DNA of 64,000 nt, taken from positions 1,178,001-1,242,000 of the forward strand of contig JAKULF010000005.1 of the NCBI GenBank assembly GCA_022661535.1, given 5' to 3'. Below the pieces are notes generated by a model. That model searched no databases. It saw only the letters and a program-made list of their open reading frames with translations, and was not told the origin of the DNA. The stretch is from Eutypa lata. Lineage: Eukaryota > Ascomycota > Sordariomycetes > Xylariales > Diatrypaceae. The stretch's first letter is position 1, and each line of letters begins with the position of its first letter. The position numbers were made by a program, and so were the translations under genes. Shown here one piece after another: positions 1 through 64,000 of the stretch.

Positions 1-246
1 GCTACACTAGTCACTGCATAGAAATCTTACACTTTATCTCCATATATATAGCCAATTTTGCGCCCGTACGTAGGTTTAGCCGACCTATAGCCGAGCCAAC
101 TAGTCAAAAGCTAAGTAGGTGGTCAAAGCTGCCACCACCTAGCTGCACCACCTAGCTGCACCACCCTAAAGAAATCCCTAGTTAGGTGGCCAAAGCTTTA
201 GGTCTGTAGGTCTGTAGCCTATAGGGCTGTAGGTCTGTAAGCCACC

Positions 247-372
247 TTCATACAGCTGCTACAGCCACCTACAGCTGCTACAGCCACCTACAGCTGCTAC
301 AGCCACCTACAGCTGCTACAGCCACCTACAGCTGCTACAGCCACCTACAGCTGCTACAGCCACCTACAGCTA
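247..372. repeat. 19-bp tandem repeat
   Basis: A 19-bp unit, CACCTACAGCTGCTACAGC, is repeated head to tail about six to seven times with almost no divergence, then decays into shortened copies. The unit contains the palindrome CAGCTG. Confidence 0.85.
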
Positions 373-1262
373 CAGCCACCTATATACAGCTGTAGGTCTG
401 TAGGCTAAAGTAATCTAGCTGTTGCAGCTCCCTATATACAGCTGTAGGTCAGCTGTAGGTCTGTAAGGCTTGTAGGTGGCTAGGAGGTCTGTAGGCTGTA
501 GGTCTGAAGGCTTTAGATCCGTACGTGGTCAAAGCTTAAAGCTGTAGGTCTGTAAGCCGTAGCCACCTAGCTGCTGCCACCTACAGCTGGAGCTACCTTA
601 AAGCTGCTACAGCCACCTTAAAGCTGCTATAGCCACTTATATACAGCTGTAGGTCTATAGCTTTATAGGTCCGGAAGGTGGCTGGTAAGTGGCTAGTAGG
701 TCTGTAAGCTGTAAATCTGTAGCCTTTAGGTCTGTAGGTGGTCAAAGCTTTAGGTGTAAGCTGTAGGGTAGGTCTGCAAGCTACTGCTGTTACCGTACAG
801 TTGCTACTGCCCGCGTCAGCTGTCACAGCCCCCGTCAGCTGTCACAGCCCCCGTCAGCTGTCACAGCCCCTATAACTGCTGCCACTGTACAGCTGTTATA
901 GCCACTTACACCTGTAGGTCTAAAAGCTGTAGGTTTATACGCTACAGGGTAGGTCTGAAAGCTGTAGGTCTATACGCTGCAGGGTAGGTTTGTAAGCCAC
1001 CTAGCTGCTGCCACCTACAGCTTTTAGACCTACAGCTGCTACAGTCACTTACAGCTGCTACAGCTACTTATATACAGCTGTAGGTCAGCTGTAGGGTAGG
1101 TTTGCAAGCTACCTAGCTGCTGCTACCGTACAGCTGCTACAGCCACCTACAGCTGTAAATTTGTAGGTTTGTAGGTTTAAAAGCTGTAGGTCTGTAGGCT
1201 GTAGGTCTGTAAGCTGTAGATCTAAAAGCTGTAGGGTAGGTCTGTAGGCTGTAGGTCTGAAA

Positions 1263-1434
1263 GCTGCAGGGTAGGTCTGTAGGTCTGTAAGTCTGTAAGC
1301 TGTAGGTCTGAAAGCTGTAGGGTAGGTCTGTAGGCTGTAGATCTAAAAGCTGCAGGGTAGGTCTGTAGGTCTGTAAGTCTGTAAGCTGTAGGTCTGAAAG
1401 CTGTAGGGTAGGTCTGTAGGCTGTAGATCTAAAA
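1263..1434. repeat. 86-bp tandem duplication
   Basis: Two adjacent 86-bp copies (1263-1348 and 1349-1434), both starting GCTGCAGGGTAGG, appear identical on reading. They are a higher-order unit assembled from the shorter words of the surrounding array, so this is a recent duplication inside an older satellite. Confidence 0.8.
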
Positions 1435-1490
1435 GCTGTAGGTTGTAGGTGGTCAAAGCTAAGTGGCCCATAAAACCTGAAGGATGCACC

Positions 1491-1944
1491 CAATCAAAGT
1501 GCTGAATCTTTTTTAGGACCAATCAAATCCCTAGCGCCATTTTAGCTCCGAACTAAGGGCCACTAGTTGAATTCTGGCCCATTTAAATCCCTTATCAGCC
1601 CGAATTCGACCAATCCGCGAAGGATATTCTTATCAATATCCGCTATTCGTGCCAACCCTGATTTTACTCCGAATTTTACGGTTAATTTTCGAGGAACTCA
1701 GAATAAAAATGTCCTTCGGACATGATAATTAACGTCAATATGGCTTCATTATTGATTAACGTCAATATTCAAAAAGTCAATATTGGTTAATGGATGACCA
1801 ATATCGTTGATCAACGGGTTGATTGCGTTAAGTTGATTTCAACCCTGGCTAATGGACAGTGGTTGGCCCGTAGCTCGAACCCGTGACTAATCCTTGGCGC
1901 TGATAGGCATAATTCCCCTTCCTGTGCCTCTGTTCTGCTCGCTC
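1491..1944. other. gene-free AT-rich spacer
   Basis: No coding frame supported. It holds several copies of words such as ATTAACGTCAATAT and AATATTGGTTAAT, and short palindromes (TGTCCTTCGGACA; GGATATT..AATATCC). This is compatible with a decayed, possibly mutated repeat, but no transposon ends or transposase could be recognised. Confidence 0.5.
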
Positions 1945-3212
1945 TCACTCAACCGCACCGGAAGTGTCGTGCACCAAACCACGTACAATACCCTCCATGG
2001 CGGCAAACGAGAATTCTGCCAATGTCTCTTCCCAAATTTGCTCTTTAAGAGCCTCACCTTCGGTTGTGTAGATAATCGGTGCCATTCTATATAGGTGGCT
2101 GGGGATCAGTCCTGGGCGTTACCACTGTAGCGGCAAGTTAAGGGAAAAAAGACAGAAGCAAAAGAAAAACAGAAAGAAAAAGAAAGGAAAAGAAGAAGAA
2201 AAGGAAAAAGAAAAGGAAAAAGAAAAAAAAAAAGGGGGGAAAGCAAATAATAAAAAGCAAAACAAGAAGAAAAGGAAAACACTCACGGTTTGATGCGCTG
2301 TTCAGAAAGATATTGTCCATGTGTCTCTACGCCGTGGTTGACGGCAGCGTCCGTGATGAGACGAGCGGCCACCGCGGACGTGGATCCCACCCTCCTCCTT
2401 ATCGGCTCAGCGATCTTTCCCATCAGAGTATCCTTCGATTCACGGCTTATGTTCGAGTCATGCACCATACCCGGAGTTGCCATGTTGATCACGGCCATGG
2501 ATGAAGGAACGATATCGGCCAGCTTGGCGACGAAGAACTGACCGAGGAGCTTGCTTAGGAATTGGCGGTCGGCGGCGCTCCAGTTCTTGCCAGGTGTATC
2601 GAGGGAGGGGAGCAGCGGCTTATTGGTTCTCTCACTGAATTTGGTCCACGCGGCACCATCTGAGGATGTGATGGTGATGCGGGCAGGCAGGCTTTTCTGT
2701 TTATTCTTGATGACGTCCAGGAGCAAAACCAACAGGAAAGCCGATGATAGGTAGTTCACCTGCACGCACTCATCATGGCCGGTGTGCGGATTTATGGTCT
2801 GTTTCATCGGGAGAGAGCCTGCATTGAGGATGACGATGTCTATTCTCTCGAGGGTCTTTGCACGGTCTGCGAAGGCCCGAACCGAGTCGTAAGACAGGTG
2901 ATCCAGCTCCCAGACCTCGAGGCTCCCTTCTTTGAGACTCCTGCCCTTCGACAGCTCAGTGGCAGCGGCTTGGCCCCTAGCCTGGCTTCGGACCGCGAGA
3001 ATAAGCTTGCTTATCCCCAGGTCGAGCAGCTGGCGACTACATTCGAGACCAACTCCGCAGTTCGACCCGGTAACAATCGCCGTCTTGCCCTCGAGACTCA
3101 CGTTTTTCACTTCGCGGGGAGTGAAAAAGAGTTGGCGATGCAAGTACGAGAGTATACTCCCCTCTTTCGCGGGGGAGATGTCAAAATCTTGGGCCATATT
3201 GGTGAGAGACAA
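1945..3212 (-). CDS. short-chain dehydrogenase/reductase-like protein, catalytic Tyr missing
   Basis: Two exons (3212-2287, 2086-1945) give 355 aa. The N-terminal Rossmann fold shows the cofactor loop TGSNCGVG (residues 48-55), the NAG motif (130-132) and a catalytic-type Ser in ITSS (about 183). The YxxxK pair is incomplete: Lys221 is present, but the Tyr position is Gln217 (RQFLSK, where family members have RYxxSK). The second exon was found by eye. A GTGAGT donor overlaps the apparent stop after QRIKP, and a TATATAG acceptor leads to MAPIIY and a WEETLAEFSF tail typical of this fungal SDR subgroup. The fold is well supported. Whether it is a working oxidoreductase is doubtful; it may be a cofactor-binding pseudo-enzyme. 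Confidence 0.85.
2087..2286 (-). other. polypyrimidine intron of the SDR gene
   Basis: A 200-bp intron. On the coding strand about 130 bases (2145-2280) are almost pure C/T, with long T and CTTTT runs. Splicing across it restores the SDR C-terminus in frame (CC|GTGAGT ... TATATAG|A). Confidence 0.75.
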
Positions 3213-4045
3213 GAGACGTGGGGCGAAGAAAATGATGCTGGAAGAGGCAAGAGTTGCACTCAGCTAGACAACTTTTGAAAAAATTCGATCAATTGTTTAT
3301 TGGCCCTACCGATCTATTGCTGAGGTGCCTTTTGGCTACCAATGCCGTTGGTACACCATACTGTATTATAGCTCCACGCAGTCTTCTGAAGTAAGGCTCT
3401 ATGCATAATTGAGTAAAAGATGTTGGTTCGGTCTTACAGGGATCTTAGCTGTTATTACGCTAATGCTTGCTGCTGCATGTTCCGTTGTCACATCTCAATG
3501 TTACATGCAGTATGCGTGCAACAAAACTGATATTCGCAGTACTTAACGGTACATACATGATATTGTGCCATGGTTCCTAATGGGTAGTATGGAACCAACG
3601 GCCTGGGTAGATCTTGGTCTTCCCACCCATACAAAATTCATTCCACTCATTGACTGTAACTATACACTCATTGACTATGACTATATGTAAGCAGTGTAAA
3701 CCAGCAAGTACTCAAGTAAGTACCCAGAGTAAGCGATTGGAGTCAAATATAGTATGAACTTAGAGACGTCGCTCACATGTAGATGAGTCGCGTGTATGCC
3801 GCAAAGTTGAGTGGGTTTCTTTATATGTATTGTAAAGGGTTATACCAAAGTATAATGGATTTTGACTGATTAATGTACCAGAACTGGCGACTATTGGTGA
3901 GTGACTATGTAAGTAAAAGCAGCTAGAAATAGAGCAATCATGTCTCTATATTTGGCCATGCAGCGTTGAGTCACAATCATGTCTAGCCTCCTGTCTAGCC
4001 TCCTAAATAGCATGGTTCAAGCCTGAGGCTCTTATTCCTGCATGC
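3213..4045. other. intergenic, no gene seen
   Basis: AT-rich spacer between the promoter side of the SDR gene and the 3' end of the FAD oxidase. Small tandem duplications occur (CTCATTGACT near 3647 and 3668; GTCTAGCCTCCT near 3979). No coding frame or RNA gene supported. Confidence 0.5.
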
Positions 4046-5838
4046 CTATTCTCGGGGTAGCTTGAAAGCTCCAGCAAGCAGCCTGTCAAACACTTCTTTT
4101 GGGTCATACTGCTTTTGCACTTGCCGCATCTTGCGTACGTTCTTGGGGCCGTAGCTCGCCATTACAGGCTGTCTCTCATTGGCATCGTTCATGAAGATAT
4201 ACCGCATGTGACTGCCCTGTTCCTTGGCGGCGGATTCAATCTCTGCATACATAGACTCCCCGGCGATGCGCATAGCTTCATCGTCTTCAGCGTTCCACCA
4301 TAAGAGATCTATGTGGAACCATGATTGCGGAACCGCTTCCAATCCCAGCGAATTGCCACCAGAGCGCTGGCCGGCCTCAACTAGGTTGGGAGATATGGGC
4401 TGCCAGCTGAAAAGAGCCGTTCCTGCTGTCGTTGATCGTATAGTGTTCATGTGAGGGGAGTTTCGCATCACGCCCTTTATGACGGCAGTCAGCTCCTTGA
4501 TTGGCTTGACTGTCATGGCTAAAAACCGAATCCTGCAAACCTAAGTCAGCACCTAGATACGACGCGACTATGAGGATGCTGGGAACAAGGCTAACCGAGG
4601 CAAAGCGGCAGTAGGGAACTCGCCCATGACTTCGGTCAACGTTCTGATACCGGTTGTATCCATGAGAGAATCAAATTTATCGAAGAGAGAAAATGCGGCT
4701 GGTTTCTCGATAGGCTTGAGGTAGACCAAAGTTAGGACAATCCCAAGAGTTGTTTCGTTGGTGGCGGCGAGGTTGATGTTGACAGAGGCATATGGGTCTC
4801 GCTCTGCGGAAGCCTCATACTCAAGCATGGTGTCTAGGAAATCATCTATTTTGTCCCATCCGATTATTCTAGTGCCTCCCCAGACTTGATGGATAGGATA
4901 CGTCTTGAGGGTGAACGCTGTAACGATACCTAAAGTTGCATGACGTTAGGAAAAAACCGGAATCCAGAAGTAGGGTGGGTTAACCGAACCGAAGTTGTTG
5001 CTACCACCCTTTAGGGCCCAGAAAAGGTCAGAGTTAGAATTCTCATTAGCATTTACAGCTGACCCATCAGCGAGGATCACCTAGGGTTGTGAATATTAGA
5101 GAATGGCCATGGTGAATATATCTGAATGTGGGAACAGGCGCACCTCGAAATTAATCACGTTATCACAAGCCAGTCCATAGCTTTCTGACAAATAGGAGAG
5201 TCCACCTGGAGGATGATCAGCCTTCTCGAATCTCATAAGGAGGGAAGTTCATCAGGAAACACTTGCATCCTAGTAACAGACCCCCAACACCAACATCGAG
5301 CACACGGCCTCCGACAACAGTAGCTTCATACTGGTCAAGATAGTGGTAGACGTATTCCCATCTGAGTCCCGTGCCCACGACGACTTGGCTTGTCTCAGCG
5401 TTGTATTTAATTTGAGTAAAACTGGACATGTCAATCATGACCCCATTGTCGATATTAGAAGCACCGGCGACTGGCATGTGGCCACCAGATCGAACAGAAA
5501 ACTGGGCGTCCTCTTCGACCAGTATAGAGATGGCTATCTGCAAATCATCCACAGTACGCGGCACAAAAATGCATGTTGGTTTCAACCATGTGGCGTGGGA
5601 CCTATGACATACCTTGGGTTAAATTAACATCTTTAGAGGGTCGCAATGCTACCGTAACGTACCACGAGGCCTGGATCAAATTTGTGTACAGTTCATTTTG
5701 AGGTGTAAATGTTTCATTATTGGAGAGGGAATGACCTAAACGCACACAGGCACCGGCCACTGGCATGAAAGACTGATTCAACATCAGGCCTGGGTCCATG
5801 GACAAAATACCCTCAACTGGAATTTGAACCTGAGCCAT
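4046..5838 (-). CDS. FAD-linked oxidase (berberine bridge enzyme-like)
   Basis: Six exons, 494 aa: 5838-5663, 5601-5267, 5205-5144, 5080-4990, 4929-4596, 4532-4046, with introns of 60-63 bp. The PP-loop FAD domain reads PTCIFVPRT, then RSGGH with His100 as the expected covalent flavin attachment site, VGVGGLLLG, and LADG...[12 protein letters not shown]; the BBE C-terminus ends in a [17 protein letters not shown] motif. The second covalent Cys found in bicovalent family members is not seen, so attachment is probably single. The start is ATG at 5838 in a good fungal context (ATCAACAATGGC). No clear signal peptide is seen, unlike many secreted relatives. Intron 2 needs a GC-AG junction (GCAAGT donor at 5266). 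The substrate cannot be told from sequence. Confidence 0.88.
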
Positions 5839-7333
5839 TGTTGATTTAAGGGAACCTTGAAAGGCAAGCAGGGCATTGGAAAACTGAGGTGGCTGTTTTC
5901 GACAGGGTGCGGGTAGGCCACGACAGCTGAAAATATAAGGATTGCGCGAATAGGCACCCCTGGTCTGTATCCCTTGGAGGAAGAGGAAGAGTAGTGACTT
6001 TATTACGGATCGCGCAATATAATACGACCCAAAGATCTCCCACATATAGCCGGAAGTCTAGTCGATCATTTGGTACGTTTCGATTAGATCCGCCTTTCTT
6101 AGATTCTTCGTGCAGTGTTTTTCATACCGTCATAAATATATATCAGACGCCACTCTCCCAAGCCTACATAGGTGGATGAACCGGCCCATATGGGAAATAC
6201 ATGCGATTAGCCTGTAATAAGGTAGTAACGAAGGGAAACCGACATGGCTCTAGTCTTGGCCAATCTATGAAGTATATGCAAGTTGGCAAAACCAAGCCTA
6301 ATAACACTGGGGGTTTCAATTACCAACTGCATATAAGCTTCTACTCTCCATCTGTTGCTGATATCTATTGGTCATCTGGACCTTTCAGCCATTTCATTCG
6401 TAGCTATCCCAAGGGGCTATTTAGGGTGGGGTAGACAGGGTACTTATCTATCACCTTGACCACTAGACCCAACACCAAGTTGTCACCCACTGTGTTATAA
6501 CTCCAAGCGCCCCTCAACCAACCAACTGACGCTGGTTATCATATACGAATCTAAGATGTACTAAGATATACTTCATCCTAGGGGTAATAGGCGAGAAGGC
6601 TACTAGCTATCCATAGCAAATAATGCGGAATAAGCTACTCCTTAAACAGGTACAAACTCTACAAACATCAGAATTGCTGACCCCTTAATCTAACAAACCT
6701 TACCTTTGTCCCCCCTGTTTCAGGGCTATAGCTGGAGAATAAGACTGCATTGAAGCCTTGCGACTCGAATAGATCCCTTCAACCTATGAGAGTAGTGAAG
6801 CCTCTTTGTAAAGCTATATACTTCTTGATTGAGGCGCTCATGTCAATATCCAGGACCCGACCTCCAGGTAATCTATACCCGCAAACCTCAAGATTAGACC
6901 TGAGGATGCCAGCAACCTAAGGAAGGGAGAATGCACTGGGTTTAGTATAGCTACAGATGTTGTATGACCTACTCGGTGTTTAGTGTAATATACTCATTGA
7001 TTGATGCTCTGATGCGTCCCGCTCCATTTCTGCCTTTCCTGTCTATCCCTTTTATTTTCCTAGTTCACTCTCCCGTATTGTATTGCAACCTCTCTTTATC
7101 ATGCCTCTTATGCGGACTAGAGATATTCCTTACCAAAGAAAACCCATATGCTTTCTCTCGCAGAGATGCTTTCAATAAATGGTCAGTTAGAGATGCCCTC
7201 TATTTCCCCATAGGGCTCTCCAAGACCATAAGACTATAAACTCAGTATTCCATGATAGCTTTGGCAATACTGTGCTCTTGGTTGGTTAGGCAGTGCCTAG
7301 ACGTGATGGCAAGATGCCTTTGAGATACAGGCA
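5839..7333. other. intergenic, possible decayed coding remnant
   Basis: No intact gene. On the minus strand around 6930-6750 there is a short protein-like stretch preceded by an acceptor-like CTTAG (VAGILRSNLEVCGYR, then GGRVLDIDMS) that soon meets stops. It could be a decayed exon, but I do not recognise its family. The rest is AT-rich. Confidence 0.35.
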
Positions 7334-9003
7334 TCAGTATGCCGGATTTTGGCCATGCCATTGGTTACCTTGATAGTCCTGACTCTGTTGGTGGCTCTGG
7401 GATTGGTGGTACTGATCCGACGGAGGATAACTCTGATGAGGCGGTTGATACTGGTCAGGTCGATACTCTTGATGCGGCTGGTGCTGGTCTTGCTGGTATC
7501 CGTACTGCGGAGAAGGCATAAACTGATTGCTATCTCCGAGCGGCGCGCTGGGCTTCGGCGCTCCCAGGCTCACCCCCTCGTTCCCAATGTCATCCGGCAC
7601 GGTGATCTTCACCTTGGGCAAGTACCTCTGGACCTTCTGCTCGACCATGTTCTGCACGAAAACCCAGCTCTCGCGCTCGAACTTGCGGTGGCCCCCATTC
7701 ACGACGCCCAGGATGCTCTCGCGCAGCATCTCCTGCACCTTTTGCACGAGGCCGCGGATCTTGCCGACCAGCTTGGTCTTGATATCATCCCGGAACCCGC
7801 GGTCTGCCTGGGATCCGGCGGCGTCGCGCTCGAGCTGCGAGTCGAAGGGGTTGCCGCCGAGGATCTTCTCAAGAGGACCCTGCAGTTGGTCGGGCAGCAG
7901 CTCGAATAGCTGCTTCTCGATACCGCCTAGCTCCTTGCGGAACTCCAGCCGAACTTCCCTGTGGACTCTAGCTAGACCCGTACTCAGCTTTTCGCTGATG
8001 ACCTTGGAGAAGCCGCCACCGCCACTGCCCCCTTCTCCCTCGCCGCCATCGCGATCGCGGTCATCGAGGCCTCTCGAAGACTCCTCGCCTCGATCCTTCT
8101 TATGTCCGAACAGGCCGCCGAGCCCCTTCACTAGATCCTTGACGTGGTCCTCGATCTCGCCCTTGGCACCGTCGCCGAGGTCGCGGGTGCTCGTGTTGCC
8201 GCGGAGCCAGCGTTTGATGTGGCTCAGCGCAATCTTTTTTTTTTGTGAAAAAAACAAGTTAGCATCTAAATTTTTCATCATATCCTGTAAAAGATTCTAT
8301 AGCTAGTAGAACGAGAAAAGATATTAACTTTTTTTTTTATGGTACTTACACCGGTAAACCGCTCGGCGATGGGTGCGTGCTGCTCGCGCAGCTTCGCGCC
8401 GACCTTGTCCTTGATCTCGGGACTGATACGACGCGCCGTGTCCTCGGGACTGCGCGCTACATCCTTCACGTTGCTGCTGAGCACCCCGAGAAGACCGTCA
8501 AGCTCGAACTTCTGGCCGCCTGGTCCTTGGTTGCTGTTGTTGTTATCTAGATGGTCTTGGACGGCATTGACGGCGGCGGAGAGAAACCCCCGGACTCGCT
8601 GGGAGGAGTCGGAGTGGTCCTCTCCAAGGGACCGGGTGTCACCAGAACCAGCTCGGCCTTCAGTCAGGCTGAAAATGTCGCGCAGGTCGTCGCCTGTCTC
8701 ATCGGCAATCTTGCTGAAGCTGCCTGTGAGGTTGGCGATCTCGTTGGCGAAAGGTAGAGACTGGCCGCCGTAAGCATTGGGGATGGCGTCATCCAGGCTC
8801 CTTGACGCCCCCGGAGAGGTAGCCCCATCACGATTGAAAAGGGATCGGAAGGCCTCGATAACTCGTGCCTCCAAGACATCGATGGTCTTCTGCTGGAAAA
8901 CCTCCAGCTCTGTGGTAATGCGGGGTTGGATCTGCGGGGCAAGTGAGTCGACGTATTCGTCAACCTTCTTCATCAGCACCTCGGGGATCCCGTGGGAAGA
9001 CAT
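7334..9003 (-). CDS. conserved-looking fungal protein of unknown function (helical, Q/Y/P-rich tail)
   Basis: Two exons (9003-8350, 8233-7334) encode 517 aa. The N-terminal half is charged and helix-prone (start MSSHGIPEVLMKKVDEYVDS), with repeated amphipathic segments. A middle linker rich in Asp, Arg and Gly (about 270-300) is followed by a second helical block (SKVISEKLSTGLARVHREV). The last 80 residues are low-complexity Gln, Tyr, Pro and His. No signal peptide or membrane segment is seen. I do not recognise a named domain; the helical blocks suggest a lipid- or membrane-surface-associated or scaffold-like protein, but that is inference. The start is the first Met and is followed by no competing Met until mid-helix. 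The single intron (8234-8349) is homologous to an intron in the gene at 45438-46551. Confidence 0.8.
8234..8349 (-). mobile_element. introner-like intron, copy 1
   Basis: A 116-bp phase-0 intron beginning GTAAGTAC, with branch point GCTAACTT and, unusually, a poly-A run before the AAG acceptor. Along its length it matches the 106-bp intron at 46132-46237: shared blocks on the coding strand are GTAAGTAC, AGTTAATATC, TTTCTCGTTCT, ATAGAA, CTAACTTGTTTT and TCAC in the same order and spacing. Near-terminal inverted repeats (AAAAGTTA / TAACTTGTTTT) would pair the 5' end with the branch-point region. Confidence 0.8.
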
Positions 9004-9955
9004 GGCTGCGGTTTTTTAAAATGATCAATAAATAGAACGAAAAAAAGTAAGCTAGTACGGAAGGAGTTTATGATTGAAGTGAAAACGGAAGTTTATTGTA
9101 TCGGGCTGTTTTGGGTGCTCTTTTTGGGGGATGGTGGGCGCGCGGGGGGGCCTGGAAGGGGGTGTCAAATAAAAATCAAACAAAAATGTTAATATGTATA
9201 TATCACGCCGTATAGATCGAGAGCAAGTGGCAACCTGGAATCAAGTTCATGCCAATGATAGGACCTCTGGAATGTAATCCGTTTATTTTTCTACTTCATA
9301 TTATTACGTACACCCCTAGGTGCGGACATCATCATTGGATGTAAAATTTGACAAATAAGATCACATTCTGTCATCATCATAATAAAGCAAAGCTGTTTTG
9401 TTTTATTTAACTGCTAAGCCCATGCTGTGCCCATAATCTATTTTTGCGTATTATGCACTATCTACCTCTAGCTACGTAGTAATTGTCCCTATAAGTTAGC
9501 CGACGTGACCAATCATAACCATCATACAAGGCTTAGTCTTGACCCGGGACACTAGCGCCCCCGAAGCTCCGTGGGGCGCCTTGGCTGAATATCCCGAAGC
9601 GTGATGCCCGAGGCCGATTTTTCGGCCCCGATCCGACATCGGAATCCTATTCAAGTACCAAATAGGGAAAGCGTTGGCTAGGATTCAGCATTGGCGATGG
9701 CGCGAATCACGATGCTCAGCTGAAAGTTAGGGGGCTCCCTTTTGGTCTTATTATAATAAGTATAAGCCCCGGTTTTGCCAGCCAGGCACCCACGACATCG
9801 ATCTCTGTCTTGTTTAGCTCCGGCTGTCCGAGCACTCTGTTCTCTTATAACGGCTCGCCGTCTTCGTTATAATACCTTCGTGTTTCCTCGTGAATTCCAG
9901 TTCACATGTTCTTCTCTTCTACAGTTATTCCAGCGGCCAAAACGCACACTTCAAG
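9004..9955. promoter_or_regulatory. divergent promoter region, hypothetical gene / AMID gene
   Basis: The spacer between two divergently transcribed genes. The 5' part is AT-rich; 9530-9640 is GC-rich with a GGCCGA-TTTT-TCGGCC inverted repeat (9612-9627) and CCGA/TCGG half sites of the sort bound by zinc-cluster regulators. A perfect 14-bp palindrome CTTATTATAATAAG (9747-9760) overlaps a TATA-like element followed by TATAAGCC and a CT-rich leader ahead of the ATG at 9956. Binding factors are unknown. Confidence 0.45.
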
Positions 9956-11501
9956 ATGTTTCAGAAAGTCCTCCTTATAACCAGAGTGATTACTTACACG
10001 GCCTCATTCCTGCTCTCCGACGTGTACCGGCTTACCGTGCTTCGCGCGAAGTACCTGGGTTACCGGATCACTCGGCCGAAGACGGAGATAACAAATGACG
10101 AAGATGTCCGCAACATCGTCATAGTCGGTGCCTCCTTTGCCGGCTACGAAGCCGCGCGCGTCCTAGCCAAGTCTCTGTCCCTCCTGCCGGGGCTCCGGTA
10201 CCGAGTCGTCGTTATAGAGCCGCATTCCCACTTCCACTTCACGTGGGTGCTGCCGCGCTTCTGCGTCGTCCCCGACCACGAGCACAAGGCCTTCATCCCC
10301 TACGGCGGCGGGTATCTCAAGGGCGTCGCGCCGGATGTCCTCCGCTGGGTCACGGACCGCGCCGTCAGCGTCTCGCGGGACGCGGTGCGGGTCAGCAGTG
10401 GCGAGGAGATACCGTACGCGTTCCTGATCGTGGCCACGGGTTCCGGCATGCCGGGCGACGAGAATAGCCTGCCGAGCCGCGTGGATGCCGATGGGAAGAA
10501 GGAGGGCATCCAGAGGCTTAAGGACGTACAGCTAAAGATCAAAGGCGCGAAGAACTTGGTAGTTGTCGGGGGTGGGGCGGCGGGTGTCGAGCTGGCGGGT
10601 GACGCGAAGGCCCAATTTCCTGATAAGAAGGTTGTGCTCGTCCACTCCAGAGATGCGGTTATGCATCGCTTCGGACCGGGGCTACAGACTGCTGCGATGG
10701 ATGGCCTTAAGAAACTAGGAGTCGACGTGATTACCGGTGAGCGCCTCGTCGGCCACGACACGGAGGGCGGGTTCGTGGCGCTCAAGAGCGGCAAACAGGT
10801 CGAATGCGACGTCCTGGTACGTGGTGCTCCCGTTGTGAAGCTTCGTTCTCATTAAGCCAAACTCTTAGCTGACATACTATCCCAGATCAACTGTACAGGT
10901 CAGCGGCCTGCGTCGCACCTCATCGCGGACCTCAGCCCGGACTCCATCTTGAAAACAGGCCAGGTTCGCGTTAAGGCCACCCTGCAGATCGTGGACGACT
11001 CCCTCCCGAACGTGTACGCCTGCGGCGACGTGGCCGAGACCGGGACGCAGAACCCGAATGCTCGGTCGGCGAACCGACAGGGAAGCATCGTGGCGGGTAA
11101 CGTCCTCTCAGCTATACAGGGGAAGGCGCCAAGTCGCGAGTTCATTCCGTCTTTTGTGGATGGAGTGATTAAATTAACTGTAAGTAAATTCCGAAGTCGC
11201 CCCTTGAACACAATGGCAATTATCAGTTACGGATAGGTCGGCCCAAGTGCCATACCCCTTAGTGGGGGTCACTAGAGCACTGATTTCTTTCGTCAACTTA
11301 TGTAGAAGTATTTACTAACACCAGATGCTACAGCTGGGCCTAGAGAAGTCTGTAGGCTACGTTAGAGATGGGGACTCGGAGTTGTTACTTCCTAGTAAGG
11401 AAAAAGATATTGCCCTCATGTCTAAACATGCTTGGTCGCTGTTCGGTGCCAAGGCATTTGAAGACAACATAGATGGTGTCGTTGTCGTTGGAAATAAATA
11501 G
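9956..11501 (+). CDS. AMID/FSP1-like FAD-dependent NAD(P)H oxidoreductase
   Basis: Three exons (9956-10816, 10886-11179, 11334-11501), 440 aa, of the AIF-homologous mitochondrion-associated / FSP1 type of pyridine-nucleotide disulphide flavoprotein. Visible motifs are the FAD loop IVGASFAGYEAARVL (about 56-70), ATGSG in the middle, the NAD(P)H loop VVGGGAAGVELAGD (about 200-213) and the second FAD motif YACGDVAETG. The N-terminus (MFQKVLLITRVITYTASFLL) is hydrophobic and may anchor the protein in a membrane or direct it to mitochondria. Expected role: oxidation of NAD(P)H with transfer to quinone or similar acceptors. Start chosen at the ATG in TTCAAGATG; an in-frame GTG-led extension upstream is ignored. 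The last acceptor has two in-frame choices (11325 or 11334); the second gives the better IKLTLGLEK match. Confidence 0.88.
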
Positions 11502-12474
11502 CCAGCGCAAGATTGATATATAGATTTTATGGGAGATGCGAGATATTTCGGTTGTGTTATTACCGTTAAGTTCCAACTATGTAGTAGTCAGTAATTACGA
11601 TATCATCAATGGGGGTACAATACGGGGTTACGGGGTACGGGGTACGGAAATCAACTATTAGAATATTAACAACGGAGACATAAGATTTGGCGCTGCGGTG
11701 CAATTATCCCTGATATTATAACACATTGACACGACTTATAGTTACTTAACCTAATCAATGGCACCTTGTCGGTTGCTTATTTTTCGTGTACTACTCTCTG
11801 ACATCGTAATATTAATTTATTCTCTAATCAGTACGCAATCTTAGGAACCAAACTACCATAAATACTGCACGATTCGAGAATGCATTTATTAGTCGTTATA
11901 ACTACGTTATCTAGGACACATCGTTCGTCACCTTTTCTATTCCGCAGATAAGACGAACTCTCTCTCTCTGGATCTTGATTTCTGGTCGTGGTGGTTATTT
12001 CGATAAAATGACTTGGATTGATGTGATTGACAAAACACGGTATATATAGGTTTCATCTACAAGAGAGACTCAAAAGTCCGCTTCAATAATAGATCATAGA
12101 CATATAGTGTTATGAATTAGAACATTGTTGAATAGAAGCTTCGACCAAGTATCAGACATGGTTGGATCCTTCCTGGAATTGGTGTTAGTTTCTTTGTTCG
12201 CAAGTAGATTTCGTGGCTGCGACTTCTCTTTGTCAAGGTCCTCGTGGCTTGGAGTGTACCCGGGAAAAAAAGTTTTCGAATCCATTCATCTATTCAGTTA
12301 TCAACCTACGATACCTTAATTGCCCTCTAAAAATCAATTGACCGTTTTGATTGCTCTTTAATACATAATAAACTACCTAAAGATAGAATCTGCTTTAACT
12401 ACAAATTTCTCGAACTACTTCGATAGGCAGTACATTGTTATCACTTCCCATCACAATCGATAACCAAGGGCAAT
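11502..12474. other. intergenic, no gene seen
   Basis: AT-rich. Near 11610-11645 a CGGGGTTACGGGGTAC-type 7-bp unit is repeated about four times. A CT/GA tract lies near 11950. No coding frame or RNA gene supported. Confidence 0.5.
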
Positions 12475-14043
12475 ATGAGTGTGCTTGAACGATTTGCGAG
12501 ACATAACCACAGCGTGCGAGCTCTGAAAGAGCGACCGCAGATGAAGCCTAAACCACTTCAGGCGAGTGACGACTCACAACAGGGTCGTTCAATGTTCAGT
12601 AAGCAACGAGATATCATCATAAATCAGGTAATGGGCAGCGAATTTTCTCGTATACATGAGGGGCTGATTAGATATTAGGTGTTGAGTCCGACCATCAGGC
12701 AGTTCAGCTTCGATGGGAACAATCCCTTGTCTTTTGGAAAAAGATCTCCGTCTCCAAGAGGTACGTGATACCTCAACCCTACAAACCAAAAAACAGACAG
12801 TAAACAAGGTCTTTTAGCGAACTCTCCAGACTCGTATGAATCCGTTGAGTCGATGGACCAAAGCTGGGATAAAGAAGCTTTGTTAGATATATCAGACTCC
12901 GTGAGGGCATCAATTGGGGGGAAGAAGGCTCTCGGCCCACAGGTGGAAGAACTCAGGAACTTCCTAGATATGGCATTAACAGATGAAGCACGGAAGAACC
13001 CCACGTTGAATTTCAGCATTATCGAGTACGCCCGGCTCGACAAACTACTTAGCGACATTCTTGACTATGCCAATAGCTTAACCCATTCCAGATTAGCCAC
13101 CGAACTGTCTCTCACCTTCCGGCGCGACATTTCGAATGTTAAGAGCGTGCAACGAGCCTGGAGGCAACGGTTCCGGGAGCAATATATCATGATAGATCAA
13201 AACCGAGGCGAGAAATTGGTCGAAGACCAACTCAGAGATATCGTGTTCAACGATACATTCACACATGACCTCGGGAAGTGGCAGACAGAAATCTTTAGCC
13301 CTATTTCAGAGCTCGAGGGTAATCTCGAATTTGAGCCAGGCCAGTACGTCCTCGAGACACATCTATTATTCCATGAATTGTGCTGACAGGCGGCAGCTGG
13401 TGGTTACATCTCACGTGCGCCGAGAGGGATGGAATCGTTGCTAGGTCGCTCGAGAAACCCACTAAAGGCAAATACGGTATGCTCGCCTTGCCACTCCTAA
13501 CTGGCCATGAGGAATTGCTCGCCGGAGGGGCCGTTAAATATATTAGAGAGGGAGGAGCATTAGATATGCACATTCCCTTAATATCACAGGTTGGGCGGCA
13601 AATTCGTATACTCCGAGGTCACTCGCTGAAGAGCATCTGGGCCCCTGAATCTGGGGTCCGATACGATGGATCGTAAGTCAACATTCCTCCAAACAGTAAT
13701 GAGCCTTCTAACAGAAATTCTTCCTTGTAGATATACGCTCAAGCAGTACGGGACCAAGCTAGATATGAACACGAATACCCACCGTCTAGAGCTAACGCTA
13801 GAGAGAGACGTCGACCAGAAGCCGATGGATGATATTATGATCATTCCCAAGCCAGCCCAGATGGACGACTGGATACTGTTCGAGAAGTTTGAGGGCGCCA
13901 AAATCAAGCACACGCAGGGAGAGGGAAGTTACCTGGATTGGAAACTGAGAAGGGAGGAGGAAAAGCACGACAGAGACGAGTGGAAACGCTCACGCTTGTT
14001 CCGGGCGTCGTTTGCTTACCCATTCGAGGGGACTAGATCATGA
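12475..14043 (+). CDS. unrecognised five-exon fungal protein
   Basis: Five exons (12475-12627, 12679-12760, 12809-13318, 13390-13672, 13731-14043) join in frame to 446 aa, with introns of 48-71 bp and good GT-AG ends. The N-terminus is basic and Ser/Pro-rich (KRSPSPRG). A helical middle section follows (DKLLSDILDYANSL; RAWRQRFREQYIMID), then a domain with ELEGGSWWLHLTC, DMHIPLISQVGRQIRILRG and DDWILFEKFEGAKIKH. The end is charged (LRREEEKHDRDEWKRSR). No signal peptide, membrane segment or known catalytic motif is seen. The GAG-G|GTAATC donor at 13319 was preferred because it alone keeps the downstream WWLHLTC frame. I do not recognise the family. It is convergent with the HET gene at 14451. 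Confidence 0.75.
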
Positions 14044-14450
14044 GCTTGAAGAAGTGTTTTGACCTAATAAGTTCATGTAAATATTCTTATCTTAAACAAA
14101 CAGCTCCAAGGGATGAGCTGAGAAAATTTTAATTCAGAATGAAAGGGGGCTACTGCAAATGACTTGGCATAGCTGCGAGAATGTTTGGTTGAGATCATAC
14201 AGTAGTAGTGCTGTACGTTCGTTGCCAATTGGACTGCTGCTACTGACCCTTCAACCCTGCAGCTATCTAGTATGCTTGCGTACACTTAAAGCTGTTCTGT
14301 TTAGTTGATAGATATGGAATAGTCTGTATAGATATAGATGTAGATGTAGATGTACATATAAATGTACATATGTAGCTAAAGCGGACAATAACCTAGCCCC
14401 GGCCATATCTTATGGCATAAATCCTCACAATTAGTAACCAAGCGCCTTGC
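14044..14450. other. convergent 3' intergenic region
   Basis: Lies between two converging genes. It contains a (TAGATG)n / TACATA short repeat near 14330-14375 and AT-rich sequence suitable for 3' ends; nothing else seen. Confidence 0.5.
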
Positions 14451-16982
14451 CTACCCCAGTCGGAAGTGCACAGTGGGTAAATCAGGATGATCTTCAGTGA
14501 AAACTCGACATGCATCACCCGCGATGGAAATGTCCCCCGTTCCAACACGAGAACAGGTCCGCAGTTCATGGTCACCGTAACAATGGATCTCGGAGTCATC
14601 TTCTTGTTCCCAGGAAACTATAAGAATTGTGGCACGGCCGTATGGAGATTCGCGCAACAGCAGACACGACCATCTACCGTCCTTGACGCGTCGAACAACT
14701 TCCTTCTCTTGCTCTTCCCTCAAGAGCTCCTTGAACTCCGGGGTGGTCAACGTAAACGAGATGGTCCAAGTCCCCGCATTAAAGAGCTTCGACCACTTGG
14801 ATAGCCAGGATACTCTTAATAAAGCGCTTCTTGCGGCCGTCTTTACACCAACAGGAACGTTATGCGGTAGTGGAATATTGACCTTGAAATATTTAGCTTT
14901 CCATGCAAACTCCTTCCAAAGCACGCCAATGTTCGACTGCAGGCGCCGGACCCTAGAACCAGAACGCAGCCTGAGATATTCGTTCCTAAGTAAGATGATC
15001 TCTATTGGTACCACGGGTGCTTCACCGATCAGGAACATCGGTTCATCTATACCATGAGAAAACCAAGCTGACGCCTCGTCAAAATTGACCACTCTCTTAT
15101 TAGTTGATTCTACTGCCCAGAGCTCCAAGCCCGGCTCATCCAGGGCCTCAAATGTAGGGGAAACATGAGGTCGTATCATATCTGTTGAAACTTTCCAGCC
15201 CGTCCAGCTCCAAGATGGAAATCCTACGCGGCGATGGTGTACATATAACGAAAATAGTGTCCAGCCCAAGCAGTTGACAAATGCCTGTTTCGCAAAGTCT
15301 TCGAGTTCTTCAACTTCTAGCTCTTCCTCATAAGATCCTTCGAGTCCGGTTGGTGTTGATGAGTTCGTCTCTGATGATTCTAATGAGACTCTGGACTCTG
15401 TTCGCGACCTGGGGAACTTGAAAATTGGGAGTCCCCCAAGGAATTGGAAATTTCCGTCACGGCGGGAGAATACCTTCATTACCCCTTTAAAGGCGTTGCA
15501 GACGTCTGTTTCTAGTGTCGTCTCCTTAAGTAGGTATTCCCCTAGAAGCTCCATAAAAGCGGACGACTCTGCTAAGAAGCGCCCTCGAGGGTCATCTAGG
15601 TCGTACGGGCTTTGGCCTTCGTGGCTTCTAAGAAGCGCCTCCCAGGAATGAGTTCCTAACGAGAAAGATAATCTATAAGTACATAGAATGCGGTCTGGCC
15701 TATCAGATTCAGAACACAGATCTGGGTAAGAATCGCTGCATTGCATTTCGCAAGCCTCAAAAAATACCTCGTGATCCAGAAAGAATAATCGCCTTGGAGA
15801 AAGGGTCGCTTCTTGAAAACACCAGCCGCGACTAGACCATGTAGATTCCATGATAGTAGTGTCTACAAAAGGGGTTGTGGTGAAAAAGGTGAGCTCCTCC
15901 TCTGGAGAGTTTGGTTTTGCGCCATATGGATTCCTTAGGATGAGTGTCTTCTGCGGGGTTCTCCGAGTCGTTCCAACCCCGGGGAGGGCCCCGTGAGTGC
16001 TCGCCGCTATGATAGTCAGCCGGGCTGAGCTGTAGATCAAATCCATCTTAGAGACGTGATTGCCTATTTCCTCTGCAGTGGCGGACTGGTCGATGCAATA
16101 TTGATCTACCCATAAATATCGAAAGCCTAAATCCCTGACCACTGTGATGGTATTATGTACAACCCTTGGGATGAATGGCGGCAAGAATTTTCTGGTCAAC
16201 TTCGCTTCCGAGTCTCTAGGAATTAGACATGTTATAGGAACCATGTCATCATTTGCTAGACGCCACACATAGCTAAGTGCTATATGTTCCATCTGGGGTG
16301 TTCGATTGATTATCTCCAATGTTTCACAATCAACAAGTTTCATCCCCTCAATAATAACGGTATTATCGAGCAGACCATGCTCTCCTTCAGAGTAGCCTTC
16401 ATCTTCAACCTCAGATGAATCGGAATCGGTCTTGTCGGACGACTCAAGCCAATGCTTAACAAGTCTGGGATCGTACGCGGTGGAGGGGAACTGTGTTCTC
16501 GGGAGTTTCTGGGCGTCCGCAGCTGCATCATAATTTCTCAGATCCTTAGTTTTAGCCACAGCGAGGAGGCCCATCTTCTCAACTTCCGTGTCGTTAACAT
16601 GACTCACAAAGTCTCTTATGTGATTTCCAGCGTATAAAAATACCCTTGGGATGGCACAAAAATAAGACTGGTCTTGGCTCGAACCAAACATGGACTTATT
16701 GGAAGCACGCAATTGCCATGGGGAATTAGTAGGCATCGTATCGTAGGTGCCCGGAAGTATTCTTTCGGAAAAGAGCTTGCAGAGGGCACAATCTGGATGG
16801 AGTCCATTTCTTTCGGCCACCAATATAGGCTTCCACTGATCCTTTTCTAGTCGCCTCAAGGCGCCTAAGAAGTCTGTTTTATGGCACTGATCACATATGA
16901 ATGTGTCTGATATTTGAGGATTATGAGCGACAGGTATCTCGTCCTGCCCTGATAGTAACCCTTGGTTTAAGTTAAACGCATT
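14451..16982 (-). CDS. HET-domain (heterokaryon incompatibility) protein, 5' end unresolved
   Basis: A long open frame with the three HET signatures: HIALSYVWR (family LSYVWG), LGFRYLWVDQYCIDQ, and KMDLIYSSARLTIIAAS, followed by SSRGWCFQEATLSPRRLFF, a common post-HET block. HET domains trigger cell death when non-self fusion is sensed. The region before the domain has paired Cys motifs (CDQCHK, CALCK) usual at the N-terminus of such proteins. The frame is open from 16982 but has no ATG before the domain. A CCCAG acceptor with a GCTAACC branch point lies exactly at 16983, so a short upstream exon carrying the start is likely; I could not identify it. The C-terminal 350 residues are not assigned to any effector domain. 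Confidence 0.82.
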   Translation of the reverse strand, partial: NAFNLNQGLLSGQDEIPVAHNPQISDTFICDQCHKTDFLGALRRLEKDQWKPILVAERNGLHPDCALCKLFSERILPGTYDTMPTNSPWQLRASNKSMFGSSQDQSYFCAIPRVFLYAGNHIRDFVSHVNDTEVEKMGLLAVAKTKDLRNYDAAADAQKLPRTQFPSTAYDPRLVKHWLESSDKTDSDSSEVEDEGYSEGEHGLLDNTVIIEGMKLVDCETLEIINRTPQMEHIALSYVWRLANDDMVPITCLIPRDSEAKLTRKFLPPFIPRVVHNTITVVRDLGFRYLWVDQYCIDQSATAEEIGNHVSKMDLIYSSARLTIIAASTHGALPGVGTTRRTPQKTLILRNPYGAKPNSPEEELTFFTTTPFVDTTIMESTWSSRGWCFQEATLSPRRLFFLDHEVFFEACEMQCSDSYPDLCSESDRPDRILCTYRLSFSLGTHSWEALLRSHEGQSPYDLDDPRGRFLAESSAFMELLGEYLLKETTLETDVCNAFKGVMKVFSRRDGNFQFLGGLPIFKFPRSRTESRVSLESSETNSSTPTGLEGSYEEELEVEELEDFAKQAFVNCLGWTLFSLYVHHRRVGFPSWSWTGWKVSTDMIRPHVSPTFEALDEPGLELWAVESTNKRVVNFDEASAWFSHGIDEPMFLIGEAPVVPIEIILLRNEYLRLRSGSRVRRLQSNIGVLWKEFAWKAKYFKVNIPLPHNVPVGVKTAARSALLRVSWLSKWSKLFNAGTWTISFTLTTPEFKELLREEQEKEVVRRVKDGRWSCLLLRESPYGRATILIVSWEQEDDSEIHCYGDHELRTCSRVGTGDISIAGDACRVFTEDHPDLPTVHFRLG

Positions 16983-17975
16983 CTGGGTTTTGGTTAGCTT
17001 TTAGACATGTCTTATTTATATAACTGGTAAACGATGGTGGAAAGATGGCTCAACGGTGAGCCCCAATTATAACTAGATGCATCCTTGGTTTGTAGAATCT
17101 TCGTCCTCCCCTATTCTTTGTATACTCACTTGATTGGCCGCTAATCTTTCTGTACTGATATGTGTTGCGTCAGAGAGCGAAAGCCTCTTAGCTATGGAAT
17201 CAAATTTTACCTATAGGGGATTAGTTATAAACGATATGGAAGTATCGCAGATGCTGCAGTCAGGAGACACCCATTTCATACGACAGACGACTTACTGTAA
17301 GCATGATGACCTTATCCAACGGCACCAATTTAAACAATAATTAGCTGCCATTTGAAGGTATAACACATTCCCAACACGTTGTATATATATAATCCCCGTA
17401 GTAAACAAACCGCTTTGAAACATATTTAGGCTATTGACCGCTATCTTCAATTTATTGTGTTTTGAACTCGAAATTTTCCTCCGACGTCAACTCTTGCCCA
17501 CATTTTGTTACAACAGCGTTGCAGCAGTAGAGCAAGGCCCCTGGTCAACGCAGTTCCTATTGGCTGCATACGCGCTCACAGATCCTAGATGCAGGTTAGT
17601 CCAACCCAACAGTATGGAACACCAACGCTTATATAACTGTGAATTATATATGGATCAGTCAACGCGGAACATCGTGAACTACGTCGCTGCTTCTATCTTC
17701 ATTTGATCTTGACTGAAGACTGGCCAATATGTTTTGGACCGGCACCTACAATATAGGTAGGTAGGTTTATGGGGTAGCATTAGCTGCTACCCATTGCCAC
17801 CTAACCCAATCCTGTCGTAGTGGAGACATGTCCGCTAGGTACTCGCTTGAAGGGGATCCCGCCCAGATTCGCAGACACATGATACGCCACAGACCATGTC
17901 AGCAGAACGTGGGGCTAAATTTCACTTTTCTCCCATCTCATTGTCGTTGAGAACTGCAGGTATCAATTAACTAAG
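16983..17975. other. intergenic; may hold the first exon of the HET gene
   Basis: AT-rich, with a WGGTAGGTAGGT word near 17752. Short open frames at 17134-17340 and 17434-17706 show no domain or codon pattern I would trust. The unresolved first exon of the HET gene should lie between about 17030 and 17110. Confidence 0.4.
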
Positions 17976-18579
17976 ATGGTGAAAAAGAAGGCACAAGAAA
18001 AGACTTTAGTCAAGAACACGGAGAATCAGGGCGGCGGGAAACAAGGTGGGAAAGGTGGGAAAGGTGGAAAGGGTGCAAAGGGGCAAAAGAAAAATGCCCA
18101 GGTGACTCCCGTGGCTGAACCTGCTAAGGTGAAGGGTGCCCAAAATATCATGGTTCAGCACATCCTGGTGAGTTGAAGTTGTATCGTTCTTTGACAACGA
18201 TGTGGAGGTTAACATCATCGCAGTGCGAGAAACTATCGAAACGTAACGAGGCAGAAGCCAAGATACTGGAATTGTGTGGGGAATCTAACAGCAACCACAT
18301 AGAAAGTTTCAGTGCTGTTGCTCGAGACTATGACGAAGATAAGCCAAGAAATGGTTAGTCCTGCTTGAATTTGATAGCTGCAAATTTCCCCTCCAGTACT
18401 TCGAATACTAACCTTGAACACCAGCCGGTCGTCTGGGGAAACAAAGTAAAGGCAGTCTAGATTCGAGTTTCGCTCAGGTCGCTTTTGGGCTTCGCGAAAG
18501 TCAATCTAGTAATCTGGATATTGGAAAGGCTCATACGGGATTTGGGTATCATCTCATCATAGTTCTCAAAAGACTATGA
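17976..18579 (+). CDS. Pin4/Par14-type parvulin peptidyl-prolyl isomerase, divergent
   Basis: Three exons (17976-18167, 18224-18353, 18425-18579), 158 aa. A Lys/Gly-rich N-terminus (GGKGGKGGKG) as in Par14 is followed by a parvulin domain: KGAQNIMVQHILCEKLSK, FSAVARDYDEDKPRNG, a GSLDSSFAQVAFGL segment and the closing GFGYHLIIVLKRL. Par14 proteins bind DNA and pre-ribosomes and isomerise X-Pro bonds. Several usually constant positions differ here: GGSLGW is AGRLGK, the conserved PxY/F segment is missing, and the usual IIMVEGRK end is altered. It may therefore be a diverged paralogue. All junctions are canonical. Confidence 0.78.
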
Positions 18580-18796
18580 AGAAATAGGCAGGTATTCACG
18601 GGTTGAGTAATTACGCAAGAGCGTTCATGTAGTTTGTTCTCTTTTTATTCCGATGCAGTAAACCGTTTTACAATTCAGCCTCTATGTTAGCTGAAGTATA
18701 GGCTAGAGTACATCCAGAGACCCATGACGGATAGCTTGGATGCCAGGTTTTCCCTAAATGGTCTATAACCTTCCACGAAATGCCGGTGAACACCTT

Positions 18797-19455
18797 TTAC
18801 TGCTCAGTCTGGAAGTAGTTGAGGAGGATAGATCGCTCCGTCGACTCCTCACCCCAATCCTTAACAACGACGCACGAGCAGTTGACAACCTTGCGCGCAT
18901 TGCCTTCCCGGTCCAGGACACCTACAAGTGACACCAATTAGCACACCGGAAACAGCACAAACCATGGTCCTTATCTGGGTTGGTACTTACAGAGACCTGC
19001 CCACTCGCCCAGCTGCTTGCCGTCCGGAACCTTGATCAGGGGAATCTTGTGCTCGGAGCAGAGAGCGACGACGAGCTTCTTGTAGGCCTCCTCCTCGCAG
19101 TTCTCGTTCAGGACGCACATGTGGGCCTGACGTCTGTCCAGAGCCTTGGACGCTTCGCGGAGACCTCGGGCAAGACCGTCGTGTATCAAAGCCAGCTTCA
19201 AGACACCCTTGAGGGCATCGAGAACGGACATCTGGCCCTTGTTGGCATCGGCGGAAACCTCGACCTCCTCGGGGGCTTCGGGTGCGTTGTTCTCTTCTAC
19301 GTCCGACTATACGACAGGATAAGAGTTAGCAATTGAATGTATTCGTAGAGTAAGGCTCGATCGAATCGCATCTATGTAAGGCATGTGAATGCGCCGGTGA
19401 TGCGAACAAATTGAAGAGCGTCGAGAAAATAGCGATTCGGAATAAAACGTACCAT
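18797..19455 (-). CDS. RPS12: 40S ribosomal protein S12 (eS12)
   Basis: Three exons (19455-19453, 19306-18991, 18921-18797) encode 147 aa. The first coding exon is just the ATG, followed by a 146-bp intron (GTACGT donor; TTGCTAACTC branch point; GTATAG acceptor). The product has an acidic leader (EAPEEVEVS), then the eS12 fold with [32 protein letters not shown] and [17 protein letters not shown], and ends in [14 protein letters not shown]. It is a small-subunit head protein of cytosolic ribosomes. It is transcribed divergently from RPS22, with 827 bp between the two ATGs, which suggests a shared promoter. Confidence 0.96.
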
Positions 19456-19729
19456 CTTGGCTGTATTGATACCGGTGCGATCCTCGAAGAGATTCTGTGT
19501 TGTTGGTTTGTGAAGGGAAAGTGTTGGGGTGTTGGTGGTGGTAAGGTGTTGCGTAGGTTAAAATTGGGAAATTATCACAAAAGTAGCCAAACACCAAGCC
19601 AGCTGTGAAGTTCCAAACGAGGCTTCCACACAATGCGGGCACCACTGCCACACACAAACGACAGACCAGAAATTGTGTGGTAGAATCGCTAATAGTGGGT
19701 GCCTCGACCAATTAAAGTGGCTTACGCAG

Positions 19730-19735
19730 TTAGGG
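19730..19735 (+). promoter_or_regulatory. TTAGGG telobox
   Basis: A single TTAGGG within GCAGTTAGGGTTTTCGC, in the shared ribosomal-protein promoter, 275 bp upstream of the RPS12 ATG. It matches the core of Tbf1-type telobox binding. Confidence 0.4.
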
Positions 19736-19854
19736 TTTTCGCAAAAGGGCAAAATTATCAGTGCATTTCCCCCCACCAACCTAAAATTTCACCAGCTTTC
19801 TTTTTTTCCGCACCTGGACCTTGCACGCGCTTACCCACTTGGACTGCACTGACT

Positions 19855-19874
19855 GAAATTTCAATTGAAATTTC
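19855..19874. promoter_or_regulatory. 20-bp perfect palindrome
   Basis: GAAATTTCAA followed by its exact reverse complement TTGAAATTTC. It is centred at 19864.5, and the midpoint between the RPS12 and RPS22 ATGs is about 19869. It may be a symmetrical factor site serving both genes. Confidence 0.55.
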
Positions 19875-19970
19875 TTTAGCCCGCACAACCTTCCTTCACG
19901 GTTCATCAATCATAACTAAACCGACAATTTCACATCCAAAGGACTCCTGTCGCCTAAGACTTCAAACGAG

Positions 19971-20224
19971 GTATGTAGTAGATCAATATCAAGATGGACT
20001 TGATATTATTCCCGATGGCGCCATTCAAGAAGCCGGAGGAGAGCAATCAGGAACGGCTCGCATACGCTGATCAAGTGTACGCTTGGTGTTCTTGATACGC
20101 TTCTCCTCTCCAGTACTGAGCGCGCAGAACCCTCACTTAGAGCATTTTGTATATACGAAATGCTCAAGGAAGGGCACTCTCCATGCTCATGGCTCTTGGA
20201 AGGCTAACATAAAACTTCTGGCAG
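19971..20224 (+). ncRNA. putative structured 5'-UTR intron of RPS22 (possible intronic ncRNA)
   Basis: Starts GTATGTAG after CAAACGAG and ends CTTCTGGCAG after a consensus branch point GGCTAACAT (CTAAC about 15 nt from the AG). Inside are stem-loops: AATATCAAG-ATGGA-CTTGATATT (19985-20007, 9 bp, 5-nt loop); the palindrome ATGGCGCCAT (20015-20024); a long stem GAGGAGA.GC / GCTTCTCCTC (20036-20044 with 20099-20108) enclosing ATCAAG/CTTGAT; and GAGCATTT..AAATGCTC (20140-20165, extendable to about 11 bp). In budding yeast the 5'-UTR intron of RPS22B hosts an H/ACA snoRNA (snR44); by analogy this intron may host one. No clear H and ACA box pair was identified. Confidence 0.45.
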
Positions 20225-20282
20225 ATACCTCATTTCCTCGTGAAAAACGATTTGAGAATCTCCACCTAAAAATACCGCCAAA

Positions 20283-20943
20283 ATGGTTAAGACTTCCGTT
20301 CTCAACGATGCCCTCAACGCCATCAACAATGCCGAGAAGGCCGGCAAGCGACAGGTCCTGATCCGACCTAGCTCTAAGGTCATCGTCAAGTTCCTCAGCG
20401 TCATGCAGAAGCATGGTATGTGATGCAACACTCTCCTTCCTACTACTGCTACCTTGGGCCCTAGCCTAGCTGTATCATTCCTTCGCTTCGAAACTATAAC
20501 ATTCGGCATGATAACTGGATAATGACCTCAATCATACCCTACGGTCAAAGTCTTTTAAGTTGCCGATATATCGACGGACTTTTGTTTCGAGCGAAGGAAT
20601 CTTACACGTGGTTCTGATATCCACCATGAAGTCTTTACGTTTAATCTTTCGCTACATTCAAACTAACCGAGCATCGTCTCTAGGCTACATTGGTGAATTC
20701 GAGGAGGTTGACGACCACCGATCCGGCAAGATCGTTGTCCAGCTCAACGGCCGCCTGAACAAGACCGGTGTCATCTCTCCCCGCTACAACGTCCGTCTCT
20801 CCGATCTCGAGAAGTGGGTTGTCAAGCTGCTGCCGTCTCGTCAGTTCGGCTACGTCGTTCTGACCACCTCTGCCGGTATTATGGACCACGAGGAGGCCCG
20901 ACGGAAGCACGTTGCTGGCAAGATCATTGGTTTCTTCTACTAG
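20283..20943 (+). CDS. RPS22: 40S ribosomal protein S22/S15a (uS8)
   Basis: Two coding exons (20283-20415, 20684-20943) encode 130 aa, exactly the family length. It begins [19 protein letters not shown], contains [20 protein letters not shown] across the junction, and ends in [18 protein letters not shown]. uS8 binds the central domain of 18S rRNA in the small subunit. The coding intron is long for this window (268 bp) and contains a strong inverted repeat (20477-20600). A second intron in the 5' leader is likely. The gene is divergent from RPS12. Confidence 0.97.
20477..20600 (+). repeat. long inverted repeat inside the RPS22 coding intron
   Basis: Arms at 20477-20494 (ATTCCTTCGCTTCGAAAC) and 20584-20600 (GTTTCGAGCGAAGGAAT) are reverse complements except for a one-base bulge, separated by 89 nt. 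An inner pair, AAAGTC / GACTTT, lies within the loop. The RNA would form an extended hairpin. The coding intron of yeast RPS22B carries an RNase III (Rnt1) cleavage stem; a similar decay or regulatory role is possible. Confidence 0.65.
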
Positions 20944-22275
20944 ACGAAAGTCGGTGTAGGCAATGAAGGAAAAACAAAAAAGGGGTGGTTATGACTGGGA
21001 AAAGGCATTCTCGGCGTTGGGGAAATGGATACTGGCCAAGCATTTTGCTTGATACTCTTTGAGACCCAATATATCACAACATCAGCTATTGACGAAGTGC
21101 CATTTTAACCCTAGTCCTGAATTTAATCAGCGTGTATATGCTGTGTCACCTAATCCTTCTCTGAGAGCTTAACGTTGTAGTATTTGTGAGATGTTACACG
21201 GGAAATTGTGCCTGGCCGAGCCTCCAGTGGTTTATGGGTGTACTTGTGGCATGTGCTATTCAACTTTGTTCCTAAGGTTCAATTCTAGTCTGTAAACCTT
21301 AATATCGTCTAACTTACGGGCATGAACCGCATTTGAGGCCTCTACTATGTAATATGACATTTGTCTATTCTGTGTATTCCATTAGCATCCGATTTTCCGG
21401 CTTGATACCATCAAAATGTGCCGTAGTTGCCGTCTGGCCACCTACCTAAGCTATATTCAATTCCTCGACTCTACGAACCACGATGTGCGTGTCTAGTATC
21501 CGTAGCGAATTGGGGGTCGCGATAACAATATATGGTCCCGAAGTGGGAACTCGGCAGGGATAGAACCCGCCTGCAGGGGAGTCTATTTCCTTAGCTGGAA
21601 CCCCCCCCCCCCCCCCTGACGCGGCAAACCCCCCATTTATTTCTGATCCAAAATCAAGCTTGGCTGGCTGTTTTGACTTGTGAAAATACCCCCAAAGATT
21701 CACTTACGTACATACTTCGTACTAGAGAAGAGATTTGCTACGATCGCTACCTACGACACGGACATCAACAGGGGAAAGAAAGAAATATTTTTATTCGAGG
21801 GGAGTAAGAAAAGAAAAAGAGGGAAGGTCATCCCTATACGTATAGGGGTTATATTATCTATTGGTTGTTTACTTGAGACAAAAGAAGGTGTCACACAGCG
21901 CAGCAGCACCAGTAACAACAAAAACAACAGCAACCGCACGACGACAACGACAACGACGACGACAACAACCGGCAGCGCCCCTCCAGATGGAAGGATCCTA
22001 ATGTTGCGCCCATTGATCCTGTCGCCCCGATTGCATCTCATCCTCATCTGATGCTTGAAAAAGATTTTGGTGTAACTTTTTTTGGATAGGAAGATATACA
22101 AGAAAAAAGAAAGGGGGAAAAAGGAAAAAAAAGAACAAACACTGAGGAGCCGTTACCAAACCCCCCCACTTTCGACGGGTAGGTTGGTTGGGAAGTTTTG
22201 CGTTTGGAAGTTCAAATTTTTTATTATTATTAAAACATACATTAAGCCAACCAGCAGAGCCGGGCCAGGCAGGCT
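20944..22275. other. intergenic; homopolymer C tract and microsatellites
   Basis: Holds the 3' region of RPS22 and the promoter of the GT90 gene. It contains an 18-base run of C (21601-21618), a CAACGACGACGACAAC-type trinucleotide stretch (about 21900-21975) and an A/G-rich leader (22085-22140). No gene supported. Confidence 0.5.
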
Positions 22276-24320
22276 ATGGGAGTGAGGATGCGGCCGCGCC
22301 AGCTCCTCGCCATGGGCGGTATCGTCTTCCTCGTCTTGTGCGCCGTCACGCTACTGAAGCTCTCGCCGACGGGCACGAACCTCGCGGATTTCCGAAACTC
22401 GGGCTACGGCGGCAGTAGTAATATTAATAACAAAAATGGTGGTAGCAGTGGTAGTAGTAGTGGCGACCCGAACAGAGAGAAAGGAGCCCCACCACCACCC
22501 CCCTTCGAGCCCTTCAACCCGTCCCCGAAGCCCGCGCCCCCGGGGTCCCACCCCATCTGGCACCTGATCACGGACGCGGAGCGCGAGCTCGAGGCCGTCA
22601 AGGGCCGGCAGTCGCGGACGCTCGACGAGGCCGTGGCCGAGTACCGGCGGCGGCACCTGGGGCTGAACCCGCCGCCCAACTTCGACAAGTGGTACGAGTT
22701 CGCGCGCGCCAAGGGCGTGCAGCTCATCGACGAGTTCGACACGGTGATGGAGTCGCTGGCGCCGTTCTGGGGGCTCGAGCCGGCCACGGTCCGCGCGCGC
22801 GCCAAGGAGGCCCTGGGGTTCCCCGACAACGCCCTCCTGGGCGTGCAGATCCGCGGCGGCCGGATCACCCACCTCGACGGCGGCGGCGAGTGGCAGCAGC
22901 AGGCCACCGCCGGCATGATGGGCAAGTTCCTCAGCTGGCTGCCCGACATGGACCTCTGCTTCAACCTGCACGACGAGCCGCGCGTCGTCGTGCCCCACGA
23001 CGACCTGTCGCGGCTGGTGAAGCGCGCCCGCGAGGTCAACATGGCGGCCGCGGCCAGCTACGCCGCCGACGGGGCGAAGCCCCCGAGCAACGCGTTCTCG
23101 AGGGCGCCCGACCTGAACGACGGCTCCCGCTTCGACGAGACCAAGCTGACGCGGTTCAACGTGTTCGCGCACCAGCCGACGTGGACGCACTCGCGGCTCT
23201 CGTGCCCGCCGGAGAGCCCCGCGCGCGCGCTCGAGGAGTCCGAGCGCCGGGACGACGTGTCGAAGTACGGGCTCGGCGAGCTGGGGTTCGTCTACAACGT
23301 GACGGCGCTGTCGGACGTGTGCAACTCGCCCTCGCTGTCGTCGACGTTCGGGTTCTTCGACCGGCCCAACGCCTACAACCTCGTGCTCGACCTGTTCCCC
23401 ATCTTCTCGCAGTCCAAGATCTCCTCGTACTCGGACATCCTGTACCCGTCCCCCTGGTACTGGTACGAGAAGGTCAGCTACGACGAGAAGAAGGACCGCG
23501 CCTGGGCCCAGAAGGACGACGCCCTCTACTGGCGGGGGTCGACCACGGGGGGGTTCAGCCGCGCGGGCGGGTGGCGGCGCCAGCACCGGCAGCGGTTCGT
23601 GCAGAAGATGAACGCCGTCGACAACGCGACGATCCTGGTGAACGTGGGGTCGGGGTCGGAGGAGCAGTGGGAGCCGCGGTCGGTGCCGCGGGGCGACTAC
23701 CGCGACCTGGTGGACGTGTACTTCTCGGGGGTGGGGCAGTGCGACCCGGGGGACTGCGCGGCGCAGTCGGAGTTCTTCGAGGTCAAGGGCCACGCGGAGC
23801 AGCAGGACGCCTGGCAGTACAAGTACCTGCTGGACCTGGACGGGAACGCGTTCAGCGGGCGGTTCTACGCCTTCCTGCGCAGCCGGAGCCTCGTCTACAA
23901 GCTCGCCCTCTTCCGCGAGTGGCACCGCGAGTGGCTGCGCCCCTGGGCCCACTACATCCCCCTGAGCCTGCAGGGCGACGACTGGCTCGAGTCCGTCCGC
24001 TTCTTCCAGAGCGAGGGGAGCCTCGGCCGCAAGGAGGCCGAGCGCCTCGCGAACCAGCAGCGCGATTGGGCCGACAAGGTCCTGAGGCACGAGGATATGG
24101 AGGTTTGGTTCTTTAGGTTGCTCTTAGAGTATGTGTTTTCTTTCTTTCTTTCTTTCTTGTGTTACTACTTCTTATTTTGCTTGTGCGATCTTGCTGCTGA
24201 CACATAGTGTGACAAAATAGATACGGCCGAGTCATCGATGACGACCGCCACATTATTGGATACTCGCCCGCATCCGCTAAGTCGGAGCCTGCGAAGGCCC
24301 CTGTGGAGGGGGCGTCATGA
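22276..24320 (+). CDS. GT90 (CAP10-type) glycosyltransferase, type II membrane protein
   Basis: Two exons (22276-24128, 24221-24320) encode 650 aa. A short basic cytosolic N-terminus and one signal anchor (LLAMGGIVFLVLCAVTLL, about 10-27) precede a Gly/Ser/Pro-rich stem and a large lumenal domain. The C-terminal part has the CAP10 pattern: YWRGSTTGG (about 417-425), DAWQYKYLLDLDGNAFSGRF (about 511-530), and a closing FFRLLLEYGRVIDDDR restored by splicing (GA|GTATGT ... AATAG|A). GT90 proteins transfer xylose or related sugars to glycans in the Golgi. The intron carries a (TTTC)n stretch. The coding region is extremely GC-rich with G/C at nearly all third positions, unlike its flanks, which creates long meaningless frames on both strands. 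Confidence 0.9.
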
Positions 24321-25311
24321 ACGAAAGAAAGAAGAAGATAAGAACTAAATTAAAATATACGACGATTGTATAATTGATCATATATCCCCCCGCACCAGTC
24401 GGGCTAGGCGTATGGAGCGGATGTTATGTACAAACAAGATGGTTGGCATTTGTGTGGAGTTTTTTCTTCCCTCCTTTTGGATATAGGGGTGTTTATTTAT
24501 TCATACATATAATCTCTTTTTGGATATGCGACCTGGGTAGATGGTTGACGAGGGAGAGTTATCTGCTTAAACATATTACCACCATTTATTTTTATTTTTA
24601 AGATCTAGGAAAGAAGAAAGCTTGGGTTGGTCCGGTTATGTTTGTCCCTGTCTATATACATATATAGTCTCAACTAGTCGTTGGTGACTTGGCGTGGACA
24701 TATGAGGCATACTGTATACGTATGATATTGAATATTGGATATTGGATATTGGATATATCTAGGTAGCTAACTAGGATACATGTATGGAAGGATATAATGA
24801 TGGGATGTAGATATGTCTGATATACTTACTGGCTTACAGTACCTACCTACTCATTTGATGCTTGACCATTTTATTTACAATGTGCACTATTGCGTACCAC
24901 ATCGGATCTGAAGCGATTTACCAGTCACAGGTGTCCGATGTGCTTGGCATATTGTACTATGTAAGTACTTCTTATGTAGGCACAAAAAAAGCTTACATAA
25001 GCTCTCATGTGCTATGTACGATGTACTCTTAGTAGGCCTTCATCTAACTAGCGTCCCACTTTAATTTAGCTAAAGATGGGCAATTGGAATGTGCCATCAG
25101 GCTGAATGGAAGCCTTGTTTGTTTATTACTTTCCAACTCTCTTGTTTCCTTGTCTTCCTCATCACCAACAATAATGGAACGGTGATTTCATTCTGTTACA
25201 CCACTCCCATATTGTGATCGATTGGGATTGCGGCAGTCCCGACTTTCACTCCGATCGCGATCCGAGTTCGAGTTAGATAGATCTAATTAATCCTTCCTCC
25301 CCGAGTCCGCC
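24321..25311. other. intergenic, no gene seen
   Basis: 3' region of GT90 and promoter of the Swd2 gene. A TATTGGATATTGGATATTGGATAT direct-repeat stretch occurs near 24732-24756. No gene supported. Confidence 0.5.
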
Positions 25312-26861
25312 ATGGCGTCGACGCCAATGGATGTCGACCTCCCCGATTCCTCCCCCGCGAACGCGAACGGCGGCGGACCCGCTACATCCCTGAATATCAC
25401 GCGCACGCTGGGCAGTAGCATTCCCAGCACCACGGCCATATCAGATGTCATTTCCCAGTTTAGACCTACAAAGGTATTCCACCGCGGATCCTTGGGCGGC
25501 AAGAAGCGGCTGCGTGCCGGTGATCCCCACTACAAGAAAGCTGTTATCAAGGCCGCCTCTGTTTCTTCCAAGTCTAAGCCGAAAAACCTGCGCGATTCTC
25601 TTCCACGCTCTGGCGCACGCGCAGCAAGCGCTGTAGCGCTAGCGCGTAAAGTCGCAACCTCACTCTCGACCGCCGTCGCAAGCGCATCGGCAGATGATGA
25701 GGAGGAGGACAGGGATCCCCTACTTCACAACCGCAGTCTTTCTGACTCCTCACAGCTTTTCAAGCGCGATGATCCCAAGGACGGCCGCCCGCAGCGGCAC
25801 GTTCTTAGTCTCGATTACGACGACCCGGGCGAACTGCTCATGACGTCCGAGAGCGACGAGACGATCCAGATCTACAAGGTGCGGGAGGGACAGCACGACA
25901 AGATGCTCCTCAGCAAGAAGTACGGGATCAAACTAGCGAAATTTACGCATGCGAGCTCGGCTATCATATATGCAAGCACGAAGCAGAACGGTTGGGATTC
26001 TCCAAAAAGCTCCTTTTGGAGTGGTATGTCTAATATGGGGAACTGAGCGCTAACCTTTGGGTTTCGACAGATGCGATACGATACCTAACGACACACGACA
26101 ACGCTTTCCTACGGTATTTCGAAGGTCACGAGGCGGGCGTCACATGCTTGGAAATGCACCCTGGCAACGACGATTTCATATCTTGTAGCAAGGACAACAC
26201 TGTACGCTTGTGGAATGCAGGGACGCGGAACGCATATGGCTTGCTCCATCTTAATACACCTTACCTTGCGGCATGGGATCCCAGCGGGCAGGTATTTGCT
26301 GTAGGATCACCTATTAGTGGCATGGTGCTGTTGTACGATCACCGAAATTTCGACAAGGCGCCGTTCGCGGAATTCGACATTGTGGAGGCCTGCCACAGGG
26401 TAGATCCCAACTACGTCATGCAGGGCTGGACCAAGCTGGAGTTTGCTAACGACGGACGCACGATATTGCTTGGAACGAAAGGCGGCGGCCACTTCCTTCT
26501 CGATTCTTTCGACGGTCACCTGAAATCGTACTTGCGGAAACCCGAAGGTGGCAGGACGAGCCGGTTAGCAGCAGGAGAGGAATACTCCGTGAACGGCGGC
26601 TCAGGCGGACCCAGCATCGAGGGCGGTGGCGATTGCTGCTTCACGGCCGACGGCAGATACGTGATCGGGGGGACGAAGAAAGGGATTGTCGTCTGGGACA
26701 CGTTAAGTCAGTCCGGAGAGAACAAGGTCCTCGACCCGGCCCACTCGGTCGATCCTCCATACGCGCAGGAGGCCGCCGTGGTTGCGTGGAACCCCCGGTT
26801 CAACTTCCTGACGACGGCAGACCAAGATGTCACGTTCTGGCTACCGGATCCAGAGGCCTAG
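25312..26861 (+). CDS. swd2: Swd2-like WD40 protein (COMPASS / cleavage-polyadenylation)
   Basis: Two exons: 25312-25990 (or 26023) and 26071-26861, giving 489 (or 500) aa. WD40 repeats are visible as VLSLDYDDPGELLMTSESDE, FEGHEAGVTCLEMHPGN, DDFISCSKDNTVRLWN, and a C-terminal AAVVAWNPRFNFLTTADQD. In yeasts Swd2 is a shared subunit of the Set1 H3K4 methylase complex and of the mRNA 3'-processing factor. An approximately 100-residue basic, Ser/Ala-rich insert (about 65-165) separates the N-terminal SQFRPTKVF from the first blade, where small Swd2 proteins have a short loop. Two donors are in frame: G|GTTGGG at 25991, giving the conserved KQNDAIRYL, and G|GTATGT at 26024, adding 11 residues. The conserved protein favours the first, the splice consensus the second. 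Confidence 0.85.
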
Positions 26862-27636
26862 GAGCCCTCGTCGTTTTTGGAACGGGATAGTTTTCGTTAT
26901 GGCGACAGCGATTGGTCGGCTAGCGGGCGGAAGCAGTCTTTGGCTCGTTTGGAGAATCTTGATTTTCGTGCGCAGACACCTCGAGATTCTTCTGCCTTTT
27001 GGGATCCGGCAAAAATACGCTGATGGTGGACGCAGAGAGGTGAAATTGTGGAAAGCGTGCGCGTGTGTATGCGTGTGTGTGTGAGAGGGAGAGAAAAGAA
27101 AAGATACAATGGAACAGAGGAGCTAAGATGGGAATGATACCCCCTTGTGCATTATTATTTCAGGTATGCATAGATTCGGCGTCTTTAAAAAAGGAATCGG
27201 CTGCATATCGCAACGGTACGGATTAGAAAGTAATATATATAAAGCAAATAAATGACTTTGTCACTTCAGATCAACGCATTGGTTTGATCATACGACAAAT
27301 TACTTCCACATATCCGCTCTCGTCTATTAGTTTTGTGGAAATTGGAATCGCATGAGGACGGGCGGGCGGGCATCTACAAGCTCCCAGCAGCTATCTACCT
27401 CTACTTAGCTACCTCCTAGGTAGGCATCTTTATCTCGAGTCAAAAAGAGCTTATAAGCTGCCCCGCATTCATACTTGTATAGAGTGCATACTCACCCACT
27501 GCCCCTCCATCAGGTATGGCGAGGAGAGGAGAGGGAGGCTATAAGGAAAAAAGGGGAAGCCCTCGAATCAAAAAGAAAAGAAAAGTGAAGGAAGGAAAGT
27601 ATATAGGACAACCAACAACAAAAAGTATATGTAGAA
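26862..27636. other. intergenic, microsatellite
   Basis: 3' region of Swd2 with a GT-rich stretch (GCGTGTGTATGCGTGTGTGTG, about 27060-27082) and AG-rich runs near 27525-27600. A T5 Pol III terminator for the adjacent tRNA lies at 27620-27624 (minus strand). No gene supported. Confidence 0.5.
27620..27624 (-). terminator. Pol III terminator of tRNA-Phe
   Basis: A TTTTT run on the minus strand 12 bases after the tRNA-Phe discriminator base. Confidence 0.7.
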
Positions 27637-27732
27637 TGCGGTGAGTGCGGATCGAACGCACGACCTTCAGATTTATAATAGAACTGAAGTACTCTCTTCA
27701 GTCTGACGTTCTCCCAACTGAACTATCCCCGC
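27637..27732 (-). tRNA. tRNA-Phe(GAA) with a 23-nt intron
   Basis: The cloverleaf can be drawn in full: acceptor GCGGGGA / TCACCGC (one G-A mismatch), D-arm GTTC..GAAC, anticodon arm CAGACTGAAG..TCTG with GAA at 34-36, T-arm GTGCG-TTCGATC-CGCAC, and discriminator A. A 23-nt intron (AGAGTACTTCAG.. to ..TATAA) sits at the standard 37/38 position; its CTTCAG can pair with CTGAAG of the anticodon region, as expected for pre-tRNA splicing. Confidence 0.95.
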
Positions 27733-28480
27733 TTAATTGATTGGTTATTGTTGTTTTCTCTTAAAAGTTCTTTTATTCACATCACACGGCCTTGGTAAGC
27801 GAAGTGAAGGCTAGGTACCTCTAGAACCTACCTAGGTATTGTAGTACGCAAAAGACGGGCCGAGGAATATGAATCTCAGTCAGCTGCCAAGTGGGACTTG
27901 AAACGGCTGGGTTTAGGATCAAGAGTTCAATGTAAATTGTCAAAGTGCTATCCTCTAGTTAATTATTACTGATAAGATAAGGTATGTAGAGCCAAAGTGG
28001 ACGTCATTTTTCTCTAGGAAATCGAAAGGCCAAAATTTCCCATTCCTTAATCCTATTCGATCAGACCTCCCTCACCCCCACTTCCAACCACAGTCCACTC
28101 ATATACCCACAGCGTATAACTTAGTTACATTTTAGGTATATCTATTTGACCTCCAGGTAACTAGCTACCAATATTGGTACGATAAATCACTACAGAACGC
28201 CCTCAAACCTGCTTAATATTCGTAGCAGGAGTTCGAGTATAGTTACTTATGCATATATGAATACCTAGTCGCCAGATACTCGGAACCGCGAACTTCCTTG
28301 ACAGAGCGGCGACCTAGGTAGCCAGACAGCTAAGACACTGCTTGTCGCTATCAGGCTGCCCAAACGCCGAAATCGAAAGCACCTCAACTTACGTACGATC
28401 TTACACAGGGGGGCGAGGGACAGCCAACTACCTGCCGAGGTATCTACCTACATACCTACTATCAGCATCATATATACACA
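27733..28480. other. intergenic, no gene seen
   Basis: Separates tRNA-Phe and the SRP9/21 gene, which are divergent. Many CCTACCTAGGTA-type words. No gene supported. Confidence 0.5.
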
Positions 28481-29147
28481 ATGCCTTACTACGCGACAAG
28501 CCAGGAGTGGCTACGTCAGTCGTCACTACTCCTCGAGGCGCGGCCAACTACCGTATGTGTCCTTTTCCCCCCTCCCTTTCTCCCCTTCTTTCTCCCCTTC
28601 TTCCCTCACTAAGTACCTTACCCACGCACCTAACCCAACCTAACCTATCACTAAATAAAAAAAACAGACCCGCATAACCACCAAATACTCCATAACGAAA
28701 CCGAAACCACGGAAGACCAAGAAGTCACCAGAAGGAGAAGGAGAAGGAGAAGCGCAATCCACCACCACCGCCGCCACAGAAGCAGTTGCAACGAGTACAA
28801 AACCGCCCCGCGGCGCCCTGACCCTGAAGACGTACGACCCGGTCTCGGGCGCGACGCTCAAGTACCGCACGACGAAGGCGGCCGAGGTGTCGCGGCTGAT
28901 CCTGAGCCTGGGGAAGCTGGGGAACAAGATGGCGGGCTTGCCTGGTGGTCCTGCTGATGATGAGGTCATGGCTGATGTGGTGGAGAGGACGGGAACGCCT
29001 GTCGTTGCGGAGAAGGAGAAGGAGAAGGAGAAGGAGGTCCCGAGACAGGCGGCGCAGCAGCAGCAGCAACAACAAGGTGGTGCAAGTGGTGGTGGTGGTG
29101 GTGGTGGTGGCGGTGGGAAGGGGAAGAAGAAGCGTGGGAAGAAATGA
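28481..29147 (+). CDS. signal recognition particle SRP9/SRP21 subunit
   Basis: Two exons (28481-28552, 28668-29147), 183 aa. It begins MPYYATSQEWLRQSSLLLEA, continues after the intron with TTRITTKYSI, and has LTLKTYDPVSGATLKYRTTK and AAEVSRLILSLGKLG, the SRP9-21 domain that binds the Alu part of SRP RNA and helps pause translation. The C-terminus is a low-complexity extension: KEKEKEKE, poly-Gln, then a run of ten or more Gly from GGT repeats and a basic KGKKKRGKK end. The fungal protein is longer than animal SRP9, as in yeast SRP21. The 115-bp intron has a poly-A stretch just before the CAG acceptor. Confidence 0.88.
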
Positions 29148-30031
29148 GGTGGTGGTGGTGTGGATGAGATGACGAAAAATATATCGATGAAAGAGGACTA
29201 GATTGATGGTGCTCTAGAGTTGGAAAGGGATAAAACAGGCATGCGAGATCAATAGCCTATGTTGCTAGGATGGAAATGTTGCGTATTTGCACAATATATA
29301 CCAGGAGCTCATATCCTTGCATAAGCAGACAGGCGGGTACTGAAGTCAAATCAACACATGCAAATGATGATCGTCAGTTGAGCATCCGAGATCCTGCAGA
29401 TTCACCCCAAGAGGCCAGTTATACTCCTTGAAGATACTGATGATCCAACATGCAATCTTTGCCCTCCCCTACAACATATATATAGGACGACTGTTAAGCA
29501 ATTCACATGGGAGAACACCAAAGGTTATTTCATAATCATCTCTTAAATTATCAACCCACGGAGTTTACTGTGGCAACCACCCATTTCATGCATCCGTCCC
29601 TTCATATCATGTTTCCTTCCACCTAGTTTCAGTTCCCAGTAATCATTCGTTTCGCCTTCCTCTCAGCATGCATGAGCACTGGATAGTTATCCCGCCCCCC
29701 TCCTGGTACCGTAAACGCCGTTTTTACCAATGACACGTGCGATGTATACAACAAATACACCCAGCACAACAATTATGTGATAACTGAGTAAAAGAAAAGG
29801 GAAAAACAAAGCCAAAAAGAGCAACGAGGCCGTCATGATAGGCCAAGCCGCCCAAGGACCAAATGAGGTGCTGCTCACCTCCATCCTCCTGTCTATAGCG
29901 AAAGCTAATAGAAGAGAGGAGTTTAATATACATAGGTTGGTCTAGTGTGGTGTGAAGGATAGAGGGTATCGAAAGCAGCAGCGCCATGCAGAGAAAACAA
30001 ACACCATCATACGATGAGGGGGGCTCCTAAT
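29148..30031. other. convergent intergenic region, no gene seen
   Basis: Lies between the converging SRP9/21 and R2 genes. AT-rich; short minus-strand frames at 29687-29987 are not convincing. Confidence 0.5.
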
Positions 30032-31476
30032 CTAGAAGTCATCATCGAAAGAGAAGTCGCCGCCGTTCTCGTTCTGAGGCTCGGGCGACGCGGTGGGGTC
30101 GCTGGCGACGTTCTTCTTGGTGCTGTTCATGACACCGGCCTTCTGGTACTCGCCGACGCGCTTCTCGAAGAAGTTGGTCTTGCCGCCGAGCGAGATGTTC
30201 TCCATGAAGTCGAAGGGGTTGGTGGAGCGGTAGTACTTGTCGTTGCCGAGGGCGAGCAGCAGGCGGTCAGCGACGAATTCGATGTACTGCTTCATCAGGT
30301 TGGCGTTCATGCCGAGCAGGCCGCAGGGGAGGGCCTCCGTCAGGAACTCCTGCTCGATCTGTACCGCGTCGATGATGATGTCCTGGATCAGCTGCTTGCT
30401 GGGGCGGTTCTTCAGGTGGGAGAACAGCAGGCACGCGAAGTCCGTGTGCAGGCCCTCGTCGCGCGAGATGAGCTCGTTGGAGAAGGTCAGGCCCGGCATC
30501 AGGCCGCGCTTCTTGAGCCAGAAGATGGAGGCGAAGGCTCCGCTGAAGAAGATACCCTCGACGGCGGCGAAGGCAATCAGACGCTGGGCGAAGGTAGACT
30601 GCTTGTCGTTGATCCAGCGTAGGGCCCAGTCGGCCTTCTTTCGGATGGCAGGGACTAAAAGGGCTAGGTTAGTATGGACGTTATAGTTGTCACATGGGAT
30701 GAATACTCACTGGTGTCAATAGCATTGAAGAGGTGAGTCCTCTGAGTAGGCTCCTTGATGTAGGTATCAATGAGCAGCGAGTAGGTCTCGGAGTGGATGT
30801 TCTCCATCATGATCTGGAAACCATAGAAGCATCGTGCCTCGGGGATCTGCACCTCGCCGCTGAATCGCTCGACCAGGTTCTCGTTGACGATACCGTCAGA
30901 AGCGGCGAAGAAAGCAAGGATATGAGAGATGAAGAACTTCTCATCGTCGTTGACCCTGTTGTTCCAGTCGTGGAGATCCTTAGACAGGTCGATCTCCTCC
31001 GCTGTCCAGAAAGAGGCCTCGGCCTTCTTGTACATTTGCCAGATCTATTACAACTTTGTTAGTCCTAAGTCTCGTCGGAATCCACTTTACGCGTCTAGGC
31101 GCGTCAACTCACCTCGTGGTACTTGATGGGGAACAAGACGAATCTGTGCGGGTTCTCCTGCAGGAGGGGCTCGTCGGCCTCCTCAGACTTTATGGTGGGT
31201 GCAACTGCCTTTGACTCTGTGGGCTTCTCTGTGGGCTTCTGGGATTCAATCTCGTTGGCGAGAGTGTCGACGTCGGCGTCGAAAGGCGCGTTCTCCTTGC
31301 CGGCATTGAAGTCCAGCTTCTTGACAGGAGACTCCATCTTGAATGCTTCGATGCCAGAAGCAACCTGTATTGGAAAAGACGCGTTAATAATTCCCACTAT
31401 ACGCGTTACGTGACACAAGGGAGGAGAGGCAAACGACGTCACGTACCTTCTTGGAGGGGGTGATCTCAGTGGCCAT
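30032..31476 (-). CDS. ribonucleotide reductase small subunit (R2)
   Basis: Four exons (31476-31447, 31364-31113, 31044-30711, 30654-30032) encode 412 aa. R2 holds the di-iron/tyrosyl radical used to reduce ribonucleotides. Seen here: [14 protein letters not shown] with the iron-ligand Glu and His and the radical Tyr four residues after the His, the [15 protein letters not shown] ligand block, and the C-terminal tail FSFDDDF that docks on the large subunit. The N-terminus is a flexible region with the KKLDF..KENAP segment seen in eukaryotic R2. All introns are GT-AG. MluI cell-cycle boxes (ACGCGT) occur twice in intron 1, once in intron 2 and once upstream, which fits S-phase control by an MBF-type factor. 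Order and lengths match the family throughout. Confidence 0.96.
31089..31094. promoter_or_regulatory. MCB box in R2 intron 2
   Basis: ACGCGT in TTTACGCGTCTAGG inside intron 31045-31112, followed at once by a GGCGCGTC word. Confidence 0.4.
31379..31406. promoter_or_regulatory. two MCB boxes in R2 intron 1
   Basis: ACGCGT at 31379-31384 and again at 31401-31406, 22 bp apart (two helical turns), within the 82-bp intron 31365-31446, about 75-100 bp downstream of the ATG. Confidence 0.5.
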
Positions 31477-32895
31477 TGTGTAGATGTGGTTAGGTTGGGG
31501 AAGAATTTGGTATCAAGGGATTGTCAATGGCAATGTATTATTGTTCTCGACAAGATTTCTATGAGAGAAGACGAAGGTGCAAGTTGTCGTTGTCGTGTGT
31601 TGAGAATAACTAGTAGATAGAATGCTTTCCAAAATTGTTTGCTGGAAGGACGGGTCTTTTTAATGGCCTACCGCCAAGTCACGTTATTCTGCCAGAGACG
31701 CGACTCGCATGGACCACCAATTCGATTTGATCCACTTTTTAAACACCAAAAAGATACTTGACGCGCCTGTGGGACAATGGCTGAATGGGTACCCCGCCAC
31801 CTGCATTTATTCCATTCTTTTTACGCGTTAACCAGGGGGAAAAGGCTCTCTAGACTCTAGCACTAGCCTTCACATTCAGCATTCGCCTGCCTTGCCATGC
31901 TCTGGGGCTCTGGGTCCAATTTGCACTTTTGATGCCACTTTATGGATCGTATCTAGCGGACTATCGGATTTACGGGTTTCACGCCTACGAATCTCGGTCA
32001 TGTCGCGCGCATATTGGAGGAACGAGACAGGGGCTACCCAAGCATTGGAGCAAACTAACCATCCTCCGGTGGTCGTAGTGATGCGAATCAGAGTTATCAG
32101 ATCCGAGTTTGATCTGATAAACAATTGACTAGAATGGCATGGCTAGGCTGCATCGGAATCGAACCATGTCTGATGGTGCCTACGTACAGTACATATGTAC
32201 GTAGATCGAGTTCATCATCCCATATCATCATTAACAAAGCAGATTGCCCGTCTTCATCATCGATTACATACTTAACTGTGTGGGGAACAAAGGGCATCGC
32301 GTCGTAGAGAGACGCGGCATGATCATGCTCCAAATACTTGATTCTTTGTATTCTTACCCAACTTCTCATCCTCTTGATACATATGTATATAGACACGATC
32401 TTTAGATCCTAGTACAAAGCACGACTTGGCTTTCCCATTGAGGTACATACATAAGTCACGGTTCATGCAGTTCGGCTAATAACCAGCAGCGCCAAGTTCC
32501 ATCGCAGCATGACATGCATAGATGACTCAGCCGCAAAAGTTATCAGATGCAAATTATCAATCTAGTCGAGCACAGACTCACAGAGCTCAATTAAAGAGGA
32601 GACAATATTGGATCTCATGAGGCACAGTATTAATTATTGATATCATTCAAGTAGAGGCTCATCGCCAATTAACTAATCTATCCACATACCACGCCAGAGC
32701 TCGTCCGAAACTTATAGCATCATGGGATCGTAGGGTCTTAATAGAAACTAAACAATGTAGCTATTTAAAGTCATAACGTCATACCAAGGGAAGCTCCCAA
32801 ATGCTCCGTCAACTAGCAGCTCTTTTCCCACCGCCTATCCGTGTTATACAACAGTATTCATTCTGTCGGTGACAATAGCGTCAATAATGTTCCCC
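31477..32895. other. R2 promoter and downstream gene-free spacer
   Basis: 31477-31870 is the likely R2 promoter (MCB-like words, pyrimidine/purine stretches). 31870-32895 is AT-rich with only short frames that lack codon structure or motifs. No RNA gene seen. Confidence 0.5.
31823..31828. promoter_or_regulatory. MCB box upstream of R2
   Basis: ACGCGT in TTTTTACGCGTTAACC, 347 bp upstream of the R2 ATG; related ACGCGC and ACGCGA words lie nearer the gene (about 31697 and 31760). Confidence 0.5.
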
Positions 32896-33880
32896 CTAGC
32901 GTCGCGAAGTCTGCTGCATCTGGATATGGTCATCTGCCATACCAGTCTCAACATCGGCTGGCGGACTTTTCTTGCTGAATCTACCAAACCAGCCGCCGCC
33001 CGCCCCACTTCTACGGTCGTCGTGTACTCTCGCCGGAGCAGGTGGTGATGGTCCTTGGGTTCCTGCCGACGCTCCTTCCCTAGTCTCCGAGCGCTGGTTG
33101 TTCTGTGTTCTACCGGTAGACATCATCGGTTCCTGTCGGGAGGGCTGTCTGGAGGGATGCTCTGGGCGAGACGATGCTTCGAGTCGGTCGTAGTCGTCAG
33201 GGTCGCTGGGGTCAACATCCGGAACGGGAAGCCCGCTCTTACGGAGATTCTTCTTGCCCTTTTCGCGGAGGTAGGCCTCGAAGGCTACCGTGTTGCGGTT
33301 GTTCGCCTTGAATACGGCGTCGATAGCATCTCCAAGAAATGGGATGAATCCGATCACAAAGTCAATGAAGGCCAGAATGTACATCCTTAGTTTCAACCAG
33401 AGAGGTAGCCCCCCATCAACTTGCTTGGCGGTCTGAATGACCATCAAGGCAAGAAGCAAGCCTGCAACATCTCCGACTCTGTAGCCACTATGGTTAGTAT
33501 GCAAACATATCTCAACTCGGAACAGCGACACTTACACAGGGAAAAGACCAATTACACCGTCCCAGCCTACGCGTGTCCCGCAGAGATTAAACAAGCCCGA
33601 ATCCAATCTATACGCCCTCCTCTTCATTTTTGTCAAGACTTGGGCATCGTGTTCGGAAATACCAGGAGGCAGGGCCTTCTTGACCCTTTTGGTTTTGCCT
33701 GTGGGTGTCCCGTCGATTCTCGTAGCAGGGACATATTCGAAGTACGGGTCCTATGATCGTAGGTCAGCTTCATGCAAACATATCCGCTTGCATAAGTTGG
33801 AAATATTTGAAACATACCTCAGAACCAAAATTGTTCTTCGCGTATTCCTTAAATATCCTCTTGAAAATGAAGCTAGTCAT
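32896..33880 (-). CDS. DUF4112 membrane protein
   Basis: Three exons (33880-33818, 33750-33536, 33478-32896) encode 286 aa. The start MTSFIFKRIFKEYAKNNFGSE is followed by a hydrophilic part (FEYVPATRIDGTPTGKTKR). The DUF4112 core follows: LDSGLFNLCGTRVGWDGVIG, PVVGDVAGLLLALMVI, then FIDFVIGFIPFLGDAIDAVF, which form two hydrophobic hairpins. The C-terminal third is Pro/Ser/Arg-rich and disordered, ending in DDHIQMQQTSRR. The function of the family is not known; it is probably an integral or peripheral membrane protein. Splice sites are canonical (GTATGT..CATAG; GTAAGT..TACAG). Confidence 0.9.
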
Positions 33881-34906
33881 GATGGAAGACTCGCTGCCTA
33901 GCAGTCGTTACAGGATGGGTTGCAGTCGAGGAAGAAATAATTAGGTATTAATGTCGAATTCTGGTTGTAAATATGAATTAATCTGCAAGTTGATGCGCAG
34001 AATGCCAGGTTGGGAAAACGAAAGTAAAACGAACGGATTGGCAAAGTGTTTTGTGGTGGGCAGTTTCAGAAAGCGTCAAGGAAAAGACGCTTGAATGTTG
34101 GTAGCCACTGTGACTTGTAATTTCCCCGGGGAATGCGTTTGAATGTTACTTATCTATGCCATTAAATATTATTAGGGGGTGTGATTGAATCTTAGGTAGG
34201 TATTTATCAGGTTTTTCTTGACATCCCCAACACATCAAATTAACTAGCTAGGGTCAATCACCTTTGACAGCTCATACGAGAGCTCGCATCATATGTAAAA
34301 TTGAGGGAGACGATGATGTCAGGTTGCGCCTGTGCCAAGGCCGCACTAAGTTCCCACATTTTATCAACCTTATCTCCCATCAACCTGTTGAATCCAATCG
34401 GAGGTGCAAAGAGGGCGTGGCTTAGATGTGGCTAGTGGCGCAACTGCCGAGCATGGTGTTCTAGAACCCATGCACAGCCACGTATCTCAACCAAGTTCAA
34501 CGTTTCATCGCTGCTGAAATCGAGAGGCCGCCTTTTTGAATTCACTCTTGATATGCACCTTCTGACGCGTACTGGCTACTCGTTGCCACATATCCCGACT
34601 AGCTAAAGCACCAATCAGGAAATCAATTATACGTTAATGCTCATGCTAGGTTTGGAGGCGTAGTATTCTCCACCGAGTTGAGACTAGAGATGTTTGATCG
34701 CGACTTCGTTTTCCGCTCCACCAATGGTAGACATCTATCTAACCCAAAACCGGGTAATACATATATCCAGGCACCACAGAGTCTCTAAACACGATTAGCA
34801 TTGGAAGTTTGGATTCCGAGAATATAATAGACTACCACATACCTACTCCCCAAGAAGACCATGGCTGTACAGGTAATTTGTTCAATTGATTCCCAGCTGC
34901 CCGCCA
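33881..34906. other. intergenic, no gene seen
   Basis: Promoter side of the DUF4112 gene and 3' side of the next minus-strand gene. AT-rich, no supported frame. Confidence 0.5.
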
Positions 34907-35707
34907 TCATGTTTGAACCTCGCATTCGAGCGAACCAGGCAACTCCTGCCTTTCCTTGTTGGCAGGCAGCTCGTGCCGGTCATTAGCCGCATCATTTACA
35001 TTTAAACGTTGATGAGACTGAGGTGATGAATAAGGGGCAGTATTGACTTGCGCTATCTGCTCAGATGCTGCTTGGTCATTATGAGATGCCAGCTTACGAG
35101 CCCTGCGGAACAGGACTACTGCCACTATTAGACATGCCAGGCCGATAACGCCCATTATCCCGCCAACGGCCAAGGCCGTGATCGAACCTGGGCTTATGGA
35201 GGCCAGGACTGGGGCTTCTGATGTGCTGCAGTCCGATGCCGAGGCTTCATTGTCTATAGTTATAGGTAGGACTTCGGTAGTGGGTATTGGGAAGTTCCAG
35301 CCCCGGATGGCAAAGCCGAACATGAAGAAGAGAGTCTCCGCTGACTCTACGGTGTATGAATCCGGTTCCCAGGCATCGTACGAACGGGGATAGTAGTACA
35401 TAAAACCCCTCCCTGGCGCCAGCATCGAGGCGCATGCTGTTCCACTCAGTCCGAAATAGTCGCTGCGAACATGAACATCGTTAGCCTCTTTTCTTCTACT
35501 GGTGGATTCAACCCAGAAGGTTCAGACCTACCTAGGACAGCATAGAATTGAAGTAGCCGAGAATATCACACTAGAAATTACAGTCGTATAGACAGCAGGA
35601 CACTCCACCGGCCCGAGACTGTAGACGGTGTATATCCAATCGTCAACCCATAAGTTGCTTCCGAAGGATACCGTAACTGCTTGGGGAAGGCATTTATGGT
35701 ACTCCAT
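34907..35707 (-). CDS. single-span membrane protein with Cys-rich ectodomain, 5' end uncertain
   Basis: Two exons (35707-35532, 35462-34907) give 243 aa from the only in-frame Met, but the frame is open about 60 bp further upstream. The N-terminal part has the CPAVYTTVISSVI...CCPSDYFGLSGTACAS pattern common in fungal surface proteins. One transmembrane span follows (ITALAVGGIMGVIGLACLIVAV), then RRARK and a hydrophilic cytosolic tail rich in Gln, Asn and Ser. A type I topology needs a signal peptide, which is absent from this model. A CAG acceptor after GCTGAT near 35790 suggests a further 5' exon, yet a TATA element lies at 35840-35849, leaving little room for it. I do not recognise a named family. 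Confidence 0.6.
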
Positions 35708-36389
35708 CCATTCCTCCTTGGGCCGCAGATACGTCGCAGAAGGCCTCGTATAGTTGGAAATCGCCGTGATAGCGTGTATTGCTGATCAGCTACATCCTCA
35801 ACTGTCTTCTTAGTGGCATCATAACCAAGGTTGAACCCCTTTTATAAACCACGCGTGAGCAAACAGTGTGTGTGCGTTACGGCTCTAGGGCTCCAAATTG
35901 TACTACAAATAGCCCTACCCCGGACAGCATTTGCATCTTAGAATCCATTCGCAGCATCTTCAACCTAGGCAAACTAATAATCCTAAACTAATACACGAAA
36001 TTAGCTAGAGGATCTGACACCGCATTAGATGATTCTAGCTTTATATAAACGCTCGGCTCCCGTGGCCTCCTAAGCTACCTAGTCGGATCCCGAAGAAACG
36101 GCCACCAAGTCAGTTAAATGTCCAACCACGTCATTTTTATGTGACTATAGTTCTGTAAGATGTTAGAACTGCGTCACTGGTAGTCTAACAAAAGACATAT
36201 CATGTACACGGAAGTGATCCAGTGAAGTTGGAGACCAATTCAACTCCTACCTACCCCTAACTACAACTCCATAAGCCCCACCTACAGACCAACAATGGTT
36301 AGATGCGGTTACGGTCGGTCTACGTTAGCGGGCTTCATAGAATTGAGCCAATGGTTATAACCCGACCTAAAAACTAAATTTTTCAACAA
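35708..36389. promoter_or_regulatory. upstream region with TATA box
   Basis: On the minus strand a TTTATAAAAGG element (35840-35849) precedes the membrane-protein gene. The rest of the stretch up to tRNA-Val is AT-rich with no supported gene. Confidence 0.4.
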
Positions 36390-36478
36390 GCTGGCGTGGT
36401 CTAATGGTTATGATTTCTCGTTCACATGATGTGTTCAAAGTCCCGAGAAGGTTCCGTGTTCGATCCACGGCGCTAGTA
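36390..36478 (+). tRNA. tRNA-Val(CAC) with a 16-nt intron
   Basis: Acceptor GCTGGCG pairs with CGCTAGT (two G-T wobbles, at 1-72 and 4-69). The D-arm is GTC..GAT, the anticodon stem TCTCG / CGAGA with loop TTCACA and CAC at 34-36. The T-arm is CCGTG-TTCGATC-CACGG. A 16-nt intron (TGATGTGTTCAAAGTC, 36427-36442) sits at 37/38. Discriminator A at 36478; a T6 terminator follows at 36484-36489. Identity depends on placing the intron at the standard site; other placements would give a broken stem. Confidence 0.85.
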
Positions 36479-36483
36479 CGTTC

Positions 36484-36489
36484 TTTTTT
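36484..36489 (+). terminator. Pol III terminator of tRNA-Val
   Basis: TTTTTT five bases after the discriminator base of tRNA-Val, followed by a second T5 run. Confidence 0.7.
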
Positions 36490-37214
36490 GTCTTTTTGCT
36501 CTCCATTTCAGGGGCCATCTACTACTAAGTTTATCGTTCGGGGGGTTATTTATTAAATACATTTTCGATGTGTTATTTTCTATTTGTGATGTACTATTGT
36601 TCAAGAACCCCAGTAGTTCTATTTCCTATACAATACCAGAAAAAAAGTGTTGGAGAATGAAAAATAAAAGGAAAGCTAGGATGCGCATATTTCGTAGGAT
36701 ACATAAATAACTGGGGTTATAGTCTGCAAATTCTGGGGTAACAAACTTCATACTAATCATTGTATATTAGATATTGGTTAGTTAGACAAGGAGAGAACAG
36801 TTGTGGCTCTGTTGATCTCGTTTATGGGAACTTGACTCCTAGCCCCTTTGCGCGCACACAGAATACTTAGAATTTGGCAGCGAGCCTTTATTATCACTCT
36901 GTCCATTAATAGCAAATGTATATATTCAGTTACAGAACGAACTGGTGTTCATGGTTGAATTAGGTGGCAGCTCATGAAGGTATTCAACGGCGACACTTTG
37001 TCAGATAGTATGCTGCTCAGACGAGCAAGTAAATCAGCTTATCAACATTGTAATTATAGTAACCAAGTTCTATTTATCAGCTCTGTATGTAATTGCTCTA
37101 AAGTAACGTGACTGAATAAACCCAAGTTCGTTGTAGGATAAGCTCTTTTGGGTCATGTGGTTATATCATGATTCATTGCTGATAAGAGGTGATAAACTTG
37201 TGTGTCGTAGCCCT
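36490..37214. other. intergenic, no gene seen
   Basis: AT-rich; no supported coding frame, repeat or RNA gene. Confidence 0.5.
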
Positions 37215-37778
37215 TCAAGATGCATGGGGGCTTGGAGGAGTTGGTGGCTGTTTGATTGTATCCTCCATATCGGGATTCTGGGTAAGTCCTCGAGTAGTAG
37301 TGTTGGCCTGGAGCTCGGCTAGCTTGTCATCTGTTGCTGTGTCCACGTCGCCTCCGTAGTACTTCTCTAGCACCTTCTTAAAGATATTGTCCTCCTTGTC
37401 TGACGCACGCATGAACAGGGTCATAGACGACTGAAACTTCATCTTGTCGGTCTCGCTACCCATTAGTACTTTGATGTCCTCTCCATTCGAGTTCCAGTTC
37501 AGAGCAGCCTCGGTAATTTCTTGTAGTCGAGTGCCCAGGACTTCGTGATCTAGGTACTCCTTTGCCGCTTCCAGTGAAGGGATCGCGTAAGTCCGTGCCA
37601 TTCGTGACGTCCCTAACCCAGGAAGCTGTGGCCAGATGAACCAGATCCAATGTGATATCTTCTCCCCGGATTTAATCTCATCTAGAGCATCATCCCACTT
37701 CCATTCCTGAGCAGTCAAAAAGAGTTCGATATCCAGCTTCTTCTCATCGCCGGTTGTATTGGTGGTAGAAGATAACAT
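37215..37778 (-). CDS. DUF1810 family protein
   Basis: An intronless 187-aa frame. The DUF1810 domain fills residues 15-145: FLTAQEWKWDDALDEIKSG, KISHWIWFIWPQLPGLG, SLEAAKEYLDHEVLGTRLQE, and MKFQSSMTLFMRAS, with the usual Trp-rich HWIWFIWPQ block. The family is shared by bacteria and fungi and its role is not established. The last 35 residues (TTTRGLTQNPD.. to PPTPPSPHAS) are a disordered fungal tail. Start is the first Met, 14 residues before the domain. It may have reached fungi from bacteria, but nothing in the local sequence shows recent transfer. Confidence 0.9.
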   Translation of the reverse strand: MLSSTTNTTGDEKKLDIELFLTAQEWKWDDALDEIKSGEKISHWIWFIWPQLPGLGTSRMARTYAIPSLEAAKEYLDHEVLGTRLQEITEAALNWNSNGEDIKVLMGSETDKMKFQSSMTLFMRASDKEDNIFKKVLEKYYGGDVDTATDDKLAELQANTTTRGLTQNPDMEDTIKQPPTPPSPHAS

Positions 37779-38520
37779 GTCTATGTTACTTCAATGTAGA
37801 TGCAAGGGAGAGAGATGCCCCGGGTGTTAAGTGCTGCAATTGCAAAGGTGTGGTTGGCGCCTTAAGGACTAGTCTCATCGAAAATTTTGGTCCCAATATG
37901 AATTCCTAGCAGAAGTCGGATTTTACGTTGTATCAATAAAGGGAGTAGTGTAGTGCAAGTTTATATACAGTTTTATGAAAGACATTGGAAACGTGTTCGG
38001 TGATTCCCTGGTAGCAACACGCATGATCTAATGTCTCCATATCCCAAGCAAAAATCAAGAAGTTATTATTAGATCCTTTTGACACAAGGTTCACTCTCTC
38101 AGTCAGAGCACAATGGGAGACATTCACTTTCCCAAATTGCAAGTTTAGGTATGTGCATGTACATAGGTACCGAACTGATAAGGCAAGACATGGGCAACCA
38201 GACGTACATAATCTAACAACAATGGGAAGGAACTTCACGTATACTACATACAAGTAGGGTTGTTAAGAAGTCTAGTGAATTCGATCAACTTGAAGTACTG
38301 CAGGTGGAATCAAAATTCAATTGTTATTATACACGTGCAGGTCAAGTACTTACATACATACCTACATACTTCTCAAGTAATCAATTGAAATTTGCACACT
38401 TGTATCTTCCAATACCAGTGCAAATCGCCTGCCTACCTGTCCATCTACACATTCTTTTTCAGGAAGACTTCACCAACAATCTCCCTCCAAACACCTTCAT
38501 TTTCGGTGCCAATATCCAAT
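37779..38520. other. intergenic, divergent promoters
   Basis: Lies between divergent DUF1810 and F-box genes. Contains CATACATACCTACATACTT-type words near 38350. No gene supported. Confidence 0.5.
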
Positions 38521-39912
38521 ATGGAGCCGATGATGCCTTCTTCTACTTCAAAAAGCCTTTATGACGACTGTGCAGTTGCCCGCACTGGTAATTATTTTGC
38601 CCGCTTCCATGGATCGCAGCAAGCCCAAACCTGTCGGCTTTTACAGCTGCCAGATGAGATCTTACTCGCGATCTCTAAACACTTGCCTGCAAGCTCAGCC
38701 TGCTGCTTCGCTCTGACATGCAAGCGACTCTTCAGCTTCCCATTATTCTCCGACCACAATCGTATAACATCCGACGACAATTTTAGGAGAGGCCTCCTAC
38801 CTCTACTCGAGAAGGTTGTTGCTACCCATTTCTACTGTCATCGCTGCAACCGGTTACATTGGTTCGACAAAATTTGGAACCCGAAATACATTCCTTTCTT
38901 ACCCCATCGGGACTGTTACGCCGAATCCAAGTTTTTGAACCATGGCAAGGCTCTTGAGCAAAACCTCCCCCTCTCTTACCGTGATGTGCGTCTCGTAATG
39001 AACCGCTATTTCCATGGTCCAACACACGGCCTACCACTCGAGGCCCTTGTCGTCTCGTACATGAGTACCCAGGATTTACCACGAGACGACATATATTCAC
39101 GGAACAACATCTCGTGGAGCGAGACGTGGACACCAAGGATCATTGGAGACGAGCTGTTCCTGTTGGGTAAATTCGAAGTCTTCTACCCTTACCGTTTCTC
39201 GTAAGTAGTTTTCATGGTTATTTTGTTCCCTTCGTAGCTAGCTTCAGTGCTTGAAGTTACTGAAGGGGGCATCTTTTGGAGCCCTTTGCTCCCGAATAAC
39301 TCCAAGGCCTCTCTAAGATACCTCAAGGAAACAATTGCTAACTCCAGATGTTGTAGTATGCTACGCCCAGACCTGTATTTCCCAAAGAGACTTTGCGCGC
39401 ACCTTGATTCTTCCACCTACAACTACTCAAGCTGTTTCGAGGATGCCAAGAGTCAGACCAGCTTGAACCAGAAAAACACTTCCACATGTTTTGGTTCGTG
39501 TCAGTACTGCCTCATGGACTGGGAGGTGACCGCCAAGTGGGAACTAGAGGATCCCGGCTGCAGAGTTACAACGACTATCTACTATCAGCTTGGTGACTGT
39601 CGGTCTCCAGTGGATCAGAAATGGGATAGTTTTGTGTTCCGTGACCGTGGCAGTACCGGCGGCAGTACCGGCCCCACTGCTCGTGTTGCTCGATTTCATG
39701 CTCGTGCTCGTGCTCGTGATCGTGCTCGTGGTCGTGCGCGTGATCGTGCGCATTATCTCCCTCGTAGGAGAGTTATAGCTGTATCTGAGCCAAATCCCAT
39801 CACAAGCTCACGGGAATATCTAAACAAAGACGGAATTATCGGTGCCGTGAAAGCGAGATGGGAACAGGGAGCAGAAAAGGGAGAAGAAAAGGGTACGGTT
39901 ATGAGTGGATGA
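38521..39912 (+). CDS. F-box-like protein
   Basis: Two exons (38521-39200, 39282-39912), 436 aa. An F-box-like motif CRLLQLPDEILLAISKHLP with ACCFALTCKRLF lies at about 39-73, so an SCF ubiquitin-ligase adaptor role is plausible. A Cys/His pair block follows (FYCHRCNRLHWF, about 103-114), usual in fungal F-box proteins of this size. The start is ATG 38521 (CCAATATGGAGCC); the frame is open upstream but only with non-ATG codons. The intron was placed with a GTAAGT donor (39201) and a TTTTGGAG acceptor (39281). An alternative (G|GTAAAT at 39167 to TAGCTAG at 39240) is also in frame. The C-terminus has an Arg-Ala/Arg-Asp run encoded by imperfect 6-bp CGTGCT repeats (39694-39756). Confidence 0.72.
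39694..39756 (+). repeat. hexanucleotide CGTGCT/CGTGAT repeat in coding sequence
   Basis: About ten imperfect copies of CGTGCT, CGTGAT or CGTGGT encode an alternating RA/RD segment in the F-box-like protein. Such repeats readily change length. Confidence 0.75.
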
Positions 39913-40913
39913 GACAAAAACACAGACGTGGTAGGAATACTAGTACCCTCGTTACGGGGTTACTGATGGGCATAGTAGGAGCTGTCTTGGTAATATGTAC
40001 CATGGACAACTCCGGCAATAACAACAGACGGAGAACGACAGGAACTTCTAGGTACACATTAGATGTTCATCATTACATTGCTATCTCTCCTTAGCTTAGT
40101 ATGATTGATTACATTCTCATGATCAAGAAGTTGAGAAGTCAGGATTGTCACAACACTAAGTACGGACTTAGGCCGGATTACTGTATAAATAGTGGTGCTA
40201 CGCGCCAGTTAGCTAGACTTTCTTCTTTTCATTCTGTGTACAACAAGTTAATTACCTCATCGTTTTGGTTCATCCGTGTTGTGAAAGTCAGAATAATTCA
40301 ATTTATATCAGTATCATGCTAAGATCAAAGCAAATTCACGAAGTGACTAGTCAGCGCCTGGCTTTGAAAGTAAGGTTTCTGTTTGTTATTACGCCTTAGA
40401 GCCTACTATTCTGCTCCGGTACATAAAGCCATACATTTGAAGTATTTAGTTTAGAATTATGACGAGTATAGAATTGGTCAAACCTGCAATGTTCAAATGC
40501 TTACATGATAACTTGCAGGGGTAAGATACAATCTTCTAAGTTCAATACGCGTAAAAATATATACCTCTGTAAAATCCGAGTATTCTGATCCTTATTATAA
40601 TCAGCAGAAGTACATATCGAAACTTTGATATGAATCACACTGCACTGCGAATGTCAGGTTTTGGTTGCCTTCTCCAGGCAGCACTGGGATGAGCCAAGCA
40701 AGGCCCACAGGCTTATGCGGAACACGTATATACTTATAAGACCAAGATTTTCCCAATAAAGACTTGACCTTTCACATGAACCTAGTTCTACCAATTCTCC
40801 ACCCTCAACATATCCCAGCGACGAGGTGCACGAATTATTCATCCGGGGCTTTTGGAGTCTGAATAGAGGCTTTGCCGAACAGATCGACGAGCACACCATA
40901 TATCTAACCAACT
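39913..40913. other. intergenic, no gene seen
   Basis: AT-rich spacer between the F-box-like gene and the NMNAT-like gene. A short frame at 39858-40094 overlaps the F-box end and is not supported. Confidence 0.5.
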
Positions 40914-41909
40914 ATGGCTAGGTTGGAGAGGTACATTCAAAATTCTCTCCCCGGTAACAAGGGCGCCAAGATCTTCAACGACATCCCAGGCCACACGCCC
41001 CCAACTCTGCGCAAAGGCCGCACGAACCGGATCCTCCTCTTCAACGGGTGCTTCAACCCGCCGCACCGCGGCCACCTCGCGCTGCTGGAGCACACCTTCC
41101 ACGACTGCGGGGAAGACCTCAACGTGATCGCGGCCGTCGTGCTCGTCGCCAGCGAGGAGTTCCTCCAGTGGAAGTTCCGGCGCCAGTCCCGGGACCTCCA
41201 CCTCTCGGACCAGCAGCGCATCCGGCTCTGGGACGGCGAGCTCGGACGCGCCAACTGGTGTCTGGCGTGCCCCGAGGACCAGTGGTGGGAGGTCTCGGCG
41301 AAGCTCAAGCTGGACCTCGCGCGAGACGGGTTCGAGGTCGACTTCGTGCGCGTCGCGGGGGGCGATAAGATCCATCGGGCGGGCCAAGCGCATGGCCAGT
41401 GGGGGTGCCGCACCCTGATCACTTCCGATGTCTGCAGACGGGTCGATTTCTTCGAGGACGGTGAGGCGCCGGTGGTTCTGCGGAATCATGGCCCTTGGAG
41501 GAAGGTGGAGGTGGGAGAAGACATCTTACGAGAGCAGGCTCGGCAACGAGCTCTGCATTCTAGGAGCCCGGAGGGCACGGTCACGGGAGAAGAGACGAGC
41601 TTAGATATAACCCAATCTAATCCCGTAGAAGACGATGCCCTGACTGCGCGCATCCAGGAGGAGTATCTTCGGAGCCTTTCGTTGGTCAACAAGAGGAGGC
41701 TTTGGATCTGCGATTGTACGAGCAATTCGAGGGGCTATACGCTCCGTTTCATCGCTAGCGACGACCGGTTGAGCCCGGACTTCAGCTCCACGAATCTGCG
41801 CAACATCATAGCGTATACTGCCCTTGGCGAGCTTGAAGATAAGCTTCAGGGCGTAGCTCTAAGCCCAGGTCTTCTAACGCGTTTTATTCTAGATAGATAT
41901 GGTATATAA
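40914..41909 (+). CDS. NMNAT/cytidylyltransferase-like nucleotidyltransferase
   Basis: An intronless 331-aa frame. LLFNGCFNPPHRGHLALLEH (about 42-61) contains the HxGH signature of the nucleotidyltransferase superfamily, and FSSTNLRNII (about 291-300) the second SSTxxR nucleotide-binding motif. Together they point to nicotinamide mononucleotide adenylyltransferase-like activity, making NAD from NMN and ATP. The middle (FVRVAGGDKIH, WGCRTLITSDVC) resembles fungal NMNAT-like proteins related to yeast Pof1 more than the main Nma1/Nma2 enzymes. An approximately 70-residue acidic loop (about 200-260) separates the motifs. The start is the first ATG of the frame. Confidence 0.85.
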   Translation: MARLERYIQNSLPGNKGAKIFNDIPGHTPPTLRKGRTNRILLFNGCFNPPHRGHLALLEHTFHDCGEDLNVIAAVVLVASEEFLQWKFRRQSRDLHLSDQQRIRLWDGELGRANWCLACPEDQWWEVSAKLKLDLARDGFEVDFVRVAGGDKIHRAGQAHGQWGCRTLITSDVCRRVDFFEDGEAPVVLRNHGPWRKVEVGEDILREQARQRALHSRSPEGTVTGEETSLDITQSNPVEDDALTARIQEEYLRSLSLVNKRRLWICDCTSNSRGYTLRFIASDDRLSPDFSSTNLRNIIAYTALGELEDKLQGVALSPGLLTRFILDRYGI

Positions 41910-42414
41910 TTAGAGAGTAAATGACATATTAAGAGAAAATGGTGTGGTATTATAATATGGAAAAAGGCCTTAAGGAGCATTGAATATACCTATGTTGTAC
42001 GAAGGTATCGTGTTACCACGCTGATATATCAAAAAGGCAAGGTAGTTAGTTTGTATAGCTGAGCTGAGCTCCTATTACTACCTAATTTTCATCAGTGATG
42101 TAGTCTCCTTTATTGCTTCCCGGATGATGCGTGTTAAGTATATTAACCACACATGATGCAAAGGACGCTACGAGAGATTCAACTGGTTGCACATATAATC
42201 ATTGTGGGATGAAGGATATCCCCTACCGCTCAGCGAATTTCCCGGGGGACTTATTCGGAAATGGTATAGGCCTGGCCAGCTCAAGCATGCCTTAGATATC
42301 CGAAATTTTCAAGTAAACCTTGCATCTGTGTAGCGCCTTGCCTATACTTCTCTTTTCCTCTATTTCTCCCTTTTTGCTCAATTTTCAATTTTTATTATTA
42401 AATAAACCGTAGGC
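41910..42414. other. convergent intergenic region
   Basis: AT-rich 3' regions of two converging genes; nothing else seen. Confidence 0.5.
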
Positions 42415-43700
42415 CTATCTCGCCGAAAAAGCCATCATTACCATTGCCAACCACGGTATCCACGAAACCACATTCGCAAATCCTCTCATCTGGCTCAGCA
42501 AACTGGAAGCACCGCCTTGAAGCAGGACAGGGGTTCCTACAGTATCCGTCTCGTCGATGCTGCAGACGTTGTAGCAGGAGCCTTCGTCCCTTTTCGCGTT
42601 CTCCGACGTCGTGGTGTTATACACGAGTTCGATCCACTGGACATGTAGGTAGGCCTCGGTTCCTACGGTCATGTTTCCAGTCCTGTAATGCATGGAAATC
42701 AGTACATACTTCTTTACGGTGAATTCTTCCAGTGGGCTATTGAGAGGTATCTAGAAGCCATCTTCACGTGCTGTGTGACATCCAACACTGAAAATTTCGC
42801 CACAAAAGAAAATAAAATAACCACAGAAATTTCTCACCAGTTCCCTCCGTCGCTCCACGAGTTAAACATGAGGACACTAGGGTCCCTCGGCGTCTGGAAA
42901 TCGATCGAAGCAACCTCTTCGCCATTGATAAACCAGGTCGTATCGCCAGGCGTCCAGTCCATGCGATAGACAGCCCAGTCTTCATACGTGAGTTCGCCGG
43001 GAATCGTGACATTGCGGGTGGCTTTGTCGATCTTGACGCCCTCCTCGGTGTAGGCTGGCTGGTTCGTGAAATGGACGGCTCCGGGCGGGTCGAGCGTCCT
43101 GAACTCCAAGTCGGACTCCTGGACCCGGGAGAGCTCGTCGGCGCCCCGATAGGTGAACATAGCCGTGATCGCTCCCGGAGCCCCCGTCGTTCGCGCGAGC
43201 ATGCGGAGCGAGACGAACTGGTAGCCGTGGTCGATGGACTCGAACTCGGCCGAGGACTGGAAATCCCGCAGCCGGGTCGTCCGCAGCGTCATGAACGTCT
43301 CGGAGGCGGCGGCCGGGCCCTCGTCCGAGTTCGCCTCGATGTAGACGTTGTTAGGCGAGTGGACCATAAGGACCGAGGCCACGCCCGCCGCCAGCGACGC
43401 GCTGTTGTTCCACCCCTGGATGCCCCACGTGCTCGTCCACTCCTCCGCGGCGAAGTACGCGCTCGCCGGCTCGGCGTAGCTGCTCCGGTAGGCGTCCTCG
43501 ATGCGGGCGGGCACGCCGGCGTGTTCGGGCAGCGATCGGAAATCGAAGAACTTGTGCCCCGAGAAGTAGTTCGACGTGTTTCCGCTGGTGAGGAAACAGT
43601 CGCACCGATCGCTGCTGATCTCCTCGAACGCCGTGGCGATGGTAGCAGCAGCTAAGGTGAAGATAGCTAGGAGTAATCGTGGTGATTTGGATGGAGCCAT
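42415..43700 (-). CDS. GH16-type glucanase/transglycosylase-like, probable GPI protein
   Basis: Two exons (43700-42838, 42682-42415), 376 aa. A signal peptide (LLLAIFTLAAATIATA, about 9-24) is followed by a Cys-containing segment and a concanavalin A-like fold. ESDLEF (195-200) supplies the ExDxE residues expected of GH16 catalysis; TWFINGEEVASIDF and MFNSWSDGGNWTGNM near the C-terminal end are typical of fungal GH16-like proteins. The extreme C-terminus is hydrophobic (VVSWIPWLAMVMMAF) after a small-residue region, as in GPI-anchored wall enzymes. Predicted substrate is a beta-glucan of the wall or environment; the exact activity cannot be read. The 155-bp intron (TG|GTGAGA ... TTACAG|G) restores the Trp of GGNW. 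Confidence 0.85.
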
Positions 43701-45437
43701 TTTTGGCTGTCACTGTCTGGGGGAAGAAAATGGTTTCGACCACAACTGGTTGCGCTAGGTAGGATGGTGCATTCAAGATTTGTTGTAGAAATTGCTGTAG
43801 GGTTTCACTTCTAGTTCCTTCATATGGACATTTCCATTATTGTCTTGCAGCTGATTTGTTTCTGCCCTCAGAGTAAGTTACGGCGACAAGAAGGCAACAA
43901 GAGTGGAAGGAACCTAAGCAGATCCCGATCGGAGATGATACGACATTCAGCTGATTTATGGCGCCAGATCGATCAGCATGCTGCGATCTGTCAGAAGCTT
44001 AGCAGGTCAAGGGATATACCTGGTGTGTGGGTCGAGGTAGATGTGAAGATATCACAAAAACGATAGCAATTGGCCAACCGGGATTGTTTGCGTTTAGTCG
44101 AGGGTGGTGGGCTCAGGCCCGAGGAACTGTCTGAAATGAAATTGCGAACCGGTAGTAAGGACGGAAAAGGGCCGAGTAGCAGATAAAGTACAGGTAGGTG
44201 TGTTAATGGCGTACAGAGTAGTATTATCCGGATCTTTTGTTGGATAAATATATATATATCATATATTTAGTACCATACAGGCTGTACTTAACAGGCGGAA
44301 AGGTAACTATCCCAAGGCGAAGAACGTGCGACTAGTTACGTGCAAGTATTTCAGCAACTCAGACAACATACTGAGTTTTTCTTCGCCCTCTCCTGCAACA
44401 AAAAGTATCTTTTATATTCATTTTGTTTCTTTATTAAGTAAGACCAGAGCCGACAGTCTCATCAAGTGTCTGTGTGTCTGATTTTGGCCGGCTAGCTACA
44501 TGCATATTAACAAAACGACTGTAACTATTTCCTGGCCGATGTAACATAAATAATGGTCATCAGTTTTATTTTATAGACCTAGACCTTTGAATGCAGGATG
44601 CGGATATAGTCCAGAATGGGCCAATATGCCTTTTCAGCCGAGACGGGATGTGCAGCTTTCTTGTGCCTGGCCTTGGCAAGTGGAGACATCATCTATTCGA
44701 CGACTGACAAGCTATTTAGGAGAGGTCTTGACCTTGAGCCTAGCTGGATTAATAAATTTGCTGAAACTTGCATTGTCTATTGATATTATCTACGTATTGG
44801 CAAGAGAGGCTTAGACGGACGACATTGTAAGTTAGGTAAGTATACCTACAAACCTTAAACAAACTACCAAGGCGCCAAGCCGGTTAAGCCCAGCCAGTAA
44901 TGTTTGTCTTGTGGATTACGTACTATATTATACCTGTTGAATAAACTATCTCAGAAACATGTCTCGGGCAATGTATAGGAGACCCCCACCTTCCGAAGTA
45001 AGTAGATAGTAGGTAGCTTAGGGCATGCTCACGAGAGCTATTTCCTGGTCTGGGCGGTTGCTTAACTGACCGATCTCCTCCTCTCGACGTAACAATTGCA
45101 TATGAAATTATAGGCATGTGTAACAAACAAGAGGCCATATTAGTAGCAGGGATGTGTGCTGGGTTACGCCAGAATGGACACGTTCTTTTGCCCGATTCCG
45201 ACGGCCAGCAAGCAAGTCTATTTAAGGATATATGAATTCAACAGTCAATCACTACGGATCACACATTGGGAGTATGTTCAAGCAAGTCTACTAGTATTAA
45301 ACTGATTACTATGGGAACTCGGGTACTTAAACTATCTGTCCGTCCAATTCGCGTCCCTGTAGAACCACCATCCTAATTACATGATCTCCAGCATGAAATC
45401 ATCGCAGCATTCCAACCCTATAGTAGTAGTACTGAGC
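43701..45437. other. long gene-free intergenic region
   Basis: 1.7 kb without a supported gene. It contains an ATATATATATATCATATATT stretch near 44249-44268 and several CCTACCTA words. Short frames (43824-44066, 44587-44814) lack motifs and codon structure. Confidence 0.5.
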
Positions 45438-46551
45438 CTAGAGAAGAAAGGCAACAACCAGAGAGAGCAGAGCGAACTTGAAGAGGTGGCCGGCAACGAC
45501 ATGGGCACCAGAGCCAGTTGGCGTAGCGGTCGGGTCTGAGGACGCGTCCGTCGGCGTGGCGGTGGCAGACGCAAAGTCAGCCGGTCCCGGCGGGGTGGTG
45601 GGAGACTCGACTCCAGGCGGGCAGTGCCAGTGATCATGGTGAGGGGAGCAAGTCGCCGAGGCCGAGGTTTCGCCGGCAAGATCCTCTGGCGAAGGCGGAG
45701 TGGTGGGCGCCTCAACTCCGGGGGGGCAGTGCCAGTGATCTACATGCGGCGAACATGTTGCTGCTGCTGCCTCTGTCGTTGTTGCCGTTGCTTCCGCAGC
45801 AGTTGCCTTGCTTAAGTCCTCTGGGGAAGGGGGGGTTGTGGGCGCTTCAAGTCCAGGAGGGCAGTGCCAATGGTCTACATGCGGCGAACAAGTAGCCGTA
45901 ATAGTGGGCCCAGCATTATCATCGCCATGTGCTATTCATCATATATTAGCGCTATTCTAATCTCTTAGATCTACTATGACTAGAAAGAGTGCTAGTAGAA
46001 ACAAGAATTGGACTGGGGAAGAGGTAGGAGTGTAGGATTACTTACCATGATCACCTTGAGGTTCAGAGCCGGAACTGACTGGGGAGGGCATCAGGGCTGA
46101 AGCCGTCGGCTCCGGGTCGGGGCAATGCGTGCTAGTTAGTGAAAACAAGTTAGTTTTTAATTTTTTATATCACATCTTGTACAAGGTTCTATGGCAGAAC
46201 GAGAAAGGTAGGATATTAACTTGTTTTTAGTACTTACACGACAACTGTCTCGCTGGAAAAGCTGTAGCCGGCGCTGGTCAGAGCATCGGGGTTGTAGACG
46301 GCATAGGCCGTGAAGCTTCCACCAGGGTAGGTCATGAGGGAGGAGTAGAAAATGACTTTGCCGGTGATGTGTGGGGTCGAGTACACACTGTTCAGGGAGT
46401 TCGTGAAGCTGTCACGGTCCGACACAGTCGTTCCTGCCAGCATAGTGCGAGTCTCCGTGACAGTGTCGCAGACGTCGCCGTCGCCCGCAGCGAACCATGC
46501 CTGCTGGAACAGCAGCAGGAAGGCGACCAGACAGTAAGTGAATGGCGCCAT
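45438..46551 (-). CDS. GPI-type surface protein with three Cys/His repeats
   Basis: Three exons (46551-46238, 46131-46046, 45931-45438) encode 297 aa. A signal peptide (LVAFLLLFQQAWFAAG) leads to an N-terminal domain with few Cys (about 23-110), then a Pro/Ser/Thr-rich region carrying three copies of CSPHxDHWHCPPGxE followed by APTTPPSPEDL or a close variant. Spacing is about 52 and 41 residues. The C-terminus is a short hydrophobic tail (FALLSLVVAFLL) after GSGA, a likely GPI signal. Each repeat has two Cys and three His, suited to metal binding (Zn or Cu), which is an inference. Similar CxxHxDHWHC words occur in other fungal surface proteins as far as I recall, with no assigned role. Intron 1 is the second introner-like copy. 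Confidence 0.85.
45500..45900 (-). repeat. coding tandem repeat, Cys/His module x3
   Basis: Three repeats share nucleotide blocks such as GGGCAGTGCCA on the plus strand, at about 45619, 45724 and 45859, each coding HWHCPPG. Repeats 1 and 2 (by protein order) are closest, including the flanking EAPTTPPSPEDL; the third is a little diverged. Confidence 0.8.
46132..46237 (-). mobile_element. introner-like intron, copy 2
   Basis: A 106-bp phase-2 intron beginning GTAAGTAC and ending CTAACTAG. It matches the intron at 8234-8349 from donor to branch point in block order and spacing. A perfect 11-bp inverted repeat (plus strand AAAACAAGTTA at 46142-46152 and TAACTTGTTTT at 46218-46228) would bring donor and branch point together. 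Both copies follow an exon ending in GT, so both junctions read GTGTAAGTAC. Confidence 0.8.
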
Positions 46552-47913
46552 TGTTTACTCTGCAGGAGGTGATCCTAAACTGCTGAGTGAATTGGATGAG
46601 GTGCTGTATCAGGTGAAAGAAGAATGGGTTCGAGGGAAAAATTGAATCCAGGAATGTAGGGGGGCAGTTGATTGTGTGAATATTTTCCTTTTCAAGGGAA
46701 AAGAAAAAATTGAATTGCGGGAGGAAAGTTTGTGAGTGATTTGATATTGACTTTTTCATGCAAGCACAGTCACTAGCGGGGGGTGTTTGTTGCTGGCAAC
46801 GGTTGATGGTCAAGGTCAGGAACATGGTGATTACTACTCGACACTTTGAGCACATACCTTGGTGTAACACTGTACAACGCAAGAGAAGACTTCGGACAAT
46901 TCAAGTTTAGTTATTCGATCACCTTGAGGGCCAATGTACTCTGTACCTTTGTAGTTGCCATATGGGAAGTGTCTACTCTATGTATGTAGCTTATTGCCTT
47001 CTGCACCAATGGTAGCTTTCAGATGCTTCTTATACCTACATACCGAACTATGTATGTCGTACTGACGATATCAGATGAGAACAAAGTGTATCTACCCGTA
47101 ACTCATCTCGTTACACCACATGGCATTTCCTAACCTAGACATAGAAAGCAAGAACCCTTATGGTTAAAATTATCGAGTCACTGGTGATAATGAGATTCGT
47201 GATAGAGAAAACTGCCGTCAGAGAAAGTCACATGTAGTTACCCCCATTGGCATTATAACAGGTGTTACTTAGGTAAAGCGTCATAATATACTCGATTATG
47301 TAATACCTAGACCATTTCCAGGAGGTGGATGTATAAGTTGCTCTTGATTCGTTTCTATGGACCAGGAAGGTACCAATATAAGTAGCCTGGTTATCTGGCA
47401 ATTGAAAACCTACTTCTGGAAATGTGAGGCTATCTATTCCTCACCAGACGAAATGATCGCCCAATCACCAGCAAACATGTTTTGAAAATTCAACCTTCAA
47501 GATCGTACGGCAGCCACAGACCTTAGAAATTACGCCAATAGCACCGCGGTGGAAAATACTGTTACACGGAGAGAAACTCTTTGATTCAATAGCTAATAGC
47601 TAGTAGACTCTGACATTGGATGGACTTCATCAAGGGACCTACTGAGAGAAAATTGAGCACGTTTGCCATTAGGATAAATATTCCGTGTACAAACCCTAGC
47701 CGTAGAGGTTCTCTGTTATATTCAGATGGAAAGAGCTCGGCCTTAGAGCCCAGGTATAAATAGTTAAGGGAGTCAGTCTTGTTGCAATTTTTCCATTTAT
47801 GTTGCAATCGACCATCTAACTCAGTTCAACCAATTTCCACTCAACCCAACAACCTCTTTCACAATACATCAAGAATCTTTTCTACCAAGACAGAAAACAA
47901 CCCATCAGCCACA
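46552..47913. promoter_or_regulatory. divergent promoter region of two secreted-protein genes
   Basis: AT-rich spacer between the Cys/His repeat gene (minus) and the small Cys-rich gene (plus). On the plus side a TATAAATAG box (47755-47763) and a C/A/T-rich leader precede the ATG. No other gene supported. Confidence 0.5.
47755..47763 (+). promoter_or_regulatory. TATA box
   Basis: TATAAATAG, about 150 bp upstream of the ATG at 47914, followed by a leader rich in CAACC, ACTCAACC and CTTTCAC words, as in strongly expressed secreted-protein genes. Confidence 0.6.
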
Positions 47914-48171
47914 ATGGTTTCTCTCTTCAAGATCGTCATGGCAGCTCTGCCCTTCATCCTCCAAGCTGGTGCGGCGCCCTCCGGCCAGGGGGAGTCTGTC
48001 GAGATCGAGAAAAGGTTCTGCGTCGCTCCCAGCAACTGTGGCCCGTCCCTTGGCGACTGCCAGTTCTGCTGCGACGTCGGTGTCGACCCTAACAGCGAGA
48101 CCTGCCACTCCCACGGTAAAATGTGTCCTAACGGATCTACCAAGTGGCACTGCGATGACACCACCCGCTAA
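47914..48171 (+). CDS. small secreted eight-cysteine protein with Kex2-type site
   Basis: An intronless 85-aa frame. A signal peptide (MVSLFKIVMAALPFILQAGA) and a short acidic propeptide ending in a dibasic EIEKR site are followed by a mature part of about 51 residues with eight Cys (pattern C-C-C-CC-C-C-C). This is a fungal small-secreted-protein layout, seen among antimicrobial peptides and effector-like proteins; I do not recognise the family and no activity can be assigned. The start has a CACAATGG context. The strong TATA box and leader suggest high or induced expression. The neighbour across the spacer is also a secreted protein. Confidence 0.8.
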   Translation: MVSLFKIVMAALPFILQAGAAPSGQGESVEIEKRFCVAPSNCGPSLGDCQFCCDVGVDPNSETCHSHGKMCPNGSTKWHCDDTTR

Positions 48172-49475
48172 ACGGCTAACGTAAGAGACCCATACTATCC
48201 CCTCGCTATTTTAATTTCATGATCATCAGGAGGCTGACACTTACACACACAGGGAAGGTGGCGATGACAAGGATGGATTGTGGTGGTTTCTGGGGGAAAG
48301 GACCGGCACATCGTGCTTACTTGGAGGGATCTCGGATCATGAAAACTTACCTGCACACCCTCGTGGTGTAGTTCATGATTGCTATTGTTCATTCGGATCA
48401 ACTCTATGATGGCCCTCAAGTTGATTGAAGACCTGTATTTTCCCACCTCTCCCTATTCTGGGCTCTGGGTAACCAGAGTCCCTAGCTAGTTAGCAGTTCT
48501 ACTTACAACCAAATACACTGAGTTGTCATTCCGAGCTTGAAAAGCCTGGCCACAACATGAGGTCTCTGCAATGATTAAATTGTCAAGTCTGTGAGAATAT
48601 GACTAGGTCACTAACAGTTTGAATATGGTAGGAAATCTAAGTTAGTCATTGATCCCTGACAGAGTAGCAATATTCAACCCTTGCACATGCCGAACGTGTG
48701 TAGTAGGTAAAAATATGCCATTGGGTATTTCTCGTAGTCTACTTCTCTATTTTATTTCAACGTATTTACTTAATATGACTTGTAGACCAAGTAAATCATA
48801 ATAACTGGAAATAAACATCAACGGCCTTTCACCTGTCATCTAATATGTCTAACTCTAGAAATATTCTCTTTGAAGCGCGTTCTATTTCTATGCTTTGTAT
48901 GATTAGGAGCTGGTGTGTTGATGAGTGCACAGCAGTCCCTATATAGAAGAAGTATTAATAGGTTGTGTCACAACTGTTGTGATAAGACATGACTAGCAGA
49001 ACAACTTCATGATTAACATTAAATACTATTTGAAATAATTTATGCAGCCATGATTCACGGATTGGAATTTGTACTGAGCTATAGTCAGCACAACACACAT
49101 AGCAACACGTGGATATGAACTGTAAAGGGGCCCCTGGCTCTTATAAGTACTTAAGTACCTAGATAAGAAGGTTAGCGGAGAGGAAACCCGCTAGTTAGAT
49201 ATTACCCAGTTAAGTCTACCTGCCGTTAACTATCGCTTTATCGAGGTAAGGTCCACGTCGTATTCATATCGATAAGGCTTCAGTTAGTTAAGCTCCAGCA
49301 ACTTCGACATTGAATCATCATCATCATCATCCACAACGTTGCTGCCTCGGCATCATCGTTAACTACAGAATCACATTTATCGTCCCAATCGCAATCGCAA
49401 GATTATAGACACCCCTTTGCAGACTGGTTCGCCCAGAATGCATCAATCTAGCACCTACTACCTTCCAGTGAATTT
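48172..49475. other. intergenic, no gene seen
   Basis: AT-rich, with an ATCATCATCATCATC trinucleotide run near 49316-49331. GTAAGAG just after the stop at 48171 and a CACACACAG near 48246 could bound a 3'-UTR intron, but this is unproven. Confidence 0.45.
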
Positions 49476-49517
49476 ATGATTACCACTCTTAACACATCAT
49501 TTAAACCCGTGATAAAC

Positions 49518-50477
49518 ATGTCTTCAGAACCGCCAGTGCCGCCCCGACCATCCGAGGCTGAGGCTGAATCCGAGCCCCCCGCGAAGATCAATAGCCCACC
49601 ACGGGCTGACGAACCCTCGTCCGAAAAAGAAGCTGAAACCCAGGATGGGAACCATGAAGGACGCGACGCGACCGGCAGCCAGAGTTTGGCAGGGGGATCG
49701 ACACCGGGATCGCCTGCGGGATCGACGAGTTCTCAGGAGTCTGGCGAGGTCTCACCCACTGCTCCTACTGATTCATCTGCGTTGCCTCCACTCCCGAACG
49801 AGGCACCGCCTCTGCCGAATGAGCAACCCCCGGCAGCAGAAGACGACGGCTGGGATTTTCAATGGGATTCTACACATCAGGCATATTTCTTCTACAACCG
49901 ATTTACCAATGAGACTACGTGGGAGAACCCCCGGCTAAGAAATACTGCTGCTGCTCCTGCTGCTTCCAGCTCAACAGCAGCAGTAGCACCCCTCCCGACC
50001 GCACCAGGAACCGCCCCCACCACTGCAGAGCCGCCGAAGAACGAGCGCCCGCCTGCCGGGGGCTACAACCCGGCTATACATGGCGACTACGACCCGAACG
50101 CGTGGTACGCTAAGACGGACGCTGACGACGAGTATGACAACAATAACAACAACAACGGAGCAGTGGGCGCCGAGCAGGAGCAGCAGGTAGGACTGGTGGA
50201 CCCAGCGGGCGCGCACGCCGCGGTCGGGTCGTTTAATCGGTTCACCGGACAGTGGCAGGCGGGCGAGCTGAACCCCGAGAGGCACAACGACGAGGCCAAG
50301 TCGCGGCGGCAGATGAACGCCTTCTTTGACGTTGACGCGGCCGCCAACTCCCACGACGGCCGGAGCCTCAAGGCCGAACGCTCGGGGAAGAAGCCCTCCA
50401 AGGCTGAGCTTAAGGCCTTCAAGGAGAAGCGTCGCGCTAAGAAAGAGGAGAAGCGCCGCGCTTGGCTGAGGGACTAG
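49518..50477 (+). CDS. WW-domain protein
   Basis: An intronless frame of 319 aa from ATG 49518 (AAACATGTCTTC); the frame also has an ATG at 49476 that would add 14 residues. The N-terminus is Pro/Ser/Glu-rich (PPVPPRPSE; LPPLPNEAPPLPNE). One WW domain (about 107-138) shows GWDFQWDSTHQAYFFYNRFT and TTWENP with both signature Trp and the Pro. After an Asn/Gln low-complexity stretch comes FNRFTGQWQAGELNPE. The C-terminus is a basic helix (AELKAFKEKRRAKKEEKRR) ending in AWLRD. WW domains bind Pro-rich ligands; the protein's own Pro-rich motifs might bind it in cis. Proteins of this layout in fungi have no settled role; an RNA- or chromatin-related one is possible. Confidence 0.85.
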   Translation: MSSEPPVPPRPSEAEAESEPPAKINSPPRADEPSSEKEAETQDGNHEGRDATGSQSLAGGSTPGSPAGSTSSQESGEVSPTAPTDSSALPPLPNEAPPLPNEQPPAAEDDGWDFQWDSTHQAYFFYNRFTNETTWENPRLRNTAAAPAASSSTAAVAPLPTAPGTAPTTAEPPKNERPPAGGYNPAIHGDYDPNAWYAKTDADDEYDNNNNNNGAVGAEQEQQVGLVDPAGAHAAVGSFNRFTGQWQAGELNPERHNDEAKSRRQMNAFFDVDAAANSHDGRSLKAERSGKKPSKAELKAFKEKRRAKKEEKRRAWLRD

Positions 50478-51407
50478 GTGAGGATGAAGACTTCTTAGGT
50501 ACCTAAGAGAGAGAGATATATATGAAATGGTAGGTGGTTATGCTAGCGGTTACCACGGGCGGAAGGGGGAAGGTGGGGGACGGTGTTGCTGCATGTTGCA
50601 TAATAGGCTGGCGTTGGCTTTCCTCACGGTGGAATTCGGGGCATGGGTATGAGGAGATTCCGACTTCACCTCATGGATGTATGTCCGACTCCCTATGGAA
50701 AAAGGCTTTTTCTGTATAGGTAAGGGGAGAACATGTGCACTGGACGCCGGTTTGACGCTGCAGCGATACCTGGATATGTTGCTATCTTGTACATCTTATT
50801 ACTTTTACAATATACCCTAAAATGACCTTAAATCTGCTATCTAGCTAGACATTGACGTTTTGCGATGTATAACTACAATCGTGTGATATGTGTATGAATT
50901 ATTGTTACTGTATTCAACCATAGATCTGAACCTCCTCTGGCCTTACGATTCTGTGGTATTCTCACTCATCGAACAAAGAGCGAGCGATTACCAATACACA
51001 GTGTATCGCACAAACTCCAGGACAGTAAGTACTTACCTCTAGTTATCTATCCGACGCGATCTTATGGTCCGGGCGCGATTAGCGTGGCAATCCTGTAGAT
51101 TACTGTCGCGTCTCGCAGAAAAGGGAGAATCATTCCATTCAAACCATCACAACCCATTCTAGGACATGGCCAGTATCTACTCGTAATATTTTAAGCTGGT
51201 ATGATTATGATACCATTTAGGATCTATTAGAAGCGTATTCCTTTCAAGAAAATCGTCTAGCGAGCTTTCTCAAATTGAACGGAGACTTTCCAACCACGCT
51301 AGCTATCTTTCTCGGCGTCTTGTGCTACCTTAACACTTAACTAAAGCTTCGGGCGGGATTCCATTGCTATCATCAAAGTGGGACGCTGAAGTGGAAACGG
51401 CACGATA
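50478..51407. other. intergenic, no gene seen
   Basis: 3' region of the WW gene and promoter of the 2EXR gene. No supported gene. Confidence 0.5.
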
Positions 51408-52823
51408 ATGTCGGACAGCAAGTCGGACAGCAAGGTTAAATGGGGCGTGCCAAACCCGGACCTGACCGAGACCTTGAACACATATACTGTAACCGAACAA
51501 TTGACCATTCTGCTCCAACAAAACCAAGAGAACGCCAGAAGCTTAAATAAGCGCATCGAAAATGGGATCCGAGCCCCGTTGGAAGCACTCAGAGCTCAGG
51601 TGGAAGAACACGCCGACCAAACCGACGAGACCATCGACGGCTTGCGCGACGAGGTCAAGGAGAGCGCGCACAACTACTTCGTGGGCTATTCCGAGGACAT
51701 GTGGCGATTGAAGGAAGAGCTGGAGGACGTGAACAGGAGTCATAGGCGTACCCTCGCGGCTCTGGAAGCAGTGACCGAGGACAGGCGAAAGGAGGAGCAC
51801 GAGAACCTGATGTTCAAGCGCCAGATGCGCCGGCAACTGGACGAGCTCCGACGTCTTGTTGCCTCCAGTCCCCGACCGTGGTTCCCGCAGTTCTCGAGAC
51901 TCCCGCCGGAGCTCCGCCGGCTGGTGTGGCACTTCGCCGTGCCGACGCGGTTGTATTGCGAGGACAAGACGTGGAAAGGCGTCTCGTTCGTTCTCTCGGC
52001 CCCCGCGATCGCGCACGTCTGCCGCGAGTCGCGGGCCGTGGCTCTGAGGTTGGGCCGCTTCTGGAAGATGGGGCCGGGCCGGAACCCCGGGTGGAGCTGG
52101 TTCAACCCGGACCGCGATGCTTTTCTCCTACGACTCGATAACAACTACGCCTATCCCTCCAGGCTTATCGAGGAAGTCACAGTGGAGCCCGATGAAGAGT
52201 GGATGCAGTTTGAGTTCAGAGAGCACGCCGGAAACGCCTTGCTCGATAACCTGCTTATGTTCAAATGGGGCGTAAGGGATATATTTCCGCGGCTTCATAC
52301 CATCAACGTGTTGATGGTAAAGCCCACCCTGGTAGACAAGTCTTGGGACCCTTCTGTCGTCTCCAAGCTCTTCCGCGGGGAGTCCGTCGTGGTCGTGGAC
52401 CTGGAGGACGAGGCGTCGGTTCAGCGGGTCTTGAATATCCTGGAGCCGGATACCTGCCATGCCGGATTCGCGGCAGAGTATAACTTGGGCACGGCCACAT
52501 CAGTTGGTCGGGAATATTTGGGAACTCAAACCCCCGCATGTGATCTTATAACCAGCCGTTGGTTTGGGCATTCCGGATTTTGGAAGGGGGCGCGTCAGGG
52601 ACTGCTGGAAAGATACGTGTTCAACAAGGCATCCTGGACCCCCCTCACGCGAGAGTACGCCCAGCTCTGGGACTTCGATATGAACCCGAACCTGGAGATC
52701 CCGTGGGTTGAGCAGACGGTCAATTCGCTTCGCATTCGGCCGGTCCATGTCTTTGCGTTGCTCGATGGTCATCCCCGGGAGTGTCTGCGGAGCACCCCGA
52801 CTCCAGACCCGGAGAGTCCGTAA
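51408..52823 (+). CDS. 2EXR-domain protein with N-terminal coiled coil
   Basis: An intronless 471-aa frame. Residues about 30-155 are a charged heptad-like coiled coil (VEEHADQTDETIDGLRDEV; LMFKRQMRRQLDELRRLV). Then comes the 2EXR motif: FPQFSRLPPELRRLVWHFA (about 164-182) and IAHVCRESRAVALR, which defines a large fungal family of unknown role. The rest has Trp-rich segments (NPGWSWFNPDRDAF) and no recognised catalytic site. No signal peptide. Only 154 bp separate its stop from that of the convergent GH64 gene, so the 3' ends probably overlap. Confidence 0.85.
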   Translation: MSDSKSDSKVKWGVPNPDLTETLNTYTVTEQLTILLQQNQENARSLNKRIENGIRAPLEALRAQVEEHADQTDETIDGLRDEVKESAHNYFVGYSEDMWRLKEELEDVNRSHRRTLAALEAVTEDRRKEEHENLMFKRQMRRQLDELRRLVASSPRPWFPQFSRLPPELRRLVWHFAVPTRLYCEDKTWKGVSFVLSAPAIAHVCRESRAVALRLGRFWKMGPGRNPGWSWFNPDRDAFLLRLDNNYAYPSRLIEEVTVEPDEEWMQFEFREHAGNALLDNLLMFKWGVRDIFPRLHTINVLMVKPTLVDKSWDPSVVSKLFRGESVVVVDLEDEASVQRVLNILEPDTCHAGFAAEYNLGTATSVGREYLGTQTPACDLITSRWFGHSGFWKGARQGLLERYVFNKASWTPLTREYAQLWDFDMNPNLEIPWVEQTVNSLRIRPVHVFALLDGHPRECLRSTPTPDPESP

Positions 52824-52977
52824 ATCCGGTTTGATTCTCACATTCGCTTCAGGATGGGTTGAAGCACTCTGTACTGTATTTATATTAATATTAATAATGG
52901 GGTTTTCATCGTCTGTTAATAATTATGGTCAAAATAGAGTATTTTTGTTATTAATAAAGTGTATCATACTACGCACT

Positions 52978-54606
52978 CTACTGTGTGAATCTATACTTGA
53001 GCTCACGAAGCTTTCCCTTAAAGCCGCCCTCTCTCGCCGGCTCAACCGACTGTGTTGTAGCAGCAGCAGTAGCTCCGCGAGCCAGACCCGAAGTATCTCC
53101 ACCCGCGCCCGCGTGCAAACCTCCGACAGTAACAGTGAACAACACCGGATCCCCGGCATTCACCTTCCCGGACTGGTCCTCGCCCCCACCAGGCTGCACA
53201 TCATCATACGCGAACGCGTAGCCGCGACCATCCACAACAGCGACCTCGTGCACGAGGCGAGCATAGTGATTCGTAGTCACCACCGCCGCCGCCGCCGCCG
53301 CCGCCCCCTTTCCATCTCCACCACCCTTATACCGGTAGAACGTGCCCGGACCCGACGGATGCCTCCCCGTCTCCAGCAGCGCCGACCGCGCAAACGCCGC
53401 CGCGAGACGCGGTATGATGGCGTTGCGCAGCGGCGACGGCCCCGTCGTGAACGGCCCGCTGTTGCACCCCAGGATGTCGGCCGTGTTCGGCTTGCGGAAC
53501 GTCTCCCCGCCGATCACGAACGCGCCCGTCGACGCGTCGGCCGTGCCCGATACGACGCCGGGCCCCGCTTGCGTGTCGATGTGCAGCGTGGCGCCGTTGC
53601 CGCCTTGGTCAGCCGGCGCGTAGTGCCGCACCACGGCGTCGACGTACGCCTCGAAGTAGCCGGCGAAGCGGGCTCTGACCGCATCGCCGTGGGTGGGGCT
53701 GAGGACGCGGAGGACCTTCTTCTCGTTTCCTCCTCCCCCTCCTTTCTCGTAAACGACGAGCTTATCCCAAGGCCAGCCGTCGCTCGCGGCTTGCTCGCGC
53801 AGGCCCTCCGCGAGGCGGTCCGCGCCCTCGGGCGAGGCCCCCGCGACGCGCTGGACGGCGCCGCTGGCGCAGGAGAGAGCCAGGCCGATGGGGATCCGCG
53901 GCACGAAGTCCACGAAGCTCACGTTCGCGTACAGCTGCGCGCCGTCGAGCGTGAACTCGGCGAACCCGAAGTCCACGTCCCGGTTCGGATCGCTCGGGTT
54001 CAGCACGCTGGGCTCGACGAGCGCTGCCGAGTCGCCTCCCGCCGGGTTGAGGAGGAAGGTGAGCTTTTTCGGACCCCGGGATATCCACTGTGAGTGAGGG
54101 GGTGTTAGCGGTTGTTTTGGTTGGTTAGTCAGTCAGTCAGTTAGTCAGTGAGTGAGTGAGCGAGCGAGATGTTTTGTTGGCAAATATGTATGTGTGGACA
54201 TAAGAATGTAGCGCGGGTATAGGTGCTAGCAATAGATTTAGATTTGTATTTGTGATGAAAAAGTCCCTGCTTGAAACATAAATTGTGTCGTAGGGTTGAG
54301 GTTTAAATTCAAAGATAAGGAAGGGGATAAGGGGGAGAAATGGAGAAAATGGCTTACGACTCGGCCCCCGGCTATCTGTGGGATCGTCACCGTGACGGTG
54401 TTCCCCGGGGCGCCGAGCGCGATGGCACAGTCCTCGGCGAGCGGGGTCCCGATGCGCGGCGGGCTGCTCGGGAAGTACAGGGTCCTACCGTCGGATCTGA
54501 GGACGCAGCGCCGCCCGCCCTGCTGGATGGCGAGACCCGTGATGTACGCGAACACCTGGTCCGTGTCGCTGTCGTTGTGTAGGGCGATTTGGAGGGAGTT
54601 GGGCAT
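52978..54606 (-). CDS. GH64 beta-1,3-glucanase-like protein
   Basis: Two exons (54606-54358, 54087-52978) encode 452 aa. The thaumatin-like N-terminal part starts MPNSLQIALHNDSDTDQVFA and includes LAIQQGGRRCVL. After the junction WISRGPKKLTFLLNP and ALVEPSVLNPSDPN are typical of GH64, as are FGFAEFTL, VDFVPRIPIGLAL and the later TADILGCNSGPF. GH64 enzymes cut beta-1,3-glucan to short oligomers. No signal peptide is seen, so it may be cytosolic or exported by another route. The 270-bp intron has a decayed 4-bp repeat (TTAGTCAGTCAGTCAG, then GTGAGTGAGTGAG). The exon 2 coding strand is very GC-rich, with a low-complexity Ala run. Confidence 0.88.
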
Positions 54607-55165
54607 GGTTGCGGTTTTCGATCAGTAGGTATGTTGGTAGGTAACTGTGGGTATATCTGCGTATGTACGTACGTGAATGGATGTAGTAGTTTTAGTACGT
54701 AGTAGGTTATAGGATATATATCGTGCAACCCAGAGCGGAGCAAACTTAACAAGGAGCAAATAACACTTTTTATGAAGACTATAAATAGGTTATAGGTAGA
54801 GTAGGTAGGTAGGCAAACTTGATGTCGGATTGGATGTGAAAGCTACGCTGGTTTGGTGGTTTCTTGGAATTTATCTGACTGATTCAATGGGTCTCATGTT
54901 TACAAGTCCAACACCAATGACGTAGATGGACACCGGAAGTTTGCAGGTGCGTCCGAGATCTTGGCCAGTCAAAAACAAAAATTATTCCAACTTCGTGGTG
55001 TGTTTCATGCAAGGTACAATTAGATATTAACATCTCTCTCTCTCTCTCTCCCTCTCTATGAACATCCTAGTGTGCGATTGTGATATCGTAATGATAGGCT
55101 TCAAGAATAGAAACACCACACATAAACTTGAGCTCGGTTGGATCCTTGTAATTACGGAGATATAC
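54607..55165. other. intergenic, microsatellite
   Basis: GH64 promoter side and the 3' side of RIX1. A (TC)n run occurs at about 55033-55057. No gene supported. Confidence 0.5.
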
Positions 55166-57548
55166 TCACTCCTCGTCCTCGTCCTCATCATCCGAAGATA
55201 AATCGAGTTCCATGTTCAAGTGAACGCTCTCATCATCACTCTCGTCTTCCTCGCCCTGGCCGGCGCTAACAGATCCCAGCTGAGTCGCCGTATTGGGTAC
55301 GGCAGGCCCAGGCTCCACCGTCTTCGTCTTCTCGATTTCGATACGCTTCGTAGCCATGATATCTTCCTCTTCATTCTTGCGTTTAAGAGGGCTGTGGGGT
55401 TGTGGGGGTACAGTGACATCCTCCCTTACGACGGTTGTTTGAACTTGAGTGGTCAGGAACGGATTTTCCATGACCCTAGGAGTCGTGGAAACAGCAGGGC
55501 TCGGTGGTCTAGCTGGTTCGGATGGTTCCGGCATAGCTACTGGATTGGAGACAGCTGGTAGATTAGAGTACGAGGCTCCGAATGACCGGCCGAATGAAGA
55601 GCCGTTGATTTCCTGTTCAGCATTGGTCTCATCCTCGACCTGCATGTGATCCTCGACAGCCATAAAGCCGCCCGCAGATCCAGTCGCAAAGGGCCGGAAG
55701 TTGAAACGGAGAAGCTCGACGTCCTGGTCGTGGGGGAATTGACGGGCAAGGTAAGGCAGTATGACTTGGGGCACCCTACCGCTACTATCCCGGGATGGGT
55801 GTAGAACACTCGCCACTTGAGCATCCTTACATTGACACAAGATGGCCGTTCTAAGCATGCGGATGCGAAGAGCGGATGGGAGATATTGCTGAGGTAGACT
55901 GCTGAAGAGAGACGCTAAAAGAGCTTCAGCCGCAGCTAGGTGCTCCTTACTCAACGAGACCGAGATAGGCTCCTCCTCAATCTTCGTGGATAAGAACGCA
56001 TCAGCGTTCTGCGTCACCGTTCTCGAATTGGACCCATTTTGTAGAGACGTTGCTTGCTGTTTTGGACGTTTTAAATGGCCCGCTGCCCCTAGGAGGTCAC
56101 GGCAGCATGACTTAATCACAAGCCCTAGTCCTTCAACCGTGGTCTTGCGCATGGTAGGCCCACAAAGACCCAGTACGTCTTTGATCACTGTGAAAGCGAT
56201 GGTTCGAATCTCCGGGAGACGGAAGCTCGACTCGAATATACGTAATACTTGATCTAATGCTTCCTGCCCGATAGGAATGAAGTTGTTCCACAGCCGTTGG
56301 ATCAGGACAAGGTGTAGTCTCAAGGCGGCAACTTGGATATCAGGGAACACGGTCCAGAAGTCGTCCCTCTCCTCTCTACCAACGGCGGGATTCGTCGTGA
56401 TTGACTCGAGTTTGTCCTTTTCTCCAGACGGGGGTATAATCAATGATATCCTCGTAATAGCGTCACTAATAGCACTAATCGGGATCGTTACAGCAGATTT
56501 AGTACTGTAACGAAGACAGTCGCCGATAAAATCGAGTAGGCCGCTCATCCTTTCGCTTCCAGAATGTACACCAGACCATAGAGGGAGCTTCTCTGGTTGG
56601 TCACTACCCCCTTGGGGTCCTACATCAAAGTTCACTGGCTGTGAAATATAACCAGCGGTAGATTCCCAGCTCTCATGAACTGGCCGAAAGACCTGGTCAG
56701 CAGTAAGGTGAAATTCCTTGATAAGGGTCTCAAGATTCTTGGCCCATTCGGCAGCATCCCCGCTCTTTGCAGCTGTCACATGTAGTCTAATTACAAGGCG
56801 TCTGCTGCTCTCTGATAAAGACATAGGAACTATGGCACGTTCATAACCCGTTGGCGCAAGATATAGCCGTGCATCAGTTTTTATCTTTGCGGCGATTTGG
56901 CGCATTGTAGTGGGATACAATGGTAGAAGGACTGAAATAGACTCGAATACAGTTTCAATGAGACTGTACGGTGTTTTCATAGCCTTGCTAGACGCTGGTG
57001 GTTTGAGGATCTGTAGACAAGCCGTCGCAAAGGCTGGCAAGTTAGGAGTTACAGTCTCTCGTATTAATGTCTGATACCCATGCATTGAAGTAAATATCTT
57101 GGTGATGGCTATGATGCATAGGTCCTTGACAACCGGGGGATCTTTTTTCTTCTACTTGTCAGTACGGACCTTATGATAATCTGGAAAGTGTTAGGCAACT
57201 CACTTGAAGAATAGACAACAGAGCTCGCACCCAGGGATCGCATGTTCGAAGGCATTCCCAACCGCCGGCTTCTATCACAGCTTTTACTAGCGCAGCCCCA
57301 ACAAAATGACCCTGAATACTCCGGCCATTGAGAAGCGTCAATATCTTCGTTTTGAGAGTATTTACAAGCCTCGCTGTCTCAGACGCCTTCTCGCCACCCT
57401 TTGCGTCGTGCGTCTTCGAGAGAGGTTCTTGACAGCGCAAGACATCTTTGAGAAGGGTAGGTAATAGGGGAGGTAATTCCTCCGCATTGGTTGTGGTGAG
57501 TCTTCTACAGAGACTACGAAGCTCCGGGGGCAATGATACAAATGCCAT
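55166..57548 (-). CDS. RIX1: pre-rRNA processing protein Rix1
   Basis: Two exons (57548-57204, 57151-55166) encode 776 aa. The N-terminal helical-repeat part begins MAFVSLPPELRSLCRRLTT and includes GGWECLRTCDPWVRALLSIL and DPPVVKDLCIIAITKIF, the RIX1 domain. The C-terminal third is disordered with Pro/Ser segments and closes in an acidic tail (DLSSDDEDEDEE). With Ipi1 and Ipi3, Rix1 forms the complex that acts on ITS2 and recruits the Rea1 AAA-ATPase to nucleolar pre-60S particles. The 52-bp intron has a CTAAC and a CTGAC branch candidate and two in-frame acceptors 3 bp apart. It is divergent from YPP1. Confidence 0.9.
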
Positions 57549-58082
57549 ACCTTGTATATATCAACTGTCTAGCTCAATGCTGTTGTAGGCTTAGATGTGT
57601 TGTAATTGAAAATTACAAAATCTTTCACCAATGAAGTTTTCTTCTTTTGGAAGCTCCAGCTTAAGCCACATTTAATGTAACCTTCAAATGCATCTATGTG
57701 GGGATATGTGGGTTATGTGGCTGGGGATACTTGGCGATTTACAGTTTATCTACAAAGTAAGTTAGACTGAGGCGCAGGGCGGAACATCAACAGGGATTAC
57801 AAGGATAACAGGGATAGGAGCGACCGCAACATGGTCAAGATGTTTTATTTTATTTGTTTCCCCATTGCGCTCAACGTCACTGGTTAATCCTCACCGACGG
57901 GCGACGACGGCACAACAACAGCACGGCAGAGCGGCACCTTCATAACTGGTAGTTTTCTATGGCGTTTATAAAATACCTATTTTACTCCAGGTGATACTGG
58001 GGAAACCTAATTTCTCTAATTGCATTATCTACATACTCAACTCTATAGTTAGACGAATTGAAAAGGAGTCGTCGCCGTTATA
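57549..58082. promoter_or_regulatory. shared promoter region RIX1 / YPP1
   Basis: 534 bp between divergent start codons, without a clear TATA box; consistent with two housekeeping genes. No gene within. Confidence 0.45.
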
Positions 58083-61000
58083 ATGAGCGTACGTCATCGC
58101 TACTACTTCCCCCCCTTGAATCTTCGATACTGAAGTTAGTAGTGACTCTCGTTGCTAACTATTGAACTAATTTGGTCCTATATAGAACCCAGCGAAGGCT
58201 GCTCGCTACCTAGGATTACTTGAAAACGCAAGATGCGACGGGAATTGGGATGAAGTCCCCGAGCTCGTGCGCAAGATCCGCAAACACGCCAATGATAGAT
58301 CCTGTACGATCACGCCCTCATCCTCCTCACTCACCTCTCTTACAACCCATGTCTGTCTTTTATGAAGCATTAATAACTTACCGTTGTACTACCCATAGGC
58401 CTCACTACGACAGCCGAAACCGAACATGCTATCATCAAGACTTCTCACAACCAACAACCTGGGTCGAGACCGCAATCCGCAAACCACCTCGACCTAGATA
58501 TCGGCCAATTACTTCCCAAGTTACGCGATGCTCTTGATGGAGAGGCAAAATATCCTGAAGAGCGATTCCAAGCCCAAGTATGTTTGGGTTGGCTTTTATG
58601 GACTGTCGGTGAATACGAAGAGGCCCAGATTCAACTGCCACAAACCATAGAGAGTGCATATGCTCAGTTTGATCAAGCCGAAAAAGTCTCCGAATGGACT
58701 CAAGTGTGTACTCTGAAAGGCGCATACCTTAAGGCCAATTGCCTAGCTCGAAGCGAGTTGAAGATCGAGGCCCTTACTGTCTTCGAGTCCGCCTTGGCCA
58801 TCTTGTCGAGTGTTTGGGAGAGCCAGAACAGTCGAAAGCAATTGCAATTCTGGGCTGAGCTCTTCTTGACCGAATATTGTATGCTTCAGGCTAAAGCCCT
58901 GGAGCGTAAAGAGAAGCTCCTGGACGAAGACGATTCACTAGCACCATTTCGCACTTGGGGGCGGTATTGGGAGGCTTCCAAAGCTCAGGGGATTCCTTTG
59001 GTAGGTGGTTACGGATTCCGAGGTGCTGTGCCGAGGAGGAGGGTATGGGATGAATACTACGCGGCTCTTTCTGGCATTTTGCAGCAGGACTTACAATTTC
59101 CTACGGGATATATGACCAATGTCGCAAACAAGGCGTCCGCCCGAAATGAACTTCGTATCGAGTTGAAAAAGGTCGAAGCAGCATACGAAGGTCTCCTATT
59201 AACAGAAACGACTTTCCCTCGAGCTGATGAAGAAAGAAGGGAAGTGGAGAACTTCGTTGCTATTGTCATTAAGAATTGGAACGTGTTAACCGGACGACAT
59301 TGGCATGAACAAGATCTTGGGACAGGTGGGAAAGAAGGCCTTAGTCGCGGCGTGCTCGACATCCTCTACCGGGCTGCAACCAAAACTTTCCATTCTACCG
59401 CGATTTTACGTTATCTTTTTGTTGTCCATCTAGCCGTTGCGGAATTTGATCTAGCTTTCAATGCCTTCGATTCTTACCTGGAAATCGTCAAAAGGGGGAA
59501 GGCTAGGGTGGACAAGACTGGACATCCCGAACCTAGTCTTGATGATGATGAAACCGCTGTGGAGACCATTGTCCAAGCAATCACGGCCCTGTGCAAATAC
59601 GGATTCCACGATGCAGCGGAAAAGGCTCACAATCTAGCTATCGAGTTAGAGGGTATGCTCCAGAAGCTACCTTCGCCATTCCCCAATGCCGATGACAACA
59701 TACCGACTCTAGACGAAGAAGATACAGAGGGTGTTGTACTGCACCCAAGAATATCATCTCGTGTACATGGCTTGGCATGGCAAGCTATCGGGCTTGCCCA
59801 CGCCCAGTGGTCTCGAGCGACATATGAGGCATCGGCTCGCAGCGAGATCCAGACGAGGGCTATTCGAAGTTTTCAGAAGTCATTATCGCCTGAAACCGGC
59901 AATCCCACCGACGTTAGGACTCTATTTACGCTTGGTCTGTTACTCGCTGAGCAACGAGAGTTATCACCAGCCATCGAGATCGTTAAGGCTGCGCTTATGT
60001 CTAATAAGAGATCCAGAGACGAGTACTCTGATCCCGGATCGTACTGGAGGGAGAGGACTTTAATTCCGTTGTGGCACCTTCTTGCACTTCTCTTGAGTGC
60101 AAGACAAGACTTCCTAATGGCAGCCCGAGCTTGCGAGGGCGCATTTGAACAGTTTGATGATCCCGCAGTCCTATTTGGCTCGCAGAGTCTAGATAGCGCT
60201 TATCGAAGTGACCACCTTAATGAGGTGGAGGCTAAAGCGCGCCCTAGAGGGCTCGTTGATGAGATGGATGATCTTGAAAAAGAAGGCATTATTGAAGTCA
60301 AGATGACCCAACTTGCTCTTTTGGAGTTATTAGAGGGCCCCGAGGTTGCGGTCAATGCTAGTCACGAATTGCTCGTCCTGTACTCGCGGCTATTTGGCAT
60401 CTTACAGCATCCAACCTCGTCCTTGGGTCGGAAAAATGCGGAGCCTCCAAAAAGCGCAACGGGCACCCTGCGAAGCTTTCGAGGAAGTATATTCGGCAGC
60501 AAATCAGAGAAGGCCACACGGGGTGCCAGGTCGAACAGCGAGATAACAACCGAGAAGTCGCCCACTACCTCTAATAGGCCACGAACTACGCAATCAGCAA
60601 CAAGTGCCACGAGTGGAGCTCCAGCGATCCAGGTTACTAAAGAGAATGCTGGTGACCTTGCAGAATCGCGGTCTGTAAGGTCAGGGAGTATTCGGGGGCG
60701 AAACAGTGAAAGGAGGCGGAATAGTTTAAAGAAACGCAATCCCAGTACACGGCGACCCGCCAGTAGTGGCGCTGTGCCTCGTAGGTCAAGTATCGTTGAC
60801 AGAGAGGACTACTTTACACCATTAGGAGATAGTGCAGCTCGAGAGCGACACGACTTCTTCGATGGCCACAGCCTAGTCCGGCGTAGTTCTACGGTTTCAT
60901 CAGTCAGGGAACCGACAACCGCGGCTGAAATGCTGGTCCTAGACACGCTATCGTTTTCGAACCCACTCCCAGTGATACAATTTCCGGATAATCAGATCAA

Positions 61001-61934
61001 GCGTCAAAGGCAGGCCACCCTGGTAAAGGTATGGTTGATGATCGCCGGATTCTATCGGCGCGCCAAAATGCATAAAGACTCGAAGGGCGCAATCGAGGAG
61101 GCCAGGAAAATAGTAGAGACGCTAGAAGCAGAAATTGCTCTAGACCCGACGGGTTCTGTCACGTTAAGGAACCCTGGCTGGGGTGGAAAGAAGAGTGCTG
61201 ACGAGCTTCGGAGTGATGTGCGAGCTGAGGTAAGTTATCAAATCATGCAACAAGGAGACACAAACTAATTTCACGTATAGATGGGCCATCTTGCTCTTGC
61301 TGAAGGCACGCCCTATATCGCGAGAAGCCACCTCGAAGAAGCTCTAATGCACTTCCCGGATCACCCTTCATCCATCGTTGGTCTGTCCAATATTCTCCTA
61401 GATATCTACAGCGAGGTGCTCCTGCCACCGCCTACCGTCCCGGGAATCAATCTACCGGACGACGATGGGGCAAACGCCAAAGCAACCACCTCAACCGTCA
61501 ACGGGATGCACGCCCACCGTCCCGTGCCGAGAGACCACCCAGCAATACCAACCACGCCTCTGGGACTCGGCCCGGAACCCGAGCGCTCCGCCCCCTTCCA
61601 GACCACAGCGGCGTCGCTCCAGCTAGAGCTCTCCCGCGCCGCGGACAAGGACAGGGATAACGACGACGGGCTGCCGGCCCCGTACAAGGCGACGTCGCTC
61701 CCGCTCGTCGACCGGCTCGCGGCCCGCGACCGCGCCTACGGCCTCCTCTCGGGCCTCACGAAGCTCGGCGCCGGCTGGAACCGCGCCGACGCCTGGTTCG
61801 CGCTCGCCCGCGCCTACGAGGAGAGCGGCCAGCTCGACCGCGCCAAGGAGGCCCTCTGGTGGTGCGTCGAGCTCGAGGAGGGCACCGGCGCTCGCGGCTG
61901 GGAGTGCGTCGGCGTCGGTGGCTACGTGCTCTAG
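58083..61934 (+). CDS. YPP1: Ypp1/TTC7-like TPR protein (PI4-kinase complex)
   Basis: Four coding exons (58083-58088, 58186-58303, 58399-61229, 61281-61934) encode 1202 aa. The first coding exon is only ATG AGC. The protein is a chain of TPR-like helices: NPAKAARYLGLLENARCDGN, VCLGWLLWTVGEYEEAQIQL, LKGAYLKANCLARSEL, RTLFTLGLLLAEQRELSPAI, and a C-terminal set (MGHLALAEGTPYIARSHLEE; DAWFALARAYEESGQLDRAK). A disordered Ser/Arg-rich segment (about 600-725) interrupts the repeats. In yeast, Ypp1 links the PI 4-kinase Stt4 to Efr3 at the plasma membrane. The last exon becomes markedly GC-rich. All junctions are canonical. Confidence 0.9.
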
Positions 61935-63074
61935 GCGGACACGGACACGGACATTGCGACGTCGTCGTCGGTGTCGTTGATGATGGCTGGGGGACGCGGT
62001 AGGGGCAATGTACTAGTAGTAGACGAACAACCCAGAGCAAATGGTCGGGTGTCTCGATGGAATGGTGTATGGCCCCGTGCTTCTCCTTCGCATACCGGTA
62101 CGACTACTACCGCCAGTCGAGGTCGTCTCCGCCACTACCCTTCCTGTTGCTGCTGCCGTCGCCGGCACCGCGTCTTCTCGACCGGCAAGCTTCGAAACCG
62201 CATCCTACGCCGCGTCCGTAGTTTCGGTGGCAGAGTCTCGTCTTAGTATTTTGCCAGTTCCCATCCTATCTATACCTATTATATCCCCTATCTGCGACGG
62301 AATGATACGATACCCCCTCCCTCTGGTTGCGCGACTCCGTCCTTTCTTCTTCTTCTTCTTCTTCCTCCTATCACTACGCGGGGGTAACTGAGAAAGAAAG
62401 GGGAAGAATACGGAAGAGAAATGAAAGAAAAAACTATAATTAAATGGCATCTGTAATTAATATTTCGAGTAGTGGTAGGAGTAGTGGTTATATCATTGGT
62501 GTGAACTAGATTTTTTCTTCCCTTTATTAATCATGCCTCTAGGTACCTATGTATAATACTGTATCCTCCCGCATGTTTTTGTTTGGCTTCGAGTTCCTCC
62601 TGAAGGTTCAAGTCTCTTGTCTCCAGAGATGGGGTTTTATAGCTGCATTATACCGTTAATATCGAGGGAGGTTTCAGTATATAGTGAGTGCTTTTGATAT
62701 TATTTATCATACTCTTCAGCTACATTTTCTTTCACAGTATGACATCCCTTCTTCCGGCAGTTTCGTCTTGTTTTGATAAATTGATAAATTGATTTATTTA
62801 TCTATTTATTTGGTATTATATGTGGTGCTGCTAGCAACGTTATAAATGTTTTTACTGTCTCTATTCTCACCATATTGTGAGTTGGAACCTATGTCATTCC
62901 CGAATTGACCCAGTAAACTTGGCGTCTTTATGTAATGGGAAAGCCGTAGCTTGCATGTTGGGTGGCGCAAGTGTTCCAATGATTGGATAATACTACCCAG
63001 AGTAATATTGAAGACTAGTAGGATTCGGGTATCGTCAATCTGCAGCCCAAAATCAACTTGATTGGTATAACACC
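61935..63074. other. intergenic, no gene seen
   Basis: The 3' region of YPP1 includes CTTCTTCTTCTTCTTCTTCC (near 62346-62368) and an AATTGATAAATTGAT repeat near 62776-62795. An upstream exon of the next gene may lie near its 3' end. Confidence 0.45.
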
Positions 63075-64000
63075 ATGATACAAGAGCTCGAGCAATTGAA
63101 GACGAAACTTCGACGCCTTCGCATGATACTCCTAAATATAGAAGCTCTCGGTACAGACTTAACAGATGCTAGCGCCAAGCACCTCCTTCCAAATGCCCAT
63201 GCCGATCTGATTTATGGTTGCTTGCAATCTAGCGTGATGGCCCTTGAGGGGCTAAAGCTTCTTCGCAATGTAGATGGATCAGCTCCTCCAGGGAGCCTCT
63301 CTGCCAGGCAGAGGCTTCGCTGGGCAACTATTGACAAGAGGAAGTCTAAAGACATCCTGAATGAACTAAAGGAGTCAGAAGCAGAGCTAGATATAGCTCT
63401 TAATGTTCTTGGCGTGTAGGTAATTCTAGCAGCCATATAGATCAATCACCCTGGAACTTACTCATCTTCTAAAGGCGATTGGCTTCACTCAATACTAAAT
63501 CTGTGAATGCCCTGCGGCTATCGCAAGAGGCGTTCCATACCGACTTTGCACAGTTGGGCCGGGAGATCAAAGACTGCATTCAGACCAGAACTATCATTAT
63601 GCCAAGCCAGGTAAGATGAGTTGCAATCTTGACCCTGTGCTACAAGACTAATATCGGATATTATAGGTAGTAGCTACTAAAGAGGGGGGGCCTAGAGGCC
63701 GCATTGAGCAAAATATGGAGGACATGACACGATCTATGTCTCTCTCCAGAGAAGTGACCGACTTCCATAACGAATCACTTGAACCCCGGCATTTACGGCA
63801 TCAGAAAATCTCATCAGCAAGTTCTCTATCATCCGAAGAAAAGGAGAACTTTGAAACCGAGGCCGTCTCAAGGAAAATGCAATACGATTGGGGGAAACCG
63901 CTAACAAGTCACTCTTGGGCATATGGATGGAATGAGCGCCCATGGCAACTTGACCCTTGCGAGCCTCGATTCGGCGTGAAGACCACCTTTGTGTCAAAAA
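63075..64000 (+). CDS. N-terminal part of a fungal STAND/ankyrin-type protein, runs off window
   Basis: Three exons seen (63075-63415, 63475-63610, 63667 to beyond 64000), open at the window end. The first begins MIQELEQLKTKLRRLRMIL and is all helical, with a spacing of hydrophobics like the N-terminal helical domains of fungal NACHT/ankyrin proteins (EALGTDLTDASAKHLL; LDIALNVLG). Exon 2 continues with SLNTKSVNALRLSQ and LGREIKDCIQTRT. Exon 3 is hydrophilic (SSASSLSSEEKENFE). No NTP-binding site or ankyrin repeats are reached. Such N-termini usually begin with one more exon (EAAIG/VVSSV-like), so the true start may lie upstream. Assignment to the STAND class is tentative. Confidence 0.55.

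Follow-up and report, generated by a model that had tools for sequence, protein, structure and literature searches.

How new spliceosomal introns originate is an old question, and few organisms have been caught in the middle of gaining them. Eutypa lata, the species considered here, is a member of the Diatrypaceae, in the order Xylariales. Introner-like elements of the Dothideomycetes were reportedly described by van der Burgt in 2012. In the text of a later account (Collemare 2015, PMC4457414), these elements are spliceosomal introns that multiply in unrelated genes and degenerate with age. In the main text of Gozashti et al. (2022, PMC9860276), ascomycete introner families appear as outliers without inverted repeats. 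The closest described systems come from the Xylariales. As reported in the text of Fekete et al. (2021, PMC8469720), the CO27-5/EC38 introns are single canonical introns, with an example of 93 nt; CO27-5 has 10 copies, said to be derived from stwintrons by internal deletion, and a central TTTCTAGAAA palindrome. Sister stwintrons of the [D1,2] type with NTIRE-10 elements are described for Hypoxylaceae and Xylariaceae in the text of Fekete et al. (2025, PMC12403724). For the spread of the sister stwintrons, Fekete and co-workers proposed capture at double-strand breaks.

In a 64-kb stretch of E. lata DNA (the window), a sequence-only reading had pointed out two introns as homologous copies of an introner-like element. 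Both were found where it had placed them, on the minus strand, with the following exons and inverted repeat arms:

8350..9003, minus strand: exon 1 of the copy 1 host, a predicted 517-aa protein of unknown function
8234..8349, minus strand: introner copy 1, a predicted intron of 116 nt, GTAAGTAC ... A-run and AG, phase 0
8320..8338, minus strand: 5' arm of the copy 1 inverted repeat, pairing seen in the predicted fold
8248..8263, minus strand: 3' arm of the copy 1 inverted repeat, with the predicted branch point CTAAC at 8258-8262
7337..8233, minus strand: exon 2 of the copy 1 host, followed by the stop codon
46238..46551, minus strand: exon 1 of the copy 2 host, a predicted protein with a hydrophobic N-terminus, start codon chosen by eye
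46132..46237, minus strand: introner copy 2, a predicted intron of 106 nt, GTAAGTAC ... CTAACTAG, phase 2
46212..46228, minus strand: 5' arm of the copy 2 inverted repeat, pairing seen in the predicted fold
46142..46154, minus strand: 3' arm of the copy 2 inverted repeat, with the predicted branch point CTAAC at 46149-46153
46046..46131, minus strand: exon 2 of the copy 2 host in a predicted gene model, ending by eye at the next, ordinary GTAAGT donor

The homology of the two introns runs from end to end, as had been claimed. Their global alignment scored 108, against 22.1 ± 7.9 and a highest value of 52.5 for 500 dinucleotide shuffles, with 87 of 121 columns identical and 20 columns gapped. 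The best joined reading frames gave the phases proposed for the pair, 0 for copy 1 and 2 for copy 2, and the joined frame of copy 1 is open for 666 nt upstream and 897 nt downstream. In this predicted gene reading, the introner is the sole intron of the copy 1 host gene. The host protein of copy 1 is conserved in the Xylariales and beyond, and UCREL1_1792 from E. lata UCREL1 matches it at 99% identity with 86% coverage; all 14 homologues selected for alignment, from at least 120 listed, cross the junction without a gap. A Pfam search of the copy 2 host protein gave no match, and neither did an Rfam search of window positions 7000-9200 at E up to 1. An inverted repeat joining the donor side to the branch-point side had also been noted; it is present in both copies, with a CTAAC in each 3' arm that is, by its motif, the putative branch point, and across the family the symmetry spans the whole unit. 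The fold of copy 1 was no better than that of its shuffles (z -0.42), and that of copy 2 had z -1.93. Identity to the family consensus is 69% for copy 1 and 90% for copy 2, and by its sequence copy 1 is an old, diverged copy.

From this pair alone a multiplying introner family had been predicted, and a search of the full genome, an assembly of 54,524,940 bases in 29 contigs, bore this out by finding the family at 101 places. Blastn with copy 2 as query gave 83 candidates, of which 40 were scored, all 40 being significant. Pattern scans detected 34 places for the 5' end, 58 for the middle (a 31-nt central block outside the splice sites, with at most 3 mismatches) and 63 for the 3' end, with 0 in each reversed control, and a fourth, gapped pattern matched 9 places (control 0). 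The union of the searches comprised 102 clusters, reduced to the 101 places once one split copy had been merged; none of the matches listed was a third copy within the window. Lincoln-Petersen capture-recapture gave 107-131 copies, which is probably low because old copies evade every pattern. Removal of L051, which has no clear acceptor, and of L007, L109 and L110, which belong to a segmental duplication, left 97 distinct copies; the site statistics further exclude L057, L091, L098, L105 and L107 and are based on 92. Two extra units adjoin listed ones, namely the first introner of the phosphoserine aminotransferase (PSAT) gene and the internal intron of L057. When 99 units were compared, the mean pairwise identity was 69% and the top pair reached 99%. 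The places thus hold many introns that are similar over their whole length and sit between unrelated flanks: among the 97 copies, the only flank match was L092/L093, neighbours in one gene region, the three copies in the segmental duplication having been excluded beforehand. Where Pfam names the hosts, the hosts differ. One pattern scan of viral contigs found no relatives.

The copies were located by sequence alone, and we then examined whether their flanks join into an open reading frame of at least 300 nt, with at least 60 on each side. Such a frame was found in sense for 86 of the 97 copies and in antisense for 44, compared with 34-40% at random window positions; 11 copies were without one in sense and are unassigned rather than demonstrably intergenic. 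In 44 of the 97 copies a clear single frame is present in both flanks, and removal of the intron keeps the frame in 38 of these, whereas retention does so in 14; the same test on the antisense strand gave 19/44, and in 6/44 of the clear cases removal did not restore the frame. Among 20 joined pieces, a Pfam domain spans the junction in 10, and no domain lies over it in the other 10. The PSAT junction in the host of L002 aligns without a gap to the solved phosphoserine aminotransferase 8i28, and the host protein matches the database gene model MGN70_002192 of Eutypa lata with 100% identity and coverage, only the first residue of the query differing. This gene model fits the predicted spliced product. 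The restored frames, the alignments to homologues and the gene models in databases together suggest that the copies are spliced from transcripts.

The length of the 97 copies ranges from 82 to 147 nt, with a median of 105 nt. Their donors are GTAAGT in 75, GTGAGT in 13, GTACGT in 4 and other sequences in 5, and their acceptors are TAG in 38, AAG in 34 and CAG in 25. The acceptor end was taken by rule as the first AG after the branch point (the ends of L078, L090 and L105 were set by hand), and the AG end is therefore not evidence in itself. The commonest distance from the branch-point element to the acceptor is 14 nt (48 of 92 copies), the same as that given for the Xylariaceae stwintrons in the text of PMC12403724. 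In their similar size (93 vs a median of 105 nt), in inverted symmetry over the whole intron and in belonging to the Xylariales, the copies resemble the CO27-5/EC38 introns as the text of PMC8469720 describes them. CO27-5, by the same text, differs in its 10 copies and its TTTCTAGAAA centre; the E. lata family has 101 places, a centre near TAGAACCTTCTA and one stwintron pair. As in the NTIRE-10 stwintrons, inverted elements adjoin donor and acceptor, the 5' element being GUAUAAAAAC in the published set (text of PMC12403724) and GTACTAAAAAC near the terminus in E. lata, a likeness that rests on 10-nt elements compared by eye. Those stwintrons, as that text presents them, are nested twins of two other families, unlike the E. 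lata copies, which are nearly all single. Compared with the Dothideomycetes elements, the family shares multiplication in unrelated genes and degeneration with age, in the terms of PMC4457414. It occurs, however, in a different fungal class. The best reading is an introner family of single introns with a design close to that of the Xylariales sister (stw)introns.

When a consensus made by hand is set against its own reverse complement, 76 of 110 columns agree, and 67 of the 97 copies have a symmetry z-score above 2. In this respect the family departs from the ascomycete families in the main text of PMC9860276, and is like the DNA-transposon introners there in having inverted terminal repeats and in bursts of intron gain. 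In 79/97 copies, the minimum-energy fold pairs 8 or more of the first 30 bases with the last 40. Fold energies had a mean z of -1.6 relative to shuffles (83/97 below 0, 36/97 below -2), only moderately better than the shuffles, and RNA structure is thus weakly supported. From an alignment of 41 copies, RNAalifold predicted no pair shared by them. The pairs of the consensus fold were paired in 88.6% of cells, compared with 38-56% in slid versions, as expected since the structure was derived from the consensus, and with 88.7% for shuffled partners; covariation in the named pairs showed no excess and lay below the shuffled mean, the arms being complementary without compensatory change. A common RNA structure kept after insertion was accordingly dropped as a candidate. 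On our reading, the symmetry belongs to the source sequence, and once a copy has been inserted each arm loses it independently. The inverted repeat may aid recognition or mobility, as the sequence-only reading had suggested.

The insertion sites carry a bias of their own. A pyrimidine stands at -1 in 65 of the 92 introners, where nearby positions give a null of 45.8 ± 4.7; for ordinary introns the figure is 16 of 43 (Fisher P 3e-4 against the introners). These ordinary introns were collected from the same DNA by a motif-and-frame rule that kept 43, with 3 in the reversed control, and include at least one introner, the first of L002. The bias is similar in the halves near to and far from the consensus (33/46 and 32/46). 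By acceptor class it amounts to 30/32 for AAG, 25/36 for TAG and 10/24 for CAG, the difference between AAG and CAG having P 4e-5 in a comparison of classes made after the data were seen. With this bias, the sites depart from the apparently random insertion described for sister (stw)introns. A target preference for A at +1 and T at +2 was also considered and dropped, because ordinary introns share both (+1 A in 18/43, +2 T in 17/43). A search of 48 copies for target-site duplications (k = 1-6 and offset repeats) was negative, suffix/prefix repeats being at chance level. Seamless insertion without such a duplication is also reported for CO27-5/EC38 introns, and absence of the duplication for NTIRE-10 stwintrons, in the texts of PMC8469720 and PMC12403724, respectively. 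Both splice sites lie inside the aligned unit and none is co-opted from the target, the last bases before the AG varying by class. Among the aligned matches to the 5' and 3' ends there was no solo or longer element; apart from L051, without its acceptor, the units have both ends and so give no hint of a longer carrier element.

One copy, L057 (G000 C2:3701530-3701738), is a [D1,2] twin intron made up of two nested units of the family with one G in common. This structure was found in L057 alone, 1 of 97 copies, which is the sole place matched by one junction pattern, and the family as a whole is therefore not classed as stwintrons. Insertion of one unit into the donor of a second can, as L057 suggests, give rise to twin introns. 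A gapped NTIRE pattern for Xylaria-type twin introns gave one AT-rich match in the genome (control 0), which was taken for chance.

Signs of recent gain came from L002 and L004, 99% identical introners in unrelated genes. The PSAT gene that holds L002 (G000 C18) carries two introners of unlike divergence. P0055, a database protein of 240 aa (source tag lgn, 2 contigs, longest 9,710 bases, 5 member sequences), is the exact PSAT translation without introner 2 and with the next ordinary intron read unspliced; with introner 2 present, the same frame stops after 112 residues. P0055 starts 36 nt after introner 1, a position to be expected if introner 1 is present. At the protein level, introner 2 is likely to be a presence/absence polymorphism. 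P0055 could alternatively represent a partly spliced transcript, which is less fitting because of the 9.7-kb contig and the retained next intron. Among 119 other PSAT homologues listed, 31 end exactly at the next conserved intron, all 31 with 100% query coverage, as unspliced genomic frames would, and 5 of these, followed over their whole length, are continuous over both introner positions. These relatives probably lack the PSAT introners. At the L004 site, P0121 (83% identical) and three more homologues are continuous across, with no introner-free E. lata version seen among the homologues. Homologues are thus continuous, at the protein level, across three introner sites. Recent activity of the family is supported by the 99% identical pair and the likely polymorphism, and the family is likely to be still multiplying in E. 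lata.

As to the mechanism, we consider it reasonably probable that a near-palindromic predicted intron of about 105 nt multiplies through an RNA intermediate, entering transcribed coding sequence seamlessly and in sense. An RNA intermediate is indicated by insertion that is mostly sense, genic and seamless, without duplication. The copies would be spliced out, and the near-terminal stem would keep both ends of the excised intron RNA together. This RNA may be joined to another transcript or to an exposed coding strand, either by reverse splicing, possibly at an R-loop, or by capture at a break, and would then be copied into DNA. The arms would presumably be required in the source copy and not after insertion, because they lack compensatory change, and insertion or survival would be favoured directly after a pyrimidine. 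Reverse splicing appears to fit best, and break capture and DNA transposition less well. Transcription-coupled insertion at the DNA level would be expected to leave the same marks. A wider model, which we put forward only tentatively, is that in the Xylariales the palindromic single intron is the mobile unit and twins are by-products of landing in another's donor, with hairpin RNA written after a pyrimidine into transcribed coding sequence, subfamilies differing in site choice, and introns still being added to Eutypa lata.

The resemblance of the window pair might itself have another cause. Donor, branch-point and acceptor motifs are common to introns, and with T-rich tracts they could in principle converge by chance; an alignment score of about twice the highest shuffle, and 58 central-block places with none in the control, refute this and leave it a negligible probability. 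Shared ancestry of the two host genes, or a segmental duplication, has a precedent in the genome in three copy pairs that lie in an inverted, near-identical duplication on contigs 6 and 11. For the window pair this is refuted by the flanks, which apart from L092/L093 show no kinship among the 97 copies including these two, so that it is hardly credible; hosts named by Pfam differ across the family, and those of the pair are unrelated, as the sequence-only reading had held.

Two further accounts concern how the family spreads. A non-autonomous, MITE-like DNA transposon with terminal inverted repeats, spliced incidentally as proposed for algal introners, would explain an inverted symmetry over the whole length, a hallmark of DNA transposons at the termini, as well as precise ends and a site bias at -1. 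It is nevertheless unlikely, given the missing target-site duplication in the 48 copies, the location of both ends within the aligned unit with no co-opted splice site, and the absence of solo or longer elements among the aligned end matches. Moreover, a DNA element would leave many copies in neutral DNA, but few E. lata copies are outside a sense coding frame, and they show no spread outside genes and in both orientations of the kind expected of DNA-transposon introners. In duplication, splice-site origin and coding location the family differs from the DNA-transposon introners as set out in the main text of PMC9860276. Capture of intron RNA or its cDNA during double-strand-break repair, without the spliceosome acting in reverse, agrees with seamless insertion lacking a duplication, and the near-terminal stem, whose fold pairs the ends in most copies, would join the ends. 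Breaks are ubiquitous, however, and intergenic and antisense copies should then be common, yet 86 of the 97 copies have a long frame in sense; nor would random breaks produce the pyrimidine bias. We regard this account as quite improbable, and favour the route through an RNA intermediate with reverse splicing.

The family is large and of a known kind, distinguished by its single introns, by a likely polymorphism within the species and by a site bias that is reportedly missing from the published sets. It shows a large set of single introns with inverted ends and without the footprint of DNA transposition. The terms "Eutypa" and "Diatryp-" do not occur in the main texts of PMC8469720, PMC12403724 and PMC9860276, although the supplements of Gozashti et al. 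may include the species. No literature pairing Diatrypaceae with introners was found, and among the matches listed for Eutypa lata and introns no title indicated an introner paper. For E. lata, the text of PMC9007359 reports 40 sequenced isolates. Presence or absence of copies across isolates could date the gains, provide empty sites and decide between an RNA and a DNA route, and the family could show whether plain or twin introns are the primary mobile form in the Xylariales.

Several minor observations were made along the way. The pairs L005/L007, L084/L109 and L083/L110 are 99.87-100% identical including their flanks. They lie in inverted order over about 330 kb, at G000 C11:3093258-3425724 and C6:1194569-1527437, with all three introners shared, and this repeat would reflect either recent duplication of a segment or duplication in the assembly. 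L051 (G000 C8:5608447) has an intact donor, middle and branch point with no clear AG acceptor nearby, and is possibly a decayed copy. The donor of L107 (GCCGGT) is doubtful. Within the window, the G+C content is 0.65 at 22001-24000 and 0.61 at 52001-54000, compared with 0.43-0.57 in the other 2-kb blocks.
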